Assembly: GCF_026965535.1 (NCBI RefSeq)
Contig: NZ_CP114039.1
Coordinates: 9,221,461-9,285,460 of the forward strand
DNA length: 64,000 nt
Direction of reading: 5' to 3'
Source: Corallococcus sp. NCRR
GTDB taxonomy: Bacteria > Myxococcota > Myxococcia > Myxococcales > Myxococcaceae
Shown here: positions 1-64,000 of the stretch, piece by piece
How positions within the stretch are numbered: the stretch's first letter is position 1
How the letters are laid out: every line of letters starts with the position of its first letter
Notes under the pieces: model-generated
What the model saw: only the letters and a program-made list of their open reading frames with translations
Database searches by the model: none
What the model was told of the DNA's origin: nothing
Position numbers and translations under genes: made by a program

Positions 1-3000
1 CAGGCCTTCGTGGCCCCCCGCACGCCGCTGGAGACGGAGGTCGCGGGAGTCTTCGCCGCGCTCCTGCGCCTGCCGCGCGTGGGCGCGCACGACCACTTCT
101 TCGAACGAGGCGGCCACTCGCTCCTGGCGACCCAGGTCACCGCGCGGCTGCGTGACCGGCTCCAGGTGGAGCTGCCGGTGCGGGTCCTGTTCGAGTTCCC
201 CACCGTGGAGGAGCTGGCCGCCCACCTGGCCTCGCTGAAGCCGAAGGCGGACGGAGAGGCATCGCCGCTCGTGCCGCGCCCGCGCGACGAGGTCCCGCCG
301 CTGTCCTCCGCCCAGGCGCGCCTGTGGTTCCTCACCCGGATGGATCCGGACGGCTTCTCGTACAACCTGCCCTGGTTCACGCGCTGGAGCGGGCCGCTGG
401 ATGACGGCGCGCTGGAGCAATGCCTCCAGGCGCTCGTGCGGCGTCACGAGGCGCTGCGCACCACCTTCGTGGAACACCAGGGCCAGCCGGTGCAGCGCAT
501 CGCCCCGGAGCTGCACGTGCCGTTGCGGCGCGAGCGCGTGTCATCGGAGGCGGAGCTCGTGCGACGCGCGGAGGCGGAGGTGCGCCTTCCCTTCGACCTG
601 GCCCAAGGGCCGCTCGTGCGCGCGACGCTGGTGCGCGTGCGGGACGGGGAGCACGCCCTGCTCGTCACCTTCCACCACATCATCTGCGACGGATGGTCGC
701 TGGGCGTGGTGGAGCGGGAGCTGACGGCGCTCTACCGCGAGGCCACCGGCGGCGGCGCGGCGGAGCTCCCGCCCCTGTCCCTCCAGCCCGCGGACTTCGC
801 GCGCTGGCAGCAACGGAACCGGGAAGGCGCGGAGGTGGAGGCACGGCTCGGGTATTGGAAGGCCCGGCTCCAGGACGCACCGGCCTTCCTCGACCTGCCC
901 ACGGACCGGCCACGCCCGGCGGTGCAGACCTTCGAGGGCGCGCACCTGTCCCGGAAGGCGTCGCCCGCGCTGTCGCGGGCCCTGGAGGCGCTGGCGCAGC
1001 AGGAGGGAGCCACCCCCTTCATGCTGCTGCTGGCGGGCTTCCACGCCCTGCTCGCCCGCTACAGCGGCCAGCATGACGTCGTCATCGGCGCGCCCCTCGC
1101 CGGCCGCGAGCGCCAGGAGTTGGAGGGGCTGGTCGGCTTCTTCATCAACACGGTGCCGCTGCGCATCACCGCGTCCCGGGAGGCGAGCTTCCGCGAGCTC
1201 GTGGGCCGCGTCCGCGACCGCACGCTGGAGGCCTTCGCCCACCAGGACATGCCCTTCGAGCAGTTGGTGCGCTCGCTCCAGCCCGAACGCGACCCCAGCC
1301 GCGCGCCGCTGTTCCAGGTGATGTTCGTGCTCCAGAACGCCGGAGGCCCCGCCGCGCGCGCCCTGCCGGACGTGTCCGTGGCGCCGCTGGACGTGGAGAC
1401 GGGGATGGCGAAGTTCGACCTCACCCTCTTCGCCCAGCCGTCCGCCGAAGGCCTGGACTTCGTCTGGGAGTACAACACCGCCCTCTTCGAGGAGGCGACC
1501 GTCGCGCGCATGGCCGGGCACTACACGGGCCTGCTCGCGGCCGCCGTCGCGCGGTTGGAGGAGCCCGTGGGCAGGCTCCCGCTGCTCACCGACGAGGAGC
1601 GCCAGCGGCTGCTGTTCACCTGGAACGACACCCACGCGGATTATCCCCGCGAGGCGTCGCTCCCCTCGCTCGTCGAGGAACAGGCACGGGCAAGGCCCCA
1701 GGCCATCGCGGTGGAGTTCGAGGGCCGCCAGTTGACGTACGCGGAGCTCGACGCGCGCGCGAACCAGCTCGCGCACCACCTGCGCGCGCTGGGCGTGGAC
1801 ATGGGCACGCCGGTGGGCCTGTGCACCGGCCGCTCGCTGGAGATGGTCGTGGCCACGCTGGCCATCCTCAAGGCGGGCGGCGCCTACGTCCCGTTGGATC
1901 CCGCCTACCCCACCGAGCGCCTGCTCTTCATGGCCCGGGACACGCGCCTGCCGGTGCTGCTGGCCCAGCCCGGTCAGGAGGAGAAGCTCGCGGGGCTGGA
2001 GGCGCGCGTGGTGGCGCTGGAGCCGTCGTGGGACGCGTTCTCGCGCGAGTCCACGCGGGCCCCGCGCGTCACCGTGCCCGCGGATGCGCTGGCGTATGTC
2101 ATGTACACGTCCGGCAGCACCGGCCGGCCCAAGGGCGTGTGCATCCCGCACCGGGGCGTGGTGCGGCTGGTGAAGGGGGCGACGTACGCGCGCTTCGGTC
2201 CGGAGGAGGTCCTCCTGCAACTGGCGCCCATCTCCTTCGACGCGTCGACACTGGAGCTGTGGGGCGCGCTCCTGCATGGCGCGAAGCTCGTGGTCTTCCC
2301 TGCGCACGCGCCCTCGCTGGAGGAGCTGGCCGGGGTGCTGGAGCAGCAGGGCATCACCACCCTCTTCCTCACCACGGCCCTCTTCAACCAGATGGCGATG
2401 GTCCAGCCCCGGGCGCTCGCGCGCGTGCGGCAGGTGATGACGGGCGGCGAGGCCATGTCCTCGCTGGCCGCGCGGCAGGTGCGCGAGGCGGGCCGGGACG
2501 TCATCAACGTCTACGGCCCCACGGAGAACACCACCTACTCCACCGCCCACTCGCTGGAGGGCATGCTGGACGACGGACGCCCCGTGCCCATCGGCCGGCC
2601 CATCACGAACACGCAGGCCTACGTGCTGGACGCGCTGGGCGCCCCGGTGCCGGTGGGCGTGGCGGGCGAGCTGTACCTGGGAGGCGAGGGCCTCGCGTGG
2701 GGCTATATGCACCAGCCCGCGCAGACCGCGGAGCGCTTCGTGCCGCATCCGTTCAGCACGACGCCGGGCGCGCGGCTGTACCGCACGGGAGACCGGGTGC
2801 GGTGGCGGCCGGAGGGCGTCCTCGACTTCCTGGGCCGGACCGACTCGCAGGTGAAGGTGCGCGGCTTCCGCATCGAGCCAGGGGAGATTGAATCCGCGCT
2901 CAAGGACTCACCAGGCGTGGAGGACGCGGGCGTCGTCGTGCGCGAGGACGTCCCCGGAGACAAGCGGCTCGTGGCCTACGTCACCGGCGCGCGCGTGGAC

Positions 3001-6000
3001 ACGGGCGACCTGCGCGCCCAGATGGCCGCGCGGCTGCCCGCGCACATGGTGCCCTCCGCGTTCGTGAAGCTGGAGCGGCTGCCGCTGACTCCATCAGGGA
3101 AGGTGGACCGCAAGGCCCTGCCCGCGCCGGACACGCGGTCGGGCCCGGACGCCTACGTGGCGCCGCGCGAGGGCTGGGAGACGCTGGTGGCGGAGCTGTG
3201 GGCGCCGCTCCTGGGCGTGCCCCGCGTGGGAGCGCACGACCACTTCTTCGAGCTGGGCGGACACTCGCTCCTCGCCACGCGCGTGGTGTCGCGGCTGCGG
3301 GACGTGCTCCAGCGGGACGTGCCCCTGCGCCTGCTCCTGGAGTCGCCCACGGTGTCCGGGTTCGCGGAGCGGCTGGAGGCCCTGCGCAAGGGAGACAGCG
3401 GCCCGCCAGTGCCGCCCATCGTCGCGGGGGGGCGGGACAAGCCGCGGCCCCTGTCCTTCGCGCAGCAGCGCCTGTGGTTCCTCGCGCGGTTGGATCCACG
3501 GGGGAGCGCGTACAACGTGCCCTTCTTCTTCCACCTCGACGGCCCGCTGGACGTCCCGGCGCTGGAGGGCGCGCTGGATGCGCTCATCCAACGGCACGAG
3601 TCCCTGAGGACCACGTTCAGCGACGCCGAGGGCCACCCGGTGCAGCACGTCGCGGAGCACCGTCCGTTCACGCTCGCGCTCGAGTCCCTGGACGGGGACG
3701 CGCTGCTGCGCTCGCGCGCGGAGGCGGAGGTGAAGAAGCCCTTCGACCTGGAGCGCGGACCGCTGGTGCGCGCCACGCTGGTGCGCACGGCGCCGGAGCG
3801 GCACACGCTGCTGCTCGCCATGCACCACATCGTGTGTGACTTCTGGTCCATCGACATCCTGGTGCGCGAGCTGAAGGCCCTCTACACGGCACGCCACCAG
3901 GGCGAGGCGCTGACCCTGCCGCCCCTGCCCGTGCAGTACGCGGACTTCGCCGGGTGGCAGCGCCAGGTGATGGCGGGCGAGCCGCTGGAGGCCCAGCGCG
4001 CGTGGTGGATGCAGCACCTGGAGGGAGCGCCGCCGACGCTGGAGCTGCCCACCGACAGGCCCCGGCCCCCGGTGCAGACCTGGCAGGGCCTCCAGCTTCC
4101 GCGCCCCCTGCCCGCCTCCATCCCCGCCGCCGTGCAGTCCCTGGCGCGCGACGCGGGCGTCACGCCCTTCATGTTGCTGCTGGCGGGCTTCCACGCGCTG
4201 CTCGCGCGGCACAGCGGACAGGACGACGTCGTCATCGGCACGCCCATCGCGGGGCGCGGCCAGCGCGAGGTGGAGAACCTCATCGGCTTCTTCACCAACA
4301 CGCTGGCCCTGCGCGTGGATGCCTCAGGCGCGGAGAGCTTCCGCGCGCTGCTGGGCCGCGTGCGCGAGGCGTGCCTGGGCGCCTATGCCCACCAGGACAT
4401 GCCGTTCGAACAGCTCGTGGACGCGCTGGTCCCCACGCGGGACCTGGCCCGCTCGCCGCTGTTCCAGGTCATGTTCGTCTTCCAGAACGGGGGCGCGCCC
4501 TGGGAGCTGCCCGGCGTCCGCGTGAGCGCCCTGACCTTCGAGCCAGGGATGGCGAAGTTCGACCTCACCCTCTTCGTGCGTGAGGCGCCGGAGGGCTGGT
4601 CCACCCTCTGGGAGTACAACACCGCGCTCTTCGACGAGGCCACGGTGGCGCGATTCGCGGACCACTACACGCGGCTGCTCGAAGGCGCGCTCGCGGCGCC
4701 GGACGCGCCCCTGGGCACGCTGCCCCTGCTCGCGGACGCGGAGCGGCGTCAGCTCGCGGCGTGGGCACACCAGCCGGAATCCTTCCCCGCCGTGCCGGGC
4801 ATCCACGCGTTCTTCGAGGCCACCGCCTCGCGGACGCCTGACGCCATCGCGGTGCGCTTCGGAGGCGAGTCCCTCACCTACGGGGAGCTGGAGCGCAGAG
4901 CGAACCAGCTCGCGCACCACCTGCGCGGCCTGGGCGTGGGGACGGACGTCCGCGTGGGCATCCACCTGCGGCGCTCGCTGGAGCTGCCCGTGGCGGTGCT
5001 GGGCACGCTCAAGGCGGGAGGCGCCTACGTCCCCCTGGATCCGGCCTATCCGCCGGAGCGGCTCACCGCGATGCTCCAGGCCTCGGGCGCGGCGGTGCTG
5101 CTCACCTCGCGCGAGCTGCGCGAGGTGCTGGGCGCCAGCGAGGCACGGGTGCTGGAGCTCGACGCGCGGGCGGAGGCCCTGGCCCGGGAACCCGGCACGC
5201 GGCCCGACGCCCGGGGCACCGCGCAGGCGCTCGCCTACGTCATCTTCACCTCAGGCTCCACGGGGACGCCCAAGGGCATCGCGATGCACCACGAGGCGCT
5301 GGTGAACCTGCTGCACTGGCAGTTGGGGGACTCGGTGGCGCCCGGGGCCCGCACGCTCCAGTTCTCCGCGCTGAGCTTCGACGTGTCGTTCCAGGAGCTC
5401 TTCGCGACCTGGGCCGCGGGCGGTGAGCTGGTGCTGCTCACCGACGAGGTCCGCCGCGACGCCAGCCAACTGCTGGCCCTGCTGGAGGGCGCGGGCATCG
5501 AGCGGTTCTTCATGCCCTTCGTCGCGCTCCAGAACCTGGCGGAGGTGGCCGAGCGTGAAGGCACCTTCCCCACGCGCGTCCGGGAGATCATGGTCGCGGG
5601 CGAGCAGTTGCGCATGACTCCGGCGATCCGTCGCTTCATGAAGCGCACGGGCGCGGTGCTGCACAACCACTACGGCCCGTCCGAAGCCCACGCGGTGACG
5701 TCGCTGTCGCTGAAGGGAGACCCGGACACCTGGCCTGCCCTGCCCTCCATTGGCCACCCCCTGCTCAACGTGCCCGTGTACGTGCTGGACGCGAACCTCC
5801 AGCCCGTGCCCCGGGGCGTCACGGGCGAGCTGTACGTGGGCGGCGTCCAGGTCTGCCGCGGCTACCTGAACCAGCCCGGCCTCACCGCCGACCGCTTCAT
5901 CCCGGATCCGCTCGGCGCCACGCCCGGAGGCCGGCTGTACCGCACGGGCGACTGGGCGCGGCATCTTCCGGACGGCACGCTGGAGTACCTGGGCCGGCGC

Positions 6001-7347
6001 GACGCGCAGCTCAAGGTGCGCGGCTTCCGCATCGAGCTGGGAGAGATTGAAGCAGCGCTGGCGCAGCACCCGTCGGTGCGCGACTGCGTCGTCGACGCGA
6101 GGGATGACGGCAGCGGCCAGAAGCGGCTGGTGGGCTGGGTGGTGGCCGCCGGAGGGAAGCCGCTCGACACCGGCGCGCTGCGGAGCTTCCTCCAGCAGCG
6201 GCTGCCGGAATACATGGTGCCCGCGCGCTGGGTCGCGATGGAGCGCTTGCCGCTGACGCCCTCGGGCAAGGTGAACCGCAAGGCGCTGCCCGCGCCGGAG
6301 GCAGGCCGCGAGCCCACGCGAGCCGTGGTGGGTCCCCGCACGCCCCTGGAGCTCCAGCTCGTGCGCATCTGGGAGGAGGTGCTGGGCGTGCAGCCCATTG
6401 GAGTGCACGACAACTTCTTCGAGCTGGGCGGCCACTCGCTGCTGACGCTGCGCGTGCAGTCGGCCATCCACGCGCGGCTGGGCCGGACGCTGCCGGTGGC
6501 GGCGCTCTTCCAGAACGCCACCGTGGAGCACCTCGCGAGCACGCTCCGGGACGCCACGCCCTGGACACCGTTGGTCGCGCTCCAGAAGGGCAAGGAGGGC
6601 GTGCGTCCCTTCTTCTGCGTCCATGCCGTGGGCGGCAGCGTCATCCCCTACGCGGAGCTGGCCCGGGCGCTGGGACCGGAGCAGCCGTTCTACGGGCTCC
6701 AGGCCCGGGGCCTGGACGGTGAGGCACCGCCGTGTGAATCCATCGCGGAGATGGCGGCCCTGTACGTGCGCGCGGTGCGCGAGGTCCAACCCCACGGCCC
6801 CTACCTGCTGGGCGGCTGGTCGCTGGGAGGCAGCGTCGCGTGGGACATGGCCCACCAACTGCGTCGCGAAGGAGAGACCGTGGCGCTGCTCGCGCTGCTC
6901 GACGCGTCCGCGAGCCTGCACTTCGGCAACCCGGACGACCGGGAAGCGAAGGCGCGGCTGAGCGCGCACTTCCTGGAGGACCTGTTGCGCGCCTCGGGAC
7001 AGCCGCTGCCGCCGAACGAAGGCCTCTCCTCCAGCCGGTGGAGGGAGGTCCTGGAAGAGGCCAGCCGGCCCCTGTTCGCGGCGGAGCAGTCGTTGCACCT
7101 GCTGCGTCACGCGTTCGAGGTCCACCTGAACGCGGGCTGGGTCTACGTCCCGCCTCCGGCCAGCGGCCCCTTCACGAGCTTCGAAGCGGAGGCCTCCCGC
7201 TGGGACCACGGCTGGGCTGCCTATGCGCCCGGCGGACTGGACGCGCACACGGTGCCCGGAGACCACTACTCCTTCCTCAAGCCCCCGCACCTCCACGTGC
7301 TGGCCGCCAGGCTGCGCGACGCGCTCGCGAAGGCCCGGGAGCCCTGA
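1..7347 (+). CDS. Nonribosomal peptide synthetase, C-terminal two modules with thioesterase (5' end outside window)
   Basis: The frame is open from base 1 with no start, so this is the end of a longer synthetase. Domain order, with residues counted from base 10: carrier (GGHSLL near 34), condensation (HHIICDG near 222), adenylation (YTSGSTGRPKG near 699), carrier (near 1081), condensation (HHIVCDF near 1272), adenylation (FTSGSTGTPKG near 1746), carrier (near 2137), thioesterase (GWSLGG near 2268, His in GDHYSF near 2417). It therefore adds the last two residues and releases the peptide. Aligning by eye to GrsA gives substrate codes D-A-L-F-M-G-V-T-Y-K for the first adenylation domain and D-V-Q-F-M-A-H-A-V-K for the second. 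The second resembles proline-type codes (inference); the first I cannot assign. There is no epimerase or methyltransferase domain. The stop lies 6 bases from a convergent gene. Confidence 0.97.
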   Translation, partial: QAFVAPRTPLETEVAGVFAALLRLPRVGAHDHFFERGGHSLLATQVTARLRDRLQVELPVRVLFEFPTVEELAAHLASLKPKADGEASPLVPRPRDEVPPLSSAQARLWFLTRMDPDGFSYNLPWFTRWSGPLDDGALEQCLQALVRRHEALRTTFVEHQGQPVQRIAPELHVPLRRERVSSEAELVRRAEAEVRLPFDLAQGPLVRATLVRVRDGEHALLVTFHHIICDGWSLGVVERELTALYREATGGGAAELPPLSLQPADFARWQQRNREGAEVEARLGYWKARLQDAPAFLDLPTDRPRPAVQTFEGAHLSRKASPALSRALEALAQQEGATPFMLLLAGFHALLARYSGQHDVVIGAPLAGRERQELEGLVGFFINTVPLRITASREASFRELVGRVRDRTLEAFAHQDMPFEQLVRSLQPERDPSRAPLFQVMFVLQNAGGPAARALPDVSVAPLDVETGMAKFDLTLFAQPSAEGLDFVWEYNTALFEEATVARMAGHYTGLLAAAVARLEEPVGRLPLLTDEERQRLLFTWNDTHADYPREASLPSLVEEQARARPQAIAVEFEGRQLTYAELDARANQLAHHLRALGVDMGTPVGLCTGRSLEMVVATLAILKAGGAYVPLDPAYPTERLLFMARDTRLPVLLAQPGQEEKLAGLEARVVALEPSWDAFSRESTRAPRVTVPADALAYVMYTSGSTGRPKGVCIPHRGVVRLVKGATYARFGPEEVLLQLAPISFDASTLELWGALLHGAKLVVFPAHAPSLEELAGVLEQQGITTLFLTTALFNQMAMVQPRALARVRQVMTGGEAMSSLAARQVREAGRDVINVYGPTENTTYSTAHSLEGMLDDGRPVPIGRPITNTQAYVLDALGAPVPVGVAGELYLGGEGLAWGYMHQPAQTAERFVPHPFSTTPGARLYRTGDRVRWRPEGVLDFLGRTDSQVKVRGFRIEPGEIESALKDSPGVEDAGVVVREDVPGDKRLVAYVTGARVDTGDLRAQMAARLPAHMVPSAFVKLERLPLTPSGKVDRKALPAPDTRSGPDAYVAPREGWETLVAELWAPLLGVPRVGAHDHFFELGGHSLLATRVVSRLRDVLQRDVPLRLLLESPTVSGFAERLEALRKGDSGPPVPPIVAGGRDKPRPLSFAQQRLWFLARLDPRGSAYNVPFFFHLDGPLDVPALEGALDALIQRHESLRTTFSDAEGHPVQHVAEHRPFTLALESLDGDALLRSRAEAEVKKPFDLERGPLVRATLVRTAPERHTLLLAMHHIVCDFWSIDILVRELKALYTARHQGEALTLPPLPVQYADFAGWQRQVMAGEPLEAQRAWWMQHLEGAPPTLELPTDRPRPPVQTWQGLQLPRPLPASIPAAVQSLARDAGVTPFMLLLAGFHALLARHSGQDDVVIGTPIAGRGQREVENLIGFFTNTLALRVDASGAESFRALLGRVREACLGAYAHQDMPFEQLVDALVPTRDLARSPLFQVMFVFQNGGAPWELPGVRVSALTFEPGMAKFDLTLFVREAPEGWSTLWEYNTALFDEATVARFADHYTRLLEGALAAPDAPLGTLPLLADAERRQLAAWAHQPESFPAVPGIHAFFEATASRTPDAIAVRFGGESLTYGELERRANQLAHHLRGLGVGTDVRVGIHLRRSLELPVAVLGTLKAGGAYVPLDPAYPPERLTAMLQASGAAVLLTSRELREVLGASEARVLELDARAEALAREPGTRPDARGTAQALAYVIFTSGSTGTPKGIAMHHEALVNLLHWQLGDSVAPGARTLQFSALSFDVSFQELFATWAAGGELVLLTDEVRRDASQLLALLEGAGIERFFMPFVALQNLAEVAEREGTFPTRVREIMVAGEQLRMTPAIRRFMKRTGAVLHNHYGPSEAHAVTSLSLKGDPDTWPALPSIGHPLLNVPVYVLDANLQPVPRGVTGELYVGGVQVCRGYLNQPGLTADRFIPDPLGATPGGRLYRTGDWARHLPDGTLEYLGRRDAQLKVRGFRIELGEIEAALAQHPSVRDCVVDARDDGSGQKRLVGWVVAAGGKPLDTGALRSFLQQRLPEYMVPARWVAMERLPLTPSGKVNRKALPAPEAGREPTRAVVGPRTPLELQLVRIWEEVLGVQPIGVHDNFFELGGHSLLTLRVQSAIHARLGRTLPVAALFQNATVEHLASTLRDATPWTPLVALQKGKEGVRPFFCVHAVGGSVIPYAELARALGPEQPFYGLQARGLDGEAPPCESIAEMAALYVRAVREVQPHGPYLLGGWSLGGSVAWDMAHQLRREGETVALLALLDASASLHFGNPDDREAKARLSAHFLEDLLRASGQPLPPNEGLSSSRWREVLEEASRPLFAAEQSLHLLRHAFEVHLNAGWVYVPPPASGPFTSFEAEASRWDHGWAAYAPGGLDAHTVPGDHYSFLKPPHLHVLAARLRDALAKAREP

Positions 7348-7353
7348 CGGGCG

Positions 7354-8688
7354 TCACTTCGCGGCGCGAGAGGGGCCGTGGACGGAGATGTACCAGCCGG
7401 GGGGATTGGTGGGGACGGTCGCCTCCGCGCCTGGCGTCTGGCGGGTCTCGCGGATGATCCGGGCGCTCGTCGCCCAGTCGCGCTCGGTGCCCCACGGTTC
7501 GAAGGTCCAGCGAGGAAAGGCCAGCACCACCACGCAGACGCACAACCCCGCGGCGAAGATGGCCCGGAACCGCGCCAGCGCCGCCGCCCAGAGGACGACG
7601 CCCGCCGGGAGCGCGAACAGCATGTAGCGGGCGTCCATGACGCCCGGCTCCCGGAGCGCGCCAAACGTGGGGAACTCCGCCGCGCCGGGGCGCACGTACC
7701 AGGTGAGCGGAATCAACAGGAAGACGCACGCGCAGGCGGCCAGCATCAGCGCACGCGGACGCGCGGGCACCCGGCGCAGGCCCAGGACGAGCACGACGGC
7801 GAACCCGGCCGTGACCGCGATCCGCACCCCCAGCGGACGGCGGAAATAGGACATCGTCCCCCCATCGCCCAGCACCGGGTGCAGCACGTACCGGTCGTTG
7901 AAGGTGGTCCAGAGGTGCTCCGCCATGCGGGAGAGCGGCCAGGAGGCGAAGTCCGCCACGGGCATGCCGGACTGATAGAGCAACGCGTTCATCGCGGCCG
8001 GCACGGTCAGCGCCACCACCGCCAGGGCCTCCCCCACCGCTTCGCGCAGGGGCCGGCCGTCGCGCCACCGCATCCACCCGCGCAGCAGGAAGGCCGGCGC
8101 CAGCAACACGGCCTCACCCGCGCTCGTGGCCGCCGCGAGCACCACCAGCACTTCCGCGAAGCCCAGCGGGCGGTCCAGGTCCTGGAGCGCCACCAGCATG
8201 ACTCCGTAGAAGAGGACGGAGTGGAGGTTGGCGACGTTGCCCGTCACCTCCCAGGTCCCCGGCAGGAAGCAGAACGCCACGGCGACAAGGACGCGGACCC
8301 CGTCATGGGACACCAGCCCGCGGTGGCACGGCTTCGCGATGAGCGCGAACACCGCCGCGTTGAGCGCCAGGGTGACGCTCGTCAGCGCCACGGCGTACGT
8401 CTCGATGGGCAGCAGCGACAGCACCCAGGTGACCAGCCGAGGGACGACATGCAGATAGCCCGCGTAGGGCATGAAGGTGGCGCCCAGACCGTGCTCGAAC
8501 GCCTCCCCCAGGAACGTCCGTCCGTCCTCCGCCCAGAGGTGTGCCTGGGCGAGCCGCTCGTGCGAGCGCAACAGCAGCATCGCGAAGCACACCCCGAACG
8601 CCGTCGCATACGGGGCGCGCAGTCGCTCCCATCCCAGATCGATGGGACGGCGCAGCAGGCGTCCCCACGGTGACAATGAATCAGGCAT
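7354..8688 (-). CDS. Polytopic membrane protein, unknown function (GT-C-like topology)
   Basis: A 444-residue protein with about ten hydrophobic segments spread over its length, for example residues 28-42, 78-95, 104-120 and several in the C-terminal half. A loop near residues 50-60 contains AEDGRTFL, an acidic motif placed like the first luminal loop of GT-C glycosyltransferases. This is a resemblance, not a family match I can prove. The ATG at 8688 is preceded by a GAGG stretch. It is convergent with the peptide synthetase, with only 6 bases between them, and probably monocistronic. Confidence 0.85.
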   Translation of the reverse strand: MPDSLSPWGRLLRRPIDLGWERLRAPYATAFGVCFAMLLLRSHERLAQAHLWAEDGRTFLGEAFEHGLGATFMPYAGYLHVVPRLVTWVLSLLPIETYAVALTSVTLALNAAVFALIAKPCHRGLVSHDGVRVLVAVAFCFLPGTWEVTGNVANLHSVLFYGVMLVALQDLDRPLGFAEVLVVLAAATSAGEAVLLAPAFLLRGWMRWRDGRPLREAVGEALAVVALTVPAAMNALLYQSGMPVADFASWPLSRMAEHLWTTFNDRYVLHPVLGDGGTMSYFRRPLGVRIAVTAGFAVVLVLGLRRVPARPRALMLAACACVFLLIPLTWYVRPGAAEFPTFGALREPGVMDARYMLFALPAGVVLWAAALARFRAIFAAGLCVCVVVLAFPRWTFEPWGTERDWATSARIIRETRQTPGAEATVPTNPPGWYISVHGPSRAAK

Positions 8689-8738
8689 CGCCTCTGCCCC
8701 TACACCATCCGTGTCACTTCTAGAATCCCCCCCAGGTA

Positions 8739-8775
8739 GGATGGCGGGGCCCGCCTGGCGCGGAGCCCGCCATCC
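8739..8775 (-). terminator. Hairpin after the chitinase gene
   Basis: Ten-base perfect inverted repeat GGATGGCGGG (8739-8748) / CCCGCCATCC (8766-8775) with a GC-rich loop. It starts 9 bases past the chitinase stop on the minus strand. No U-tract follows, so it could also be an mRNA-stabilising hairpin. Confidence 0.5.
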
Positions 8776-8784
8776 GCGAAGGGG

Positions 8785-10206
8785 CTACAGCGCTTCCAGC
8801 CGGAACTGCTGACACGCATTGTTGAACCAGGTCCACTGCTGGAGCGGCGTGCCGTCACCACTGCCCTGCTGGCAGCCCGTCACGTCCAGCACCTTGCCGC
8901 TGTGGCGCGCCTCCAGCCGGAAGTAGCCATTGCCCAGGTCCACCGGCTTGAACTGCTGGTTCGCCCCGCCGCCGTAGGACCACTGCTGGAGCCCCGCGCC
9001 GTCCGCCGTGCTCGCGTCCCGCACGTCCAGCGCCTTGCCGCTGTAGCGCGACACGAAGCGGTAGTAGCCGCTGTCCGTCGCCTCCATCGACCACTGCTGG
9101 CTCGCGCCCGTGTGGCAGGTCCACTGGTGGAGGGTGGCGCCGTCCGCCGTGCTGGGGCCGTTGATGTCCACGCACCGGCCGGAGGCCTTGTTCACCAGCC
9201 GGTACGCGCCCGTGCCGCCGCCCGTGCCCTGCGCCACGGAGTAGATGGCGTTGAGCAGCGACGTGCTCCCGGACGTGTCCTGGGACAGCTCCCAGATCAT
9301 CACGCCGCCGTTCTGCTTCCCCAGCTGCGTCTTCGCCTGAATGGTCGCGATGCCGTTGTAATAGACGTCCCCCACGTTGTCCTTGTAGGGCGCCTGCGAA
9401 TCGCGGGCGACGAGCTCCGAATAGGCCACGTAGCTGGACGGCGAGCGCCCGTAGAACGGCACGCCCAGCACCGCCTTGGACGCCGGCAGCCCGCGCCCCT
9501 TCCAGTAGTTCAGCGACTGGACCGCCAGGTCATACGTCGAATGCGGCTGCCCGCCGTCGTACGCCATGATGTTGAGGAAATCGACGTCGTTGAAGACAGA
9601 CGCCTGCACGCCGCCGCCCGTGTAGCCATTGGCCACCACCGCCGCCGTGAGCAGCTTGCCCCGGCTGTGCATGGCCGTGCCCAGCTCGCGCATCAGCGCC
9701 GCGTAGTTGTTCCCCGACGTGCCGGGGTCCGGGTACTCCCAGTCGATGTCCACGCCATCCAGCCCGGCCGCGTTGACGAAGTTCACCACCGTGTTCACGA
9801 ACGCCGTGCGCGTGCTCGCGTTGGCGGCCATCTGCTCGAAGCCGCTGTCGTTGCCGTCGTTCCAGCCGCCGACGGCGATGAGCACCTTCACGCCCTGCGC
9901 ATGCGCCTGCGTCACCAGCGAGCGCAGCCGCGCGTCGGAGCTGCTCACCCCCGTGAGCCCGCCGGACGCCGTGGGCAGCGCGAACGCGTAGTTGATGTGA
10001 GACAGCTTCGAGTACTGCAACGCGTTCACGTCCCCCGCCCACGTCGGCAGGTAGCCCACCACCCGCGTCGACAGCGCGGCGGACTCCACCTTCCCCACCG
10101 GCTCCCCGGCGGCAGGGGCGTCCTCCGGGCCCGAGCAGCCGCCCAGCGATGCGAGAAACACGGCGCCCAGCGCCCACGTCCGGAACGGCGTCGAGGTACG
10201 AGACAC
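8785..10206 (-). CDS. Secreted GH18 chitinase lipoprotein with C-terminal ricin-type lectin domain
   Basis: A 473-residue predicted lipoprotein. The GTG start at 10206 is chosen because AGGAG lies 6 bases upstream; the longer frame from 10254 lacks such a site. The N-terminus is a lipoprotein signal ending in LASLGGC. The catalytic domain carries DGVDIDWEYPDPG, the GH18 DxxDxDxE motif with catalytic Glu, so it should cleave beta-1,4-linked N-acetylglucosamine polymers. The last ~130 residues form a ricin B-like (CBM13) trefoil with QQW/QQF repeats (ASQQWSM, ANQQFKP, ACQQFRL) that likely binds carbohydrate. A role in digesting fungal or prey chitin fits a predatory soil bacterium (inference). 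A hairpin follows the stop. Confidence 0.93.
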   Translation of the reverse strand: MSRTSTPFRTWALGAVFLASLGGCSGPEDAPAAGEPVGKVESAALSTRVVGYLPTWAGDVNALQYSKLSHINYAFALPTASGGLTGVSSSDARLRSLVTQAHAQGVKVLIAVGGWNDGNDSGFEQMAANASTRTAFVNTVVNFVNAAGLDGVDIDWEYPDPGTSGNNYAALMRELGTAMHSRGKLLTAAVVANGYTGGGVQASVFNDVDFLNIMAYDGGQPHSTYDLAVQSLNYWKGRGLPASKAVLGVPFYGRSPSSYVAYSELVARDSQAPYKDNVGDVYYNGIATIQAKTQLGKQNGGVMIWELSQDTSGSTSLLNAIYSVAQGTGGGTGAYRLVNKASGRCVDINGPSTADGATLHQWTCHTGASQQWSMEATDSGYYRFVSRYSGKALDVRDASTADGAGLQQWSYGGGANQQFKPVDLGNGYFRLEARHSGKVLDVTGCQQGSGDGTPLQQWTWFNNACQQFRLEAL

Positions 10207-10292
10207 GGCAGACTCCTGCGAAGGGGTTGAACGGGCTTGACCCGTAAAACCCACTAAGCAGCTTTATCCGGAAGACTCAACGACTCATCCGC

Positions 10293-10499
10293 TCAGCAGC
10301 ACCGGCCACCGCCAGCGCGGTAGCGGGCCTGGAGGCGGTCGTTGAAAAACTCCGCGTAGGTCATCACCGCTCTGTCCGGATGGTGACGGCGCATGTGGGC
10401 GACGTAGGTGTCGTAATCCGGCACGCCAATCATCGAGCGCGCGGTGCGCACGGCCTGCCGCCAGCCGTGCCGGAGCGCCTGCGTGAGCGCGCGCCTCAC
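10293..10499 (-). CDS. ybdD: YbdD/YjiX family (DUF466) small protein, partner of CstA
   Basis: A 68-residue protein of the short YbdD/YjiX family, with the signature GVPDYDTYVAHMRRHHPDR followed by a Tyr/Phe-rich stretch and a Cys-Cys terminus. Its GTG start overlaps the cstA stop in a GTGA junction (10496-10499), so translation is probably coupled. In many proteobacteria a gene of this family directly follows cstA or btsT, as here. Its molecular role is poorly defined; it is presumed to assist the pyruvate/peptide transporter. Confidence 0.9.
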   Translation of the reverse strand: MRRALTQALRHGWRQAVRTARSMIGVPDYDTYVAHMRRHHPDRAVMTYAEFFNDRLQARYRAGGGRCC

Positions 10500-12562
10500 G
10501 GCTCCACCGGGACGGCGGCGGCCACGTAGGGCGTCTCGTGCGAGGTGGGCACCGGCGAGCTCCGAGCCCGGAGCGCGGCGCGCACGCCAAAGAGGATCGT
10601 CGCCACCACCACCCCCATGAAGAACACGGTGAGGCCGGCATCCAGGTAGTCATTGTGGATGATGGCCTCCATCTCCTCCACGGACTTCGCCGGGGCGATG
10701 AGACGGCCTTCGGCCACCGCCTGGGAGAAGGCCCGCGCGTGGGCCACGAAGCTCACGCGCACGTCGCCGCCGAACACCTTCTGGAAGCCGGCGGTGAGCG
10801 TGCACAGCACCAGCCACGCGGCGGGGATGCCAGGCACCCAGACGTAGCGCTCGCGCTTCATCTTCACCAGCGCCACGCAGCCCAGCGTGAGCGCCACCGC
10901 GGCGAGCATCTGGTTGGCGATGCCGAACAGCGGCCACAGCGTGTTGATGCCGCCCAGCGGATCCACCACGCCCTGGTAGAGGAAGTAGCCCCAGGCGGCC
11001 ACGCACAGCGCGGTGGCCAGCAGGTTCGCGCCCCAGGACTCCGTGCGCTTGAGCGGCGCGTACACCAGGCCCGCCAGCTCCTGGATCATGAAGCGCCCCA
11101 CGCGCGTGCCGGCGTCCACGGTGGTGAGGATGAAGAGGGCCTCGAAGAGGATGGCGTAGTGGTACCAGAAGGCCATCATCCCCTGCCCGGACACCAGCCC
11201 GTGGAGGATCTGCGCCATGCCCACCGCCAGCGTGGGCGCACCGCCCGCGCGGGACAGGATGGTCGTCTCACCGATGTCGCGCGCCGTCTGCTCCAGCACC
11301 TCCGGGGTGATGACGAAGCCCCACTGGCTGATCGTCGCCGCCGCCTGCGCCGCTTCCGTGCCAATGAGCGCCGCGGGCGAGTTCATGGCGAAGTAGACGC
11401 CCGGCTCCAGCACCGACGCGGCGATGAGCGCCATGATGGCCACGAAGGCCTCCATCAGCATGGCGCCGTAGCCCACGAGCCTCGCGTCGGCCTCCGTGGC
11501 GAGCATCTTCGGCGTGGTGCCGGACGCGATGAGCGAGTGCCACCCGGACACCGCGCCGCACGCGATGGTGATGAAGAGGAACGGGAAGAGGCTGCCGGAG
11601 AACACCGGCCCGGAGCCGTCCACGAAGCGCGTCACCGCCGGCATCTTCATGTGCGGCGCCGCCAGCACGATGCCCACCGCCAGCAGCAGCACGGTGCCAA
11701 TCTTCAGGAAGGTGGACAGGTAGTCGCGCGGCGCGAGCAGCAGCCACACCGGCAGCACCGCCGCGCAGAACCCGTAGCCGATGAGCAGCCACGCCAGCGT
11801 GCGGCTGTCGAAGGTGAAACAGGGGCCCCAGGTGGTGGATTCGGAGACCTGGCCTCCCAGCCAGATGCTGAGCATCAAGAGGACGAAGCCGACGATGGAC
11901 ACCTCCAGCACCTTGCCGGGCCGCACGTAGCGCAGGTACAGGCCCATGGCCACGGCGATGGGGATGGTCATCGCCACGGTGAAGGTGCCCCAGGGGCTGT
12001 GCGTCAGCGCCTTCACCACCACCAGCGCCAGCACCGCGAGGATGATCATCATGATCATCAGCACGCCCACCATGGCCGTCACGCCGGCCGCGGGCCCCAG
12101 CTCCATGCGCACCATGTCGCCCAGCGACTTGCCGTCACGGCGCACGGACAGGAACAGCGTCACGAAGTCCTGCACCGCGCCGGCCACCACCACGCCCGCC
12201 AGGATCCACAGCGTGCCGGGCAGGTAGCCCATCTGCGCCGCCAGCACCGGGCCCACCAGCGGACCCGCGCCCGCGATGGCCGCGAAGTGGTGGCCGAACA
12301 CGACCCAGCGGTCCGTGGGCACGTAGTCCAGGCCGTCGTTGCGGCGCTCGGCGGGGGTGGCGCGCGAGGGGTCCAGCTGGAGCGCTTTTTCGGCAATGAA
12401 GCGGCCGTAGAAACGATATCCCAGCATGAAGACCGCGACCGAGGCGACCACCAGCCAGATGGCGCTGATGGACTCACCCCGGTGCAGCGCCACCACGCCC
12501 AGACAGAAGGCCCCTGCCAGCGCCAGGGCCACCCACCCCAACTTCCGAGCGACTCCACCCAT
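10496..12562 (-). CDS. cstA: CstA family carbon starvation / pyruvate transporter
   Basis: A 688-residue integral membrane protein of the CstA family, recognised by GYRFYGRFIAEKALQLD near the N-terminus and HHFAAIAGAGPLVGPVLAAQ. It has many hydrophobic segments across its length, as expected for CstA-type proton-coupled pyruvate or peptide transporters of the inner membrane. The start at 12562 is preferred over upstream ATGs because GGGAGA lies 5 bases before it. The gene overlaps ybdD downstream by 4 bases. It is divergent from an S41-like protease gene; the 88-base gap contains a TATAAA on the minus strand. Confidence 0.95.
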   Translation of the reverse strand: MGGVARKLGWVALALAGAFCLGVVALHRGESISAIWLVVASVAVFMLGYRFYGRFIAEKALQLDPSRATPAERRNDGLDYVPTDRWVVFGHHFAAIAGAGPLVGPVLAAQMGYLPGTLWILAGVVVAGAVQDFVTLFLSVRRDGKSLGDMVRMELGPAAGVTAMVGVLMIMMIILAVLALVVVKALTHSPWGTFTVAMTIPIAVAMGLYLRYVRPGKVLEVSIVGFVLLMLSIWLGGQVSESTTWGPCFTFDSRTLAWLLIGYGFCAAVLPVWLLLAPRDYLSTFLKIGTVLLLAVGIVLAAPHMKMPAVTRFVDGSGPVFSGSLFPFLFITIACGAVSGWHSLIASGTTPKMLATEADARLVGYGAMLMEAFVAIMALIAASVLEPGVYFAMNSPAALIGTEAAQAAATISQWGFVITPEVLEQTARDIGETTILSRAGGAPTLAVGMAQILHGLVSGQGMMAFWYHYAILFEALFILTTVDAGTRVGRFMIQELAGLVYAPLKRTESWGANLLATALCVAAWGYFLYQGVVDPLGGINTLWPLFGIANQMLAAVALTLGCVALVKMKRERYVWVPGIPAAWLVLCTLTAGFQKVFGGDVRVSFVAHARAFSQAVAEGRLIAPAKSVEEMEAIIHNDYLDAGLTVFFMGVVVATILFGVRAALRARSSPVPTSHETPYVAAAVPVEP

Positions 12563-12606
12563 GATGTCTCCCATCAGCGGGCAGGCCACCCCCACCCCAC
12601 GCGGGG

Positions 12607-12612
12607 TTTATA
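12607..12612 (-). promoter_or_regulatory. Candidate -10 element for cstA
   Basis: TATAAA read on the minus strand, 45 bases upstream of the proposed cstA start, in an otherwise GC-rich gap. I see no convincing -35 element at the right distance, so this is only a candidate. Confidence 0.3.
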
Positions 12613-12650
12613 GCGCACGCCCCGCCTCCCCCCGTCCCGCGCACGGCCGG

Positions 12651-14078
12651 GTGTCGGGTGGTGGAGGAAGTGGGCGCGGAGCCATTCTCCTCGTCGTCGC
12701 GGGGCTGCTCGCCGCGTGCGCCACGCCGCACGCCGCATCGAAGGCCAGCGCCGCGGACGGGTACGGCGTGTGGCGCTCGCGCGGCTACGGCTGGCTGCTC
12801 ACGGTGACGCCCGAGGGACTGCGGCTGCACCACGAGACGGCGGCGGGGTGCTATCCGGATCCGGCGACACCGGCGGAGCTCATGGAGATGTTCGGTGTGC
12901 GGGAGCCGGGGCCCTCGGCGGACGTCCGGGACTTCCTCGCCGGGCCAGGGGAGACGCGCTACCGCTTCGACCGCCTGACGGCCCTGCCCGCCCGCTGCGA
13001 CACGCCGCACGTGTGGAGCGCGCTGGAGATGTTCGACGTGTTCCGGGCGACCTTCGCGGAGCACTACGCCGCCTTCCCCCAGCGAGACCCGGACTGGCTG
13101 GCCCACCTGGACGCGCAGCGCTCGCGGGTGACACCGGGCATGGACGGCCGCGCGCTGTTCACCCTCTTCGCGGACGCGCTCCGTTCGCTCAACGATGCGC
13201 ACGTGGAGCTGGTCGCGGACGACGCGTCCTCGGATACGTTGACGTACGAGCCCCGTCCCACGGGCACGTTCGAGATGCTGGCGGATGCGGCCGTGGCCAT
13301 GGAGCGTCCCGCCAGGGAGGTGCAGCGCGAATGGATGCGCGCGTACCGCGACGGCATCCTCCAGACCGTGCTGCGCGGAGAGGGCCATCACGTCGCGAAC
13401 CAGCGCATCCTCTGGGGCTTCGCCGCACCCCGCGTCGCCTACCTCAACCTGCTGACGATGGGCGGCTTCGTCGCCGGAGAGGAGGGAAAGACGCCCACGC
13501 TGGACCAGGAACTGGCCGCGCTGGAGCCGGCGCTGGACGCGGCGCTGACAGCCTTCGCGGGCGCGGACGCGGTCATCCTGGACGTGAGCAACAACCGGGG
13601 TGGCTACGACGCCGTGGCCCGCGCCGTCGCGGAGCGCTTCACGGCCCGCCCCGTGCGCGCGTACTCCAAGTGGGCGACGGGGGCGCAGGGCGTTCCGCCG
13701 CAGGTGTTCACGCTCCAGCCCTCGTCGCGTCCGTCCTTCCACGGGCCCGTGTACGTGGTGACGAGCGACGTCACGGTCAGCGCGGGCGAGGTCCTCACGC
13801 TGGCCCTGCGAGCGCTCCCGAACGTCGTCCACGTGGGCACGGCCACGCGAGGCGCGTTCTCCGACATGCTCGTCAAGCCGCTGCCCAACGGATGGACGGT
13901 GCACCTGTCGAACGAGCACTACGCCGACGCGCAGGGCCAGGAGTACGAGGCCCGGGGCCTGCCGCCCCAGCGCCCTCTGGAGGTCTTCAAGAGCGAGGAC
14001 CTGTGGCACTCGCATGCGCTCGCCCTCCGTGCGCTGGCGGATTCGCTGGTGCCTCCGGAGGCGAAGCCCACGCCGTAG
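12651..14078 (+). CDS. S41-like (tail-specific/tricorn-type) protease lipoprotein
   Basis: About 475 residues from a GTG at 12651. The N-terminus reads as a lipoprotein signal ending in AGLLAAC, which decides this start although no strong ribosome site is visible. The C-terminal half has the S41 core: AVILDVSNNRGGY, then TVSAGEVLTLAL with the presumed nucleophile Ser, then VGTATRGAFSD. The Lys found in CtpA-type enzymes is absent at the expected place (Ala), which fits the S41B branch that uses a Ser-His-Ser-Glu arrangement. The N-terminal part holds a region around LFTLFADALRSLNDAHVEL typical of the helical S41 cap. Probably outer-membrane or periplasmic. Substrate unknown. Confidence 0.8.
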   Translation: MSGGGGSGRGAILLVVAGLLAACATPHAASKASAADGYGVWRSRGYGWLLTVTPEGLRLHHETAAGCYPDPATPAELMEMFGVREPGPSADVRDFLAGPGETRYRFDRLTALPARCDTPHVWSALEMFDVFRATFAEHYAAFPQRDPDWLAHLDAQRSRVTPGMDGRALFTLFADALRSLNDAHVELVADDASSDTLTYEPRPTGTFEMLADAAVAMERPAREVQREWMRAYRDGILQTVLRGEGHHVANQRILWGFAAPRVAYLNLLTMGGFVAGEEGKTPTLDQELAALEPALDAALTAFAGADAVILDVSNNRGGYDAVARAVAERFTARPVRAYSKWATGAQGVPPQVFTLQPSSRPSFHGPVYVVTSDVTVSAGEVLTLALRALPNVVHVGTATRGAFSDMLVKPLPNGWTVHLSNEHYADAQGQEYEARGLPPQRPLEVFKSEDLWHSHALALRALADSLVPPEAKPTP

Positions 14079-14172
14079 GAAGCAGGCAGCCTGTCACGTC
14101 GTGCCAACAGGGCCGGGACGACCTACCTCTCATGCGGAAGTCTTCACCGCTGTTCCAAGAGGAGCACGCCTG

Positions 14173-14643
14173 ATGCCGACCCGGTCTCCCACCCGCAAGA
14201 GCGTCACGCGCACGCGGCGCCTGAAGGATCCGAAGGGCGGCCTCACCGCCGCGGGCCGTGAGTGGTTCCACGAGAAGGAAGGCGCGAACCTCAAGCCCGG
14301 CGTGAAGGGCAAGGCGGACACGCCGGAGAAGATGCGCAGGAAGGGCAGCTTCCTGCGCCGTCACTTCGCGCACCCGCGCGGGCCCATGGTGGATGACCAC
14401 GGCAAGCCCACGCGCCTCGCCCTGTCCGCCCGCGCCTGGGGCGAACCCGTGCCGAAGGACAGCGCGGGAGCGAAGCGGCTCGCCACCAAGGGCACGAAGC
14501 TCCTGGAGCGCTACCACGCGGCGCAGGAGAGAGCGAAGCCCGCCGCCAAACGCTCCGGCGCCAAGAAGACGCGGACCGCCGTGGCCGCCCGCCGCGCGAC
14601 GGCGAAGAAGCCCGCGACGCGGAAGCGCGCGAAGAAGTCCTGA
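14173..14643 (+). CDS. Small basic DUF6321-like protein with Lys/Ala-rich tail
   Basis: A 156-residue, strongly basic protein. The ATG at 14173 has AAGAGGAG 8 bases upstream, so the longer upstream frame is not used. Residues ~15-110 form a compact conserved-looking part (LKDPKGGLTAAGREWF, RKGSFLRRHFAHPRGP) that I match to the DUF6321 type of small protein. The last ~45 residues are Lys/Ala/Arg/Thr-rich, like histone H1-type tails, and could bind DNA (inference). No function is established. The stop lies 17 bases from a convergent monooxygenase gene. Confidence 0.8.
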   Translation: MPTRSPTRKSVTRTRRLKDPKGGLTAAGREWFHEKEGANLKPGVKGKADTPEKMRRKGSFLRRHFAHPRGPMVDDHGKPTRLALSARAWGEPVPKDSAGAKRLATKGTKLLERYHAAQERAKPAAKRSGAKKTRTAVAARRATAKKPATRKRAKKS

Positions 14644-14659
14644 AGCCCCGCCAATCGCC

Positions 14660-16156
14660 TCACGGCCGGAGCGTGCGAGGCGCGTCCGGCCGGGGAAGCG
14701 TGACGTAGTCCGACGGTTCGAAGTGCTCCACCCGGTGGCGGAAGGCCCTGGCGGTGCCGGGCCAGAGGGCGGAGTTGCGCCCCGTGGCATCCATGTACCA
14801 GCTCCGGCATCCGCCCTGGTTCCACACCGTGCCGGACAGTCGCGCCTCCAGCTCACGCACGAAGGCGTCCTGGGCACGTGGCTCCGGCTCCACCGCGGCC
14901 GCGCCCCGGGCCTCCAGGTAGCGCAGCGCGCCCAGCACGTGCTCCACCTGGGCCTCCATCATCAACAACACAGAAGTGTGGCCCAGGGTGGTGTGCGGCC
15001 CCTGAAGCAGGAAGAGGTTGGGGAAGCCGCTCACGGTGATGCCCAGGAAGGCCCGGGGACTGCCCGCCCACACCCGCGCGAGCGTCCGGCCGTCACGCCC
15101 CTGGAGGTGGTGCCCCAGCGGCATCTCCGTCGCCTGGAACCCGGTGCCGAAGACGAGCGTGTCCACCGGGTGGACCTCACCATCGCCGGTGACGACCGCG
15201 TCCTCGAGCACCTCGCGGATGGGCGCGGTGACGACCTCCACGTTCGGGCGGGTGAGGGCCGGCAGGTAGTCATCGGAGACGAGGATGCGCTTGCACCCCA
15301 TCGTGTACCGGGGCGTGAGCCGCTCGCGGAGCGACGGGTCCTTCACCCCCTTCAGCATGTGCCACCGCACCCACCGCTGCGCGAGCCGGAAGATCCACGG
15401 GTGCTCGAAGGCCACGGCCAGGCTGTCGCGCAGGAGGCGCAGCGCCTCGCGCAGGAGCCACCGCGAGCCCGGCACCCACCGGTACAGGGCCTTTCGCAGG
15501 GCTCCGATGGGCTTGTCCCCCCGGGGCAGCACCCACGCGGGCGTGCGCTGGAAGAGGACGAGCCGGCCGACCTCCGGCTGGATGGCCGGTACGATCTGCA
15601 CCGCCGACGCGCCCGTGCCCACCACGCCCACCTTGCGTCCGGCCAGCGCGTAGCCGGCCTCCCACCGCGCCGAATGCATCACCTTGCCCTGGAAGCGATC
15701 CAGCCCGGGCAGGGGTGGAATCACGGGCTCGCTCAAGGTGCCTACGGCGACCACGAGCGCGTCCGCGGTGAGGACGCCGTGGGACGTCTCCAGCACCCAG
15801 CGCCGCGTCGTCTCATCCCACTTCGCGGAGAGGACCGCGTGCCCGAAGCGCAGGAAGGCTTCCAGTTGGAATCGCCTGACGCAATCGCGCAGGTACGCCT
15901 GGATCTCCCAGCCCGGTGAGTAGACGCGCGACCAGCCGGGGTTCGGCGCGAAGGAGAACGAATACAGCAGCGACTGCACGTCGCACGCGCAGCCGGGATA
16001 GACGTTGTCGCGCCAGACGCCGCCCACGTCACCCGCGCGCTCCAGGATGACGAAGTCGTCGAAGCCTTCCTGCTTCAACCGGATGGCCATGCCCAGCCCG
16101 GCGAAGCCCGCGCCCACGATGGCGACGCGCACGTGCCGCGGAAGACGGGAAGACAC
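14660..16156 (-). CDS. Flavin-containing monooxygenase, Baeyer-Villiger type
   Basis: A 498-residue protein. The GTG at 16156 is chosen because AGGAGG lies 8 bases upstream and the FAD-binding strand starts 8 residues later. It has the FAD-binding VGAGFAG motif, a Baeyer-Villiger monooxygenase-type fingerprint FQGKVMHSARW (FxGxxxHxxxW), and a second dinucleotide site VGVVGTGASAVQ for NADPH. It should insert an oxygen atom next to a carbonyl, or otherwise oxygenate a hydrophobic substrate, in the cytoplasm. The substrate is not deducible. It is divergent from the acetyltransferase gene at 16287. Confidence 0.92.
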   Translation of the reverse strand: MSSRLPRHVRVAIVGAGFAGLGMAIRLKQEGFDDFVILERAGDVGGVWRDNVYPGCACDVQSLLYSFSFAPNPGWSRVYSPGWEIQAYLRDCVRRFQLEAFLRFGHAVLSAKWDETTRRWVLETSHGVLTADALVVAVGTLSEPVIPPLPGLDRFQGKVMHSARWEAGYALAGRKVGVVGTGASAVQIVPAIQPEVGRLVLFQRTPAWVLPRGDKPIGALRKALYRWVPGSRWLLREALRLLRDSLAVAFEHPWIFRLAQRWVRWHMLKGVKDPSLRERLTPRYTMGCKRILVSDDYLPALTRPNVEVVTAPIREVLEDAVVTGDGEVHPVDTLVFGTGFQATEMPLGHHLQGRDGRTLARVWAGSPRAFLGITVSGFPNLFLLQGPHTTLGHTSVLLMMEAQVEHVLGALRYLEARGAAAVEPEPRAQDAFVRELEARLSGTVWNQGGCRSWYMDATGRNSALWPGTARAFRHRVEHFEPSDYVTLPRPDAPRTLRP

Positions 16157-16286
16157 CGGACGGACCTCCTGGGAGCGGTGGGGCACGCAGCCCCTGACCT
16201 TCATGCTGTGCACATTCCACCCGGCACGGCCCACCGGGTCGAGGGGGCTGCCCGCGCCCCGGACAGACGTGGGAGGATTCGCCGCC

Positions 16287-16808
16287 GTGGAGACGCCCCT
16301 GCCCTTCGCGCCCCGACTGCGCCCGGTCACGCCCGCGGATGACCCGTTCCTCTTCACGCTCTACGTGAGCACGCGCGCACGCGAGCTGGCCGCCTGGGGC
16401 CTGCCGCCCGCGCAGGCGGAGCCGTTCCTGCGCATGCAGCACCAGGCCCAGGCCCGCCACTACGCGGCGACCCATTCCCCGGAAGGCCACGCCATCATCG
16501 AGGTGGAGGGCGTGCCCGTGGGCCGCCAGTGGCTCGTGCGCACGGCCGCGGAGCTGCTGCTCGTGGACGTGTCGCTGCTCCCCGAGCATCAGGGACGCGG
16601 CCTGGGCACGCAGCTGCTGAAGGCGATTCAAGCGGAGGCGGCGCTGTCGCGCGTGCCCGTGCGGCTGCACGTCACGCGAGACAATCCGGCGCTGCGGCTC
16701 TACACCCGGCACGGCTTCACGCCCGCGCCGGGAAGCGACCCGGCGTCGCCCTACCTGGAGCTCCAGTGGCGGGCTCCGGAGGGCGACTCGGGGACCGGCG
16801 GCAGGTGA
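16287..16808 (+). CDS. GNAT family N-acetyltransferase
   Basis: A 173-residue acetyltransferase. The GTG start at 16287 follows GGGAGGA by 9 bases. It has the acetyl-CoA-binding motif A, LLPEHQGRGLGTQLL (Q/RxxGxG/A), and the motif B region LYTRHGFTP near the end. The acceptor substrate is unknown. It is divergent from the flavin monooxygenase gene, with a 130-base gap that probably holds both promoters. Its stop codon sits in the loop of a perfect hairpin shared with the convergent collagen-like gene. Confidence 0.9.
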   Translation: METPLPFAPRLRPVTPADDPFLFTLYVSTRARELAAWGLPPAQAEPFLRMQHQAQARHYAATHSPEGHAIIEVEGVPVGRQWLVRTAAELLLVDVSLLPEHQGRGLGTQLLKAIQAEAALSRVPVRLHVTRDNPALRLYTRHGFTPAPGSDPASPYLELQWRAPEGDSGTGGR

Positions 16809-16820
16809 GCCCGCCGGTCC
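16792..16820. terminator. Bidirectional hairpin between convergent genes
   Basis: Perfect 10-base stem GGACCGGCGG (16792-16801) / CCGCCGGTCC (16811-16820) with a 9-base loop that contains the TGA of the acetyltransferase. It lies between two convergent genes and could end transcription both ways. There is no T-run. Confidence 0.55.
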
Positions 16821-16835
16821 GGTGAGGGCCTTCGC

Positions 16836-18719
16836 TCACAGGCCCAGCAGCGACTCCGGCTCCGGGGCGATCGTCTGGATGAAGTAGCCAGCCGTCCCCG
16901 CGGTGGCGTTCCCGTTCGCCGAGGTGCCCGGGATGATGCCTCCCGCGGTGCCGCCGTTGCCGCCGCTGCCACCGCCGCCACCGGCAGAGAGGATGGTGGT
17001 CGAAGGGGACACTGCCGCCGCGTTGCTGCCAGCCCCGCCCGCCGACACATCCACGCTTCCCGTCACGGTGGGGGACACCGGGGAGATGAAGTGGACGATG
17101 CCGCCGCCGCCGCCGCCACCGCCGCCTTCACCCGTGCCGCCGTTGCCATTGAAGCCATCCGCGCCCTTGCCGCCCGGCACGCTGATGGTGCCCGCCAGGG
17201 TGATGCTCCCCTTGGCCGCGATCAGCACGACGCCGCCACCGCCACCGCCCGTGCCCACGATGGACGCTCCAGTCGTCTGCGGGTTCACGCCGCCCTCGCC
17301 CTTCGCTTCGATGGACCCGCCCGAGGTGACGCGGACGTTGGTGCGCGAGACCAGCAGCACCGCGCCTCCGCCCGCCCCGCCGTCGGCGTTCGCGCCCGCG
17401 TAGAGGCGCGCTCCCGCGCCGCCCGACGCGGACTGGACCCGGCGGACCTGGGCCGCCTGGAACATCGTCAGGCCCTCGCCTCCGTTGTAGGTGCTCGCCG
17501 CCACCCGGGCGACGCCCGCGGGGGCCTCTCCGTTACCCAGGTCCTCCGCCGCGGGCAGCACGACGATCCTCCCGCTCACGGTGATGTCCCCCGTGGCGCG
17601 CAGCACCGTGCCGCTGGGGACCCGGAGCGTTCCGGAGGCCGCGACGGTGATGGTGGTGAACTGGAGGTTGAAGCCCGCGGGAAGCTGACTCACGCCCAGC
17701 GAGGTGGAGAGGTCCACGGTCTGGCCCGCGCTCACGTTGAACGCCCCCGCGGAGCCATCGCCGTAGAGCCCCTGCGTGCCCGCGGGCCCCTGAGGGCCCT
17801 GGGCCCCGGACGCACCCGTCGGCCCGGCGGGCCCCGTTGCACCGGTGGCGCCAGCGGGTCCCACGGCGCCCGTGGGGCCGGTCGGGCCCGTCGGGCCAGC
17901 GGGGCCCGTGTCGCCCTTCGCGCCCGTTGCACCGGTGGCTCCAGCGGGGCCGACCACGCCAGTCGCTCCCGTCGGACCTGCCGGGCCCGTGTCTCCCTTC
18001 GCGCCCGCGGGGCCCGTCGCGCCAGCGGGGCCGGTCGCGCCGGTCGCGCCGGTGGCCCCCGTCGGACCTGCCGGGCCCGTGGCTCCCGTGTCACCCTTCG
18101 CACCCGCCGGACCGGTGGCTCCCACCGCGCCCGTGTCTCCCTTCGCGCCCGTAGGGCCTGCCGGGCCCGTGTCGCCCTTCGCGCCAGCGGGGCCCGTCGC
18201 GCCGGTCGCACCGGTCGCGCCCGTATCGCCCTTCGCGCCCTCCGGACCCGCGGGCCCCGTGTCACCCTTGGCTCCCGCCGGGCCCGTCGCGCCGGTGTCA
18301 CCCTTCTCACCGGTGGGGCCCATGTCGCCCTTCGCGCCCGTGGGACCCGTGGGCCCGGCCGCGCCCTGCGGCCCCATCGGGCCTGTCAGACCGATGGGCC
18401 CCATGGGGCCCGTCGCGCCCGCCGGTCCCTGCACGCCTTGAAGTCCCTGGGGCCCCGGCGCGCCCTCCGCACCCGCCAGGCCCTGTGGCCCCTCGGGACC
18501 CATCAGGCCGGGTTCACCCGTGGCGCCCTTCTCACCCCGTGGGCCGGCCGGACCCGCGGGCCCCGTCGCGCCCGCGGGCCCCGGAGGACCCTCCGGTCCC
18601 GCCGGGCCATCACCCGCCATCCCCTCCGTGCAGGCGGTCACCATCAACGTCGCGCAGAGCGACAGCACGCGAAAACGCGAGAACACCCCACGCAAGGGCA
18701 CGAAAGCTCGAAGTGACAT
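16836..18719 (-). CDS. Collagen-like Gly-X-Y repeat lipoprotein
   Basis: A 627-residue predicted surface lipoprotein. The ATG at 18719 is 8 bases after GGGGAGGA. The signal ends in TLMVTAC, a lipobox. Residues ~40-315 are nearly uninterrupted Gly-X-Y triplets ([14 protein letters not shown] and many [12 protein letters not shown] units), as in bacterial collagen-like proteins that form triple helices. The C-terminal ~300 residues are Gly/Ser-rich with beta-strand-like segments ([16 protein letters not shown] and GGGG runs), perhaps a beta-solenoid trimer head. It likely projects from the outer membrane. It is divergent from a tail-collar-like gene, which also tends to form trimeric fibres. 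Confidence 0.9.
17765..18610 (-). repeat. Gly-X-Y coding repeat tract
   Basis: Degenerate 9- and 18-base coding repeats (CCGCGGGGCCCGT-type on the plus strand) that encode the collagen-like triplets. Near-identical stretches such as GCCCGTGTCGCCCTTCGCGCC recur, with 1-2 base changes, many times. Such tracts can change length by slippage or recombination. Confidence 0.85.
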
Positions 18720-18903
18720 GGAACAGGTCCTCCCCAAGGACAGCCGCCGCGGTGACGTGCGGCGTAGGAATTCATGCTCTCACGAACTGTGAACCTTCGC
18801 ACACGCAGGGTCGGTTTCTCTGATGACGCGCCGCGCACTTTCATCGCGTGGCCGCCCATGGTCTGTTCGCTGGCTCACACAATCCGTCACACCCGGGGGC
18901 ACC

Positions 18904-19428
18904 ATGTCCGAGCCATACGTTGGGCAGATCATCATGTTCGGAGGCGACTTCGCGCCGAGGGGCTGGCTCCTCTGCAACGGTGCCTTGCTCTCCATCGCGC
19001 AGAACCAGGCGCTCTTCGCCATCCTGGGGACCACCTACGGCGGCGATGGGAGGACGACGTTCGCGCTGCCGGACCTGCGCGGCCGCTTCCCCATGGCGCC
19101 CGGCCAGGGCCCCGGGCTCGCGCCGCACACGCTGGGCGAGGCGTCCGGCCAGCCGTCGGTGACGCTCATCTCCACGCAGATGCCCGCGCACACCCACCCG
19201 CTGATGGCCAGCATGCAGGAGGGCAACTCGGAGAGCCCGGAGGGCGCGTACCTCGCGGCCTATCCCCCGGGCAGCACGCCCACGCCCTACTCGACGACCC
19301 CCAGCACGGTGATGGGCCCCCAGGCCGTGGGCATCGCCGGCGGCAGCCAGCCCGTGCCCGTCCAGAACCCGTACACCTGCGTGAACTTCATCATCGCGAC
19401 GCAGGGCGTCTTCCCCTCGCGCGGCTGA
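18904..19428 (+). CDS. Phage tail collar domain protein (microcystin-dependent-protein-like)
   Basis: A 174-residue protein that starts with the tail-collar fold signature: YVGQIIMFGGDFAPRGWLLC, then NQALFAILGTTYGGDGRTTF and LPDLRGRFPM. This family occurs both in phage tail fibres and as stand-alone bacterial proteins (MdpB-like). No phage genes surround it, so I read it as a domesticated or secreted host protein. The ATG at 18904 has only a weak GGGGG ahead of it. A middle segment with an AHTHPL motif resembles the family's usual His-containing turn. It is divergent from the collagen-like gene with 184 bases between. Confidence 0.85.
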   Translation: MSEPYVGQIIMFGGDFAPRGWLLCNGALLSIAQNQALFAILGTTYGGDGRTTFALPDLRGRFPMAPGQGPGLAPHTLGEASGQPSVTLISTQMPAHTHPLMASMQEGNSESPEGAYLAAYPPGSTPTPYSTTPSTVMGPQAVGIAGGSQPVPVQNPYTCVNFIIATQGVFPSRG

Positions 19429-19442
19429 GGTCCAGGACGGGA

Positions 19443-19468
19443 GGGCGCCGCGCCACGGACGCGGCCCC
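19443..19468. terminator. Hairpin between convergent tail-collar and WYL genes
   Basis: GGG(C)GCCGCG (19443-19452) pairs with CGCGGCCCC (19460-19468) around a 7-base loop, with one bulged C. It lies 15 bases after the tail-collar stop and 12 bases before the end of the convergent regulator gene. Confidence 0.45.
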
Positions 19469-19479
19469 TTCCTCGCGCT

Positions 19480-20133
19480 TCAGGCGCCCACCACCTCCGC
19501 CCGGGTGATGCGGTCCAGCCGGAAGTGGCGCCGCTCCCCGGACGCGAGGTCCACCGCGTCCAGCCGCGTCTCGTGCCGGTCCATCACCACGGACTCGATG
19601 CGCACCTCGCGCACGGTCTCCAGGAAGTTGCCGTCCACGTAGGTGATGCGCAGCGGCTGCCGCTCGAACCACGCGCGCTCCAGGGCCTCGCGCACGGGCT
19701 TGCGCGTGGGCAGGGACGGCACGCCCAGGAACGTCAGCTCGCGCAGCCGGGCCAACAGCTCCCGCTGCGCGGACGTGGACAGCGCCGAGCGCACCTTGTC
19801 CAGCGCCGACTCCAGCGTCCCCGTGAAGGGCAGCAGCCGCATGTCGATGGCGAACCGCCCCAGCGCCACCACCAGCGCCGCCTCGCGCGCGGTGAAGTTC
19901 ACCGGCGGCAGGCTGTAGCCCCGGTCCAGCGCGTAGCCACCGCCCCGGCCCCGCTCCGCGCCCACCGGCAGCGCGGCGGCGCGCAGCGCGTCCAGGTCCC
20001 GGTAGATGGTCCGCACCGTCACGCTGAAGCGCTCCGCCAGCACCTCCGCGGTGACGCCGGTGCGGCGGCCCCTCAGGTACTCGGCGAGGGCGAAGAGTCG
20101 CTCGGTGCGCTGCATGACGGTGAAACCTGACAT
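19480..20133 (-). CDS. YafY/PafC-type WYL-domain transcriptional regulator
   Basis: A 217-residue regulator. The N-terminal winged helix-turn-helix (residues ~1-65) includes VTAEVLAERFSVTVRTIYRDL, typical of the HTH_11/DeoR-like reader. It is followed by the GRGGGYALDRGYSLPPVNF segment and a C-terminal WYL-type domain (RAWFERQPLRITYVDGNF...). Such proteins are one-component regulators that usually control a neighbouring gene. Which neighbour it controls is not clear here. The ATG at 20133 is preferred; another ATG 5 codons later is possible. Confidence 0.88.
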   Translation of the reverse strand: MSGFTVMQRTERLFALAEYLRGRRTGVTAEVLAERFSVTVRTIYRDLDALRAAALPVGAERGRGGGYALDRGYSLPPVNFTAREAALVVALGRFAIDMRLLPFTGTLESALDKVRSALSTSAQRELLARLRELTFLGVPSLPTRKPVREALERAWFERQPLRITYVDGNFLETVREVRIESVVMDRHETRLDAVDLASGERRHFRLDRITRAEVVGA

Positions 20134-20306
20134 ACCGCTGTCAGCCACCGCCCTCAAGCTGGGGCCGAGCCCCAGCGATGCGAAGCCCCTCCGACAGCGC
20201 CACGCCGCTCCTGTCCGCCCACCCTTGCGAAGCGGGCACCCGCGCGCCTAAGAGCGCCGGGAGCAGCGTCCGCGCGAAGTGCCTTCCGTCCCAAGAGTCC
20301 CCGCCC

Positions 20307-22790
20307 ATGGTCCCGCCCCCCCATCCGCTGGAGGACGAGTGGTTGTGGGGATGGGACCCCACGCCGGGCATCGTGTCCGTCTGGGCGGAGCCGGACGGGC
20401 GCGCCTTCATCTGGAAGCGGCAGCCGGGCACGCACGCGCGGCTGCGCGAGGACGCGAGGTACCGGCCCTGGCTGCTGCTCGCGTCACTCCAGGACCTGGA
20501 ACACCTGGGGGACGCGCTCCGCCCGGAGGGCCCGCCGCCCGTGCCAGGCGCCGTGACGTACCGGGAGCTGGAGGGGCCCGGCGCGCTGCGCTTCCTCGTC
20601 AGCGCGGAGGACGGCCGCGCGCTGGCGTCCGCGGTGCTCAAGGGCGCATCGAAGCGGTTGGACCAACGCGTGGGCCACCTGCGCGACCTGGGCCCGGCCG
20701 CGGCGCTGGTGCTGCCTCCGGAGGAGCAGTACCTGGTGGCCACCGGCCGCACGTACTTCCGCGACCTGGTCTTCGACGACCTGCGAAGGCTCCAGTTCGA
20801 CCTGGAGACCACCGGCCTGGATCCTTCCCGCGACCGCATCTTCCTGGTGGCGCTGAGGGACCCGGACGGCCGCGCGCAGACGCTGGAGGTGACGGCGGAC
20901 GGCGACGCGGGCGAGGCGGACCTCCTGCGCCGGCTGGTCGCGCGCATCCGCGAGGCGGACCCCGACGTGGTGGAGAACCACAACCTGCACGGCTTCGACC
21001 TGCCCTTCCTGGACCAGCGCGCGAAGCGGCTCAACGTGCCGCTGGCGCTGGGCCGGGCGGGGCTGCCGGGCCTGCGCCACCGCCCCTCCGCCAGAGGCGC
21101 CGCGCTGAACCGGGGGCCCGGAGGCCGTGACGCGGACGCCATGCGCCGCGCGCGCTACACCGTCCCCGGCCGCGAGTTCATCGACACGCTGGACGCCGTG
21201 CGCCGCCACGACTTCGCCGCCCGCGACCTGCCGGGCCACGGCCTGAAGGCGGTGGCGCGGCACCTGGGCCTGTCCGGGCCCGACCGCGAGCTCATCCCCG
21301 GCGCGCGGATCCACGAGGTCTTCCTGAAGGACCCGGAGCGCGTGCGCCGCTACGCGCGCGAGGACGTGACGGAGGCCGCGGGGCTGGCGCACCTGCTGGG
21401 CGGCGCGGCGTTCGCGCTCGCGCGCATGGCCCCCCGGCGCTACGAGCGGCTGGCGGACGCGGGGCCGGCGACGGGCGTGTTGGACCCGCTGATGGTGCGC
21501 GCCTACGTGCGCTCGGGCGCGGCGCTGCCGGCGCACGAATCCGGCGACGGCACGTCCCACAGCGGCGCGGCGCTGCACCTGTTCGCCACCGGCGTCGCGC
21601 GCCACATCGTGAAGGCGGACGTGGCAAGCCTCTACCCGTCGCTGATGCGCCAGTACCGCATCGGGCCGAAGCGCGACCGGCTGAACGTGCTCCTCGCGCT
21701 GGTGGACCGGCTGGTGGACCAACGCCTGGACGCGAAGGGCAAGGCGAAGAAGGCCCCGCCCGGCTCCCCGGAGCGCCACACGCAAGAGGCGATCTCGGCG
21801 GCGATGAAGATCCTGATCAACTCCGCCTACGGCTACCTGGGCGCGGTGGGCCTCACCCGCTTCTCGGACGTGCACGCCGCCAACGAGGTGACGCGGCGCG
21901 GACGCGAGCTGCTGGGCCTGATGTGCCGCGAGTTGGCGCAGCGGGGCGTGACGCTGCTGGAGGCCGACACGGACGGCGTCTACTTCGCGGTGCCGGAGGC
22001 CTGGACGGAGGCGGACGAGCGGCGCGTGGTGACGGAGGTCGCGAGCCTGCTGCCGCCGCGCGTGAAGCTGGAGTTCGACGGGCGCTACGCCGCCATGCTG
22101 TCGCACGAACCGAAGAACTACGCGCTCCAGCCCTACGCCGGGCCGCTGCTCCTGCGCGGCGTGGCCTTCCGCTCCAGCCGCGCGGAGCCCTATGGAGAAG
22201 ACTTCCTGCGCCGCGCCCTCCAGCACCTGCTGGCCGGCGACGTGCGCGCCGTGCGCGACACCTACGTGGACGCGGTGATGGCGCTGCGGCGGCGCCAGGT
22301 GCCCACCTTCGAGCTCTCCGCGCAGGTGCGGCTGACCAAGTCCCCCTCGCAGTACCTGGCCACGCGCAAGCAGCGCCGGGAGCTGCCGTACGAAGCGCTG
22401 CTCACGAACGGCCGCGAGCACTGGTCCCTGGGCGAGCGCGTGCGCATCTACCGCGCCACCGGCGGCCGCGCGGGCCTGCTCCCGGAAGCGCTCACCGAGG
22501 ACGGCGAGATTGCCCCGCGCCCCGCGCCGGGCGAGCCCGCGGGCGACGACGCGCGCGACTACGACGTCGAGTACTACGTGCGCCTGCTCAAGGACTCGTT
22601 CGCGGCCCGGCTCGCGCGAGGCCTGGCCCCGGAGGACTTCGCGACGGTGTTCGCGGACCCCGACCAGCCCTCCCTCTTCACCCCGTCCCTCGCGGACGCG
22701 CGGCCCGTGCTCACCGTCGTGAGGGCGCCCCGGGGCCCCGGGTTCGGTGAGGACACGCAGGAAGTTGGAGCCCCGCCCTTCTCACCGTGA
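20307..22790 (+). CDS. Family B-like DNA polymerase with 3'-5' exonuclease domain
   Basis: An 827-residue DNA polymerase. The exonuclease motifs are complete: ExoI FDLETTG, ExoII NHNLHGFDLPFL and ExoIII YAREDV. The polymerase motifs follow: A DVASLYPSL, B KILINSAYGYLG and C EADTDGVY. Motif C is DTDG rather than the classic DTDS. The N-terminal ~165 residues are family-poor. It should be a proofreading polymerase, possibly for repair or damage bypass, since replication in these bacteria uses DnaE (established knowledge). The start at 20307 is the first ATG of the conserved-looking part; no strong ribosome site is seen. Confidence 0.9.
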   Translation: MVPPPHPLEDEWLWGWDPTPGIVSVWAEPDGRAFIWKRQPGTHARLREDARYRPWLLLASLQDLEHLGDALRPEGPPPVPGAVTYRELEGPGALRFLVSAEDGRALASAVLKGASKRLDQRVGHLRDLGPAAALVLPPEEQYLVATGRTYFRDLVFDDLRRLQFDLETTGLDPSRDRIFLVALRDPDGRAQTLEVTADGDAGEADLLRRLVARIREADPDVVENHNLHGFDLPFLDQRAKRLNVPLALGRAGLPGLRHRPSARGAALNRGPGGRDADAMRRARYTVPGREFIDTLDAVRRHDFAARDLPGHGLKAVARHLGLSGPDRELIPGARIHEVFLKDPERVRRYAREDVTEAAGLAHLLGGAAFALARMAPRRYERLADAGPATGVLDPLMVRAYVRSGAALPAHESGDGTSHSGAALHLFATGVARHIVKADVASLYPSLMRQYRIGPKRDRLNVLLALVDRLVDQRLDAKGKAKKAPPGSPERHTQEAISAAMKILINSAYGYLGAVGLTRFSDVHAANEVTRRGRELLGLMCRELAQRGVTLLEADTDGVYFAVPEAWTEADERRVVTEVASLLPPRVKLEFDGRYAAMLSHEPKNYALQPYAGPLLLRGVAFRSSRAEPYGEDFLRRALQHLLAGDVRAVRDTYVDAVMALRRRQVPTFELSAQVRLTKSPSQYLATRKQRRELPYEALLTNGREHWSLGERVRIYRATGGRAGLLPEALTEDGEIAPRPAPGEPAGDDARDYDVEYYVRLLKDSFAARLARGLAPEDFATVFADPDQPSLFTPSLADARPVLTVVRAPRGPGFGEDTQEVGAPPFSP

Positions 22791-22860
22791 CTGGAACCCT
22801 GCCGTGTCCCGGTTCCTCCGGGAGTCGGTGGGAGGCTTCTGCTACGGTGCGTCAACTTCG

Positions 22861-24414
22861 ATGGCCTTCTCGTTGATGAAGCGTGTCCCGCCGCGCGCGC
22901 TGGGGGTTCCCGGCACCGTGGCCCTGCTGCTCCTGCTTCCCTGGCTCATCTATTGGAGCGCGGTCATCCACCGGTATGGCCTGCGTGACGACTACGCCAT
23001 CCTGCGCGAGGCGCGCGAGGAGCCGGGGAAGATCCTCCGCGTCTGCGCCTCCCAGGGCCGCCCGCTCTACGGTTGGATGCTGGAGGCGTCCGCGAAGGCG
23101 GCCGGAGGCATCGACGGGCTGATGGGGCTGCGCCTCATGGGCGTGGCCGGGCTGGGCGTGCTCGCGGCGGCGGTGTTCCTGCTCTTGCGCAGGGAGGGCT
23201 GGCGGCCGGGCTCCGCCGCGCTCCTGGCGGGGTTCCTCACGGTGACGCCGTCCGCGCAGGTCATCGCCAACTGGAGCATCTGCTGGCCGCAGGCCCTGGC
23301 GCTGATGCTGGGCCTGGGCGCGTTCGCCTTCGCCCGCCGCGCCCTCGGTCCTCCGGGAGCGCGGGCCCCCGTCCGGTGGCCGTACGCGCTGGCCGCGGTG
23401 GGCACCATGGCCACCGCGACGCTCATCTATCAGGTGAGCGGCCTGTTCTCCGCGGTGCTGCTGGCGGCGTCGCTGGTGGTGCACCGCGACGTGTCGCTGA
23501 AGGACACCGCGCGCTGGATGCTCAAGCACCTGCTGGTGATGGGCGCGGGCCTGGCGCTCGCGTACGCCGTCACGCAGGTGCTGTTCAAGGCGGGCGTCTT
23601 CCCGCCCTCGCCCCGGATCAGCTTCGAGAAGCACTGGGTGGACAAGACCGTCTGGGCGCTCACGCACGTGTTCCCCAACGCGCTCGCGCTGTCCGCGCTC
23701 AACGAGGCGCCGGTGGGTGACATGGACGGCTACCGGGCCATGGTGGTGCTGACGCTGACGCTGTTGGGCGTGGGCATCGCGGTGGAGGGGCGCCGCTCGG
23801 GGCTTGGGGGCGTGGGGCGCTGGCTGCTGGCGCTGGTGACGCTGTCGGGCGCGGCGTACTCGGTGAGCTTCCTCGCCGGGGAGCGGTGGCCCACGTACCG
23901 CACGCTCAACGCGCTCACGGGCGTCTGGGCCGTGTTCTTCGCCGCGTCGCTGGCGAACCTGGGCACCATCTGGCCCCGGCATGGCCCGCGCATGGCCACG
24001 GCCCTGCTCACCGCGTTCGTGGCCTTCAGCGCCCTGCTCGCGCACGAGCAGTCCCTGGAGCTGTTCGCCCTGCCCCAGGGCCGGGAGCTGGCGGTGATGG
24101 AGCAGGGCGCGAGCCTCGTCGTCCCGGACAAGAAGCCGCGCGTCTTCGTCCTCACCGCGAAGCAGTCGGACTCCACCGCGCCCTTCCACTACCTGGACGA
24201 GTTCGGCTCCGTCTCCGTGGACGCGGAGTGGGTGGCCAAGGAGATGCTCAAGGCCCTGGTGAAGGAGCGCTTCCCCCGCGAGCGCGACGTGAGCGGCCTC
24301 TACCGCTTCGCCGCCGGCCCCGTCGCCCCGGAGCCGCGCAACTACGACATCCTCATCGACATGCGCCGCCAGCACGTGAGCGCCGTGAGCCCCATCCTCC
24401 AGAAGCCCCGATAG
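22861..24414 (+). CDS. Polytopic membrane protein (GT-C/GtrII-like)
   Basis: A 517-residue inner-membrane protein with roughly ten to twelve hydrophobic segments. An early loop reads GLRDDYAILREAREE, whose Asp pair sits where membrane glycosyltransferases of the GtrII/GT-C type carry their catalytic acids. A C-terminal soluble part (residues ~430-517) follows. A lipid-linked sugar transfer role is possible but not shown. The start at 22861 is uncertain; a second ATG is 5 codons downstream and neither has a clear ribosome site. It lies 70 bases after the polymerase gene and may be cotranscribed. Confidence 0.8.
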   Translation: MAFSLMKRVPPRALGVPGTVALLLLLPWLIYWSAVIHRYGLRDDYAILREAREEPGKILRVCASQGRPLYGWMLEASAKAAGGIDGLMGLRLMGVAGLGVLAAAVFLLLRREGWRPGSAALLAGFLTVTPSAQVIANWSICWPQALALMLGLGAFAFARRALGPPGARAPVRWPYALAAVGTMATATLIYQVSGLFSAVLLAASLVVHRDVSLKDTARWMLKHLLVMGAGLALAYAVTQVLFKAGVFPPSPRISFEKHWVDKTVWALTHVFPNALALSALNEAPVGDMDGYRAMVVLTLTLLGVGIAVEGRRSGLGGVGRWLLALVTLSGAAYSVSFLAGERWPTYRTLNALTGVWAVFFAASLANLGTIWPRHGPRMATALLTAFVAFSALLAHEQSLELFALPQGRELAVMEQGASLVVPDKKPRVFVLTAKQSDSTAPFHYLDEFGSVSVDAEWVAKEMLKALVKERFPRERDVSGLYRFAAGPVAPEPRNYDILIDMRRQHVSAVSPILQKPR

Positions 24415-24420
24415 CGCACC

Positions 24421-24448
24421 GCGCGTCAGGGAAACCCCTGAGGCGTGC
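24421..24448 (+). terminator. Weak hairpin after the membrane protein gene
   Basis: TCAGGG (24426-24431) / CCCTGA (24436-24441) with a 4-base loop, extended by GCGCG pairing with CGTGC across a 2-base bulge. It starts 7 bases after the stop. Modest stability and no U-tract. Confidence 0.35.
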
Positions 24449-24661
24449 GCTCGGCTCCCACCCGGATTTCCGGGGAGATTCACGCGGACGCGAGCAACCG
24501 GCGCGGCGCGGTGCAGGATCGCTCCCACCGGCGGCGTGAATCCGGGTAATGAATCAGGGAGTGAGCACCACCGCTTCCGCTTCCGCATGTCCCGGGGGCA
24601 GCCCCGTCCCGCGTCGCGGAAGCGGGCCCGGCTTCCTCCTGGCGGCGGGAGGTGCCCGCTG

Positions 24662-25321
24662 ATGGGCGGTGAACGTCCGGTGCGGCACGACTGGGTGTAT
24701 CTGGGCGCCGGCTGGGCGCAAGCCCTGCGCTCGTCCCTGGCCCCGGACGTCCTCGCGCAGGTGACGGCGTGGCGGGATCAAGGCCGGCCCTTCGCCGTCT
24801 CCCGGCAGGACCTGCCGGACCGGGAGGACGACCTGCGGCTGGGGCTCACCCTGCCCGACCGCCGCCACCTGTCGCTGCACGTGACGCTGGCCGCCGTGGA
24901 GCGCCACCTGCCGCCGCCCACGGTGCAGGAGGTGCGCGACACGGCCCCCGCGGCCTGGGGCCCCGCCCTGGACGACGTCATCGCCCTGGGCGCCGCGCTG
25001 GATTTGACGGTGGGCGTGTTCGGTTCACTGGCCTGGCAGCACCGCTCGGGCATGCCCTTCGTGCGGCCGCTGTCGGACGTGGACCTGCTGTTCGCCCCCG
25101 CGCGCTGGTCGGACGTGGAGCGGCTGCTGTTCGGACTGGAGGCCGTGTCCCGGCGCCACTCGGTGGTGCGCCTGGATGGAGAGGTGCTGCTGCCAGACGG
25201 CGGCGCCGTGTCCTGGCGCGAACTCGCCCTGGCGCCCGAGCGCATCTGGGTCACCGGCCCCCGCGGCGCCAGCCCCCGCACGCTCCGCGAGCTGCGCGCC
25301 CTCTTCCCGCCCGAGTCCTGA
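24662..25321 (+). CDS. mdcG: MdcG-like phosphoribosyl-dephospho-CoA transferase (orphan)
   Basis: A 219-residue protein resembling MdcG, the malonate decarboxylase holo-ACP synthase. MdcG transfers 2'-(5''-triphosphoribosyl)-3'-dephospho-CoA onto the MdcC carrier subunit. Visible marks are the N-terminal RHDWVYL and the nucleotidyltransferase signature FGSLAWQ...SDVDLL (G-S then DxD). The ATG at 24662 follows GGGAGG by 9 bases. None of the other mdc genes (mdcA-mdcE, mdcH) is visible nearby, which is unusual. The next operon encodes two acyl carrier proteins, but those look like ordinary phosphopantetheine carriers. A strong bipartite hairpin follows, so this gene is probably not part of that operon. 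Confidence 0.8.
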   Translation: MGGERPVRHDWVYLGAGWAQALRSSLAPDVLAQVTAWRDQGRPFAVSRQDLPDREDDLRLGLTLPDRRHLSLHVTLAAVERHLPPPTVQEVRDTAPAAWGPALDDVIALGAALDLTVGVFGSLAWQHRSGMPFVRPLSDVDLLFAPARWSDVERLLFGLEAVSRRHSVVRLDGEVLLPDGGAVSWRELALAPERIWVTGPRGASPRTLRELRALFPPES

Positions 25322-25326
25322 GACAC

Positions 25327-25368
25327 GCGGCGGGGAGCACGCGGCGCGTGAATACGCGCGCCCGCCGC
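25327..25368 (+). terminator. Bipartite hairpin after mdcG
   Basis: Outer stem GCGGCGGG (25327-25334) / CCCGCCGC (25361-25368) enclosing an inner perfect stem GCGCGT / ACGCGC (25344-25349, 25354-25359) with a GAAT loop. It lies 5 bases after the mdcG stop. No U-tract. Confidence 0.55.
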
Positions 25369-25604
25369 CACGTCACGCAGGCCACCGTCACAACCCGTTT
25401 CCACCGCCCATTTCGAATGACTCGCGGAGCGCTTCACACCCCGCGCGACACACGGGCGCGTCTTCACCCTGGACAAACCCGGAAGAACGTGAAGGCCGAG
25501 GCCCCGTTGCGTCCATCCTCAACAAGAACATGGAGTTGCAACCGACGCGGGGCAGGCGGGGCGACAGGCCTCCGGCGTCCGGCCTGCTCGGACCGGGCGC
25601 CCAA

Positions 25605-25633
25605 TTGTCACCCTGTGAATGGTTTGGTAAAGG
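25605..25633 (+). promoter_or_regulatory. Candidate sigma-70-type promoter of the aryl polyene operon
   Basis: TTGTCA matches 5 of 6 bases of the -35 consensus. TAAAGG, 17 bases on, matches only 3 of 6 of the -10. It is 35 bases ahead of the first operon gene. Low certainty. Confidence 0.3.
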
Positions 25634-25668
25634 TTGTCTTTGGGGGCGATTGGGGCCTCTCCGTCACG

Positions 25669-26409
25669 ATGGTGGGATTCTCCGTACAGCGCTGGGCCGC
25701 CTGGGCCCCCGGACTCGTCAATCCTGCTGCCTGGGAAACGTGGCTCGCGACCCCGCATCCGCTCCCCGCGGAAGGCACGCCCGCGCTCGCGGCGATGCCC
25801 GCGATGATGCGCCGCCGGGTGGACCGGCTGGGCCGCATCGCGTTGCAGGCCGCCTATGACGCGCACGTGGACGCGCCGGACGCGCCCGTCGTCTTCGCGT
25901 CGCGTCATGGCGACCTGGGCCGCTCGGTGGAGCTGCTCACGCAGCTGGCGCGCTCGGAGCCGCTGTCGCCCACCTCCTTCAGCCTGTCGGTGCACAACGC
26001 CATCGGGGCGCTCTACTCCATCGCGCGCGGGGACACGTCCGCCTACGCCGCCATCGCCGCGGGCGAGGAGACGGTGGAGGCCGCCTTCACGGAGGCGTGT
26101 GGCCTGTTGTCCGACGGTGTCCCCCGGGTGATGGTCGTCGTCTACGACGAGCCCGTGCCCACGCCGTGGGAACACTTCTGCCGGGATGTGGCGTTTCCCC
26201 ATGCATGGGCCTGCCTCCTCTCCGCCAGCACGGGCGCGGATGCCATCCACCTGGACTGCGCGGCCGGCCCCCCGGAGGCGCCCGTCGCGGCGGCGGACCC
26301 CGCGGAGCTCCCGGCGGACCTGCGCGCCCTGCGCTTCCTCGTTTCCGGCGCCTCGCGGTGGGAGCACGCGGCGGGCGGCCGGTGTTGGCGGTGGACGCGC
26401 CATGCTTGA
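25669..26409 (+). CDS. Beta-ketoacyl synthase-like N-terminal-domain protein (aryl polyene cluster)
   Basis: A 246-residue protein matching the stand-alone ketosynthase N-terminal-like family (PF13723 type) found at the head of aryl polyene clusters. The key stretch is PLSPTSFSLSVHNAIGALYS, where true ketosynthases have their fold but the active-site Cys loop is lacking. It is therefore probably not catalytic alone; it may act with the cluster's ketosynthases, for example in chain-length control (inference). The ATG at 25669 is the first in the conserved part; the frame extends far upstream without family content. Its stop overlaps the next start (ATG at 26402). Confidence 0.85.
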   Translation: MVGFSVQRWAAWAPGLVNPAAWETWLATPHPLPAEGTPALAAMPAMMRRRVDRLGRIALQAAYDAHVDAPDAPVVFASRHGDLGRSVELLTQLARSEPLSPTSFSLSVHNAIGALYSIARGDTSAYAAIAAGEETVEAAFTEACGLLSDGVPRVMVVVYDEPVPTPWEHFCRDVAFPHAWACLLSASTGADAIHLDCAAGPPEAPVAAADPAELPADLRALRFLVSGASRWEHAAGGRCWRWTRHA

Positions 26410-27181
26410 GAAGCTCGACCGGCCGTGGCGCATCTTCGCCACCGGGTTGTCCTTCGCCACCTTCGGGCTGGGAGGGCTGGCGCTGCGGCTGCTCTACTTC
26501 CCGCTGCTGGCGCTCTTCGTGCGCGACCCGGCGCGGCAGCAGCGGCTGGCGCGGCTCGCGGTGCACTACACGTTCCGCTTCTTCATCGGCTACATGCGCG
26601 CCCTGGGCGTGCTGCGCTACGAATTGCAGGGCGTGGAGAAGCTGGCGCGCTCCGGGCTGCTCATCCTGGCCAACCACCCGTCGCTCATCGACGTGGTGTT
26701 CCTCATCTCCCTGGTCCCCAACGCGGACTGCGTGGTCAAGGCGAGCCTGGCCAACAACCCGTTCACGCGCGGCCCCATCCGGGCGACGCGCTACCTGTGC
26801 AACGACTCCGGGCCCGGGCTCATCCAGGACTGCATCGCCTCCGTGAAGGCCGGCAACAACCTCATCATCTTCCCGGAGGGCTCGCGCACGCCGCTCGACG
26901 GGAACATGCAGCTGCAGCGCGGCGCCGCCAACATCGCCGTGCGCGGCCCGTGTGACATCACGCCGGTCATCATCCAGTGCGAGCCGCGGGGCCTCACCAA
27001 GGGCACGCCCTGGTGGAAGGTGCCGGCGAAGCCCATGCACTACGTCATCCGCGTGGAGGATGACATCCACGTGCCGGCCCACGACGTGGAGGCGGGCGAG
27101 GCGGCCAGGGCCGCGCGCCAGCTCACCACCCGTTTGCACGACCATTTCTCCAGGGGGAACCAGGAACATGTTGGAGCTTGA
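26402..27181 (+). CDS. PlsC-like 1-acyl-glycerol-phosphate acyltransferase (LPLAT)
   Basis: A 259-residue membrane-associated acyltransferase. A hydrophobic N-terminal segment (residues ~15-40) precedes the LPLAT motifs: NHPSLID (HX4D catalytic dyad, near 96) and FPEGSRTP (substrate binding, near 159). In aryl polyene clusters this type of enzyme is thought to help attach the polyene acyl chain to a lipid anchor. It overlaps its upstream neighbour by 8 bases and the next acyl carrier gene by 14 bases, so coupling is tight. Confidence 0.92.
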   Translation: MLEKLDRPWRIFATGLSFATFGLGGLALRLLYFPLLALFVRDPARQQRLARLAVHYTFRFFIGYMRALGVLRYELQGVEKLARSGLLILANHPSLIDVVFLISLVPNADCVVKASLANNPFTRGPIRATRYLCNDSGPGLIQDCIASVKAGNNLIIFPEGSRTPLDGNMQLQRGAANIAVRGPCDITPVIIQCEPRGLTKGTPWWKVPAKPMHYVIRVEDDIHVPAHDVEAGEAARAARQLTTRLHDHFSRGNQEHVGA

Positions 27182-27431
27182 GCAGGAAATAAAGCGGCTG
27201 GTCATCGACACGTTGAACCTCGAGGACGTCAAGCCGGACGACATCGATCCGGCGGCGCCGCTGTTCGTCGAGGGGCTGGGGCTGGACTCCATCGACGCCC
27301 TCGAGCTCGGCCTCGCGTTGCAGAAGTCCTATGGCGTCGTGCTGGCGAGCGACTCCAAGGAGAATCGCCGTCACTTCGCAAGTGTTCGGGCGCTCGCGGA
27401 CTTCGTCAGCACCCACCGCACCCGTTCCTAG
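27168..27431 (+). CDS. Acyl carrier protein 1 of the aryl polyene cluster
   Basis: An 87-residue acyl carrier protein. The phosphopantetheine attachment motif is GLGLDSIDALEL, with Ser41. It is acidic and predicted helical, a normal length for the family. Its ATG at 27168 lies inside the end of the acyltransferase gene, with AGGAAC just upstream. It should carry the growing polyene as a thioester, as ApeE/ApeF-type carriers do. Confidence 0.95.
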   Translation: MLELEQEIKRLVIDTLNLEDVKPDDIDPAAPLFVEGLGLDSIDALELGLALQKSYGVVLASDSKENRRHFASVRALADFVSTHRTRS

Positions 27432-27467
27432 GCAGCCCCGTTCAAAACCAAAGCGAGGAGTCACCCC

Positions 27468-27728
27468 ATGACCAAGCACGAGCTGTTCGAGCGCCTGAGC
27501 GCCATCCTCCAGGAAACCTTCGACATCGAGCCGTCCCGCATCGTCCCGGAGGCGCGTCTGCACGACGACCTCGACATCGACAGCATTGACGCCATCGACC
27601 TGCTGGTGCGCCTGAAGCCGGTGACGGGCCAGCGCGTCCCGCCGGAAGTCTTCCGCTCCGTGCGCACCATCCAGGACGTGGTGGACGCGCTGTACGGTCT
27701 GCTCGGCAGCGACTCCGCCGCGGCGTGA
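27468..27728 (+). CDS. Acyl carrier protein 2 of the aryl polyene cluster
   Basis: An 86-residue acyl carrier protein with the attachment motif DIDSIDAIDL (Ser39). GAGGAG precedes the ATG by 8 bases, the best ribosome site in this part of the operon. Paired carriers are usual in aryl polyene clusters, one for starter loading and one for chain extension; which is which cannot be told here. Its stop overlaps the GTG start of the next gene (GTGA). Confidence 0.95.
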   Translation: MTKHELFERLSAILQETFDIEPSRIVPEARLHDDLDIDSIDAIDLLVRLKPVTGQRVPPEVFRSVRTIQDVVDALYGLLGSDSAAA

Positions 27729-28276
27729 AGCGTCTGCGTCCGGTGCTGTTGGGGCTCTTGAGCCTCGCCTACCCGCCGCTCGTCTATCTGGGCCTGGGCC
27801 ACTTCGAGCCCCGCTGGATGGCGCTGCCCCTGGCGGCCATGGCGGTGGTGCGCGCGGTGGCCACGCGGGAGAAGATGTGGCTCGCGGCCGCGGTGGGCGC
27901 GCTGGTGCTCGCGGGCTCCAGCATGCTGGGCAACCACGCCCTGCCCCTGAAGCTCTACCCGGTGCTGGTGAACGGGGTGCTCCTCGCCGTCTTCGCCACC
28001 AGCCTCGCGTATCCGCCCAGCGTGATTGAGCGGCTGGCGCGGCTTCGGGAGAAGGACCTGCCGCCCTCGGGCGTGGCCTACACGCGCCGGGTGACGCAGG
28101 TGTGGTGCGGCTTCTTCGTCTTCAACGGCGCGCTCGCGCTCACCACGGCGCTCTTCGCGAGCGACGCGACGTGGGCGCTCTACAACGGCCTCATCGCCTA
28201 CGGCCTCATGGGCCTCTTGTTCGCGGGCGAATGGGTGGTGCGGCAGCGGGTGCGCGCACGGCACGCCCATGGCTGA
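27725..28276 (+). CDS. Small integral membrane protein of the aryl polyene cluster (COG4648-like)
   Basis: A 183-residue protein with about five or six hydrophobic segments and the conserved-looking stretch SLAYPPSVIERLARLREKDL followed by YTRRVTQVW. Proteins of this type are common between the carrier and ligase genes of aryl polyene clusters; their function is not known to me. The GTG start sits in a GTGA overlap with the preceding stop, and its own end overlaps the next gene by 8 bases. Confidence 0.85.
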   Translation: MKRLRPVLLGLLSLAYPPLVYLGLGHFEPRWMALPLAAMAVVRAVATREKMWLAAAVGALVLAGSSMLGNHALPLKLYPVLVNGVLLAVFATSLAYPPSVIERLARLREKDLPPSGVAYTRRVTQVWCGFFVFNGALALTTALFASDATWALYNGLIAYGLMGLLFAGEWVVRQRVRARHAHG

Positions 28277-29978
28277 GCCGCTCGCGCTCGAAACCCTCCT
28301 CGTCCACGGCCGTCCCGCCGGGCACCCCGTGGCCCGGAGCGAGGACGGCGTGCGGGACTTCGCTGCGTTGCGCGCCCGGGTCGCCGGCTGGCGCTCGGCC
28401 TTCGCGGCGCACGGAGGCCAGCGCTACGCCCTCTTCACCGAGGACACCTTCGAGTTCGCCGCCGCGCTGTTGGGCGCCTGGCACGCGGGCGTCTGCGTCT
28501 ACCTGCCCGCGGACGCGCGCCCCGCCACGCTGGACGCGCTGAAGGCCCACGTGGACGGCTTCGCGGGCCGGGCCCCCCAGGGACAGGGGCCGCTCGCACC
28601 CGCGATGAACGAGGACGGGACCGCCGCCGCGCTCCAGCCGCTGTCGCCCCGGCTCGCCGCGCTGGTCGTCTACACGTCGGGCTCCAGCGGAGAGCCCACC
28701 GCCATCCCCAAGCGCCTGTCGCAGCTGTCCAGCGAGGTGGCCACGCTGGGCCGCCTGTTCGACGAGGCCGTGGGGGACGTGCCGGTGCTGGCCACCGTGT
28801 CGCACCAGCACATCTACGGCCTGCTGTTCCGGGTGCTATGGCCACTGACGTCCGGCCGCCCGTTCGACGCGAAATCCCTGCCCTATCCGGAGGACATCCT
28901 GGCCGCGCTCCAGACCGGCCCCGGGTTGCTGGTGGCGAGCCCCGCGCACCTGAAGCGGCTGCCTGCGACGCTGGACTGGGCGGCCGTGCGCGGGAACCTG
29001 CGCGGGCTGTTCTCCTCCGGCGGACCGCTCACCCCCGAAGCGCTCCACGCCTGCCGCGACCTGTTGGGCCGGGCGCCGGTGGAGGTGTACGGCAGCTCGG
29101 AGACGGGCGGCGTCGCGTGGCGCCGGCGCGACACGGACGACACCGCGTCCTGGCGCACGATGCCGGGCGTGGAGGTGCGCGCGGAAGACGACGCGCTCCG
29201 CGTCCAATCCCCCCACCTGGACCTGCCTCCGGGCGAATGGTTCACCACGGAGGACCGCGCGCGCCCCGTGCCCGGCGGCTTCGAGCTGTTGGGGCGCCGC
29301 GACCGGCTGCTCAAGCTGGAGGAGAAGCGCGTGTCGCTCTCCGCCATGGAGCGCACGCTCGTGGCCGGGGGCCTTCTGCGCGAGGCGCGGGTGCTGCCCC
29401 TCACGGAGGGCCACCGCGTGATTCTGGCGGTGGTGGGCGTGCCGGACGCGGAAGGCTGGCGGCTCCAGCAGACGGGGGGCAGGCGCTCCCTGAGCCAGGC
29501 GCTGCGCGAGAAGCTGGCCCCGCATTTCGAGTCCAGTGCCTTGCCGCGCCGGTTCCGGTATCTGGAGGCCATGCCGGTCAACTCCCAGGGCAAATCCACC
29601 GAGGCGGCGCTCGCCGCGCTCTTCGACCCGAAGCGTCCCCCGTTCCGCGTGCTGGAGCGCTCCGACGAGCGCGTGCTGCTGGCGGTGGAGGTCCCCGCGA
29701 ACTCGCCCTACTTCGACGGGCACTTCCCGGGCTCGCCCATCCTGCCCGGCGTGGTGCAGGTGGAGTGGGCGCTGCTCCTGGGCCGCGAGCACTTCGCGCT
29801 GCCGCCGGACTTCCTTCGCATCGAGACGCTGAAGTTCCAGCAGGTCATTCCCCCCGGCACGCTGCTGTCGCTGGAGCTCACCTGGGCGAAGGAGTCCGGG
29901 CGGCTGGGGTTCAAGTTGACGTCGGCCGCGGGCTCGCATGCCAGTGGCCGCATCGTGTTGGGGGGAGCGGCAGGATGA
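28269..29978 (+). CDS. Acyl-activating ligase fused to a FabZ/ApeI-like dehydratase
   Basis: A 569-residue fusion. Residues ~1-450 are an AMP-forming acyl ligase: phosphate-binding loop VVYTSGSSGEP, motif VYGSSETGG, hinge DRLLKLEEKRVSLSAME, and catalytic Lys in NSQGKSTEA. It would activate the aryl starter (such as a coumarate) and load it on a carrier. Residues ~455-569 are a hotdog dehydratase: YFDGHFPGSPILPGVVQVEW, with the His of GHFPG and a Glu at the FabZ position. It would dehydrate hydroxyacyl intermediates. The ligase and the dehydratase are usually described as separate proteins, so the fusion couples starter loading and chain processing. Confidence 0.92.
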   Translation: MAEPLALETLLVHGRPAGHPVARSEDGVRDFAALRARVAGWRSAFAAHGGQRYALFTEDTFEFAAALLGAWHAGVCVYLPADARPATLDALKAHVDGFAGRAPQGQGPLAPAMNEDGTAAALQPLSPRLAALVVYTSGSSGEPTAIPKRLSQLSSEVATLGRLFDEAVGDVPVLATVSHQHIYGLLFRVLWPLTSGRPFDAKSLPYPEDILAALQTGPGLLVASPAHLKRLPATLDWAAVRGNLRGLFSSGGPLTPEALHACRDLLGRAPVEVYGSSETGGVAWRRRDTDDTASWRTMPGVEVRAEDDALRVQSPHLDLPPGEWFTTEDRARPVPGGFELLGRRDRLLKLEEKRVSLSAMERTLVAGGLLREARVLPLTEGHRVILAVVGVPDAEGWRLQQTGGRRSLSQALREKLAPHFESSALPRRFRYLEAMPVNSQGKSTEAALAALFDPKRPPFRVLERSDERVLLAVEVPANSPYFDGHFPGSPILPGVVQVEWALLLGREHFALPPDFLRIETLKFQQVIPPGTLLSLELTWAKESGRLGFKLTSAAGSHASGRIVLGGAAG

Positions 29979-30712
29979 AGGTCTGCGCGGTGATTCCGGT
30001 CTACAACCACGGCGAGGCCGTGGGCGCGGTGGTGAAGGCCGTGCGAAGCCACGGGCTGCCCTGCGTGCTGGTGGACGACGGCAGCGAGCCCGGCTGCGCG
30101 GCGGTGCTGGACGGCCTGGCGCGCGAGGACAGCGAGCACGTGGAGGTGGTCCGCCTGCCCCAGAACGAGGGCAAGGGCGGCGCGATGATGGCGGGCCTGC
30201 GCGCGGCCCTCGCCAAAGGCTACAGCCACGCGCTCCAAATCGACGCGGACGGCCAGCACGACGCCAACGACATCCCGCGCTTCCTGTCGCTGGCGAAGGC
30301 GCAGCCGGACATGCTCGTGTGCGGCACGCCCGTCTATGACGAGTCCGTGCCCAAGGGCCGGCTCTACGGCCGCTACGCCACGCACATCTGGGTGTGGATC
30401 AACACGCTCTCGTTCGCCATCCGCGACTCCATGTGCGGCTTCCGCGTGTATCCGCTCCAGCCCACCGTGGCGCTCATCGACTCGGTGAGGATTGGCAAGC
30501 GGATGGACTTCGACGTGGAGGTGCTGGTGCGCCTGTTCTGGCGCGGCATGCGCATCCTCAACCAGCCCACCCAGGTGCGCTACCCCACCGACGGCATCTC
30601 CCACTTCGACGTGCTCTGGGACAACGTGCGCATCTCCGGCATGCACGCCCGGCTCTTCTTCGGGATGCTGGGACGGCTGCCCGTCCTGCTCTGGCGCAAG
30701 GTGGCCAGATGA
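29975..30712 (+). CDS. Family 2 glycosyltransferase (aryl polyene cluster)
   Basis: A 245-residue GT-A fold glycosyltransferase: VCAVIPVYNHGEAV at the N-terminus, VDDGS, and IDADGQHD as the nucleotide-sugar/metal site. It resembles dolichyl-phosphate mannosyltransferase-type enzymes but has no clear C-terminal membrane helices. In aryl polyene clusters such enzymes are proposed to sugar-link the polyene to its lipid anchor. The start and stop are both in ATGA overlaps with neighbours. Confidence 0.93.
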   Translation: MKVCAVIPVYNHGEAVGAVVKAVRSHGLPCVLVDDGSEPGCAAVLDGLAREDSEHVEVVRLPQNEGKGGAMMAGLRAALAKGYSHALQIDADGQHDANDIPRFLSLAKAQPDMLVCGTPVYDESVPKGRLYGRYATHIWVWINTLSFAIRDSMCGFRVYPLQPTVALIDSVRIGKRMDFDVEVLVRLFWRGMRILNQPTQVRYPTDGISHFDVLWDNVRISGMHARLFFGMLGRLPVLLWRKVAR

Positions 30713-31656
30713 AGTCCCGCCATTGGGCGGAGATGGGAGAGACCACCTTCGTCGCCGGCATCTGGATCCTCTATTGGATCCACCGCCTCCTGGGCCGCTG
30801 GCCCTTCCGCCTCTGCCTCTACCCGGTGGTGCTGGTGAACTGGCTCAGGCGCCCGGCGCTGCGTCAGGCGTCAGGCCAGTACCTGGAGCGGATGCAGGCC
30901 GCCACCGGGGCCCTGGGGCACGCGCCCCGCTGGCGCGACAGCGTGCGCCACGTGCTGATGTTCGCGGAGACCATGCTGGACAAGCTGCTCGCGGTGAGCG
31001 GGCGCTACCGCTTCGAGAGCGTCCGCACGGAAGGGCGCGAGGAGTTCTACCAGGCGGCGAAGTCCGGCCGGGGCGGCGTCATCGTCACCGCGCACATGGG
31101 CTGCCTGGAATTGTGCCGCTCCATGGCGGAGCGCCGGGGCGAGGTGAAGCTCAACATCCTGGTGCACACGCTGCACGCGGAGCAGTTCAACCGCCTGCTC
31201 AAGCGGCTCAACCCGGAGAACGACTTCCGGCTGATGGAGGTCACGGACATGGGCCCGGCCACCGCGGTCGCGCTGAACGAGCGCGTGGAGGCCGGCGAGT
31301 TCGTGGTCATCGCGGGCGACCGCATCCCGGTGAATTCCGCGCAGACCGTGCGCGTCGACTTCCTCGGCCACCCGGCGCCATTTCCGGTGGGCCCCTACGT
31401 GCTGGCGGCGCTGCTCAAGTGTCCGCTCTACCTGCTGGGCTGCATCCATGAGGGCAAGGGCTACACCATCCACTTCGAGCGCCTCTTCGAGCGCGTCGTG
31501 CTGCCCCGGGGCAAGCGCGAGGCCGCGCTCACCGACTGCGCCCAGCACTACGCAGGCCGGGTGACGGCGCTGCTGAAGCGCGCGCCCTACGACTGGTTCA
31601 ACTTCTTTCCCTTCTGGGATCAGGTGCATGTCTCCGCGAAGCCCCCCACTTTCTGA
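30709..31656 (+). CDS. LpxL/HtrB-like acyltransferase (aryl polyene cluster)
   Basis: A 315-residue lipid A-type acyltransferase with an N-terminal hydrophobic anchor (residues ~13-45). The catalytic HX4D/E motif appears as TAHMGCLEL, with Glu, followed by GDRIPVNS, as in late acyltransferases of lipid A synthesis. Here it probably transfers the polyene or a fatty acid onto the glycolipid anchor. Together with the PlsC-like gene it gives the cluster two unrelated acyltransferases. It overlaps the following ammonia-lyase gene by 29 bases. Confidence 0.9.
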   Translation: MKSRHWAEMGETTFVAGIWILYWIHRLLGRWPFRLCLYPVVLVNWLRRPALRQASGQYLERMQAATGALGHAPRWRDSVRHVLMFAETMLDKLLAVSGRYRFESVRTEGREEFYQAAKSGRGGVIVTAHMGCLELCRSMAERRGEVKLNILVHTLHAEQFNRLLKRLNPENDFRLMEVTDMGPATAVALNERVEAGEFVVIAGDRIPVNSAQTVRVDFLGHPAPFPVGPYVLAALLKCPLYLLGCIHEGKGYTIHFERLFERVVLPRGKREAALTDCAQHYAGRVTALLKRAPYDWFNFFPFWDQVHVSAKPPTF

Positions 31657-33187
31657 CACCCCGGTCCGCTTCGACGGAACGCGGCTGACGCTCGAGGACG
31701 TGGGCGCCCTGTCGCGCCGCGAGCGCCCCGCGGAGCTGGGCACGGCCCCCGCCTTCCGCCAGCGCATCGCCAGGGGCGCCGCGTTCCTGGACCGGCTGCT
31801 GGCGGAGGACGGCGTCATCTACGGCGTCACCACCGGCTACGGCGACTCCGTCACGGTGTCCATCCCGCCCGCGCTCGTCGCGGAGCTGCCGCACCACCTC
31901 TACACGTACCACGGCATCGGCGCGGGCCGGTTCCTCACCCCGGAGGAGACGCGCGCGGTGCTGGCCACGCGGCTGGCGTCGCTGTCACAGGGCTTCTCCG
32001 GCGTGGGCGTGGCGCTCCTCACCCAGTTGGAGCTGCTGCTCCAGCACGACGTGCTGCCGCTGATTCCAGCCGAGGGCTCCGTGGGCGCGTCCGGCGACCT
32101 GACGCCCCTGTCCTACGTGGCGGCGGTGCTCTGCGGCGAGCGCGACGTGTGGCACCGGGGCGAGCGCAAGCCCGCGGCGCAGGTGCTGAAGGAACTGGGC
32201 ATCTCTCCCCTCAAGCTGCGGCCGAAGGAAGGCCTGGCCATCATGAACGGCACCGCCGTGATGACGGCCCTGGCGTGCCTGGCGTGGGAACGCGCGGAGT
32301 ACCTGTCGCGGCTCGCCACCCGGCTCACGGCGTTCAACGTGCTGGCGAGCGCCGGCAACGCGCACCACTACGACGAGACGCTCTTCGCGGCGAAGCCCCA
32401 CGCGGGCCAGCAGCGCGTGGCGGCCCGGCTGCGCGCGGACCTGGTCACGGACCGGCCTTCGCGCAACGAGCAGCGGCTCCAGGACCGGTACTCGCTCCGG
32501 TGCGCGCCGCACGTGATTGGCGTGCTGGAGGACGCGCTGCCGTACTTCCGCACGCTCATCGAGAACGAGCTGAACAGCGCCAACGACAACCCGCTCATCG
32601 ACCCGGATGGCGAGCGGGTGCTGCACGGCGGCCACTTCTACGGCGGCCACATCGCCTTCGCCATGGACGGGCTGAAGAACGCGGTGGCCAACGTGGCGGA
32701 CCTGTTGGATCGGCAGCTCGCGCTGCTGGTGGACCCGCGCTTCAACCACGGGCTGCCCGCGAACCTCTCCGCGTCCACCGGCGCCCGCGCGGCCATCAAC
32801 CACGGCCTCAAGGCGGCGCAGATCAGCGTCTCCGCGTGGACCGCGGAGGCGCTGAAGCAGACCATGCCCGCGTCCGTCTTCTCCCGCTCCACCGAGTGCC
32901 ACAACCAGGACAAGGTGAGCATGGGCACCATCGCCGCGCGCGACTGCCTGCGGGTGCTGGAGCTGACGGAGCAGGTGGCCGCGGCCATGCTCATCGCCGC
33001 GCGCCAGGGCGTCACCCTGCGCCAGCGGCTGGACGCGGACGCGAAGCCCGGCCCCGCCCTGGCCGCGATGCACGCGGACCTGGAAGCGCGCATTCCTCTG
33101 CTGGTGGAGGACCGGGCGCTGGACGGCGAGCTGCAGGGCCTCATCACCGCCATCCGCCGCCGGGAGTGGAGGCTGCATGAAGCCTGA
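31628..33187 (+). CDS. Aromatic amino acid ammonia-lyase (HAL/TAL/PAL family)
   Basis: A 519-residue lyase whose MIO cofactor forms from A154-S155-G156 in GSVGASGDLTPL. The catalytic Tyr is Y65 in YGVTTGYG. It removes ammonia from an aromatic amino acid to give an arylacrylate, which in this operon would be the aryl starter. The two residues that set substrate choice are Y94-H95 by ungapped alignment to Pseudomonas HAL (Ser-His there; His-Leu in Rhodobacter TAL; Phe-Leu in PAL). The residue pair therefore does not decide between tyrosine, phenylalanine and histidine. Context favours tyrosine giving 4-coumarate (inference). Confidence 0.92.
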   Translation: MSPRSPPLSDTPVRFDGTRLTLEDVGALSRRERPAELGTAPAFRQRIARGAAFLDRLLAEDGVIYGVTTGYGDSVTVSIPPALVAELPHHLYTYHGIGAGRFLTPEETRAVLATRLASLSQGFSGVGVALLTQLELLLQHDVLPLIPAEGSVGASGDLTPLSYVAAVLCGERDVWHRGERKPAAQVLKELGISPLKLRPKEGLAIMNGTAVMTALACLAWERAEYLSRLATRLTAFNVLASAGNAHHYDETLFAAKPHAGQQRVAARLRADLVTDRPSRNEQRLQDRYSLRCAPHVIGVLEDALPYFRTLIENELNSANDNPLIDPDGERVLHGGHFYGGHIAFAMDGLKNAVANVADLLDRQLALLVDPRFNHGLPANLSASTGARAAINHGLKAAQISVSAWTAEALKQTMPASVFSRSTECHNQDKVSMGTIAARDCLRVLELTEQVAAAMLIAARQGVTLRQRLDADAKPGPALAAMHADLEARIPLLVEDRALDGELQGLITAIRRREWRLHEA

Positions 33188-33596
33188 CCTGAGCTGCGAG
33201 CTGGAGATCGACCCGGCGTTCCACGATCTCGACATGATGGAGATCGTCTGGCACGGCCACTACGTGAAGTACCTGGAGCTGGCGCGCGCCGTCATCCTGC
33301 GCAAGCACGACTACGACTGGCCGCAGATGCGCGAGTCCGGGTACGGCTGGCCCGTGGTGGAGATGAAGCTCAAGTACGTCTCCCCCATCCACTACAAGCA
33401 GCGCATCATCGTGCGCGCCGAAATCACCGAGTGGGAGAACCGGCTGCGCTTCGACTACCTGCTGCGCGACGCGGACACCGGCCGCAAGGTGAACCAGGCC
33501 CACACCATCCAGGTCGCGGTCTCATTGAAGACGGGCGAGATGGAATACGTCTGTCCGGAAGTCCTCTGGAAGAAGCTGGGAGTGTGGCCGGGATGA
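33177..33596 (+). CDS. Hotdog thioesterase (YbgC/ApeK-like)
   Basis: A 139-residue 4HBT-type hotdog protein. The active-site region FHDLDMMEIVWHGHYVKYLE corresponds to the DxD..G.vyha.Y motif of YbgC-like acyl-CoA/ACP thioesterases, with the catalytic Asp kept. In the cluster it would release or proofread acyl chains on the carriers. The ATG at 33177 lies within the end of the lyase gene; the stop overlaps the next start (ATGA). Confidence 0.9.
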   Translation: MKPDLSCELEIDPAFHDLDMMEIVWHGHYVKYLELARAVILRKHDYDWPQMRESGYGWPVVEMKLKYVSPIHYKQRIIVRAEITEWENRLRFDYLLRDADTGRKVNQAHTIQVAVSLKTGEMEYVCPEVLWKKLGVWPG

Positions 33597-34201
33597 AGCC
33601 CTTCCTCGTGTTGATGCTGTCGCTCTTGTCCGTGAGCGCCCACGCCGCGGACCTGGTGAAGGACGTGCGCTCGCGCCTGGTGGACGCGCCGCTCGTGCGC
33701 GGCCGGTTCGAACAGAAGAAGACCGTGCAGGGCTTCAAGAAGCCGCTGGTGTCCAAGGGGGATTTCCTCCTCGCGCGCGACCAGGGCGTGCTGTGGAACA
33801 CGCGCACGCCGTTCGCCTCCACGCTGACGCTCACGCGCAAGTCGCTGAGCGCGCAGCAGGCCACGGGCGGCGCGGCCTACCACCTGGACTCCACCAAGGA
33901 GCCCGCGCTGGCGGCGGTGAACGAGCTGCTCTTCGCGCTCCTGTCCGGCGACGTCGCGGCGCTCCAGAAGCGCTTCACGGTGGCGGGCGAGCTGGTGGGC
34001 GACAAGGGCTGGAAGCTGGAGCTGACGCCCACGGACGCGGGGCTCGCGCGCGTCTTCAAGCACATCCACCTGGAGGGTGACGGGTACGTGCGCCAGGTGC
34101 AGCTGGACGAGACGCGCGGCGACAGCAGCGTCATCACCTTCGAGCAGCTCGCGCAGACGCCTCCCCCCGACGCCACGGAAGCGGAACGCCTTGGCAAATA
34201 A
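33593..34201 (+). CDS. LolA-like periplasmic carrier protein
   Basis: A 202-residue protein with a cleavable signal peptide (MKPFLVLMLSLLSVSAHA). The mature part resembles LolA-type outer-membrane lipoprotein carriers: LVRGRFEQKKTVQGFKKPL near the N-terminus and a half-barrel strand pattern. Aryl polyene clusters regularly contain one; it is thought to ferry the lipid-linked polyene across the periplasm. It is followed by the exporter gene whose TTG start overlaps its end. Confidence 0.9.
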   Translation: MKPFLVLMLSLLSVSAHAADLVKDVRSRLVDAPLVRGRFEQKKTVQGFKKPLVSKGDFLLARDQGVLWNTRTPFASTLTLTRKSLSAQQATGGAAYHLDSTKEPALAAVNELLFALLSGDVAALQKRFTVAGELVGDKGWKLELTPTDAGLARVFKHIHLEGDGYVRQVQLDETRGDSSVITFEQLAQTPPPDATEAERLGK

Positions 34202-36488
34202 GCTGGCCATCCTGTGGGCGCTGGTCGTGCTCGCCGTGGGCGTGCACCAGGTCCAGTTCTGGCGCTCCGCGAGCCTGGACACGGACGTGCTCGCGCTCCT
34301 GCCGGAGGACGAGCAGGCGCCGGAGGTGGACGCCGCCACGCGCAAGCTCGCCGACGACGCCGGCCGGCAGGTGGTGCTGCTGGTGGGCGCCAACGACTGG
34401 CCGTCCGCGCAGAAGGCCGCGGACGAGGCCACGCGCGTGCTCACGGAGGCCTCCGACCTGCTGGAGCCGGCGGTGGTGGACACCTCCTCGCTGGAGCAGG
34501 CGGTGGAGTTCTACCGTCCCTACCGCGACCGGCTGCTCACGCCCGCGCAGCGCCAGTGGCTGACGCGCGCGACGCCGGAGGAGCTGGGCGGCACGGCCTT
34601 GATGAAGCTGTACCAGCCCGCGGGCGCGCGGCTGACTGACTGGAACGCGGATCCGCTGGGCCTGTGGCAGGACTGGTGGCAGGCCCGCGCGGCGGAGACG
34701 TCCGCCCGGCCCCGCGACGGACGGATGTGGCTGTCCGGCGAGGGGCGCGAGTGGGTGCTCCTCCTGTGGAAGAGCAAGGTGTCCGCCTTCGCGCTGGGGG
34801 ACGGCTCGCGCGTCACCGCCACGGTGGAGCGGGCACGCTCGCGAGTCGAAGCGGCGGTGCCCGGTGGACGGCTGGTGGCCGCGGGCGTGCCGCTGTACGC
34901 GGAGGCCGCCGCCTCGCAGGCGAGCTGGGAGATGTCCACCATCGGCTTCGGGTCGCTGGCGGCGGTGCTCATCCTCGTCTGGCTCACCTTCCGCTCGCTG
35001 CGGCCCATCCTCCTCGTGGGCGTGTCGCTTACGCTGGGCTGCGCGGTGGCGCTGACGGTCACCGCGCTCGTGTTCGACCGGGTGCACCTGCTCACGCTCG
35101 TCTTCGGCTCCAGCCTGGTGGGCGTGGCGGAGGACTACGGCTTCCACTACTTCGCCGCGCGCCAGGGCAAGGCCCCGTCGGAGCGCGGTCCGGTGATGCG
35201 CGCGCTTTTGCCCGGCATGGTGCTCGCGCTCGTCACCAGCGTGGTGGCGTACCTGGCGCTGGGGGTCGCGCCCTTCCCGGGCCTGCGGCAGATGGCGGTG
35301 TTCTCCGCCGCCGGCCTCACCGCCGCGTTCCTCACCGTGGTGTGCTGGTTCCCCTCGCTGGACACGGGCGCCCTGCCCGTCACCTCGTTCTCCGAGCGCT
35401 TCTCCGCGTCCATCACCCGCTGGCCGCGCGTCGCGTCCACCCCGGCCTGGTGGGTGTCCGGCGCGATCCTCACGGTGCTTGTCGCCGTGGGCATCTGGAA
35501 GCTGGAGCCCCGGGACGACCTGCGCCAGTTGCAGGGCGCGCCCGCGAACCTCATCGCGGATCAGCGGGAGCTGGGGCGCCTGTTGGGGCTGCCCAGCCCG
35601 GCGCAGTTCTTCCTGGTGCAGGGTGACAGCGACGAACAAGTGCTCGCGCGCGAGGCCGTGCTGAAGACGAAGCTGGACGCGCTGGTCTCCGAGAAGGTGT
35701 TCGCGGGCTACCGCGCCGTGTCCGACTGGCTCCCGTCAGAAGCGCAGCAGCGCGAGGACGCGGCCCTGAGCGCCCGCGCGGAAGCCCTGGCCGTCGCCGC
35801 CGTCAGCGAATCCACGGGCGAGGCCCCCACGCGCGCCGCCTTCTCCCCGGAGCCGCTCACGCTCCAGCACTTCCTGTCCGGCCCCGCCGCCGCGGCCATC
35901 CGGCAGCAGTGGCTGGGGACGCTGGGACAGGCGCGATACAGCGTTCTCATGCTGCGCGGCCTCAACGACCCCAAGGTGCTGCCCCGTCTGGAAGAGGTGG
36001 CCCACGGCCTGGACGGCGTCCGCTGGGTGGACAAGACGGCGGAGATTTCAGGCCTGCTCAGCCGCTACCGCCGCATCATGGGCGGGCTCATCGTCGCGGG
36101 TTACATCGCGGTGCTGCTCACGCTGGTGGCCCGCTTCGGCCGTCAGGCGTGGCGCGCATGGATCCCCTCCGTGCTGGGCACGCTGCTGACGCTCGCCCTC
36201 TTCGGGTGGGTGGGCGCGCCGCTGCAGCTCTTCACCGTGCTCGGGCTGGTGCTGCTGCTGGGCATGGGCGTGGACTACGGCATCTTCCTCCTGGAGCACC
36301 CCGGTGACGGCTCCGCGTGGCTCGCGGTGGCGCTGGCCGGCGTGAGCACGCTGCTCTCCTTCGGGCTGCTGGGCCTGTCCGCCACGCCCGCGCTGCGCTC
36401 CTTCGGCCTCGCCATGCTGGTGGGCGAGGTCGCCATCTGGATCCTCACCCCTTGTTTCCGACTTCCACCCGGGAAAGCCACACATTGA
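34191..36488 (+). CDS. MMPL/RND-family exporter of the aryl polyene cluster
   Basis: A 765-residue transporter with two halves, each carrying membrane helices and a periplasmic loop. Typical RND signatures appear in both: SSLVGVAEDYGFHYF and LGMGVDYGIFLLE, with the conserved Asp-Tyr. It should move the finished lipid out of the inner membrane. I place the start at TTG 34191 because the conserved first helix begins there and GCGGAAC precedes it; no ATG or GTG fits. Both this and the next gene use TTG within overlaps, which suggests translational coupling. Confidence 0.88.
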   Translation: MANKLAILWALVVLAVGVHQVQFWRSASLDTDVLALLPEDEQAPEVDAATRKLADDAGRQVVLLVGANDWPSAQKAADEATRVLTEASDLLEPAVVDTSSLEQAVEFYRPYRDRLLTPAQRQWLTRATPEELGGTALMKLYQPAGARLTDWNADPLGLWQDWWQARAAETSARPRDGRMWLSGEGREWVLLLWKSKVSAFALGDGSRVTATVERARSRVEAAVPGGRLVAAGVPLYAEAAASQASWEMSTIGFGSLAAVLILVWLTFRSLRPILLVGVSLTLGCAVALTVTALVFDRVHLLTLVFGSSLVGVAEDYGFHYFAARQGKAPSERGPVMRALLPGMVLALVTSVVAYLALGVAPFPGLRQMAVFSAAGLTAAFLTVVCWFPSLDTGALPVTSFSERFSASITRWPRVASTPAWWVSGAILTVLVAVGIWKLEPRDDLRQLQGAPANLIADQRELGRLLGLPSPAQFFLVQGDSDEQVLAREAVLKTKLDALVSEKVFAGYRAVSDWLPSEAQQREDAALSARAEALAVAAVSESTGEAPTRAAFSPEPLTLQHFLSGPAAAAIRQQWLGTLGQARYSVLMLRGLNDPKVLPRLEEVAHGLDGVRWVDKTAEISGLLSRYRRIMGGLIVAGYIAVLLTLVARFGRQAWRAWIPSVLGTLLTLALFGWVGAPLQLFTVLGLVLLLGMGVDYGIFLLEHPGDGSAWLAVALAGVSTLLSFGLLGLSATPALRSFGLAMLVGEVAIWILTPCFRLPPGKATH

Positions 36489-37714
36489 AAACCGAGACAG
36501 CGGACATCCTCATCATCGGCGCGGGCCCCGCGGGCTCCGTCGCGGCGGGCCTCCTTCGCAAGCAGGGCCGTGACGTCCTCGTGCTGGAGCGCGAGCAGTT
36601 CCCGCGCTTCTCCATTGGCGAGAGCCTGCTGCCGCAGAGCATGGAGTACATCCAGGAGGCCGGCTTCCTCCAGGACATCGTGGAGGCGGGCTTCCAGTAC
36701 AAGAACGGCGCCGCGTTCGAGCGCGCCGGCCGGTACACGGACTTCGACTTCCGCGACAAGTTCAGCCCCGGCTGGGGCACCACCTACCAGGTGCAGCGCG
36801 CCCGCTTCGACCAACTCCTGGCCCAGGCCGCGGAGAAGAAGGGCGCCACCGTGCGCTTCCGCCACGAGGTGCTGTCCGTGGACTTCTCCAGCGGGCAGCC
36901 GGTGGTGACGGCGCGCTCCCCCGAAGGCGAGACGTACCAGGTGAAGGCGCGCTTCCTGCTGGACGCGAGCGGCTTCGGCCGCGTGCTGCCGCGCCTGCTG
37001 AACCTGGAGACGCCGTCCAACTTCCCCGTGCGCGGCGCCATCTTCACGCACGTGCAGGACAACGTCCCGCTCGGCACCTTCGACCGGAACAAGATCCGCG
37101 TCACGACGCACCCGGAGCACGTGCACGTCTGGTACTGGACCATCCCCTTCTCCGACGGCCGCTGCTCGCTGGGCGTGGTCGCGAAGAAGGAGTTCCTGGA
37201 CCAGTACACCGGCACGGACACGGAGCGGCTCCAGGCCATCGTGAAGGAGGCGCCGTCGCTGCAGAACCTCCTGAAGGACGCCGTCTGGGACACGCCCGCG
37301 CGCAAGCTCACCGGCTACGCGGCCAACGTGAAGTCGCTGTGGGGCCCGGGCTTCGCGCTGCTGGGCAACGCGGGCGAGTTCCTGGACCCCGTGTTCTCCT
37401 CGGGCGTCACCATCGCCTTCAAGTCCGCGAGCCTCGCGTCGGCCTGCATCGCCCGGGAGTTCGCGGGGGAGCAGGTGGACTGGGAGAAGGACTACGCGAA
37501 GCCGCTCAAGGCGGGCGTGGACACCTTCCGCACCTTCGTGGAGTCCTGGTACGAGGGCGGCTTCCAGAACATCATCTTCCACCCGAACCCGTCGGACGAC
37601 GTGCGCCGGATGATCTCCGCCATCCTCGCCGGCTACGCGTGGGACAAGAACAACCCCTACGTCGCGGAGAGCAAGCGGCGCCTGACCGTCCTCGAGTCCC
37701 TGTGCGCGGCGTAA
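36485..37714 (+). CDS. FAD-dependent oxidoreductase, flavin-dependent halogenase-like
   Basis: A 409-residue flavoprotein with the FAD motif IIGAGPAGSVAAG at residues ~9-21 and FSIGESLLPQSMEYI. HVWYWTIPF (near 216) fits the WxWxIP fingerprint of flavin-dependent halogenases. Xanthomonadin- and flexirubin-type pigments are halogenated, so a halogen-adding role on the aryl head is plausible. Related reductases (geranylgeranyl reductase group) can share parts of this pattern, so the reaction is not certain. The start is TTG 36485 in a TTGA overlap with the exporter stop. Confidence 0.82.
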   Translation: MKTETADILIIGAGPAGSVAAGLLRKQGRDVLVLEREQFPRFSIGESLLPQSMEYIQEAGFLQDIVEAGFQYKNGAAFERAGRYTDFDFRDKFSPGWGTTYQVQRARFDQLLAQAAEKKGATVRFRHEVLSVDFSSGQPVVTARSPEGETYQVKARFLLDASGFGRVLPRLLNLETPSNFPVRGAIFTHVQDNVPLGTFDRNKIRVTTHPEHVHVWYWTIPFSDGRCSLGVVAKKEFLDQYTGTDTERLQAIVKEAPSLQNLLKDAVWDTPARKLTGYAANVKSLWGPGFALLGNAGEFLDPVFSSGVTIAFKSASLASACIAREFAGEQVDWEKDYAKPLKAGVDTFRTFVESWYEGGFQNIIFHPNPSDDVRRMISAILAGYAWDKNNPYVAESKRRLTVLESLCAA

Positions 37715-38271
37715 TCACCGCCCTCCTCGTCGCGGGGCTGATGGCCTGCACCACCCCGCCCCGGCCCCGGCCCTCCGCCCCTGGCGAGCCGTTGCCGGAG
37801 CTGCGCCTGGCCCCCGCCGCCCTCGGCACGTCCGTGAGCCTGGCGCAGCAGCTCGTGTTCGCGCACGAGCAGGACCCCGGAGGCCCCCGCTCGCTAGAGG
37901 CGCTCCTGGAGGTGGACCCGGCCCGGATGCAGCTGGCCGGGCTGGCCATGGGGCACCGCATCCTCACCCTGCGCTGGGATGGCAGCCGCCTGGACGAGGA
38001 GCGGGACCCCCGCGTGCCCGCCCAGTTCAACTCCGCCCTGGTGTTGCGGGACGTGCAGCTCGTCTACTGGCCGGCCGACGCCGTGCGCGCCGCCCTGCCC
38101 GCCGGCTGGACGCTGGAGGATGGCCCCACCCGGCGGACCCTGTCGAAGAACGGCAGGGAATGGGTGACGGTGCGCTACGATGGCACCCCGCGCTGGGAAG
38201 GGCGCACGCAGCTCATCAACCACTCCGAGCACTACCAGCTCACCATCGACTCGCACGTCGCCGACGAGTGA
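37702..38271 (+). CDS. DUF3261 family lipoprotein
   Basis: A 189-residue lipoprotein. The GTG start at 37702 lies within the end of the flavoprotein gene, and the signal ends in LVAGLMAC. The mature protein has the two-lobe pattern of DUF3261 (GTSVSLAQQLVF, then ALVLRDVQLVYWP and TVRYDGTPRWEGRTQL). It is a regular member of aryl polyene clusters and may act with LolA and the exporter as an outer-membrane acceptor, similar to LolB (inference). Confidence 0.85.
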   Translation: MRGVITALLVAGLMACTTPPRPRPSAPGEPLPELRLAPAALGTSVSLAQQLVFAHEQDPGGPRSLEALLEVDPARMQLAGLAMGHRILTLRWDGSRLDEERDPRVPAQFNSALVLRDVQLVYWPADAVRAALPAGWTLEDGPTRRTLSKNGREWVTVRYDGTPRWEGRTQLINHSEHYQLTIDSHVADE

Positions 38272-38277
38272 CACCCC

Positions 38278-39459
38278 ATGCCTCCTCCTGTCTTCCTCAA
38301 CCAGCTGGGCCTCGTCTGCGCGTTGGGCTCCGGGAAGCAGGAGGTGGCCCGGGCGCTGTTCGCGGACACCGTCTCTGGCGTCGCTTCGCATGCCGGGTAC
38401 GCGGACCGGCCGCTGCACCTGGGCGTCGTCACCGCCCCCCTCGCGGCGCAGGACGCGCTGCCCCCTTCGCAGCACAGCCGCAACAACGCGCTGCTGCTCA
38501 CCGCGCTGGAGCAGGTGCGCCCCGGGATTGACGCCGCCATCGCCCGCTTCGGCCCCGCGCGCGTGGCGGTGGTGCTGGGCACCAGCACGTCCGGCGTTGG
38601 CGAAGGAGAAGCGGCCATGGCCGCCCACCTGGCCACGGGCGAGCTGCCGGCCCACTTCCATCTTCAGCAGCAGGAGCTGGGCTCCCCCGCGCTGGCGCTC
38701 GCGCACGTGCTGGGCACTTGCGGCCCCGCGTACGTCATCTCCACCGCGTGCTCCTCCAGCGCCAAGGCCCTGGCCAGCGCGGCGCGGATGCTGCGCGCGG
38801 GCACCGTGGACGCGGTGCTGACGGGCGGCGTGGATTCGCTGTGTGGCTTCACCGTGGCGGGCTTCCGCTCGCTGGACTCCGTGAGCGAGGAGCGCTGCAA
38901 CCCGATGAGCGCCCACCGCCACGGCATCAACATCGGCGAGGCGGCGGCGCTGTTCCTGATGACGCTCGAGCCGGGGCCGGTGCGCCTGTCCGGCTGGGGC
39001 GAGTCCTCCGACGCGCACCACATCTCCGCCCCGGAGCCCGGCGGCAAGGGCGCCATGGCCGCCATCCAGGAGGCCCTGAAGCGCGCGGGGCTTTCGCCAG
39101 GGCAGGTGGACTACGTGAACCTGCACGGCACCGCCACGCCGCAGAACGACGCCATGGAGAGCCGCGCGGTGCACACGCTGCTGGGGCCGGACGTGAAGGC
39201 CAGCTCCACCAAGCCGCTCACCGGACACACGCTGGGAGCCGCGGGCGCGCTGGAGGCGGCCTTCGCGTACCTCACGCTGGTGGACAACCCGGAAGGCAAG
39301 CTGCCCGGGCACTTCTGGGACGGCGCCGTGGACCCGGCGCTGCCGGCGCTGTCGCTGGTGAAGCCGGGGGAATCGCTGGGGCGCCCGGTGAAGAGCGTGC
39401 TGAGCAATTCGTTCGCCTTCGGGGGCAGCAACGCCGCCCTCGTGCTGGAGCGCGCATGA
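38278..39459 (+). CDS. Beta-ketoacyl-ACP synthase of the aryl polyene cluster (ApeO/ApeR-like)
   Basis: A 393-residue condensing enzyme with the full triad: Cys158 in STACSSSA, His in LHGTATPQND and His in PLTGHTLGAAGA, plus a C-terminal NSFAFGGSNA. It elongates the polyene by decarboxylative condensation on the carrier proteins. It is slightly short at the N-terminus, lacking the usual RRVVVTG strand. Its stop is in an ATGA overlap with the dehydratase gene. Confidence 0.93.
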   Translation: MPPPVFLNQLGLVCALGSGKQEVARALFADTVSGVASHAGYADRPLHLGVVTAPLAAQDALPPSQHSRNNALLLTALEQVRPGIDAAIARFGPARVAVVLGTSTSGVGEGEAAMAAHLATGELPAHFHLQQQELGSPALALAHVLGTCGPAYVISTACSSSAKALASAARMLRAGTVDAVLTGGVDSLCGFTVAGFRSLDSVSEERCNPMSAHRHGINIGEAAALFLMTLEPGPVRLSGWGESSDAHHISAPEPGGKGAMAAIQEALKRAGLSPGQVDYVNLHGTATPQNDAMESRAVHTLLGPDVKASSTKPLTGHTLGAAGALEAAFAYLTLVDNPEGKLPGHFWDGAVDPALPALSLVKPGESLGRPVKSVLSNSFAFGGSNAALVLERA

Positions 39460-39923
39460 TGCGCATCGTGATTGATCAGCCCGTCGAGGAGCTGGTGCCC
39501 CATCAGGGCCGCATGCGGCTGCTCGACCGCGTCCTGGAGGGCGACGCGGACTCGCTGCTCGCGGAGGTCACCGTGCGCGAGGACAGCCTCTTCTACGCGG
39601 ACGGCGTCGTGGGCGGCTGGGTGGGCATCGAGTACATGGCGCAGGCCGTGGCCGCGTGGGCCGGGTGGCATGCGCGCAAGCGCGGCGGCACGCCCCGGGT
39701 GGGCTTCCTGCTGGGCACGCGCCGCTTCGAGTGCAGCCGCCCCGTCTTCAAGCTGGGCGAGACCCTGCGCGTCGAGGTCCACCGCCAGTTCTCCGCGGAC
39801 AACGGGCTGGGCCAGTTCGACTGCACCTTGCGCATCGGGACGGAGCAGGTGGCCACGGCGGCGCTGACGGTCTACGAGCCGCAACCGGGGCAGGACCTGG
39901 GAAGGGGCAACACAGATGGGTGA
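39456..39923 (+). CDS. 3-hydroxyacyl-ACP dehydratase, hotdog fold (ApeP-like)
   Basis: A 155-residue hotdog protein starting at the first of two tandem ATGs. VPHQGRMRLLDRVLEGD and GIEYMAQAVAAWAG fit the dehydratase family of aryl polyene and FabA/Z-like enzymes (His and Glu both present). It would remove water from the beta-hydroxyacyl chain. With the fused domain at 28269-29978 the cluster therefore encodes two different dehydratases. Confidence 0.9.
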   Translation: MMRIVIDQPVEELVPHQGRMRLLDRVLEGDADSLLAEVTVREDSLFYADGVVGGWVGIEYMAQAVAAWAGWHARKRGGTPRVGFLLGTRRFECSRPVFKLGETLRVEVHRQFSADNGLGQFDCTLRIGTEQVATAALTVYEPQPGQDLGRGNTDG

Positions 39924-40647
39924 CAAGACGGTGCTGGTGACGGGCTCCAGCCGGGGCATCGGCCGCGCCATCGCGCTGCGCCTGGCCCGCGACGGCTACG
40001 ACGTCGTGGTGCACTGCCGCAGCAAGCGCGAGGAGGCGGACGCGGTGGCCGCCCAGGTGCGTGAGGCCGGCCGCGAGTCGCGCGTGCTCCAGTTCGACGT
40101 GGCGGACCGCGCCGGCACGCAGGCCGCGCTGCTCGCCGACGTGGAGGCCCACGGCTGCTACTACGGCGTGGTGTGCAACGCGGGCATCGCTCGCGACAAC
40201 GCCTTCCCCGCGATGACGGCGGAGGAGTGGGACGGCGTCATCCACACCAACCTGGACGCCTTCTACAACGTGCTCAACCCGCTCACGATGCCCATGGTGC
40301 GCCGCAGGAAGCCGGGCCGCATCGTCACGCTGTCGTCCGTGTCCGGGCTCATGGGCAACCGGGGCCAGGTGAACTACAGCGCCGCCAAGGCGGGCATCAT
40401 CGGCGCGACGAAGGCGCTGGCGGTGGAGCTGGCCAAGCGCGACATCACCGTCAACTGCGTGGCGCCGGGCCTCATCGACACGGAGATGGTGCCTCCGGAG
40501 GTGCTGGAGGAGGCGCTGAAGATCATTCCCGCCCGCCGGATGGGCAAACCCGAGGAGGTCGCCGCCGCGGTGGCCTTCCTCATGGCGGAAGACGCGGCCT
40601 ACATCACGCGGCAGGTGATTTCGGTGAACGGGGGGATGATCGGATGA
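39916..40647 (+). CDS. 3-ketoacyl-ACP reductase (FabG/ApeQ-like)
   Basis: A 243-residue short-chain dehydrogenase with the cofactor loop VTGSSRGIG, an Asp near the end of beta-3, NAGIARDN, catalytic Ser in SSVSG, and YSAAKAG for the Tyr-Lys pair. It reduces the keto group in each polyene elongation cycle. GAAGGGG lies ahead of the ATG, and the start overlaps the previous stop by 8 bases. The C-terminus VISVNGGMIG is typical of FabG. Confidence 0.95.
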   Translation: MGDKTVLVTGSSRGIGRAIALRLARDGYDVVVHCRSKREEADAVAAQVREAGRESRVLQFDVADRAGTQAALLADVEAHGCYYGVVCNAGIARDNAFPAMTAEEWDGVIHTNLDAFYNVLNPLTMPMVRRRKPGRIVTLSSVSGLMGNRGQVNYSAAKAGIIGATKALAVELAKRDITVNCVAPGLIDTEMVPPEVLEEALKIIPARRMGKPEEVAAAVAFLMAEDAAYITRQVISVNGGMIG

Positions 40648-41882
40648 AGCGCGTGGTGGTCACCGGAGTCGGTGCGCTGAGCCCCCTGGGCCATGACTGG
40701 AAGACGGTCGAGGCGTCGCTGCGCGCGCGCCAGAACGCCGTCCAGGTGATGGAGCCCTGGAAGCAGTACGAAGGTCTGAACACGCGGCTGGGCGCGCCCG
40801 CCCAGCCCTTCGAATTGCCCCCGTCCACGTACTCGCGCAAGACGACGCGCACCATGGGCCGCGTGGCGCTGATGGCGACGCGGGCCAGCGAGCTGGCGCT
40901 CCAGGACGCGGGCCTGTTGGGCAGCCCCCTGGTGAAGAGCGGGAAGATGGGCATCGCCTACGGCTCCTCCGCGGGGACGCCGGAGAACATGGGCGACTTC
41001 GGGAAGATGATCACCCACAAGACGACGGAGGGCATCACCGCGACGACGTACCTGCGGATGATGTCCCATACGGCGGCGGTGAACATCGGCGTCTTCTTCG
41101 GCGTCACCGGGCGCATCATCACCACGTCCAGCGCGTGCACCTCCGGCAGCCAGGGCATCGGCTACGCGTACGAGGCGATCAAACTGGGCCGCCAGGTGGC
41201 GATGCTCGCGGGCGGCGCGGAGGAACTGGACGCCACGGGCGCGGCGGTGTTCGACACCCTCTTCGCCACCAGCACGAAGCACAACGAAGCGCCGCACCAG
41301 TCCCCTCGCCCCTTCCACGCCGAGCGCGACGGGCTGGTGCTGGGCGAGGGCGCGTGCACGCTGGTGCTGGAGGAGTTGGAGCACGCGAAGGCGCGCGGCG
41401 CCACCATCCACGCGGAGCTGTTGGGCTACGGCACCAACAGCGACGGCCGCCACGTGACGCAGCCCAACGCGGACACCATGGCGGAGGCCATGCGGCTGGC
41501 GCTGGAGGACGCGGGCGTTCCGGCGTCCGCCATCCCCTACGTCAACGCGCACGGCACGGCGACGGACACGGGCGACGTGGCGGAGAGCGCGGCGACGAAG
41601 TCCGTCTTCGGGGAGAAGGTCGCCATCTCCAGCCTCAAGAGCTACATGGGCCACACGCTGGGGGCCTGCGGCGCGCTGGAGGCGTGGATGTCCATCCAGA
41701 TGATGCGCTCGGACTGGTTCGCGCCCACGCTGCACCTGACGGCGGACTCCGTGGATCCGAAGTGCGCGCCGCTGGACTATGTCACGGGTGAGGGACGTGC
41801 TTTGCAGACGGACCTGGTGATGAGCAACAACTTCGCCTTCGGCGGCATCAACACGTCGTTGATCTTCCGCCGCTGGCCCTGA
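40644..41882 (+). CDS. Beta-ketoacyl-ACP synthase II-type (FabF/ApeR-like)
   Basis: A 412-residue FabF-type enzyme with KRVVVTGVGALSPLG at the N-terminus, Cys165 in SSACTSGSQG, His in NAHGTATDTGD and His in SYMGHTLGACGA. It is the second complete ketosynthase of the operon; one may form the first condensation on the aryl starter and the other extend. It starts in an ATGA overlap with the reductase stop. Confidence 0.94.
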   Translation: MKRVVVTGVGALSPLGHDWKTVEASLRARQNAVQVMEPWKQYEGLNTRLGAPAQPFELPPSTYSRKTTRTMGRVALMATRASELALQDAGLLGSPLVKSGKMGIAYGSSAGTPENMGDFGKMITHKTTEGITATTYLRMMSHTAAVNIGVFFGVTGRIITTSSACTSGSQGIGYAYEAIKLGRQVAMLAGGAEELDATGAAVFDTLFATSTKHNEAPHQSPRPFHAERDGLVLGEGACTLVLEELEHAKARGATIHAELLGYGTNSDGRHVTQPNADTMAEAMRLALEDAGVPASAIPYVNAHGTATDTGDVAESAATKSVFGEKVAISSLKSYMGHTLGACGALEAWMSIQMMRSDWFAPTLHLTADSVDPKCAPLDYVTGEGRALQTDLVMSNNFAFGGINTSLIFRRWP

Positions 41883-41899
41883 TGACTGGAGCCCCCGCC

Positions 41900-42331
41900 A
41901 TGAAGAAAGCCCTCCTGTTGCTGGCCCTGACCGCCGCGAGCCCCGCCCTGGCGCGCGACACCGTGACGAAGGTGAAGCTGGCGGACGTGATGGCCCTGCC
42001 CGAAGCCAAGGAGAAGCTGGACGGCTCGGTGAAGTTCTTCCTGGACGGCGCGAAGACGCCCAAGGTGCTCAAGACGCTGGGCAGCGACACCACGAACAAG
42101 AAGACCAACGGCGTGGGCAAGTCGGACGACTACGCCTGCAAGTGGGCCGCCCTCTCCGCGCTCATCGCCCTGCAGGAGGGCGCGAAGAAGAACGGCGCCA
42201 ACGCGGTGGTCAACATCGTCAGCTACTACAAGAAGGTGGAGTCCAAGAGCGCCACCGAAATCGAGTGCCACGCCGGCAGCTTCGTCACCGGCGTCGCGCT
42301 CAAGGGCGACTACGCCACCATCTCGAAGTAG
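41900..42331 (+). CDS. Small secreted aryl polyene-cluster protein (often misnamed excinuclease)
   Basis: A 143-residue protein with a cleavable signal peptide (MKKALLLLALTAASPALA). GGAG lies 8 bases before the ATG at 41900, so the ATG at 41882 is not preferred. The mature part ends with NAVVNIVSYYKK, a Cys, and FVTGVALKGDYATI. It is similar to short periplasmic proteins seen in aryl polyene clusters and sometimes labelled 'excinuclease', but I see no ATPase motif. Last gene of the operon; a perfect hairpin follows. Confidence 0.85.
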   Translation: MKKALLLLALTAASPALARDTVTKVKLADVMALPEAKEKLDGSVKFFLDGAKTPKVLKTLGSDTTNKKTNGVGKSDDYACKWAALSALIALQEGAKKNGANAVVNIVSYYKKVESKSATEIECHAGSFVTGVALKGDYATISK

Positions 42332-42346
42332 CCCTGAAGGCTGCTT

Positions 42347-42374
42347 CCGCGCGGCGGGCCCTACCGCCGCGCGG
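42347..42374. terminator. Perfect GC hairpin closing the aryl polyene operon
   Basis: Eleven-base perfect stem CCGCGCGGCGG (42347-42357) / CCGCCGCGCGG (42364-42374) with a GCCCTA loop, 15 bases after the operon's last stop. It overlaps the end of the convergent gene, whose TAG lies at the loop edge. It can serve both directions. Confidence 0.65.
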
Positions 42375-43968
42375 GCACCTCGATGCGGCAGACGCTCCCG
42401 GGCGCCAGGCTCCGCGAGCGCATCCAGGCCTCCAGGTCGCGGTCGATGCGCGCCGCGGCCTCCGCGTCGAAGCGGCGGTTGTCCTGGAGCTTCCACCCCT
42501 GCGGGTAGTTGCCCGAGTAGCCGTTCACCGTGGGCACGCCGTGCTCGCCGGACGCCCACACGGCATCCAGTTGGTACTTCCACTCCTGGGCCTCACCGGA
42601 CGTCGGCGCGTAGAAGAAGCTCGCGCAGCCCGGTGCGATGCGCGCGGCCACCGCCTCCACGTCCGCGCGGGCTTCGTGTCTGTCATAGGCGGGGCTCGCG
42701 AGCCCCTGCTCCAGGAGGCACAGCGCGCCCAGGCCCACCGCCAGCGCCGCGCGGCCGGACTCCCACTGGCGCTGGAGGTACAGGGCCAGCCCCACGGCCG
42801 CGGGCACCAGCAGCCACATGCCAATGCGGGCCAGGGCCCGGATGGCCGCCGCGCCGGGCACCCCGTGGAAGACGAGCCACCAGGGCGTGAAGCCGCCGGT
42901 GTAGCGCGACGCGAGCAGCACGGTGGCCACCGCCACGACGAGCAGCAGCCGCACCGCGGGCCGTGAGCGCGCCTGCCACAGGCCGATGCCCGCGAGCACC
43001 GGGGTGACGAAGCCGAAGCCCAGGCGGTGCTCCCACGCCACGGGCATGCGCTGGAACTTGGAGAAGCCGTTCGTCCACCCGTACAGCCAGCTGTCCTGCC
43101 CCACGAAGAACCAGCTCCAGAAGCGCGGCACCATGGGGGACACCTCCGCGAAGGTGCGCAGCCCCACCGTGCCAATGGCCTGACGCGAGTGCAGGACGAG
43201 CGGCACGAGCAGCGCCAGCCCCACGACTCCGAAGCCCGCGAGCGCCGGGAGGTGGCGGCGCAGCGCCGTCAGCAGCGGGCCGCGCGTGTCCCGGAAGGCG
43301 AGCCCGGCGATGAACGCCAGGAGCAGGAAGAAGAAGAGGAACCAGCCCCAGTAGAAGCCCGCGTAGAGCTGCGCCACGAACGCGCCCACCAGCAGCGCGG
43401 ACCAGGCCATCCCCCGCCGTCGATCCACCTCCGGCCGCGTCAGCGCGATGACCGCGCCCACGGCGAGGAGCGCGAAGAACTGCCCTTCCAGCTGCGGGTG
43501 GTTGAGCTGGTTGATGCGCGGCGCGCCGGCCGTGAAGAGCACCGCGCCCACCACCGCCGGAAGGACGCGCAGGCCAAACCCTCGCCGCAGGAGCCACACC
43601 GCCGCGGCGTAGTTGAGCGCCGCCATGGTGAGCGACCACGCCTGCCATGACAGGTCCGCGCCCAGGCCCAGTGCGCGCCACACCCAGTAGAACGGGGCCA
43701 CGCCCAGGAGCACGTCGGAGTACGCGGCGACGTTGGGCTCGGGGTGGAACATGGGCGGGTCCCAGAAGCGCGCGTGCGCCGGGTCGCCCGTCACGAAGCG
43801 CCAGCCGTGCTCCAGGACGTAGTGGTTGAAGCGAACGTCGCCCTCGTCCCCCTGCACCAGGCGAAGCCCGGACAGGATGGCGGGATGGTGCGACAGCAAC
43901 AGGGCCAGCACGCCGCCAGCGAGGACGAGCAGGACGGCGCGGGTGCGTTCCGAGACGGCGGTTCCCAT
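42361..43968 (-). CDS. Polytopic membrane protein, GT-C-like
   Basis: About 535 residues from the ATG at 43968. An N-terminal hydrophobic segment is followed by a loop with QGDEGDVRFNHYVLEHG, an acidic cluster in the position of the GT-C catalytic loop. About ten more hydrophobic segments and a short C-terminal soluble domain ending ARR follow. A lipid-linked sugar transferase role is likely but not proven. The ribosome site is weak. The gene is convergent to the aryl polyene operon and shares its terminator region. Confidence 0.83.
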   Translation of the reverse strand: MGTAVSERTRAVLLVLAGGVLALLLSHHPAILSGLRLVQGDEGDVRFNHYVLEHGWRFVTGDPAHARFWDPPMFHPEPNVAAYSDVLLGVAPFYWVWRALGLGADLSWQAWSLTMAALNYAAAVWLLRRGFGLRVLPAVVGAVLFTAGAPRINQLNHPQLEGQFFALLAVGAVIALTRPEVDRRRGMAWSALLVGAFVAQLYAGFYWGWFLFFFLLLAFIAGLAFRDTRGPLLTALRRHLPALAGFGVVGLALLVPLVLHSRQAIGTVGLRTFAEVSPMVPRFWSWFFVGQDSWLYGWTNGFSKFQRMPVAWEHRLGFGFVTPVLAGIGLWQARSRPAVRLLLVVAVATVLLASRYTGGFTPWWLVFHGVPGAAAIRALARIGMWLLVPAAVGLALYLQRQWESGRAALAVGLGALCLLEQGLASPAYDRHEARADVEAVAARIAPGCASFFYAPTSGEAQEWKYQLDAVWASGEHGVPTVNGYSGNYPQGWKLQDNRRFDAEAAARIDRDLEAWMRSRSLAPGSVCRIEVPARR

Positions 43969-44011
43969 GGACGCCGGGAGCGTTAACACACCGGGCACGC
44001 CCGCTGGAACG

Positions 44012-44042
44012 ACGGAGGGCGCCAAGACAAGCGCCCTCCCGT
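44012..44042 (-). terminator. Hairpin after the RimJ-like gene
   Basis: GGAGGGCGC (44014-44022) / GCGCCCTCC (44031-44039) perfect 9-base stem with an 8-base loop, extended by ACG/CGT across one bulge. It lies ~75 bases past the stop of the acetyltransferase at 44116 on the minus strand and before the next minus-strand gene. Confidence 0.55.
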
Positions 44043-44115
44043 CCCCGTCAGCGCGTCGGCACGTCCAACCTCGGGGCACGGGCAGCCACCCAAACCAGGC
44101 GCGATGTCTGTCCTC

Positions 44116-44745
44116 TCAGAGCAGCTTCTGCCCCAGCACGTCGAAGGCCTCCGCGATGTTCGCGGCGGCGGGGCTGGCGGGGTACTCCCCGGCGAGCAGG
44201 GTCCAGAGCATCGTGTCCCGGAGCGCACCGTCGGGTGCGACGAGCCGCTGTCTCAAGGTGCCTTCGTGAACGAAACCCAGCCTCCTGGCGACCGCCGCGC
44301 TGCGGACGTTGCGGGGGTCGCAATGAATCTCCACCCGGCGCACGCCCTCCACCTCGAAGGCGACGCGGGTGAGCGCCCCGGCGATCTCCGTCGCCAGCCC
44401 CCGGCCCGTGTGGCTCGCTGAAACCCAGTAGCCAATCTCCAGGGCGCCCTCGCCCACCCGGGGATGCAGGCCGGTGCCGCCAAGAACCTCGGAGCCGTCG
44501 CGGCTGAACACGCCGTAGGCGAAGTCCTGTCCCAGGTCGAACAGCCCGCGCATCCGGCGGAGCTGCCCGGCCTGCTGCGTGACGTTCATTGGATAGCGCT
44601 TGGCCCACTCCATCCATGGACGCAGGTGTTCAAGGTTGGATTCGATGGCGTGCAGCGCCAGCGGCGCATCGGTCGGAGACCAGCAACGCAGCACGGTGTG
44701 CTCGGTCCTGACCGTATACGCAGGACGAAACGCGGTGGGAGGCAT
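44116..44745 (-). CDS. RimJ/RimL-type GNAT acetyltransferase
   Basis: A 209-residue acetyltransferase. LRPWMEWAKRYP, then LEIGYWVSASHTGRGLATE (motif A, GRGLA) and NVRSAAVARRLGF are typical of RimJ/RimL enzymes that acetylate protein N-termini or amino compounds. GAGGGA precedes the ATG. It is divergent from the small membrane gene at 44798 with 52 bases between. Confidence 0.92.
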   Translation of the reverse strand: MPPTAFRPAYTVRTEHTVLRCWSPTDAPLALHAIESNLEHLRPWMEWAKRYPMNVTQQAGQLRRMRGLFDLGQDFAYGVFSRDGSEVLGGTGLHPRVGEGALEIGYWVSASHTGRGLATEIAGALTRVAFEVEGVRRVEIHCDPRNVRSAAVARRLGFVHEGTLRQRLVAPDGALRDTMLWTLLAGEYPASPAAANIAEAFDVLGQKLL

Positions 44746-44797
44746 ACGTCCCTCGAATGGCTCGAACCCCTACCGGAGCCAGGCCCTGGAGCATCGC

Positions 44798-44968
44798 ATG
44801 CAAGGTTTCAACGCGCTCACGTTGTTCGCCTGTGAGACATGCCGGCCGGCGGTGGAGGCGGGCATCTTCAACGAGCATTTCTGGGGCCGGCTGGCCATCA
44901 CGCTGCTGCCCTTCGGCGTCATCCTGTGCGTCGTGGCGCCGCTGCACCGCCTGGGACGTGAGCGATGA
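44798..44968 (+). CDS. 56-residue membrane protein preceding DUF2243
   Basis: Short frame MQGFNALTLFACETCRPA... with one hydrophobic segment (LAITLLPFGVILCVVAPLH). GGAG lies 7 bases before the ATG and the stop overlaps the DUF2243 start (ATGA), which supports a real gene. I recognise no function; the pairing suggests a small partner of the DUF2243 protein. Confidence 0.7.
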   Translation: MQGFNALTLFACETCRPAVEAGIFNEHFWGRLAITLLPFGVILCVVAPLHRLGRER

Positions 44969-45450
44969 ACCGGGGGCCACTGCTCTCCGCGGGCGTGATG
45001 CTGGGCGTGGGCCTGGGCGGCTTCGTGGACGGCATCCTCCTGCACCAGATCCTGCAATGGCACAACATGCTCTCCAGCCACCTGCCGCCGGACACGCTGG
45101 TGAACGCCAAGGTGAACATGTTCTGGGATGGCCTCTTCCATGCCTTCACCTGGCTCATGACCTTCAGCGGCCTGGTGCTGCTCTGGCGCGCGGGCCTCCG
45201 GACGGACGTGCCGTGGTCCTCGCGAACCTTCGCGGGATGCCTGCTGGGAGGCTGGGGTCTCTTCAACGTCGTCGAAGGGCTCATCGACCACCAGCTCCTC
45301 GGCGTGCACCACGTGCGCACCGGCCCGTCCCAAACCGCGTGGGACGTGGGCTTCCTCCTCTTCGGTCTGGCCCTGCTGCTCTCGGGCGGCGCGCTCATCC
45401 GCGCGGGCCGCGAGGACGTCACGCCCCGGGGCGGCACCATCAGGACTTGA
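44965..45450 (+). CDS. DUF2243 family membrane protein
   Basis: A 161-residue membrane protein with four hydrophobic segments. The DUF2243 signature is clear: GLGGFVDGILLHQILQWHN near the N-terminus, FWDGLFHAFTW and WGLFNVVEGLIDHQLLGVHH. Its many His residues sit in and near membrane segments, which could bind metal or haem; members often lie near cytochrome oxidase genes. The role is not established. A hairpin follows 28 bases after the stop. Confidence 0.9.
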   Translation: MNRGPLLSAGVMLGVGLGGFVDGILLHQILQWHNMLSSHLPPDTLVNAKVNMFWDGLFHAFTWLMTFSGLVLLWRAGLRTDVPWSSRTFAGCLLGGWGLFNVVEGLIDHQLLGVHHVRTGPSQTAWDVGFLLFGLALLLSGGALIRAGREDVTPRGGTIRT

Positions 45451-45478
45451 GACGGGCGGGACACCGCGCCGCGCCATC

Positions 45479-45501
45479 GTCCCCGGGTCCCATCCCGGGA
45501 C
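45479..45501 (+). terminator. Hairpin after DUF2243 gene
   Basis: GTCCCCGGG (45479-45487) / CCCGGGAC (45494-45501), 8 pairs with one bulged C and a 6-base loop. No U-tract. Confidence 0.45.
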
Positions 45502-45622
45502 CGCGCGTGCCCCGGACGCACAGAACGCAATGGCTGGGATGAAACCGCCGTTTGCGCTGTTGGGGACACGCCCGCGTGCGCCAGAGTGCGCCACCCCGTA
45601 ACGGGCACATCCAGGAGCCTTC

Positions 45623-47773
45623 ATGTCGTTCCGTTCCAGACCGCCGTTTGGCGCCGCGCGCATGACGCTCGGCGTCTGCGCGTCCGCGCTCATCACCGCG
45701 TGCGCCTCCACCACGCCCGCGGAGAAGTCCCCGCCGCCGGCCCAGGCCGCCGCCACCCCCGCTCCGGCCGCCCCCGCCGCTCCCAAGCCGCACTTCGGGA
45801 GCTTCGGCGTGGACACGCCGGGCATGGACACCTCCGTCGCCCCCGGTGACGACTTCTACCGCTACGTCAACGGCAAGTGGGTGGACTCCACGGAGATTCC
45901 GCCGGACCGCTCCGCCTTCGGCATGTTCACGCGCCTGACCGAGGACGCCACGAAGCAGACGCGCGACATCCTGGAGGCCGCCGGCAGGTCGGACGCCCCC
46001 GCCGGCAGCGAGGAGCGCAAGCTGGGTGACTTCTACGCCAGCTTCATGGACGAGGCCGCCATCGAGGCGAAGGGCGCCACGCCGCTCAAGCCGGAGCTGG
46101 ACCGCATCGCCGCCGTCGCCAACCGCAAGAGCCTGGCCGCGCTGCTGGGCACCACGCTGCGCAGCGACGTGGATCCGCTCAACACCGGGCAGGCCACCAC
46201 GGGCCGCCTCCTGGGCTTGTGGGTGGCGGAGGACCTGAACGACCCCAGCCGCTACGCCGCCTATCTCCTCCAGGGCGGCCTGGGCCTGCCGGACCGCGAC
46301 TTCTATCTGAAGGACACGCCGCGCTTCAAAGAGGTGCGTGAGAAGTATCAGCAGCACATCGCGGCCCAGCTGAAGAACGCCGGCATCCCCGACGCGGAGG
46401 CGAAGGCCCGCGCCATCTTCGGCCTGGAGATGAAGATCGCCAACATCCACTGGTCCGCGCAGGACACGCAGGACGTGGAGAAGGTGAACAATCCCTGGAA
46501 GCAGACGGACTTCGCGAAGAAGGCGCCGGGCATGGACTGGGCCGCGTACTTCGCGAGCGCCGGCCTGGCGTCCCAGAAGGACTTCATCGTCTGGCAGCCG
46601 TCCGCCATCACCGGCATCGCGAAGCTGGTGGGCAGCGAGCCCCTCCAGACATGGAAGGACTACCTGGCCTTCCACGCCATCATGGAGGGCACCCCGTACC
46701 TGTCGAAGGCCTTCGTGGACACGGGCTTCGACTTCAGCGGGAAGACGCTCTCCGGCGCGCAGCAGCTGAGCGACCGCTGGAAGCGCGGCGTGAACTTCGC
46801 GAACCTCGCCATGGGCGAGGCCGTGGGCAAGCGCTACGTGGAGAAGCACTTCCCGCCCGCCGCCAAGGCCGAGGCGGACCAGATGGTGCGCAACATCCTG
46901 GCCGCGCTGGGCCGCCACATCGACGCGCTCGCGTGGATGTCCCCGGAGACCAAGGCCCGCGCCAAGGAGAAGCTGGGCACGGTGCAGGTGGGCATTGGCC
47001 ACCCGGACACCTGGCGTGACTACTCCGGCCTGGAGATCATCAAGGGAGACGCCTTCGGCAACGCGGAGCGCGCGGAGCTCTTCGAGCACCAGCGCAACCT
47101 GGCCAAGCTGGGCAAGCCCGTGGACCGCAAGGAGTGGTTCATGACGCCCCAGGAGGTCAACGCGCTCAACTCGCCGCAGCAGAACTCCATCATCTTCCCG
47201 GCCGCCATCCTCCAGCCCCCGTTCTTCGACCCGAACGCGGATCCGGCCGTGAACTACGGCGGCATCGGCTCCGTCATCGGGCACGAAATCGTCCACAGCT
47301 TCGACGACGTGGGCGCGCAGTTCGACGCGAAGGGCAAGCTGGCCAACTGGTGGACGCCCAAGGACCTGGAGCAGTTCAAGGCCGCGGGCAAGGCGCTGGC
47401 CGCGCAGTACAACGCGTACAAGCCCCTGCCGGACATGAACGTGAACGGCGAGCTGACGCTGGGCGAGAACATCGCCGACGTGGCGGGCGTCTCCATCGCC
47501 CATGACGCCTACGTGATGTCCCTGGAGGGCAAGCCCGCGGCCACGCTGGAGGGCTTCACGGGCGAGCAGCGCTTCTTCATGGGCTTCGCGCAGGTGTGGC
47601 GCAACAAGTTCCGCGAGCCGCTGCTGCGCCGGCTGCTCGTGACGGATGGCCACTCGCCCGGCATGTTCCGCGCGGCCACCGTGCGCAACCTGGACGCCTG
47701 GTACCCGGCGTTCGGCGTGAAGCCCGGCCAGGGCCTGTACCTGACGCCGGAGCAGCGCGTGAAGGTCTGGTAG
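45623..47773 (+). CDS. M13 family (neprilysin/PepO-like) metalloendopeptidase lipoprotein
   Basis: A 716-residue zinc peptidase. The N-terminal signal ends in ALITAC (lipobox), followed by a Pro/Ala-rich linker, so it is anchored outside the cytoplasm. The M13 marks are all present: PGDDFYRYVNGKW at the start of the domain, HEIVH (His554, Glu555, His558), the third zinc ligand Glu615 in ENIADVAG, and the terminal VW dipeptide. It should cleave oligopeptides, likely for nutrition or predation (inference). GGAG lies 6 bases before the ATG. A 14-base-pair hairpin follows. Confidence 0.95.
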   Translation: MSFRSRPPFGAARMTLGVCASALITACASTTPAEKSPPPAQAAATPAPAAPAAPKPHFGSFGVDTPGMDTSVAPGDDFYRYVNGKWVDSTEIPPDRSAFGMFTRLTEDATKQTRDILEAAGRSDAPAGSEERKLGDFYASFMDEAAIEAKGATPLKPELDRIAAVANRKSLAALLGTTLRSDVDPLNTGQATTGRLLGLWVAEDLNDPSRYAAYLLQGGLGLPDRDFYLKDTPRFKEVREKYQQHIAAQLKNAGIPDAEAKARAIFGLEMKIANIHWSAQDTQDVEKVNNPWKQTDFAKKAPGMDWAAYFASAGLASQKDFIVWQPSAITGIAKLVGSEPLQTWKDYLAFHAIMEGTPYLSKAFVDTGFDFSGKTLSGAQQLSDRWKRGVNFANLAMGEAVGKRYVEKHFPPAAKAEADQMVRNILAALGRHIDALAWMSPETKARAKEKLGTVQVGIGHPDTWRDYSGLEIIKGDAFGNAERAELFEHQRNLAKLGKPVDRKEWFMTPQEVNALNSPQQNSIIFPAAILQPPFFDPNADPAVNYGGIGSVIGHEIVHSFDDVGAQFDAKGKLANWWTPKDLEQFKAAGKALAAQYNAYKPLPDMNVNGELTLGENIADVAGVSIAHDAYVMSLEGKPAATLEGFTGEQRFFMGFAQVWRNKFREPLLRRLLVTDGHSPGMFRAATVRNLDAWYPAFGVKPGQGLYLTPEQRVKVW

Positions 47774-47786
47774 TCCGCTTCCCACC

Positions 47787-47821
47787 TGCACCGGGCGCAC
47801 GAAGGCCGTGCGTCCGGTGCA
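47787..47821 (+). terminator. Strong hairpin after the M13 peptidase gene
   Basis: TGCACCGGGCGCAC (47787-47800) / GTGCGTCCGGTGCA (47808-47821): 14 pairs with a single G-U wobble in RNA and a 7-base loop. It starts 13 bases after the stop. Confidence 0.65.
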
Positions 47822-47857
47822 CTGGTGCCTGAAGCAGCGCGGGCGCACGGTGGGGGC

Positions 47858-48529
47858 ATGACCACGACCCTTCATTCCCCCCCTGTCGCCTCGCTGCTCA
47901 CCCACCTCTTCGCGGACGCGCGCAAGACGGACGCCGCCGTGCTCGCGCCCTTCAGCGCCCTTCCCGCGGAAGAACGCAGGGCCCGGCTGGACGGCGACCC
48001 GCGCGCCTTCTACGCGAGCGTCGCGGAGGCCTACCTGCCGGTGTCGGAGGAACTGGGCCGCCTGCTCTACGCGCTCACCCGCGCACGGCGTGCCCGCACG
48101 GTGGTGGAGTTCGGCACGTCCTTCGGCATCTCCACGGTGCACCTGGCGGCGGCGCTGCGCGACAACGGAGGCGGCAAGCTCATCACCACGGAGTACGAGG
48201 CCTCCAAGGTCCACCGGGCGAAGGAGCACCTCACCCAGGCGGGGCTCGTGGACCTGGTGGAGTTCCGCGTGGGTGACGCGCTGGAGACGCTGCGCACGGA
48301 CGTACCGGACGGCATCGACCTGGTGCTCCTCGACGGCGCGAAGCCGCTCTACCTGCCCCTCCTGCGGCTGCTGGAGCCGAAGCTCGGGCCCGGCGCCATC
48401 CTGGTCGCGGACAACGTGAAGATGAGCCCGGAGTTCGCGGCGCACCTGGCGCGGCCGGAGCACGGCTACGTCACCATTCCCCTGCCCTGGGAGGACGACG
48501 ACTGCCTCTTCGCCGTGCGCGCCGCGTGA
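47858..48529 (+). CDS. Class I SAM-dependent methyltransferase (O-methyltransferase-like)
   Basis: A 223-residue methyltransferase with SAM motif I VVEFGTSFGISTVHLAAAL, acidic residue in ITTEYEASK, and LVLLDGAKPLYLPLL as motif IV. It resembles YrrM/catechol O-methyltransferase-like enzymes. The ATG at 47858 is the first in the homologous part; a GTG 11 codons upstream is possible. Substrate unknown. A LysR gene follows after 23 bases on the same strand. Confidence 0.88.
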   Translation: MTTTLHSPPVASLLTHLFADARKTDAAVLAPFSALPAEERRARLDGDPRAFYASVAEAYLPVSEELGRLLYALTRARRARTVVEFGTSFGISTVHLAAALRDNGGGKLITTEYEASKVHRAKEHLTQAGLVDLVEFRVGDALETLRTDVPDGIDLVLLDGAKPLYLPLLRLLEPKLGPGAILVADNVKMSPEFAAHLARPEHGYVTIPLPWEDDDCLFAVRAA

Positions 48530-48552
48530 CGGCCCACGATTAGGATGGCCGG

Positions 48553-49467
48553 ATGGCGGACCTGGACCTGAACCTGCTGGTGGCGCTCGACGCCCTCCTG
48601 CGCGAGGGCAGCGTGGCGCGCGCCGCGGACCGGCTGGGTCTGAGCGCGCCGGCCATGAGCCGCACGCTCACCCGCATCCGGACCGCGCTGGGAGACCCGG
48701 TGCTGGTGCGCGCGGGACGCGGCCTGGTCCCCACGCCCCGGGCCCTGGCGCTCCAGCAGCAGGTGCGCGCGGTGGTGCGGGACGCCACCGCGCTGCTCGC
48801 GCCCGGCACGCCCACCGCGCCGGAGCAACTGACGCGCACGCTGACGCTGCGGGTGAACGACGGCGTCATCCCCCTGCTGGGCACCGCGCTCCACCAGCGG
48901 GCGCGCGCCGAGGCGCCCGGCCTGACGCTGCGCTTCGTGGCGGAGGGGCTGGAGGACGTGGAGTCCCTGCGCGACGGAGAGGTGGACCTGGACATCGGCG
49001 TGCAGGGTGCGCTGGGGCCGGAGATCCGCGTGCAGCGGCTGGGCGAGGAGTCCTTCATGTGCCTCGTGGGCCGCGCGTCGCCCCTTTCCCGGGGGCGGCT
49101 GACGCTGGAGCGCTTCGCCCGCGCCGAGCACATCGGCGTGTCGCGGCGGGGGAAGCTGCGCACGCCGCTGGACGACGCGCTGGAGCAGCACGGCCATTCG
49201 CGCCGGGTGACGGCGGTGGTGCCCAACATGCTCGCCGCGGCGGCGCTCGTCGCGGGGACGGACGCCGTCACGACGGTGAACGGCGCCTTCGCGCGCGCGG
49301 CGGCCCGGCTGATGCCCGTCAAGGCGCGCCCCGTGCCGCTGCCCCTGCCCCGCGTCACCGTGGCGCAGGCATGGCATCCCCGCTTCGACCGGGACCCCGC
49401 GCACGTCTGGCTTCGGCGCACGGTGAAGGCGCTCTGCGACGCGCCCGTGTTCAGCGCTACCCCGTGA
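48553..49467 (+). CDS. LysR-family transcriptional regulator
   Basis: A 304-residue regulator. The N-terminal helix-turn-helix is typical (LDLNLLVALDALLREGSVAR, RLGLSAPAMSRTLTRIR), followed by a substrate-binding-like effector domain of NodD/NahR type. It lies after one methyltransferase gene and overlaps the 3' end of another by 11 bases, so either may be its target. The effector is unknown. Confidence 0.93.
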   Translation: MADLDLNLLVALDALLREGSVARAADRLGLSAPAMSRTLTRIRTALGDPVLVRAGRGLVPTPRALALQQQVRAVVRDATALLAPGTPTAPEQLTRTLTLRVNDGVIPLLGTALHQRARAEAPGLTLRFVAEGLEDVESLRDGEVDLDIGVQGALGPEIRVQRLGEESFMCLVGRASPLSRGRLTLERFARAEHIGVSRRGKLRTPLDDALEQHGHSRRVTAVVPNMLAAAALVAGTDAVTTVNGAFARAAARLMPVKARPVPLPLPRVTVAQAWHPRFDRDPAHVWLRRTVKALCDAPVFSATP

Positions 49468-50125
49468 CGAGCGCGAGCGAGAAGCCGTCGTAGCCCTTGC
49501 TGCCCACCGTCTGCACGGCGGTGGCGCTCACGCGGGGCTCGGCGGCCACGGCCTCGTAGAAGCGGCGCATGCCCTGGATGTTCGCGTCCGTGCTGTCCGC
49601 GTCCACGACGCCGCCCTTGCGCACGACGTTGTCCGTGAGGATGACGCTGCCCTGGCGCGACAGCTTGAGCGCCCACGCGAAGTACTCCGCCGTGCGCACC
49701 TTGTCCGCGTCGATGAAGGTCAGGTCGAACGGCGCCTGGCCCTCCTTCTCCAGTTGGGCGAGCGTGTCCACCGCGTTGCCCAGCCGCACCTCCACCACGC
49801 CGGACAGGCCCGCGCGGGCGATGTTCTCCCGGGCCACCTCCGCGTGCTTCGGCACCGCCTCCAGCGTGATGATGCGCCCCTCCGGCGGCAGCGCCCGCGC
49901 CAGCCACAGCGTGCTGTAGCCGCCCAGGGTGCCCACCTCCAGGATGCGCTTCGCCCCGTGCATCCGGGCCAGCAGCATCAAGAGCTTGCCCTGGTTCGGC
50001 GCCACGTTGATGGCGGGCAGCCCCGCCTTCGCGCTCGCCTCCAGGGCCGCCTCCAGCGCGGCGTCCGGCGCCACCATGTGGTCGGTGATGTAGCGGTCGA
50101 CCTGGGTCCACTGCTCCTGGCTCAT
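49457..50125 (-). CDS. O-methyltransferase family 3 (caffeoyl-CoA/catechol type)
   Basis: A 222-residue enzyme of the Mg-dependent OMT family: ILEVGTLGGYSTLWLAR (SAM motif I), TLEAVPKHAEVA, LTFIDADKVRTAEYF (metal Asp) and ILTDNVVRKGGV (second metal Asp/Asn pair). It methylates a hydroxyl on a small catechol-like or CoA-linked substrate. GGAGG lies 4 bases before the ATG. The 3' end overlaps the convergent LysR gene. Confidence 0.92.
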   Translation of the reverse strand: MSQEQWTQVDRYITDHMVAPDAALEAALEASAKAGLPAINVAPNQGKLLMLLARMHGAKRILEVGTLGGYSTLWLARALPPEGRIITLEAVPKHAEVARENIARAGLSGVVEVRLGNAVDTLAQLEKEGQAPFDLTFIDADKVRTAEYFAWALKLSRQGSVILTDNVVRKGGVVDADSTDANIQGMRRFYEAVAAEPRVSATAVQTVGSKGYDGFSLALVTG

Positions 50126-50260
50126 GCGTCCTCCTTGGGAAGTGGACCTCTCCTAACGGCCTCGTCCCCCGGAAAAACCATTGGGGACGAAACTTAAAAG
50201 AGCGCGATGCGACAATGTAGGAGTCAGTAGGCCGCTCCTCATCCCCCCCGGAGGAACACC

Positions 50261-51484
50261 ATGGAAATCAACCGCAAGTCGCCCGCCTCCATCGCCCCCA
50301 CCGCCAACACGGCCACCTCGCGTGCCCAGGCGCCCAAGGCGAAGCCCCTGACGGTGCGTGACGGCTTCGACTCCCAGGGTGCGCGCCCCTCCAACTTCGT
50401 GGACCGCCCGACGGGCCGCCCCGCGACCCCGGGCGCCAGCGTGCCGGCGACGGCCTTCGCCTTTGGCGGCGGCAACGTCGCGGTGAAGCCGGGAGCGAAC
50501 AAGGTCGCCGACACGAAGCCGGTGGATCCGTCCCAGCCCAGGCCCAAGCTCACGGGCGAGCCGGTCATCGCGGTCATCGACGGTGGCGTGGACTACAAGC
50601 ACACCGACCTGGACGACGCGATGTGGACGAACCCCGGTGAGGTGGCGGGGGACGGCATCGACAACGACGGCAACGGCATCGCGGATGACATCCACGGCTT
50701 CAACGTGGGCACCGGCAAGGGCGACCCGTTCAAGGGCGAGGGCACGGACCACGGCACGCACGTGGCGGGCATCATCGCGGCCGAGGACAACGGCGAGGGC
50801 AACACCGGCATCGCCGCGGGCAAGGCGAAGATTCTGAGCGTGGGCGGCCTGTACGACGGCGCGGACCTGCTCACCAACTTCGAGCGCTCGGTGGACTACC
50901 TGGTGAAGATGAAGACCGAGCACGGCGTGAACATCCGCGCCGCCAACGCGAGCTTCGGTGACTCCTACCGCGACGCCGCGTCCCAGAAGCGCTGGGAGGC
51001 CGCCATCCAGAAGCTGGCGGACGCGGACATCCTGCTGCTCGCGGCCACGGCCAACGGCAACGGCAGCAACATGAACAACGTGCCGGACATGCCCGCCAAC
51101 GTGGACCTGCCCAACGTCCTCACCGTGGCGTCCATGGACCGCAACAACGACAAGCTGGCCCGCTTCTCGTCGCACGGCGACAAGGTGGTGGACCTGGCCG
51201 CCGTGGGCGAGGACGTGCTCAGCACCGTGCCCGGCAACGACTGGGAGGAGATGAGCGGCACCTCCATGGCCACCCCCACCGTGGCCGCCACCGCCGCGCG
51301 CATGTTCGCGGAGAACCCGGACCTGACGGCCGTGCAGGTGCGCGACCTCATCCTCAAGACGGTGGAGCAGGACCCCGACCTCAAGGGCAAGGTCATCACC
51401 GGCGGCAAGCTGGACATCCAGGCCGCCATCGACGCCGCCAAGGCCACCCTGGAGCCCAAGCCGGAGTCCGTCGCCTCGCGCTGA
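50261..51484 (+). CDS. Subtilisin-like (S8) serine protease without signal peptide
   Basis: A 407-residue subtilase with the complete triad: Asp107 (AVIDGGVDY), His164 (DHGTHVAG) and Ser335 (SGTSMATP). Between them is an acidic DGIDNDGNGIADDIHG segment seen in calcium-binding subtilases. The first ~100 residues are disordered-looking (Ser/Thr/Ala/Pro-rich) and carry no signal peptide or lipobox, so export, if any, must use another route. GGAGG lies 6 bases before the ATG. It is the first of three signal-less proteins in this region. A strong hairpin follows. Confidence 0.93.
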   Translation: MEINRKSPASIAPTANTATSRAQAPKAKPLTVRDGFDSQGARPSNFVDRPTGRPATPGASVPATAFAFGGGNVAVKPGANKVADTKPVDPSQPRPKLTGEPVIAVIDGGVDYKHTDLDDAMWTNPGEVAGDGIDNDGNGIADDIHGFNVGTGKGDPFKGEGTDHGTHVAGIIAAEDNGEGNTGIAAGKAKILSVGGLYDGADLLTNFERSVDYLVKMKTEHGVNIRAANASFGDSYRDAASQKRWEAAIQKLADADILLLAATANGNGSNMNNVPDMPANVDLPNVLTVASMDRNNDKLARFSSHGDKVVDLAAVGEDVLSTVPGNDWEEMSGTSMATPTVAATAARMFAENPDLTAVQVRDLILKTVEQDPDLKGKVITGGKLDIQAAIDAAKATLEPKPESVASR

Positions 51485-51508
51485 AGCATCCGCCTGAGCA
51501 GTCTCCCC

Positions 51509-51550
51509 TCCGGGCCCCCTCGCCATCTCCATGGCGGGTGTGGGCCCGGA
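51509..51550 (+). terminator. Long bipartite hairpin after the subtilase gene
   Basis: Outer perfect stem TCCGGGCCC (51509-51517) / GGGCCCGGA (51542-51550) enclosing inner stem CGCCAT (51521-51526) / ATGGCG (51531-51536). It starts 25 bases after the stop. Confidence 0.65.
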
Positions 51551-51614
51551 AGCCGTTCCAGGACCCGGGGGCTCGCGGCTACGGTGCACCCCTCCTCCTT
51601 CTCGTGAGCCACCC

Positions 51615-52805
51615 ATGCGCGCGCCGTCCGTGATGCGACTCGTCCTCCTGTCCGTGCCCCTCTTCTCCGCGCCCGCGTGGGCCATCGAGCGCTGCGCGTT
51701 CCAGGGCAAGCCCATCAACCTGGACAACGGCCACTCCACCGCGGACCTCACCGGCACGGTGCGCTGCGTGGACGAGGACACGAAGAAGGAGACGCACACC
51801 GTCTCGTTCAAGAACGGCAAGCAGGACGGCTGGGAGGTGCGCCGCTGGTCCGACGGCCGCGCCGTGGAGCAGGAGTTCAAGGCCGGCAAGCGCCACGGCG
51901 GCTTCAAGCGCTACGAGGACGGCCGGCTGGTGGAGACCAGCCACTACGTGGACGACAACGAGCAGGGCGAGTCGCTGCGCTACCACCCCAACGGCAAGGT
52001 GTCCCGGCGCGTGGACCGGCAGCCGGAGGACGCGAAGAGCACCTACGCGGACTACGACGAGACCGGGCGGCTGGCCAAGGCGGGCTGCGGCCTGCGGTCG
52101 TCCTGGGAGGCGGGCCTGAAGGACTGCGTCTGGAAGGGCCCCTCCCCGCTGGTGTTCTTCCATCCGAACGGCCAGAAGCGCGCCGTCATCCAGCTGAAGG
52201 ACGGGCGGCGCGAAGGCGTCACGGAGCTCTTCGACCAGGACGGGCAGCGCACCGCGACGAACGCGTTCGCCGCGGGCGTGCTCGACGGCGTGAGCACGCG
52301 GTACTCCGCCGGGAAGGCCCTCACCTCCACGACCTGGGCCAAGGGCGAGCGGGAGGGTGACGAGACGGAGTTCTTCAACGACGGCGGCAAGAAGCAGGTC
52401 GTCACCTGGAAGAACCGCCAGCAGGTGAAGCGCGTGGAGTACTTCCAGAACGGCGAGCGCAAGCATGAGCTCGTGGTGACGGGAGACCGCGCGGTGGAGT
52501 CCTTCTTCGAGGACGACGGCTCGCTGCGCGAGCGGCGGAATCTGATCAAGGGGGACTTCCACAACGGCTTCGACCCCGACGGCGTGACGGAGGCCTTCTT
52601 CCCGGACGGCGGCACGGAGCGCCGCGAGCAGTACGTGAAGGGCAAGGCGGAGGGCCGGCGCCAGGTGTGGGCGGACAACGGCACCCTCATCGAGGACTCG
52701 CAGTGGACGAAGGACCGCGTCACCGCGCGCAAGCGCTGGAACCCGGACGGCGGGCTCGTGGAGGACGAGGCCTTCCACGAAGACGGCTCGCGCAAGAAGA
52801 AGTAG
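51615..52805 (+). CDS. Secreted MORN-variant (YwqK-like) repeat protein
   Basis: A 396-residue protein with a signal peptide (MRAPSVMRLVLLSVPLFSAPAWA). The mature chain consists of about a dozen ~22-residue MORN-like repeats, each with a 'YhpnGk' type turn (RYHPNGKVSRR, FFHPNGQKRAV, EFFNDGGKKQV, AFFPDGGTERR). Such proteins are sometimes labelled 'toxin-antitoxin YwqK antitoxin', but here there is no toxin gene next to it and the protein is exported. Function unknown; repeats of this kind usually bind proteins or membranes. Confidence 0.85.
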   Translation: MRAPSVMRLVLLSVPLFSAPAWAIERCAFQGKPINLDNGHSTADLTGTVRCVDEDTKKETHTVSFKNGKQDGWEVRRWSDGRAVEQEFKAGKRHGGFKRYEDGRLVETSHYVDDNEQGESLRYHPNGKVSRRVDRQPEDAKSTYADYDETGRLAKAGCGLRSSWEAGLKDCVWKGPSPLVFFHPNGQKRAVIQLKDGRREGVTELFDQDGQRTATNAFAAGVLDGVSTRYSAGKALTSTTWAKGEREGDETEFFNDGGKKQVVTWKNRQQVKRVEYFQNGERKHELVVTGDRAVESFFEDDGSLRERRNLIKGDFHNGFDPDGVTEAFFPDGGTERREQYVKGKAEGRRQVWADNGTLIEDSQWTKDRVTARKRWNPDGGLVEDEAFHEDGSRKKK

Positions 52806-52837
52806 CAGGCGCGCGAGGGAGCGCCGTCTTGACGGAG

Positions 52838-52864
52838 GATGGCGGCAATATTACTGCCGTCATC
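52838..52864. promoter_or_regulatory. Palindromic operator over the TetR gene start
   Basis: A 27-base imperfect palindrome, GATGGCGGCAATA (52838-52850) mirrored by ACTGCCGTCATC to 52864; 11 of 13 pairs match. It ends 4 bases before the TetR ATG and lies just after a TTGACG (52829-52834) that could be a -35 element. This is what an autorepressor site looks like. Confidence 0.6.
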
Positions 52865-52868
52865 CATC

Positions 52869-53453
52869 ATGACCCAGAAGACGGAGCAGAAGCAGAAGTC
52901 GCATGACGCCATCCTCGCGTCCGCCGCCACGCTGCTCCTGGAGCGGGGCATCCAGGCCAGCTCCATCATGGACGTGATGAAGGGGGCCGGGCTCACCGTG
53001 GGCGGCTTCTACGGTCACTTCGACTCGAAGGAGCACCTGTTCACGGAGACCCTCCGGGCCACCGCCCGCACCACGTGGAACGCGCTGCTGCGCAAGGCGA
53101 AGGAGGACGCGCCGGACGCGCCCGCGCTCAAGGTCCTGGTGCGCTACCTGTCGCGCAAGCACCGCGACGGCGTCACGCCCACCTGCCCGCTGCCCAGCAT
53201 CACCTCGGAGGTGTCACGCGCGGGCGAGCCCTACCGGGGCGCGCTGGAGGCGGAGCTGCAGGAGTTCGTCCAGTCGTACGCGGACCTGCTGCCGTCCGGG
53301 GCGCGGCGCCGGGAGAAGGCGCTGGCCGCCATCGCGCTCATGTTCGGCGCGCTGTCCCTGTCGCGCGCCGTGCGGGGCACGAAGCTGGGCGACGAGTTCC
53401 TGGACGCGGCGAAGAAGCTGGGCGCGGAGCTGCTGACGCAAGAGGGGGCCTGA
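52869..53453 (+). CDS. TetR-family transcriptional repressor
   Basis: A 194-residue TetR regulator. The N-terminal helix-turn-helix reads ASSIMDVMKGAGLTVGGFYG followed by HFDSKEHLF, the subgroup that often controls oxidoreductase or efflux genes. The C-terminal ligand domain has no diagnostic residue. The ATG at 52869 has no ribosome site, because the palindromic operator fills that space; translation may be weak or leaderless. It probably represses itself. Other targets are unknown. Confidence 0.92.
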   Translation: MTQKTEQKQKSHDAILASAATLLLERGIQASSIMDVMKGAGLTVGGFYGHFDSKEHLFTETLRATARTTWNALLRKAKEDAPDAPALKVLVRYLSRKHRDGVTPTCPLPSITSEVSRAGEPYRGALEAELQEFVQSYADLLPSGARRREKALAAIALMFGALSLSRAVRGTKLGDEFLDAAKKLGAELLTQEGA

Positions 53454-53496
53454 AGCTTTTCAGCCCCGGCCCCCTCCCCGCTTCATCAGGACATCC

Positions 53497-55089
53497 TCAG
53501 TCGCGCTGGATGGCGCCCTTCGGGACCAGGATGACGACCTCCTTGCAGTCCGAATAGATGATGGAGTTCATGTCCTGGTAGTTGTGGGTCGTCTTGCCGC
53601 CGTTGCGCACGATGCCCATGTCGTTGCCCTTGGAGCCGCCGCTGTAGTCCCAGCCGTGGCGCGTCTGGAAGATGATGGCGCCGTCCGGCACCTTCCCGTC
53701 CGCGACGAGCTTGCGGTACTGGTCCGCGCTCACGACGTTCGCGGTGGCGTTGCCGTACGGGCTCTTGATGGCCTTCTGCTGCGCGCCCGGGAACGGGATG
53801 GACTCCCAGCCGTTGCGCAGCATCTGCGCCATGCCGCCGCGGGGGTTGTTCGGGTCATTGCCCGTCGCCGCCGGCGTGTTCGGGATGCCCAGCCGGGTCA
53901 TGTTGTCCAGCGTGGTGCGCACGCAGTAGCCCGTCTGGCCGTTGTTCAGGCGGGACGTGGCCAGCTTCTTCAGCGTGGCGTTGTTCGTGTCGATGCGGAC
54001 GCCGTTGCCCAGCACCGCGCCGTTGTTGTTCGTGCCCTGGGTGTTGTTCGTGCCCTGGGTGTTGTTCGTGCCCTGGGTGTTGTTCGTGGTGCCGGGGCGG
54101 CTGCCCTGCAGCGCCTTGAGCGTGTCGGGGCCGACCTGGCCCGCGTTGCTGCCCGCGCGCACGCCGTTCGCCCGCTGGAAGTCCTCCACGGCCTTCTTCG
54201 TCACGGGGCCGAACTTGCCGTCCGCCGGGACGCCCAGCATCTCCTGGAGCTGCTTCACGGCCGGGCCCTGCATGCCCTCGCGCAGGTTGTTGCCGCGCAC
54301 CTTCACCTGGTCCATGGAGGGCGCGGGGGTCCACGTCTTCGCCCCCGGCCGCTGCGGGGTGTTCGCGGGCTCGAAGGTGTCGGCGGTGTGCTGCGGGCGC
54401 GTGGGGGTGCTGGTGTTCGTGTTGGTGGCGCCGGGCGTCGCGGCACCGCCGAAGTGCGGCGCCAGCGCCTGCGCGCGCGCCCACACGTCGTTGGAGTAGT
54501 CACCGCCCGTGGTGCCCACGTCCATGCCCGCCTGGGTGCGGACGTTGCCCGGGCCGGAGTTGTACGCGGCCACCGCGCCACGAAGCTGCTGCGCCTCGGA
54601 CCAGTCCGGGTGCGCCTTCTTCATGTCGTTGACGTAGCCCTTGAGGATGCCCGCCGCCTGGTCGATGTGCTCGGCGCTGGTGGGGCCGCCCTTGGTCGTG
54701 TGGTAGCGGTGATCCACCTGCATCACGCCAAAGCCGTTGCCGCCGTCGCCGTGGCCCGTGCGATCCAACGCCGCGCCCGCGCGCGACTCGCGGCTCGCGA
54801 TGGCCGCCAGCAGCGCCGGGGGCAGGCCGTGCTTCGCCGCCGCCGCCTCGATGTTGCCCTTGTACTGCTTCAGGCGCGCCAGGTCCGTCTGCGCCATCTT
54901 CGTCGACGCGGCCACGCCCGGCTGCAGCCCGTCCTGCCGCGCCGTGCGCGCGGAGGCGCCCGTGGGCTGGTACTGGGACAGGATGGCGTTGGGGTTCGCG
55001 CTGTTGCGAACCGCGCTCGTCGTCACAGCCTGGGAACGATTCGAGAAGACAGAGTTCGTGCGCTGGGACGTGGTCGCGGAGAGGCTCAT
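53497..55089 (-). CDS. Goose-type lysozyme with peptidoglycan-binding and unknown C-terminal domain, no signal peptide
   Basis: A 530-residue protein. Residues ~65-215 are a GH23 goose-type lysozyme/transglycosylase (catalytic Glu101 in ASRESRAG; GFGVMQVDHRYH; AAYNSGPGNV). Residues ~265-330 are a PG_binding_1 domain (EGMQGPAVKQLQ, DGKFGPVTKKAVEDFQRANG). Then comes a TNNTQG tandem-repeat linker (~334-355), then an unrecognised domain (~365-530) with Cys389 (GYCVRTT), His478 (TRHGWDY) and GNDMGIV. This last domain resembles a papain-like NlpC/CHAP layout, but Met replaces the usual His before GIV. The N-terminus is Ser/Thr/Asn-rich without a signal peptide. GAGGAA precedes the ATG. Confidence 0.9.
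   Translation of the reverse strand: MSLSATTSQRTNSVFSNRSQAVTTSAVRNSANPNAILSQYQPTGASARTARQDGLQPGVAASTKMAQTDLARLKQYKGNIEAAAAKHGLPPALLAAIASRESRAGAALDRTGHGDGGNGFGVMQVDHRYHTTKGGPTSAEHIDQAAGILKGYVNDMKKAHPDWSEAQQLRGAVAAYNSGPGNVRTQAGMDVGTTGGDYSNDVWARAQALAPHFGGAATPGATNTNTSTPTRPQHTADTFEPANTPQRPGAKTWTPAPSMDQVKVRGNNLREGMQGPAVKQLQEMLGVPADGKFGPVTKKAVEDFQRANGVRAGSNAGQVGPDTLKALQGSRPGTTNNTQGTNNTQGTNNTQGTNNNGAVLGNGVRIDTNNATLKKLATSRLNNGQTGYCVRTTLDNMTRLGIPNTPAATGNDPNNPRGGMAQMLRNGWESIPFPGAQQKAIKSPYGNATANVVSADQYRKLVADGKVPDGAIIFQTRHGWDYSGGSKGNDMGIVRNGGKTTHNYQDMNSIIYSDCKEVVILVPKGAIQRD
54025..54088 (-). repeat. 18-base in-frame minisatellite in the lysozyme linker
   Basis: Three perfect tandem copies of GTTGTTCGTGCCCTGGGT (54025-54042, 54043-54060, 54061-54078) and a partial fourth. 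They encode the repeated TNNTQG linker. Being in frame, copy changes would only alter linker length. Confidence 0.9.
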
Positions 55090-55155
55090 TCGGGGTTTCC
55101 TCGTTGGAGGCTGTGATTCCTGCCCCGATTATCCAGACCCCTCCCCGCGAGTTGC

Positions 55156-55181
55156 GTGAGATCTGGAAATAAAGATCTCAC
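55156..55181. promoter_or_regulatory. Perfect palindrome, likely operator of the lysozyme gene
   Basis: GTGAGATCT (55156-55164) / AGATCTCAC (55173-55181) with an 8-base AT-rich centre GGAAATAA. It sits just downstream of a candidate -10 on the minus strand, where a repressor or activator would cover the transcription start. Confidence 0.5.
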
Positions 55182-55182
55182 A

Positions 55183-55211
55183 GTTTAACCCGTACGGAAT
55201 TTTCCGCTCAA
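55183..55211 (-). promoter_or_regulatory. Candidate promoter of the lysozyme gene
   Basis: On the minus strand: TTGAGC (55211-55206), 17 bases, TTAAAC (55188-55183). Moderate consensus match, but the spacing is ideal and the adjoining palindrome supports it. Confidence 0.4.
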
Positions 55212-55333
55212 ACTTGTCTGGATTGGATGACGCGTCACAAACGGGCAACAAAGACACCCCGGGTCTGTCTGGCTTCACGGCCGCTGACCCAGGGCGTTGG
55301 GTGGAAAAATCCAATCACACACCACGAACGCGA

Positions 55334-55367
55334 ACGGGGCCTGTTCCCGTGAAGGAACAGACCCCGT
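55334..55367 (-). terminator. Strong hairpin after the 1132-residue repeat protein gene
   Basis: Fourteen-base stem ACGGGGCCTGTTCC (55334-55347) / GGAACAGACCCCGT (55354-55367), a single G-U wobble in minus-strand RNA and a 6-base loop, 29 bases after the stop. A T-run appears ~25 bases further on. Confidence 0.7.
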
Positions 55368-55396
55368 GCGGTGCTACAGGCCTGTGACGCGGTGAA

Positions 55397-58300
55397 TCAG
55401 ATGAAGGGCACGCCCGGGATGTCGTCCGGGATGAGGTCGCCGAGGAAGTCCTTCACCCCGTTGAAGACATCGCCGGCCAGCTCGCCCACCTCGCCGGGCA
55501 GGTCCGCCAGCGTCTCGAGCGCCTCCTTGGCGCCGTCGATGCTCTTCTTCGCCAGGTCGCCCAGGTGGCCGACGGCGGCCTCCGCCAGCTTGCCGCCCAC
55601 GCCGGCCAGGTCCTTGAGCGCGTCCACGCCCGCGTCACCCAGGTCCGCCACGGCGAGGAGCAGCTCCTTGCCGCCCTCGGAGAGGTTGTCCTTCCAGGCC
55701 TTGGCGACGTTCATGAAGGACTCCACGCCGTCCTTGAGCAGGTCGCGGGCGAAGCCCTTGGCCCACTCCAGGCGCCGGCCGCCGAAGTCGATCATGTCCT
55801 TGAGGGCGCCGGCCGCGGCGTCCGCCAGCTCGCCGCCCTTGCGGGCCAGGTCGGACAGCGCGCCGCCCACCCACTCGCCGGCCTTGGTGAGCGCCTCGCC
55901 GGGGTTCTCCGCGATGTACTTGAGCGTCTCCACGGCCTTCTCGCCCGCGTTGGCCAGGCCCTTCACCAGGCCCTCCGCCAGCTCGGCGCCCTTGGCGCCC
56001 AGGTCCTTCACGGACTCCCAGGCCTTCTTCGCCAGCTCGCCGCCCTTGGCCAGCGCGTCGCCAATGGCCTCCTTCGCCTTGGCCGCGGCCTCGCCGGGGT
56101 TCTGGGCGGTCCAGGCCAGCAGCTCCAGGCCCTTCTCCCCCAGCTCCTTGGCCTTGTTCACCGTGTTGGACACGAGCGTCGTCGCGCCGTCGATGAGCTC
56201 CTTGGCCTTCTCCTTCGCGGCGCCGGTGAGCTTGTCGTAGCCGGCCTTCAGGTCGTTCAGCGTGGAGACGGCCTGCTTGTAGAGCGCCTTGCCGGCGTCC
56301 GTGGCCAGGTCCAGGCCGGAGTCCACGACGCTCTTGATGCCCTCGAGCGCCTTCTTCGCGGCCTCGCCCGGGTTCTGGGCGATGTACTTGAGCGTCTCCA
56401 GGCCCTTCTCACCCAGCTTCTTCGCGCCGTCGATGACGTTGTCGAGGACCTGCTTGGCCTCCTTCGCCAGCTCGCCGCCCTTCTCGATGGCGGTGTTGAA
56501 GGCCTCCGTGGCCGCCTTCACCGCGGCCTCGCCGTACTTGGACGGGTTGCGCACCACGTCCGCCAGCTTGTGGATGACCTTCGCGGCGCCCTTGAGGCCT
56601 TCACCGGCCAGCTCCGCCTGGGACACGCCCACGAACTCGGCGGCCTTCACCGCGCCCTTGGCGGCCTTCTCCACGCCCCACTGGATGAGCTGCGCGGTGC
56701 CTTCCGGACCGTAGTACGCGGTCATGTGGGCCAGGCCCGCGGGGCCCTGCGCCGCGGCGCCCGCCAGGTTCACGGCCTTCATCCAGTCCGGGGCCTCGTA
56801 ACCCTTGGGGTCGGCCTCGTACTTGGCCTTCTCCTGGGTGAAGCCGATGTCCATCGCCAGCTCGGCGGCGCCCAGCAGCACGCTGGCGCCCACGTCCACG
56901 GCCACGCCCACGCCGGTGAGATCCAACGCGATGCCCAGGGCCCCGTCCGCCGTGTTCAGCACCGCGGCGGTGTGCGCGAAGTAGCCCAGGTCGTTGTTCT
57001 TGCCGTGCAGCTCCAGCGATTCCTTCTCGAACTTCGCCGCGTCGATGGCGTTGGGCAGCGCGCCCGCCACCGGGACGACCTTCGCCAGGTTCTTGAAGAC
57101 CTTGCCGGCCACGTCGGCGGTGATCTCCACGCCAATCTTGCCCAGCACCTTGTCCATCACCTTGAGGCCCTGGCCCACCAGCTTGCTGCCCGCCTTGTCC
57201 AGCAGCGGGCCCAGGGTCTTCACGGTGGTGTTGAGCGCGTCCGCGCCGAACTTGTCCGTGAGCTTGAGCAGCGACTTCACGGCGCCGGCGTCCATGTCCG
57301 TGACCAGCTTGGAGACGATCTTCGCCGCGTCGTCGTCCAGCTTGCCCGCGAGCTTCGCGAACTGCTCCGTGGTCTTCGGATCCGACAGGACCTCGTTGAG
57401 GACCTTGTGCTCCATGCCGCCCAGGGCGCTCACCAGCTTCTTGCCGGCCTCGGCGTCCACCTTGCCCAGCTGGCCCACCAGGTTGTCCAGGGCCTTGGGG
57501 TCGGTGATGCCCTTGAGCGCGGACTCCAGGGACTCCGGACCGCCCAGCTTGGTGGCGGCGGCCTCCAGCTTCTTCAGCTGATCCGGCGTGAGCTTGGACG
57601 CGAGCTGCGGATCCAGGCCCTTCACCTTCACGTCGGCCATGCGCGCGCCCTGCTGGGCCACGTCCGTCGCGTTCTTCACGCCCGCGTTCTTGAGGACGTC
57701 CGCGAAGGCCTTGAGGTCCTTCTTGAGGTCGGGCACCTCCGCCAGCAGCTGCGCGGCGGCCAGCGCCTTGTCCTGCGTGGACGCGTTGGGGTCCGCCAGG
57801 GTGATGGCGGCGCCCGCGGCGCGCAGCGACCCGTCCAGCTTGCGCAGGTCATTGGCGAGCGCGGGGAACTTGTCCCCGGCGAAGTCCTTGAGCGCCTTGC
57901 CCAGCTCCAGCGTGGCGGTGGCCTTGTCGGTGGCGGAGGCGTTGGGGTCCGTCCACTTGCCAATGGCGCCCACCAGCTTCTCCGCCGCGGGCAACCCCTT
58001 GAGCGCGGTGTCCAGCACGCCCTTGAGGTCCTCGGGCGCGAACGTGTCGCCGGTGACCTTCGCCAGGGTGAGCGCCGCCTGCGCCTTGTCCACCTTGCTC
58101 GCCTTGGGGTCCGTCAGCTTGCCCAGCGAGGTGAGGGCGTCCGAGTTGGTGGCCAGCTTCGCCAGCTTGTCGTCCTTGACGCCCAGGCGCTCCAGCGCGT
58201 TGGGGACCGTCTCCGGGAACTGCGAGGCCAGCTCGCCCAGGGCGGTGGCCTTCTCGGAGAAGGTGCCGGTGCCCAGCTTGTTGAGCGAGTCGTAGGCCTT

Positions 58301-58795
58301 CTTCAGGTCGTCCTTGCTCTTGTCCTTCAGCTCCGGGAAGAGCTTGGGCAGGTCCTCCGGCTTGTCCGGCAGCGCCTCCGCGTGGGGCGGCTTCGGATCC
58401 GCCGCCGGGGGCGCGCCGTTGACGTCGGCCCGCACCGGGACCGCGCCGTTGGCGTTGCCCGTCACCGGGCCGGTGAGCGGACGCGCGTGGCCGCCCGTCG
58501 TGCCCAGCGGCGTGGCGAACGGGTTCGTCGTCTCTCCCGTCAGCCGGTTCACCCCGTTGCGGTTGTTCTGCGCGCCGCCCGAGGAGAAGCCGTCATTGAA
58601 GAGCTTCACCGTGGGCTGCTTCGTCTGCTGCGCGGCCTGCTGCTTCGCGGCCTGCTCGGCGGCGGCCTTCGCGGCGGCTTCGGCGGCGGCCTTCGCGGCG
58701 GCAGCGCGGGCAGCGGCCTCGGCGGCGGCGCGCGCGGCGGCTTCGGCGGCGGCACGGGCAGCGGCGGCGGCGGAACCATCAATGGGGGTGGTCAT
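55397..58795 (-). CDS. 1132-residue Ala/Lys-rich helical repeat protein, unknown function, no signal peptide
   Basis: I do not recognise the family. Residues ~8-58 are an Ala-rich charged helix (AAARAAAEAAARAAAE type), then a Gly/Asn/Pro-rich linker to ~150. Then come long amphipathic helices with recurring DPNAS/DPKAS-K/Q-DKA motifs (~230-350). One hydrophobic stretch follows (ALDLTGVGVAVDVGASVLLG, ~residues 625-650). A C-terminal half contains imperfect repeats centred on QNPGEAA/ENPGEAL near residues 806, 899 and 965, each preceded by LKYIA or LAWTA and followed by a KGGELA-type segment. There is no signal peptide. GGAG precedes the ATG by 9 bases. It could be a pore-forming or structural effector (speculative). 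It is flanked by a strong terminator and a nested palindrome. Confidence 0.88.
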   Translation of the reverse strand: MTTPIDGSAAAAARAAAEAAARAAAEAAARAAAAKAAAEAAAKAAAEQAAKQQAAQQTKQPTVKLFNDGFSSGGAQNNRNGVNRLTGETTNPFATPLGTTGGHARPLTGPVTGNANGAVPVRADVNGAPPAADPKPPHAEALPDKPEDLPKLFPELKDKSKDDLKKAYDSLNKLGTGTFSEKATALGELASQFPETVPNALERLGVKDDKLAKLATNSDALTSLGKLTDPKASKVDKAQAALTLAKVTGDTFAPEDLKGVLDTALKGLPAAEKLVGAIGKWTDPNASATDKATATLELGKALKDFAGDKFPALANDLRKLDGSLRAAGAAITLADPNASTQDKALAAAQLLAEVPDLKKDLKAFADVLKNAGVKNATDVAQQGARMADVKVKGLDPQLASKLTPDQLKKLEAAATKLGGPESLESALKGITDPKALDNLVGQLGKVDAEAGKKLVSALGGMEHKVLNEVLSDPKTTEQFAKLAGKLDDDAAKIVSKLVTDMDAGAVKSLLKLTDKFGADALNTTVKTLGPLLDKAGSKLVGQGLKVMDKVLGKIGVEITADVAGKVFKNLAKVVPVAGALPNAIDAAKFEKESLELHGKNNDLGYFAHTAAVLNTADGALGIALDLTGVGVAVDVGASVLLGAAELAMDIGFTQEKAKYEADPKGYEAPDWMKAVNLAGAAAQGPAGLAHMTAYYGPEGTAQLIQWGVEKAAKGAVKAAEFVGVSQAELAGEGLKGAAKVIHKLADVVRNPSKYGEAAVKAATEAFNTAIEKGGELAKEAKQVLDNVIDGAKKLGEKGLETLKYIAQNPGEAAKKALEGIKSVVDSGLDLATDAGKALYKQAVSTLNDLKAGYDKLTGAAKEKAKELIDGATTLVSNTVNKAKELGEKGLELLAWTAQNPGEAAAKAKEAIGDALAKGGELAKKAWESVKDLGAKGAELAEGLVKGLANAGEKAVETLKYIAENPGEALTKAGEWVGGALSDLARKGGELADAAAGALKDMIDFGGRRLEWAKGFARDLLKDGVESFMNVAKAWKDNLSEGGKELLLAVADLGDAGVDALKDLAGVGGKLAEAAVGHLGDLAKKSIDGAKEALETLADLPGEVGELAGDVFNGVKDFLGDLIPDDIPGVPFI

Positions 58796-58823
58796 GGGCA
58801 GAACTCCTACCTTTTCGGGAATC

Positions 58824-58845
58824 GAGAAAGTCCCCGGGGATTCTC
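58824..58845. promoter_or_regulatory. Palindrome upstream of the repeat protein gene
   Basis: Perfect TCCCCGGGGA core (58831-58840) flanked by GAGAA (58824-58828) and TTCTC (58841-58845), with a 2-base offset. It is 29 bases upstream of the start and may be an operator. Confidence 0.35.
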
Positions 58846-58953
58846 TACATTTCGCGGCGAATGTTGCCTGACTCTCCGCAATCGCGTGAATCCCGGAGCG
58901 ATGCAGGCCATACGTCGGTGTCGCCTGGCGGGTTACATGGATCGCGCGGGCCC

Positions 58954-59030
58954 GGCATGACGCGGGAAGGCATAGCGGACGCTATGGAAATTCCAGGAGG
59001 TGCCCCGCCCCTGTCCGGCCGCGTCATGCC
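58954..59030. repeat. Nested palindromic element
   Basis: A perfect 12-base outer inverted repeat, GGCATGACGCGG (58954-58965) / CCGCGTCATGCC (59019-59030). It encloses two further palindromes: CATAGCG/CGCTATG (58971-58977, 58980-58986) and TGGAA-A-TTCCA (58985-58995). It starts 13 bases after the stop of the minus-strand membrane protein gene. It could be a terminator, a structured RNA, or a small mobile palindromic element; the sequence alone does not decide. Confidence 0.6.
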
Positions 59031-59042
59031 CTCCAGGGCGAG

Positions 59043-59405
59043 TCAGGCCCGGTCCTCGGAGCGGAGCATCCACTGGCCCAGGCCCACGCACCCGGCGGAG
59101 GTGAACAGGGTCAGCGCCCACGCGACGCCGAAGGGGGCGTCCAGGGTCATGAGCAGCGGCAGCGGCGACCACCCCGCGAGGAAGGACGCCGGGGTGAGCC
59201 ACAGCGCCCTGAGGCCGCGCGTGAGCCCCTGGATGAGGCCCAGGGCGAGCCCGGTGAGGGCGAAGCCCACGAACAGCGCCAGGCCGTAGGCCTTGTTGAA
59301 CATCAGCATGTAGACGCCCAGCAGCGGGAAGACGTGCACGAGGCCCGGGAGCCAGACGAGAAAGGCGGTCAGCATCCAGCGGTGCGACGACGGGGACGTG
59401 GACAT
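59043..59405 (-). CDS. Small integral membrane protein, unknown function
   Basis: About 120 residues from the ATG at 59405 (an in-frame ATG 12 codons upstream is possible; neither has a strong ribosome site). It has three or four hydrophobic segments (MLTAFLVWLPGLVHVF, LALFVGFALTGLALGLIQG, WALTLFTSAGCVGLG). I recognise no family. It is followed by the nested palindromic element. Confidence 0.7.
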   Translation of the reverse strand: MSTSPSSHRWMLTAFLVWLPGLVHVFPLLGVYMLMFNKAYGLALFVGFALTGLALGLIQGLTRGLRALWLTPASFLAGWSPLPLLMTLDAPFGVAWALTLFTSAGCVGLGQWMLRSEDRA

Positions 59406-59447
59406 GGGCCCAATCCAGCCCATGTCCGGGGGCCTGGCCAATCCCCG

Positions 59448-59469
59448 CCAGCGGACACTGTCCGCCTGG
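59448..59469 (-). terminator. Hairpin after the Cys-rich lipoprotein gene
   Basis: CCAGCGGAC (59448-59456) / GTCCGC-C-TGG (59460-59469), nine pairs with one bulge and a 3-base loop, about 40 bases after the stop. Confidence 0.45.
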
Positions 59470-59509
59470 ACGGCATCAAGAGCTGGAGCCGCGGAACTTC
59501 CGGCCGCGT

Positions 59510-59839
59510 CTACAGCTTGACCTGGCAGGCCTTGAGGTTGGTGTTGCTGACGCCATTGCAGGCGAAGCTCTCGCGGCAGTCGGAGCCGGAGTCACAGACA
59601 GGCGAGCACATCAGCGTGTCGAACTGGCGCGTGCACAGCGTGCCGGACGGACAGCCTCCGCCCTCCCCTTCCGCTGTGCAGTCCTGCGCGCAGAAGGTAC
59701 CGGGGAAGTCCCTGCGGCAGGAGAGCCCGGCGTCACAGCCTTCCTCGCCGCAACCCTCACCCACGCCGCCCGTGCTGTCTCCACAGGCCAGGAGGAGGAG
59801 CCCCGCCAGCAGGGGGAACAGCACTCGGGTCAATCGCAT
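59510..59839 (-). CDS. Small Cys-rich lipoprotein
   Basis: A 109-residue lipoprotein. GGAAGGA lies 6 bases before the ATG at 59839. The signal ends in LLLLAC (lipobox). The mature part has about ten Cys in a CGEEGC...C...C...C...C pattern (CDAGLSC, TFCAQDC, GGCPSGTLC, CSPVC, DC, FAC, AC), likely disulphide-bonded. Such short Cys-rich lipoproteins are abundant in myxobacteria; the function is unknown. Confidence 0.85.
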   Translation of the reverse strand: MRLTRVLFPLLAGLLLLACGDSTGGVGEGCGEEGCDAGLSCRRDFPGTFCAQDCTAEGEGGGCPSGTLCTRQFDTLMCSPVCDSGSDCRESFACNGVSNTNLKACQVKL

Positions 59840-59859
59840 ATGAAGTCCTTCCAATCACA

Positions 59860-59879
59860 TGCAGGGCCGGCCCCCTGCA
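59860..59879 (-). terminator. Distal hairpin after aminopeptidase P gene
   Basis: TGCAGGG (59860-59866) / CCCTGCA (59873-59879), perfect 7-base stem and 6-base loop, between the aminopeptidase stop and the next minus-strand start. Confidence 0.4.
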
Positions 59880-59903
59880 CGGCCCAGCATGCGCCCCCGT
59901 GGG

Positions 59904-59922
59904 GCGGCGCGTCCAGCGCCGC
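59904..59922 (-). terminator. Proximal hairpin after aminopeptidase P gene
   Basis: GCGGCGC (59904-59910) / GCGCCGC (59916-59922), perfect stem with a 5-base loop, 12 bases after the stop. Together with the hairpin at 59860 it makes a tandem terminator-like arrangement. Confidence 0.5.
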
Positions 59923-59934
59923 GAGCAGTGAGGC

Positions 59935-61755
59935 TCAGAGCGGCTGGGTGCGCTGCTTCAACCAGTCGCGCGCCGCGCCTTCGACGTGGGGTTGGAGCCT
60001 CTCGCGCACGGTGGCGTGATAGGCATTGAGCCAGTCCACCTCCTCGCGGGACAGCAGGGACGGGTCCACCAGCCGCGTGTCGATGGGGCAGAGGCTCAGC
60101 GTCTCGAAGCGCAGGAACTCACCGAACTCCGTCTTGCGGTCGGGCACGGCGGCGAGGAGGTTCTCGATGCGGATGCCCCAGCGGCCCGGACGGTAGAGGC
60201 CGGGCTCGTTGGAGGTGATCATCCCCGGCTCCATCGCCGTGGTGATGTCATTGGACAGGACCTGGGAGAAGCCGTGCGGCCCCTCGTGGACGTTGAGGAA
60301 GAAGCCCACCCCGTGGCCCGTGCCGTGGCCATAGTCCAGCCCCTCCGCCCACAGCGGCGCCCTCGCCAGCGCGTCCAGGTTCGGGGAACGGGTCCCCCGG
60401 GGGAAGCGGGCGCGGGACAGGTTGATGTTCCCGCGCAGCACCAGCGTGAAGTCGCGCCGCTGCTCGGGCGTGGGCTCGCCCACGGGGACCACGCGGGTGA
60501 TGTCCGTGGTGCCGGACGTGTACTGGCCGCCGGAGTCGATGAGCAGCAGGCCCTGCGGCTTCTGCCCCGGCAGGCACACCGTCGCGTGCGAGTCCTGCGT
60601 GGCCCGGTAGTGCGGCATGGCCGCGTTCGCGTTGTACGCCGCGATGGTGGAGAAGCTGAGCGAGACGAAGCCCGGACGCCGCGCCCGCTCCGCGGAGAGG
60701 CGCTCGTCCACGGTCAGCTCGGTGATGGGCTCGCGGCCCAGGGCGGACTCGAACCAGGCGAAGAACGCGCACAGCGCCGCGCCGTCCTGCTCCATCGCGT
60801 CGCGGAAGTGCGCAAGCTCCGCGTCCGTCTTGCGCGACTTGGCCACGGTGGACGGGTTGAGCCCCTCCACCACGCTCACGCCCTTGGGCACCGCCTGCCG
60901 CAGCCCGTGGGTGATGCGCCGCGGATCCACCAGGAGCCGCGTCCCGTCCGGCAGCGCCCCCAGCGCGCGGGCCGCCTCGTCGTACGGGTGGAGGGTGACG
61001 CCGTCCGCTTCCAGCTCCGCGCGCAGCGCTTCCGGGACCTTCCCCTCCCCGATGAACAGCCGGGCGCCACCGGGCTCCACCAGCAGGTGCGCGAGGAACA
61101 GCGGGAGGTGCTCCACGTCCGCGCCGCGCATGTTCATCAGCCACGCGACGTCATCCAGCGTGGAGATGAAGTGGTGCGTGGCGCCCAGCACGCCCATCTC
61201 CGCGCGCACGGCCCGCAGCTTGTCGGTCCGCGCCACGGGCGACAGCGCGTGCGTGAACACGGGCGCGGCGGGCAGGGGCGGCCGGTCCGTCCACGCCTCC
61301 GCCACCACGTCCAGGTCCGTGCGCAGCACCAGCCCCGCCGCGGACAGCTGCGAGGCCGCCGAGCGCGCCACGCCCAGTCCCAGCACCGCGCCATCCACCG
61401 CCACCGTCTGCCCCGGCGGCACGTTCGCGGCCAGCCAGTCCAGGTGTGACTGCCCGGGCGCGCTCGTCGCCCGCACCGTCGCGATGCCGCTGCCCTTCAA
61501 CTGGGTGTCCGCCTGCTCCCAATAGCGGCTGTCCACCCAGAGGCCGGCGTAATCCTCCGTCACCACCAGCGTGGCCAGTGAACCGGTGAAGCCAGACGCC
61601 CACTCCCGTCCCTTCCAGCGGGCCGGCACGTAGGTGGACAGGTGCGGGTCGCTCGTCGGGACCCAGACCGCCGCCACACCGCGCTCCCGCATCACCTGCC
61701 GCACCCGCGCGATCCGCTCGCGCGCCGCGGCCCCCTGCGTCTGCTCAAGGCCCAT
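59935..61755 (-). CDS. Xaa-Pro aminopeptidase (M24B, aminopeptidase P-like)
   Basis: A 606-residue cytoplasmic-type metallopeptidase with the three-domain layout of long (eukaryote-like) aminopeptidase P: two creatinase-like N-terminal domains and the C-terminal pita-bread domain. The dimetal ligands are visible: Asp in LLIDSGGQY, Asp in GTTDITR, His in HGTGHGVGFF, Glu in TSNEPGLY and Glu in IRIENLL. It removes N-terminal residues that precede proline. The ATG at 61755 follows GGAGG; the longer start at 61788 is not favoured. It is divergent from the GT4 gene with 295 bases between. Confidence 0.95.
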   Translation of the reverse strand: MGLEQTQGAAARERIARVRQVMRERGVAAVWVPTSDPHLSTYVPARWKGREWASGFTGSLATLVVTEDYAGLWVDSRYWEQADTQLKGSGIATVRATSAPGQSHLDWLAANVPPGQTVAVDGAVLGLGVARSAASQLSAAGLVLRTDLDVVAEAWTDRPPLPAAPVFTHALSPVARTDKLRAVRAEMGVLGATHHFISTLDDVAWLMNMRGADVEHLPLFLAHLLVEPGGARLFIGEGKVPEALRAELEADGVTLHPYDEAARALGALPDGTRLLVDPRRITHGLRQAVPKGVSVVEGLNPSTVAKSRKTDAELAHFRDAMEQDGAALCAFFAWFESALGREPITELTVDERLSAERARRPGFVSLSFSTIAAYNANAAMPHYRATQDSHATVCLPGQKPQGLLLIDSGGQYTSGTTDITRVVPVGEPTPEQRRDFTLVLRGNINLSRARFPRGTRSPNLDALARAPLWAEGLDYGHGTGHGVGFFLNVHEGPHGFSQVLSNDITTAMEPGMITSNEPGLYRPGRWGIRIENLLAAVPDRKTEFGEFLRFETLSLCPIDTRLVDPSLLSREEVDWLNAYHATVRERLQPHVEGAARDWLKQRTQPL

Positions 61756-62050
61756 GGCGTCCTCCGTCGTTGCGTCGTGCGTCCTCATGCCGCAAACCGC
61801 GCGTCTTTTCGAGGCCCCTCACGGGCAGGGGGCCACCGCGTGGGTCAAGACCGCCGGGAAGACGGCTGTTGCTCGGAAGACGCGGTGCATCATCCCGTTG
61901 CATCGCGAATGAGCGATGTGTTGTCCATCGACGGGAAAGCGCCGCGTGGGCCTGGGCCCATTGCCTCCGGGTGCTTACCAAGCCGGTGGCCGCGGTGAGG
62001 AGCACGCGGCCGGTTCCACCCGTCTCCTGAAGCAGGCCTGGATTCCCACC
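61756..62050. other. 295-base divergent intergenic region
   Basis: No gene or repeat that I can support. It should contain promoters for the aminopeptidase (minus) and the glycosyltransferase (plus), but I see no convincing consensus pair. Confidence 0.5.
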
Positions 62051-63295
62051 GTGCGACGCGTACTCGCCATCCTTCCCTACGTTCCGCTGCCTTCGGATAC
62101 GGGCGGCACCCTGCGCACGCTCGAGCTTGTGCGTGCCCTTGCCTCGCGCTTCACGTTGGACGTGTTCGCGGTGCACCGGGCGGGCAACGATGCCGAGGGC
62201 TTCAAGCGCTGGCTGGGAGAGCTGGGCGTGCCGGCCTCGCGGCTGCATCTGGTGGACCTGCCGCGCGTGGCGCCCGAGGAGACGCTGAACAGCACGCGGG
62301 CCTTCCTGCGGGGCACGCCGCTCACCTACGTCCGCTTCGCGCGGCAGAGCGTGCAGGACGCCTTGCGCCGGGTGCTGGCGGAGCGCGGTCCCTTCGACAT
62401 CATCCACTTCGACCACCTGCACATGGCGCAGCTGTTGCCGCTGGCGCGGCGGCTCAACCCGTCCGCGCACCTGGTCATCGACGAGCACAACGTGGAGAGC
62501 CAGCTGCTCGCGCGGATGGCGCCGCTGAGCCCGCCGCCGATGCGGCCGTTCCTGCGCTGGCAGTTCAACCGGGTGGAGCGGCTGGAGCGCGAGTGCGTGA
62601 GCCAGGCGGACACCGTGCTGGCGTGCTCCTCCGTGGACGCGGAGCAGTTGCGCGCCATGGGAGCGAAGCGGGTGGAGGTGGTGCCCAACGGCGTGAAGCT
62701 GCCGGACTTCGCGCCCCGGGAGAGCAAGGGCGACGACCTCGTGTTCGTGGGCTCCATGGACTGGTGGCCCAATGAAGACGCGGTGCTGCTGTTGGCGCGC
62801 GAGGTGTGGCCGCTGGTGTCGTCGGAGCTGTCGACCAGCAAGTTGATGGTGGTGGGCCGCAGTCCGCCCGCGTCCGTGCGAGCCCTGGAGAACGAGCGGC
62901 TGGTGGTGACGGGCTCGGTGCCGTCGGTGGCGCCGTACCTGGCGCGGGCATTGGCAACGGCCATTCCGCTGCGAGCGGGCAGCGGGACGCGCCTGAAGGT
63001 GCTGGAGGCCGCGGCGGCGGGTGTGCCCGTGGTGGCCACGCGCCTGGCGGTGGAAGGCCTGCCGGTGGTGGAGGGGCAGCATGTCCTCCTGGCGGAGTCT
63101 CCTCAGGAGTTCGCCGCCGCGCTGCGCCGGCTGCGCAATGATCCGGACCTCTGCAGCCGGCTCGCGCAGAACGCCCGCCGGATGGCGGAGTCCTTCGCAT
63201 GGGACGGCATCGGGGCCGGGCTGGGCGAGCTCTACCTGAACGCCGTGTCCGCGAGTGGCGAAGGGAAGAAGCTCTCCAGAGAGGAAGCCGTCTGA
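62051..63295 (+). CDS. Family 4 glycosyltransferase
   Basis: A 414-residue GT-B glycosyltransferase. The N-terminal domain begins LAILPYVPLPSDTGGTLRTL (sugar-acceptor side); the C-terminal donor side has LVFVGSMDWWPNEDAVLLL, then PLRAGSGTRLKVLEAAAAGV with the GT4 Glu-containing EX7E-like segment. It probably builds a surface polysaccharide. The start is GTG 62051, right at the conserved first strand; an upstream extension adds no family content. Confidence 0.9.
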   Translation: MRRVLAILPYVPLPSDTGGTLRTLELVRALASRFTLDVFAVHRAGNDAEGFKRWLGELGVPASRLHLVDLPRVAPEETLNSTRAFLRGTPLTYVRFARQSVQDALRRVLAERGPFDIIHFDHLHMAQLLPLARRLNPSAHLVIDEHNVESQLLARMAPLSPPPMRPFLRWQFNRVERLERECVSQADTVLACSSVDAEQLRAMGAKRVEVVPNGVKLPDFAPRESKGDDLVFVGSMDWWPNEDAVLLLAREVWPLVSSELSTSKLMVVGRSPPASVRALENERLVVTGSVPSVAPYLARALATAIPLRAGSGTRLKVLEAAAAGVPVVATRLAVEGLPVVEGQHVLLAESPQEFAAALRRLRNDPDLCSRLAQNARRMAESFAWDGIGAGLGELYLNAVSASGEGKKLSREEAV

Positions 63296-64000
63296 GCCAC
63301 GGGGCAGCGTGCGGAGAGCAGCCACCGCACGTCCAGGCCCGCCATGGATGACACCTGGGGACTCGCCCGCCGGGAGCGCGCCGCGAAAACCTGTCCGACT
63401 GTCCGACAGGTTTTGGGCGACCATCGCCGGCAGGAGCGGCCGCGCACCCGAGGCGTGGAAACCGGTCCGACTGTCCAACAGGTTCTGGGCGACCACCGCC
63501 GGAGCGGCGGCCGCGCACCCGAGGCGTAGAAACCGGTCCGACTGTCCGACAGGTTTTCAGCGGCCGCAGCCGAGGGGACGGCCGCGCACCCGAGGCGTGG
63601 AAACCGGTCCGACTGTCCAACAGGTTCTGGGCGACCACCGCCGGAGCGGCGGCCGCGCACCCGAGGCGTAGAAACCGGTCCGACTGTCCGACAGGTTTTC
63701 AGCGGCCGCAGCCGAGGGGACGGCCGCGCACCCGAGGCGTGGAAACCGGTCCGACTGTCCGACAGGTTCTGGGCGACCACCTTCGACGGGTGCCCCCGCC
63801 CAGCCGGGCATTGAAGACCGGTCCGACTGTCCGACAGGTTTTCAGCAGCCACGGAGGGTGGGTGCCGCCGTCCGTCGAAGCCGTGGTGACCTGTCCGACA
63901 GGTTCCGGGCGGCCTCGGCTGGCGGGAGCAGAGGCCCATCCGGGTCTTGGAAACGTGTCCGACTGTCCGACAGGTTCAGGCCGCACCGGGCAGGAGGGGC
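63296..64000. repeat. Tandem array of ~71-bp units with a GACTGTCCGACAGGTT core
   Basis: No gene. Nine cores are visible: 63397, 63469 (CCAACAGG variant), 63540, 63611 (CCAACAGG variant), 63682, 63753, 63825, 63888 (degenerate, first GACTGTCC half lost) and 63961. Spacing is 71-72 bases for most. Most spacers share GCCGCGCACCCGAGGCGT next to the core. Spacers after cores 2 and 4 are essentially identical, as are those after cores 3 and 5, giving a 142-base higher-order repeat. The array probably continues past the window. Most cores are preceded by AAACCGGTCC and form an imperfect palindrome. Confidence 0.92.
63386..63414. terminator. First array palindrome, terminator-like
   Basis: AAAACCTGTC (63386-63395) / GACAGGTTTT (63405-63414), a perfect 10-base stem with a 9-base loop and T-runs on both strands. 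It is 90 bases after the glycosyltransferase stop and is the only fully symmetric unit of the array. It could be the ancestral element and a working bidirectional terminator. Confidence 0.5.

Follow-up and report, generated by a model that had tools for sequence, protein, structure and literature searches.

A palindromic repeat array in Corallococcus as a probable gene-less member of a dispersed family partnered with a multicopy GntR/FadR-like gene

What could give rise to a short palindrome repeated nine times between two convergent genes, and what might maintain it? The origin and upkeep of short palindromic repeats is an old question, and the best-known answer to it is a transposase (RAYT). 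The array considered here lies at the end of a 64,000-nucleotide stretch of Corallococcus DNA (the window; G000:C1:9221461-9285460), from a genome consisting of one 9.79-Mb contig. From the analyses below, the array probably belongs to a dispersed palindrome family partnered with a multicopy gene for a GntR/FadR-like protein (gntR), as a member that lacks the gene and has multiplied locally; its repeats are putative paired GTNNNAC binding sites. The partner would in this case be a transcription regulator. What was observed is that the palindromes occupy near-fixed positions beside gntR, that related but different palindromes adjoin its homologues in other genera, and that gene units as well as bare palindromes occupy orthologous sites in some genomes and not in others.

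The tandem array occupies window positions 63391-63973. It is flanked by two convergent glycosyltransferase genes, one upstream on the plus strand (61916..63295; ORF at L129:3377-4756; Pfam Glyco_trans_1_4, 8.1e-24) and one on the minus strand that ends at about 64045, outside the window (L129:5506-6642; Glyco_trans_1_4, 6.6e-34). A search for GACTGTCCGACAGGTT with up to two mismatches found nine plus-strand sites in the window against 0.01 expected in shuffles, which bears out the earlier note's report of a tandem palindrome array; the single minus-strand match is a palindrome read back. Of the nine sites six match exactly, two carry CAACAG and the one at 63889 is truncated with a single GTCCGAC, so that the statement that each core holds two GTCCGAC copies applies to six sites and fails for the other three. 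All cores are on the plus strand. The first (63391..63409) reads CTGTCCGACTGTCCGACAG with AAAAC/GTTTT arms. Cores with a CGG arm follow at 63463..63481 (CAACAG variant), 63534..63552 and 63605..63623 (CAACAG variant, repeating unit 2 as part of a 142-bp dimer); the fifth core (63676..63694) repeats unit 3, and the CGG arm is found again in the sixth (63747..63765) and seventh (63819..63837). The eighth is the degenerate copy (63889..63904, two mismatches), and the ninth and final copy (63955..63973) has a GTG arm.

The reported spacing of 71-72 bp was recovered for most sites, the exception being one gap of 64 preceding the truncated site. TRF called a period of 71 with 6.4 copies (84% matches) and a period of 142 with 3.3 copies (91% matches). 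In units 2-5 two spacer types alternate, as the earlier note described, giving the 142-bp period. Reading past 64000, as had been recommended, showed that the array stops: its final core finishes at 63973, with further cores absent before the next gene. The window contains no gntR match. Elsewhere in the window, positions 17833-18366 hold long repeats of 9, 18, 45 and 90 bp (GCGCCCGTC) that by eye look collagen-like on one strand.

The array was then compared at the same locus in related genomes. Seven genomes with both flanking genes carry 8, 7, 3, 3, 2, 2 and 1 copies (up to three mismatches), and the copy number thus varies between genomes, a comparison that the earlier note had called for. 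Ten further loci had zero copies, but the downstream gene was not found at these. With up to five mismatches allowed, the locus in G022 showed five copies, mostly 42 bp apart.

The core is dispersed through the genome. The pattern CTGTCCGACWGTCCGACAG with up to three mismatches gave 172 forward and 173 reverse matches, near-perfect palindromes being counted on both strands, versus 3 and 2 for a reversed-pattern control, and BLAST with the array gave at least 86 matches (best 40 of 106 candidate places). With up to two mismatches the core was found in all 16 genomes assigned to Corallococcus through named matches, at 8 to 297 per strand. Of the 80 genomes from elsewhere in the taxonomic family, 19 have it, at up to 24. 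Among the at least 120 named stretches listed, 111 were Corallococcus, 6 Myxococcaceae MAG, 2 Hyalangium and 1 Dactylosporangium. Both searches had been proposed earlier, within this genome and in other Myxococcaceae, and both found the core. No match to plasmids was obtained at E up to 1, and viral_contigs gave 0 exact core matches; eight Vibrio phage records (E 0.1 over 33 bases) were taken as chance, and plasmid and phage origins were rejected. Rfam gave no match at E up to 1 for five loci. We found no published description of the palindrome family in the openly readable literature.

In twenty array loci of the same genome, the unit length is 68-72 bp in 51 of 75 units. Between arrays the cores are 81% identical, having been preselected at up to two mismatches, and the spacers 40%; within arrays the spacers are 71% identical (47 equal-length pairs, unit lengths 55-85 and one orientation only). 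Each core contains two adjacent GTNNNAC boxes with 8 bp between centres. Among 146 array cores selected by consensus similarity, both boxes are intact in 133. An extended hairpin around isolated cores was considered and rejected, as own arms pair somewhat worse (-12.45 kcal/mol) than the arms of other elements do (-13.94 kcal/mol; arms 13-30). The argument that the period precludes a repeated protein is right for the focal array and does not extend to the whole family: at four loci (L148:6458-6704, L187:5339, L189:5399 and L140:6092-6329) cores lie in frame inside very long ORFs, translated as PVGQSDRF or LSDSRTG, and the array periods are multiples of three (57, 72, 75). Three of these ORFs resemble NRPS adenylation regions when read by eye. 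At another locus, L191:5373-6363, degenerate cores are arrayed about 57-60 and 106-118 bp apart, some 3.5 kb from a gntR copy.

A multicopy segment flanking the cores encodes a GntR-family protein (PF00392, 1.3e-12), for which the FCD match scores 15.1 bits, below the cut-off of 24.3. In a Foldseek search with its AF2 model (mean pLDDT 79), GntR/FadR structures topped the list (6az6, 1.5e-6; FadR-DNA complex 1hw1, 1.9e-6), with TM-scores of about 0.3-0.5. We examined 37 Corallococcus copies of the gene (8 from G000, 12 from G018, 2 from G016 and 15 from named contigs), leaving out duplicates (L199-L201) and cut or partial copies (L059, L063, L066, L111, L123), the latter each with a core in the locus too. 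All 37 have a core 106-141 bp before the ATG, and 18 of them have a second at +933 to +1293 (up to three mismatches), where the 3' portion of the ORF is variable. Pairwise homology between copies begins most often in the -150 bin (206 of 666 pairs), at the upstream core, and the upstream linkage among paralogues is partly one of shared descent. The first 233 codons are free of stops in every copy (0/37 with one), and the changes are mostly at third positions. The GC3 of gntR is 0.843 versus 0.951 (sd 0.023) for 34 genes of the window. The seven DNA contacts of FadR were taken from the available part of PMC4259882; four are kept in the L176 copy and three throughout. R45, T47 and R49 do not vary among 14 copies, L176 has other residues in place of R35, T44 and T46, and H65 is H in L176 and some copies and R in the 14-copy consensus.

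The numbers of genes and palindromes go together within the genus. As gntR copies/forward cores, the counts were 8/169 in G000, 12/98 in G016, 9/76 in G017, 12/291 in G018, 13/92 in G019, 11/130 in G020, 1/10 in G021, 15/98 in G022, 1/11 in G023, 1/10 in G024, 0/16 in G025, 1/9 in G026, 3/76 in G027, 9/245 in G028, 11/196 in G029 and 4/22 in G030 (Spearman 0.74, p 0.001, n=16), with gntR counted among the best 29 candidates or fewer per genome and with draft assemblies that may collapse arrays. The single gntR of G021, G023 and G026 has a core on each side, and that of G024 has the upstream core only at a locus that ends early. Over 96 genomes, gntR presence was associated with at least three cores (20/5 against 3/68; Fisher p 4e-13, uncorrected for phylogeny). 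Across the order, gntR was found in 27 of 145 genomes, all from one taxonomic family (survey of the best 19 candidates). Cores without a detected gntR occur at the thresholds used in G025 (16) and G006 (15).

Related palindromes also adjoin gntR homologues of 46-64% identity in four other genera, mostly as different variants that are likewise dispersed. In the g3 genomes G002, G003, G005 and G007, which have one gntR each (47-50% identity), an identical 19-bp core variant flanks the gene on both ends in three of four. In G003 this is AACTGGTCCGACCATCGGACCAGTT, and both copies are among the genome-wide matches listed for G003; G002 and G005 have variants of their own with the far-end copy inverted, and in G007 only the upstream copy was seen. 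Forward matches in G002, G003, G005 and G007 were 44, 47, 66 and 66 for the type adjoining their own gene, 63, 47, 66 and 66 for the ACTGG type, and 44, 19, 74 and 0 for the TTG type, with controls of 0 throughout. Each g3 genome is thus rich in the type next to its gntR, yet G002 and G005 are equally rich in the other (63 ACTGG versus 44 of its own TTG in G002; 74 TTG versus 66 of its own in G005), and the variants track the gene loosely. G004 has 19 ACTGG-type matches and no detected gntR. In Corallococcus G022, a palindrome of the ACTGG type precedes the one gntR copy examined, and this genome has 119 matches of that type versus 34 in G000.

In G079, cores at -134 and +1002 flank the single gntR copy (64% identity). 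In G037, G039, G041 and G042, none of 20 copies has an upstream core; behind 19 of the 20, at +750 to +997, is another variant, located with a degenerate pattern and up to four mismatches; outside -400 to +1400 of gntR, 72 kb of these loci gave 0 matches. Genome-wide, this variant gave 42/31 matches in G037, 6/5 in G039, 11/6 in G040, 30/22 in G041, 24/21 in G042 and 21/20 in G080, and 0/0 both in G035, which is without gntR, and in G003. At least 29 gntR matches of about 50% identity to the Corallococcus gene were found in G037, together with one core of the Corallococcus type. A promoter box, CCACCCTGTCAGCCCCAGGTG, was noticed in G037, and some gntR copies of this genome (L259-L270) lie near a common GAACTCCTAAC stretch, possibly one end of a different mobile element.

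For thirteen G000 loci, the corresponding sites of up to five relatives were examined. In 20 of the 46 comparisons the core is missing, and in 17 both flanks align around an empty orthologous site; the remainder (L284, L308, L312) have a right flank that is also unaligned. The core site L173 is empty in all five relatives, and in the empty forms of L170 and L185 the two convergent stop codons almost touch, by eye. The gene, too, varies in presence: G000 and G029 have the gntR unit at L172, whereas in G018 its 1418 bp are missing at a contiguous junction, and G020 lacks the unit at L147 (1.9 kb versus 30 bp). For six of eight G000 copies, G018 has a gntR at the matching position. The L172 insertion begins on the left 166 bp before its first core, and the ends at L147 are 533 and about 170 bp outside the cores. 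Neither constant ends nor consistent target-site duplications were seen across the compared loci, apparent 5-bp overlaps at L171 and L188 being inconsistent across loci and rejected as such. The fully read 1.4-kb insertion holds no transposase-like gene. Of the marks of MITEs or insertion sequences, clean empty sites are present, but neither ends nor duplications are consistent between loci, and they fall away from the cores. Other inserts occupy two of the gntR sites. In G018, the site of the G000 gntR copy L182 holds a different insert (L320:744-4329, reverse strand) that has a core near either end, at most about 40 bp away, an AAA_15/AAA_21 ATPase gene, an adjoining gene of 177 aa without a Pfam match and a DUF2381 gene overlapping one end. 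In G020, the L172 site holds an insert without cores (L321:720-4124) with an AbiEii-type toxin gene (PF08843, 2.8e-20), whose AbiEi-like partner is below the cut-off.

Could the palindromes be transcription terminators or 3'-end RNA hairpins, with the arrays as terminator stacks? Their placement would be expected of such elements. We placed 155 clusters (50 in 45 G000 loci, 87 in 120 loci of the named collection and 18 in 15 G018 loci, clusters less than 600 bases from a locus end being left out) with a home-made gene caller based on codon usage, which misses most gntR genes, so that some contexts are those of the next called gene. There were 43 convergent, 73 tandem (57 nearer the stop), 23 divergent and 16 inside called genes; the convergent share of the 139 intergenic clusters (43/139) compares with 9.8% expected from G000 background intergenic bases (p 5e-12), an excess at gene ends. 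Moreover, the perfect isolated copy at L170 and focal unit 1 fold well against shuffles (z -3.63 and -3.66), and the arms covary (227 both-side changes versus at most 190 in shuffles), an excess for which selection for hairpins, the symmetry of dimer sites and palindrome repair could each account. However, shuffles fold as well as the two focal units with ACCGGTC arms (z -0.86 and +1.04; for 96 bases covering unit 1 and part of unit 2, z is -2.40), so only one of three folded units bears out the claim that most cores form hairpins, and full symmetry over 11 pairs is found in just 24 of the 146 array cores. A scan requiring a T run found 0 terminator-like sites in the focal region (L129:4600-5700; shuffle mean 0.5). 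The convergent genes at L170 and L185 manage without the element where it is missing, a core also lies upstream of gntR start codons, and the symmetry and end bias could stem from dimer binding and from selection against insertions in promoters. Despite the preference for 3' ends, a terminator or RNA-hairpin function fits poorly and we consider it very unlikely; the kept boxes and rare full symmetry would fit better with binding to the boxes in double-stranded DNA. About as unlikely is that these are inert REP- or minisatellite-like repeats that serve no function today and owe their spread and homogeneity to recombination and replication slippage. The copy number at the focal locus, from 8 down to 1 across seven genomes, and the homogenised spacers (71% within arrays, 40% between) speak for this. 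Against it, the cores are more alike between arrays than the spacers (81% versus 40%, on preselected cores), the GTNNNAC boxes are preserved, and the position beside gntR is near-fixed, with no early stops in 37 copies of the gene and mostly third-position changes.

In another explanation, the cores are ends or recombination sites of a trans-acting recombinase and gntR is one of several cargoes. The G018 insert with its ATPase-type gene and others between two cores is consistent with this, as are the 1418-bp gntR unit with its clean empty site and the lower GC3 of gntR. Yet the insertions at L172 and L147 do not end at cores, constant ends and target-site duplications were not seen, the G020 insert at the L172 site is without cores, and a recombinase alone leaves the persistence of related palindromes beside gntR across genera unexplained. 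This explanation appears improbable to us. Somewhat more attractive, although still doubtful, is a selfish regulator-operator element: a GntR gene without its own transposase would travel with its operators and seed dozens to hundreds of them, the transcription factor would take the part that RAYT plays for REPs, and factor and palindromes would co-diverge between genera. Confidence in this proposal and in the preferred one is held down because the insertion ends miss the cores and because the variants track the gene loosely.

We therefore return to the preferred reading, that of operator-like palindromes partnered with gntR. GTNNNAC is the box type that FadR-type proteins bind (PMC4494728), and we infer from the sequences that the GntR protein may bind the boxes of the palindromes. 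It would bind the paired boxes of the cores, regulate its own gene through the upstream core in Corallococcus, and also bind the scattered single and tandem copies, mainly behind genes. The location of palindromes beside gntR suggests candidate docking sites, gene and palindromes perhaps spreading together. The palindromes would spread like REPs and then expand locally in tandem, and the 71-bp array would have arisen by tandem duplication of one dispersed copy between the two convergent genes. For neighbouring genes a roadblock, a decoy or no effect at all is possible. Among the four roles suggested in the earlier note (terminator stack, protein-binding sites, REP-like substrate of a palindrome-mobilising enzyme, processed RNA), the ideas of protein-binding sites and of REP-like repeats are favoured, with a palindrome beside nearly every gntR copy examined, and the TnpA-REP enzyme is unsupported: PF01797 had 0 matches in this genome, while 5 of 14 control genomes were matched.

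The related palindromes beside a regulator gene span five genera of one taxonomic family, with variants that differ by genus. If the reading is right, some Corallococcus genomes hold well over 100 latent binding sites, mostly behind genes, and this would matter for interpreting myxobacterial regulation and for annotation.

Several known systems resemble this family in part. The neisserial dRS3/RS mosaic elements (NIMEs) are short inverted repeats with longer related spacers in intergenic arrays, and the present arrays share this description; the neisserial elements, to our knowledge, have no linked regulator gene. Rickettsia palindromic elements include copies in frame inside protein-coding genes, as do some copies here, but most of our clusters are intergenic (139/155). 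A CRISPR, also raised earlier, does not match, since the spacers are not unique: they are 71% identical within arrays, and the focal array alternates two types. The two genes beside that array encode glycosyltransferases. The closest organisation is that of REPs with RAYT, in which the palindrome flanks a dedicated transposase gene. Here the flanked gene is gntR: 18 of the 37 copies in Corallococcus and three of four in g3 lie between two palindromes, and most others have one on a single side. Unlike RAYT, it encodes a GntR/FadR-like protein, multicopy in several lineages, and not a Y1 HUH transposase (PF01797, Y1/TnpA-REP, 0 matches in G000).

REP, BIME and REPIN sequences are described, in the available parts of PMC2817692 and PMC3116915, as many short extragenic palindromes, single or clustered and also beside a dedicated gene. 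The present family is likewise short, dispersed, extragenic and of high copy number (172/173 matches versus 3/2; 139 of 155 clusters outside called genes). Many of its arrays, however, are head-to-tail. REPs bear a GTAG/CGTC tag according to the available part of PMC3733652. The other likeness is to FadR operators. Sites of the FadR subfamily are given as TKGT/ACMA, with GT and AC typically 3 nt apart and weaker half-sites 7-12 nt from the site centres (PMC4494728, available part), and the fadL site in the primer table of PMC4259882, as far as that source was available, is CTGGTCCGACC, which is close to the g3 palindrome variants. Here too GT-N3-AC boxes form a palindrome (both boxes in 133/146 cores) with a second box at 8 bp, and in both Corallococcus and g3 a copy precedes the regulator gene. 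The likeness is limited in that the commonest form of the core has CTGT, and TKGT is matched by the TGGT and TTGT variants only. The present sites differ from FadR operators in number and arrangement: about 10 to 290 per genome, mostly behind genes, in tandem arrays and also behind the regulator gene itself, which is multicopy and present in some species and absent from others.
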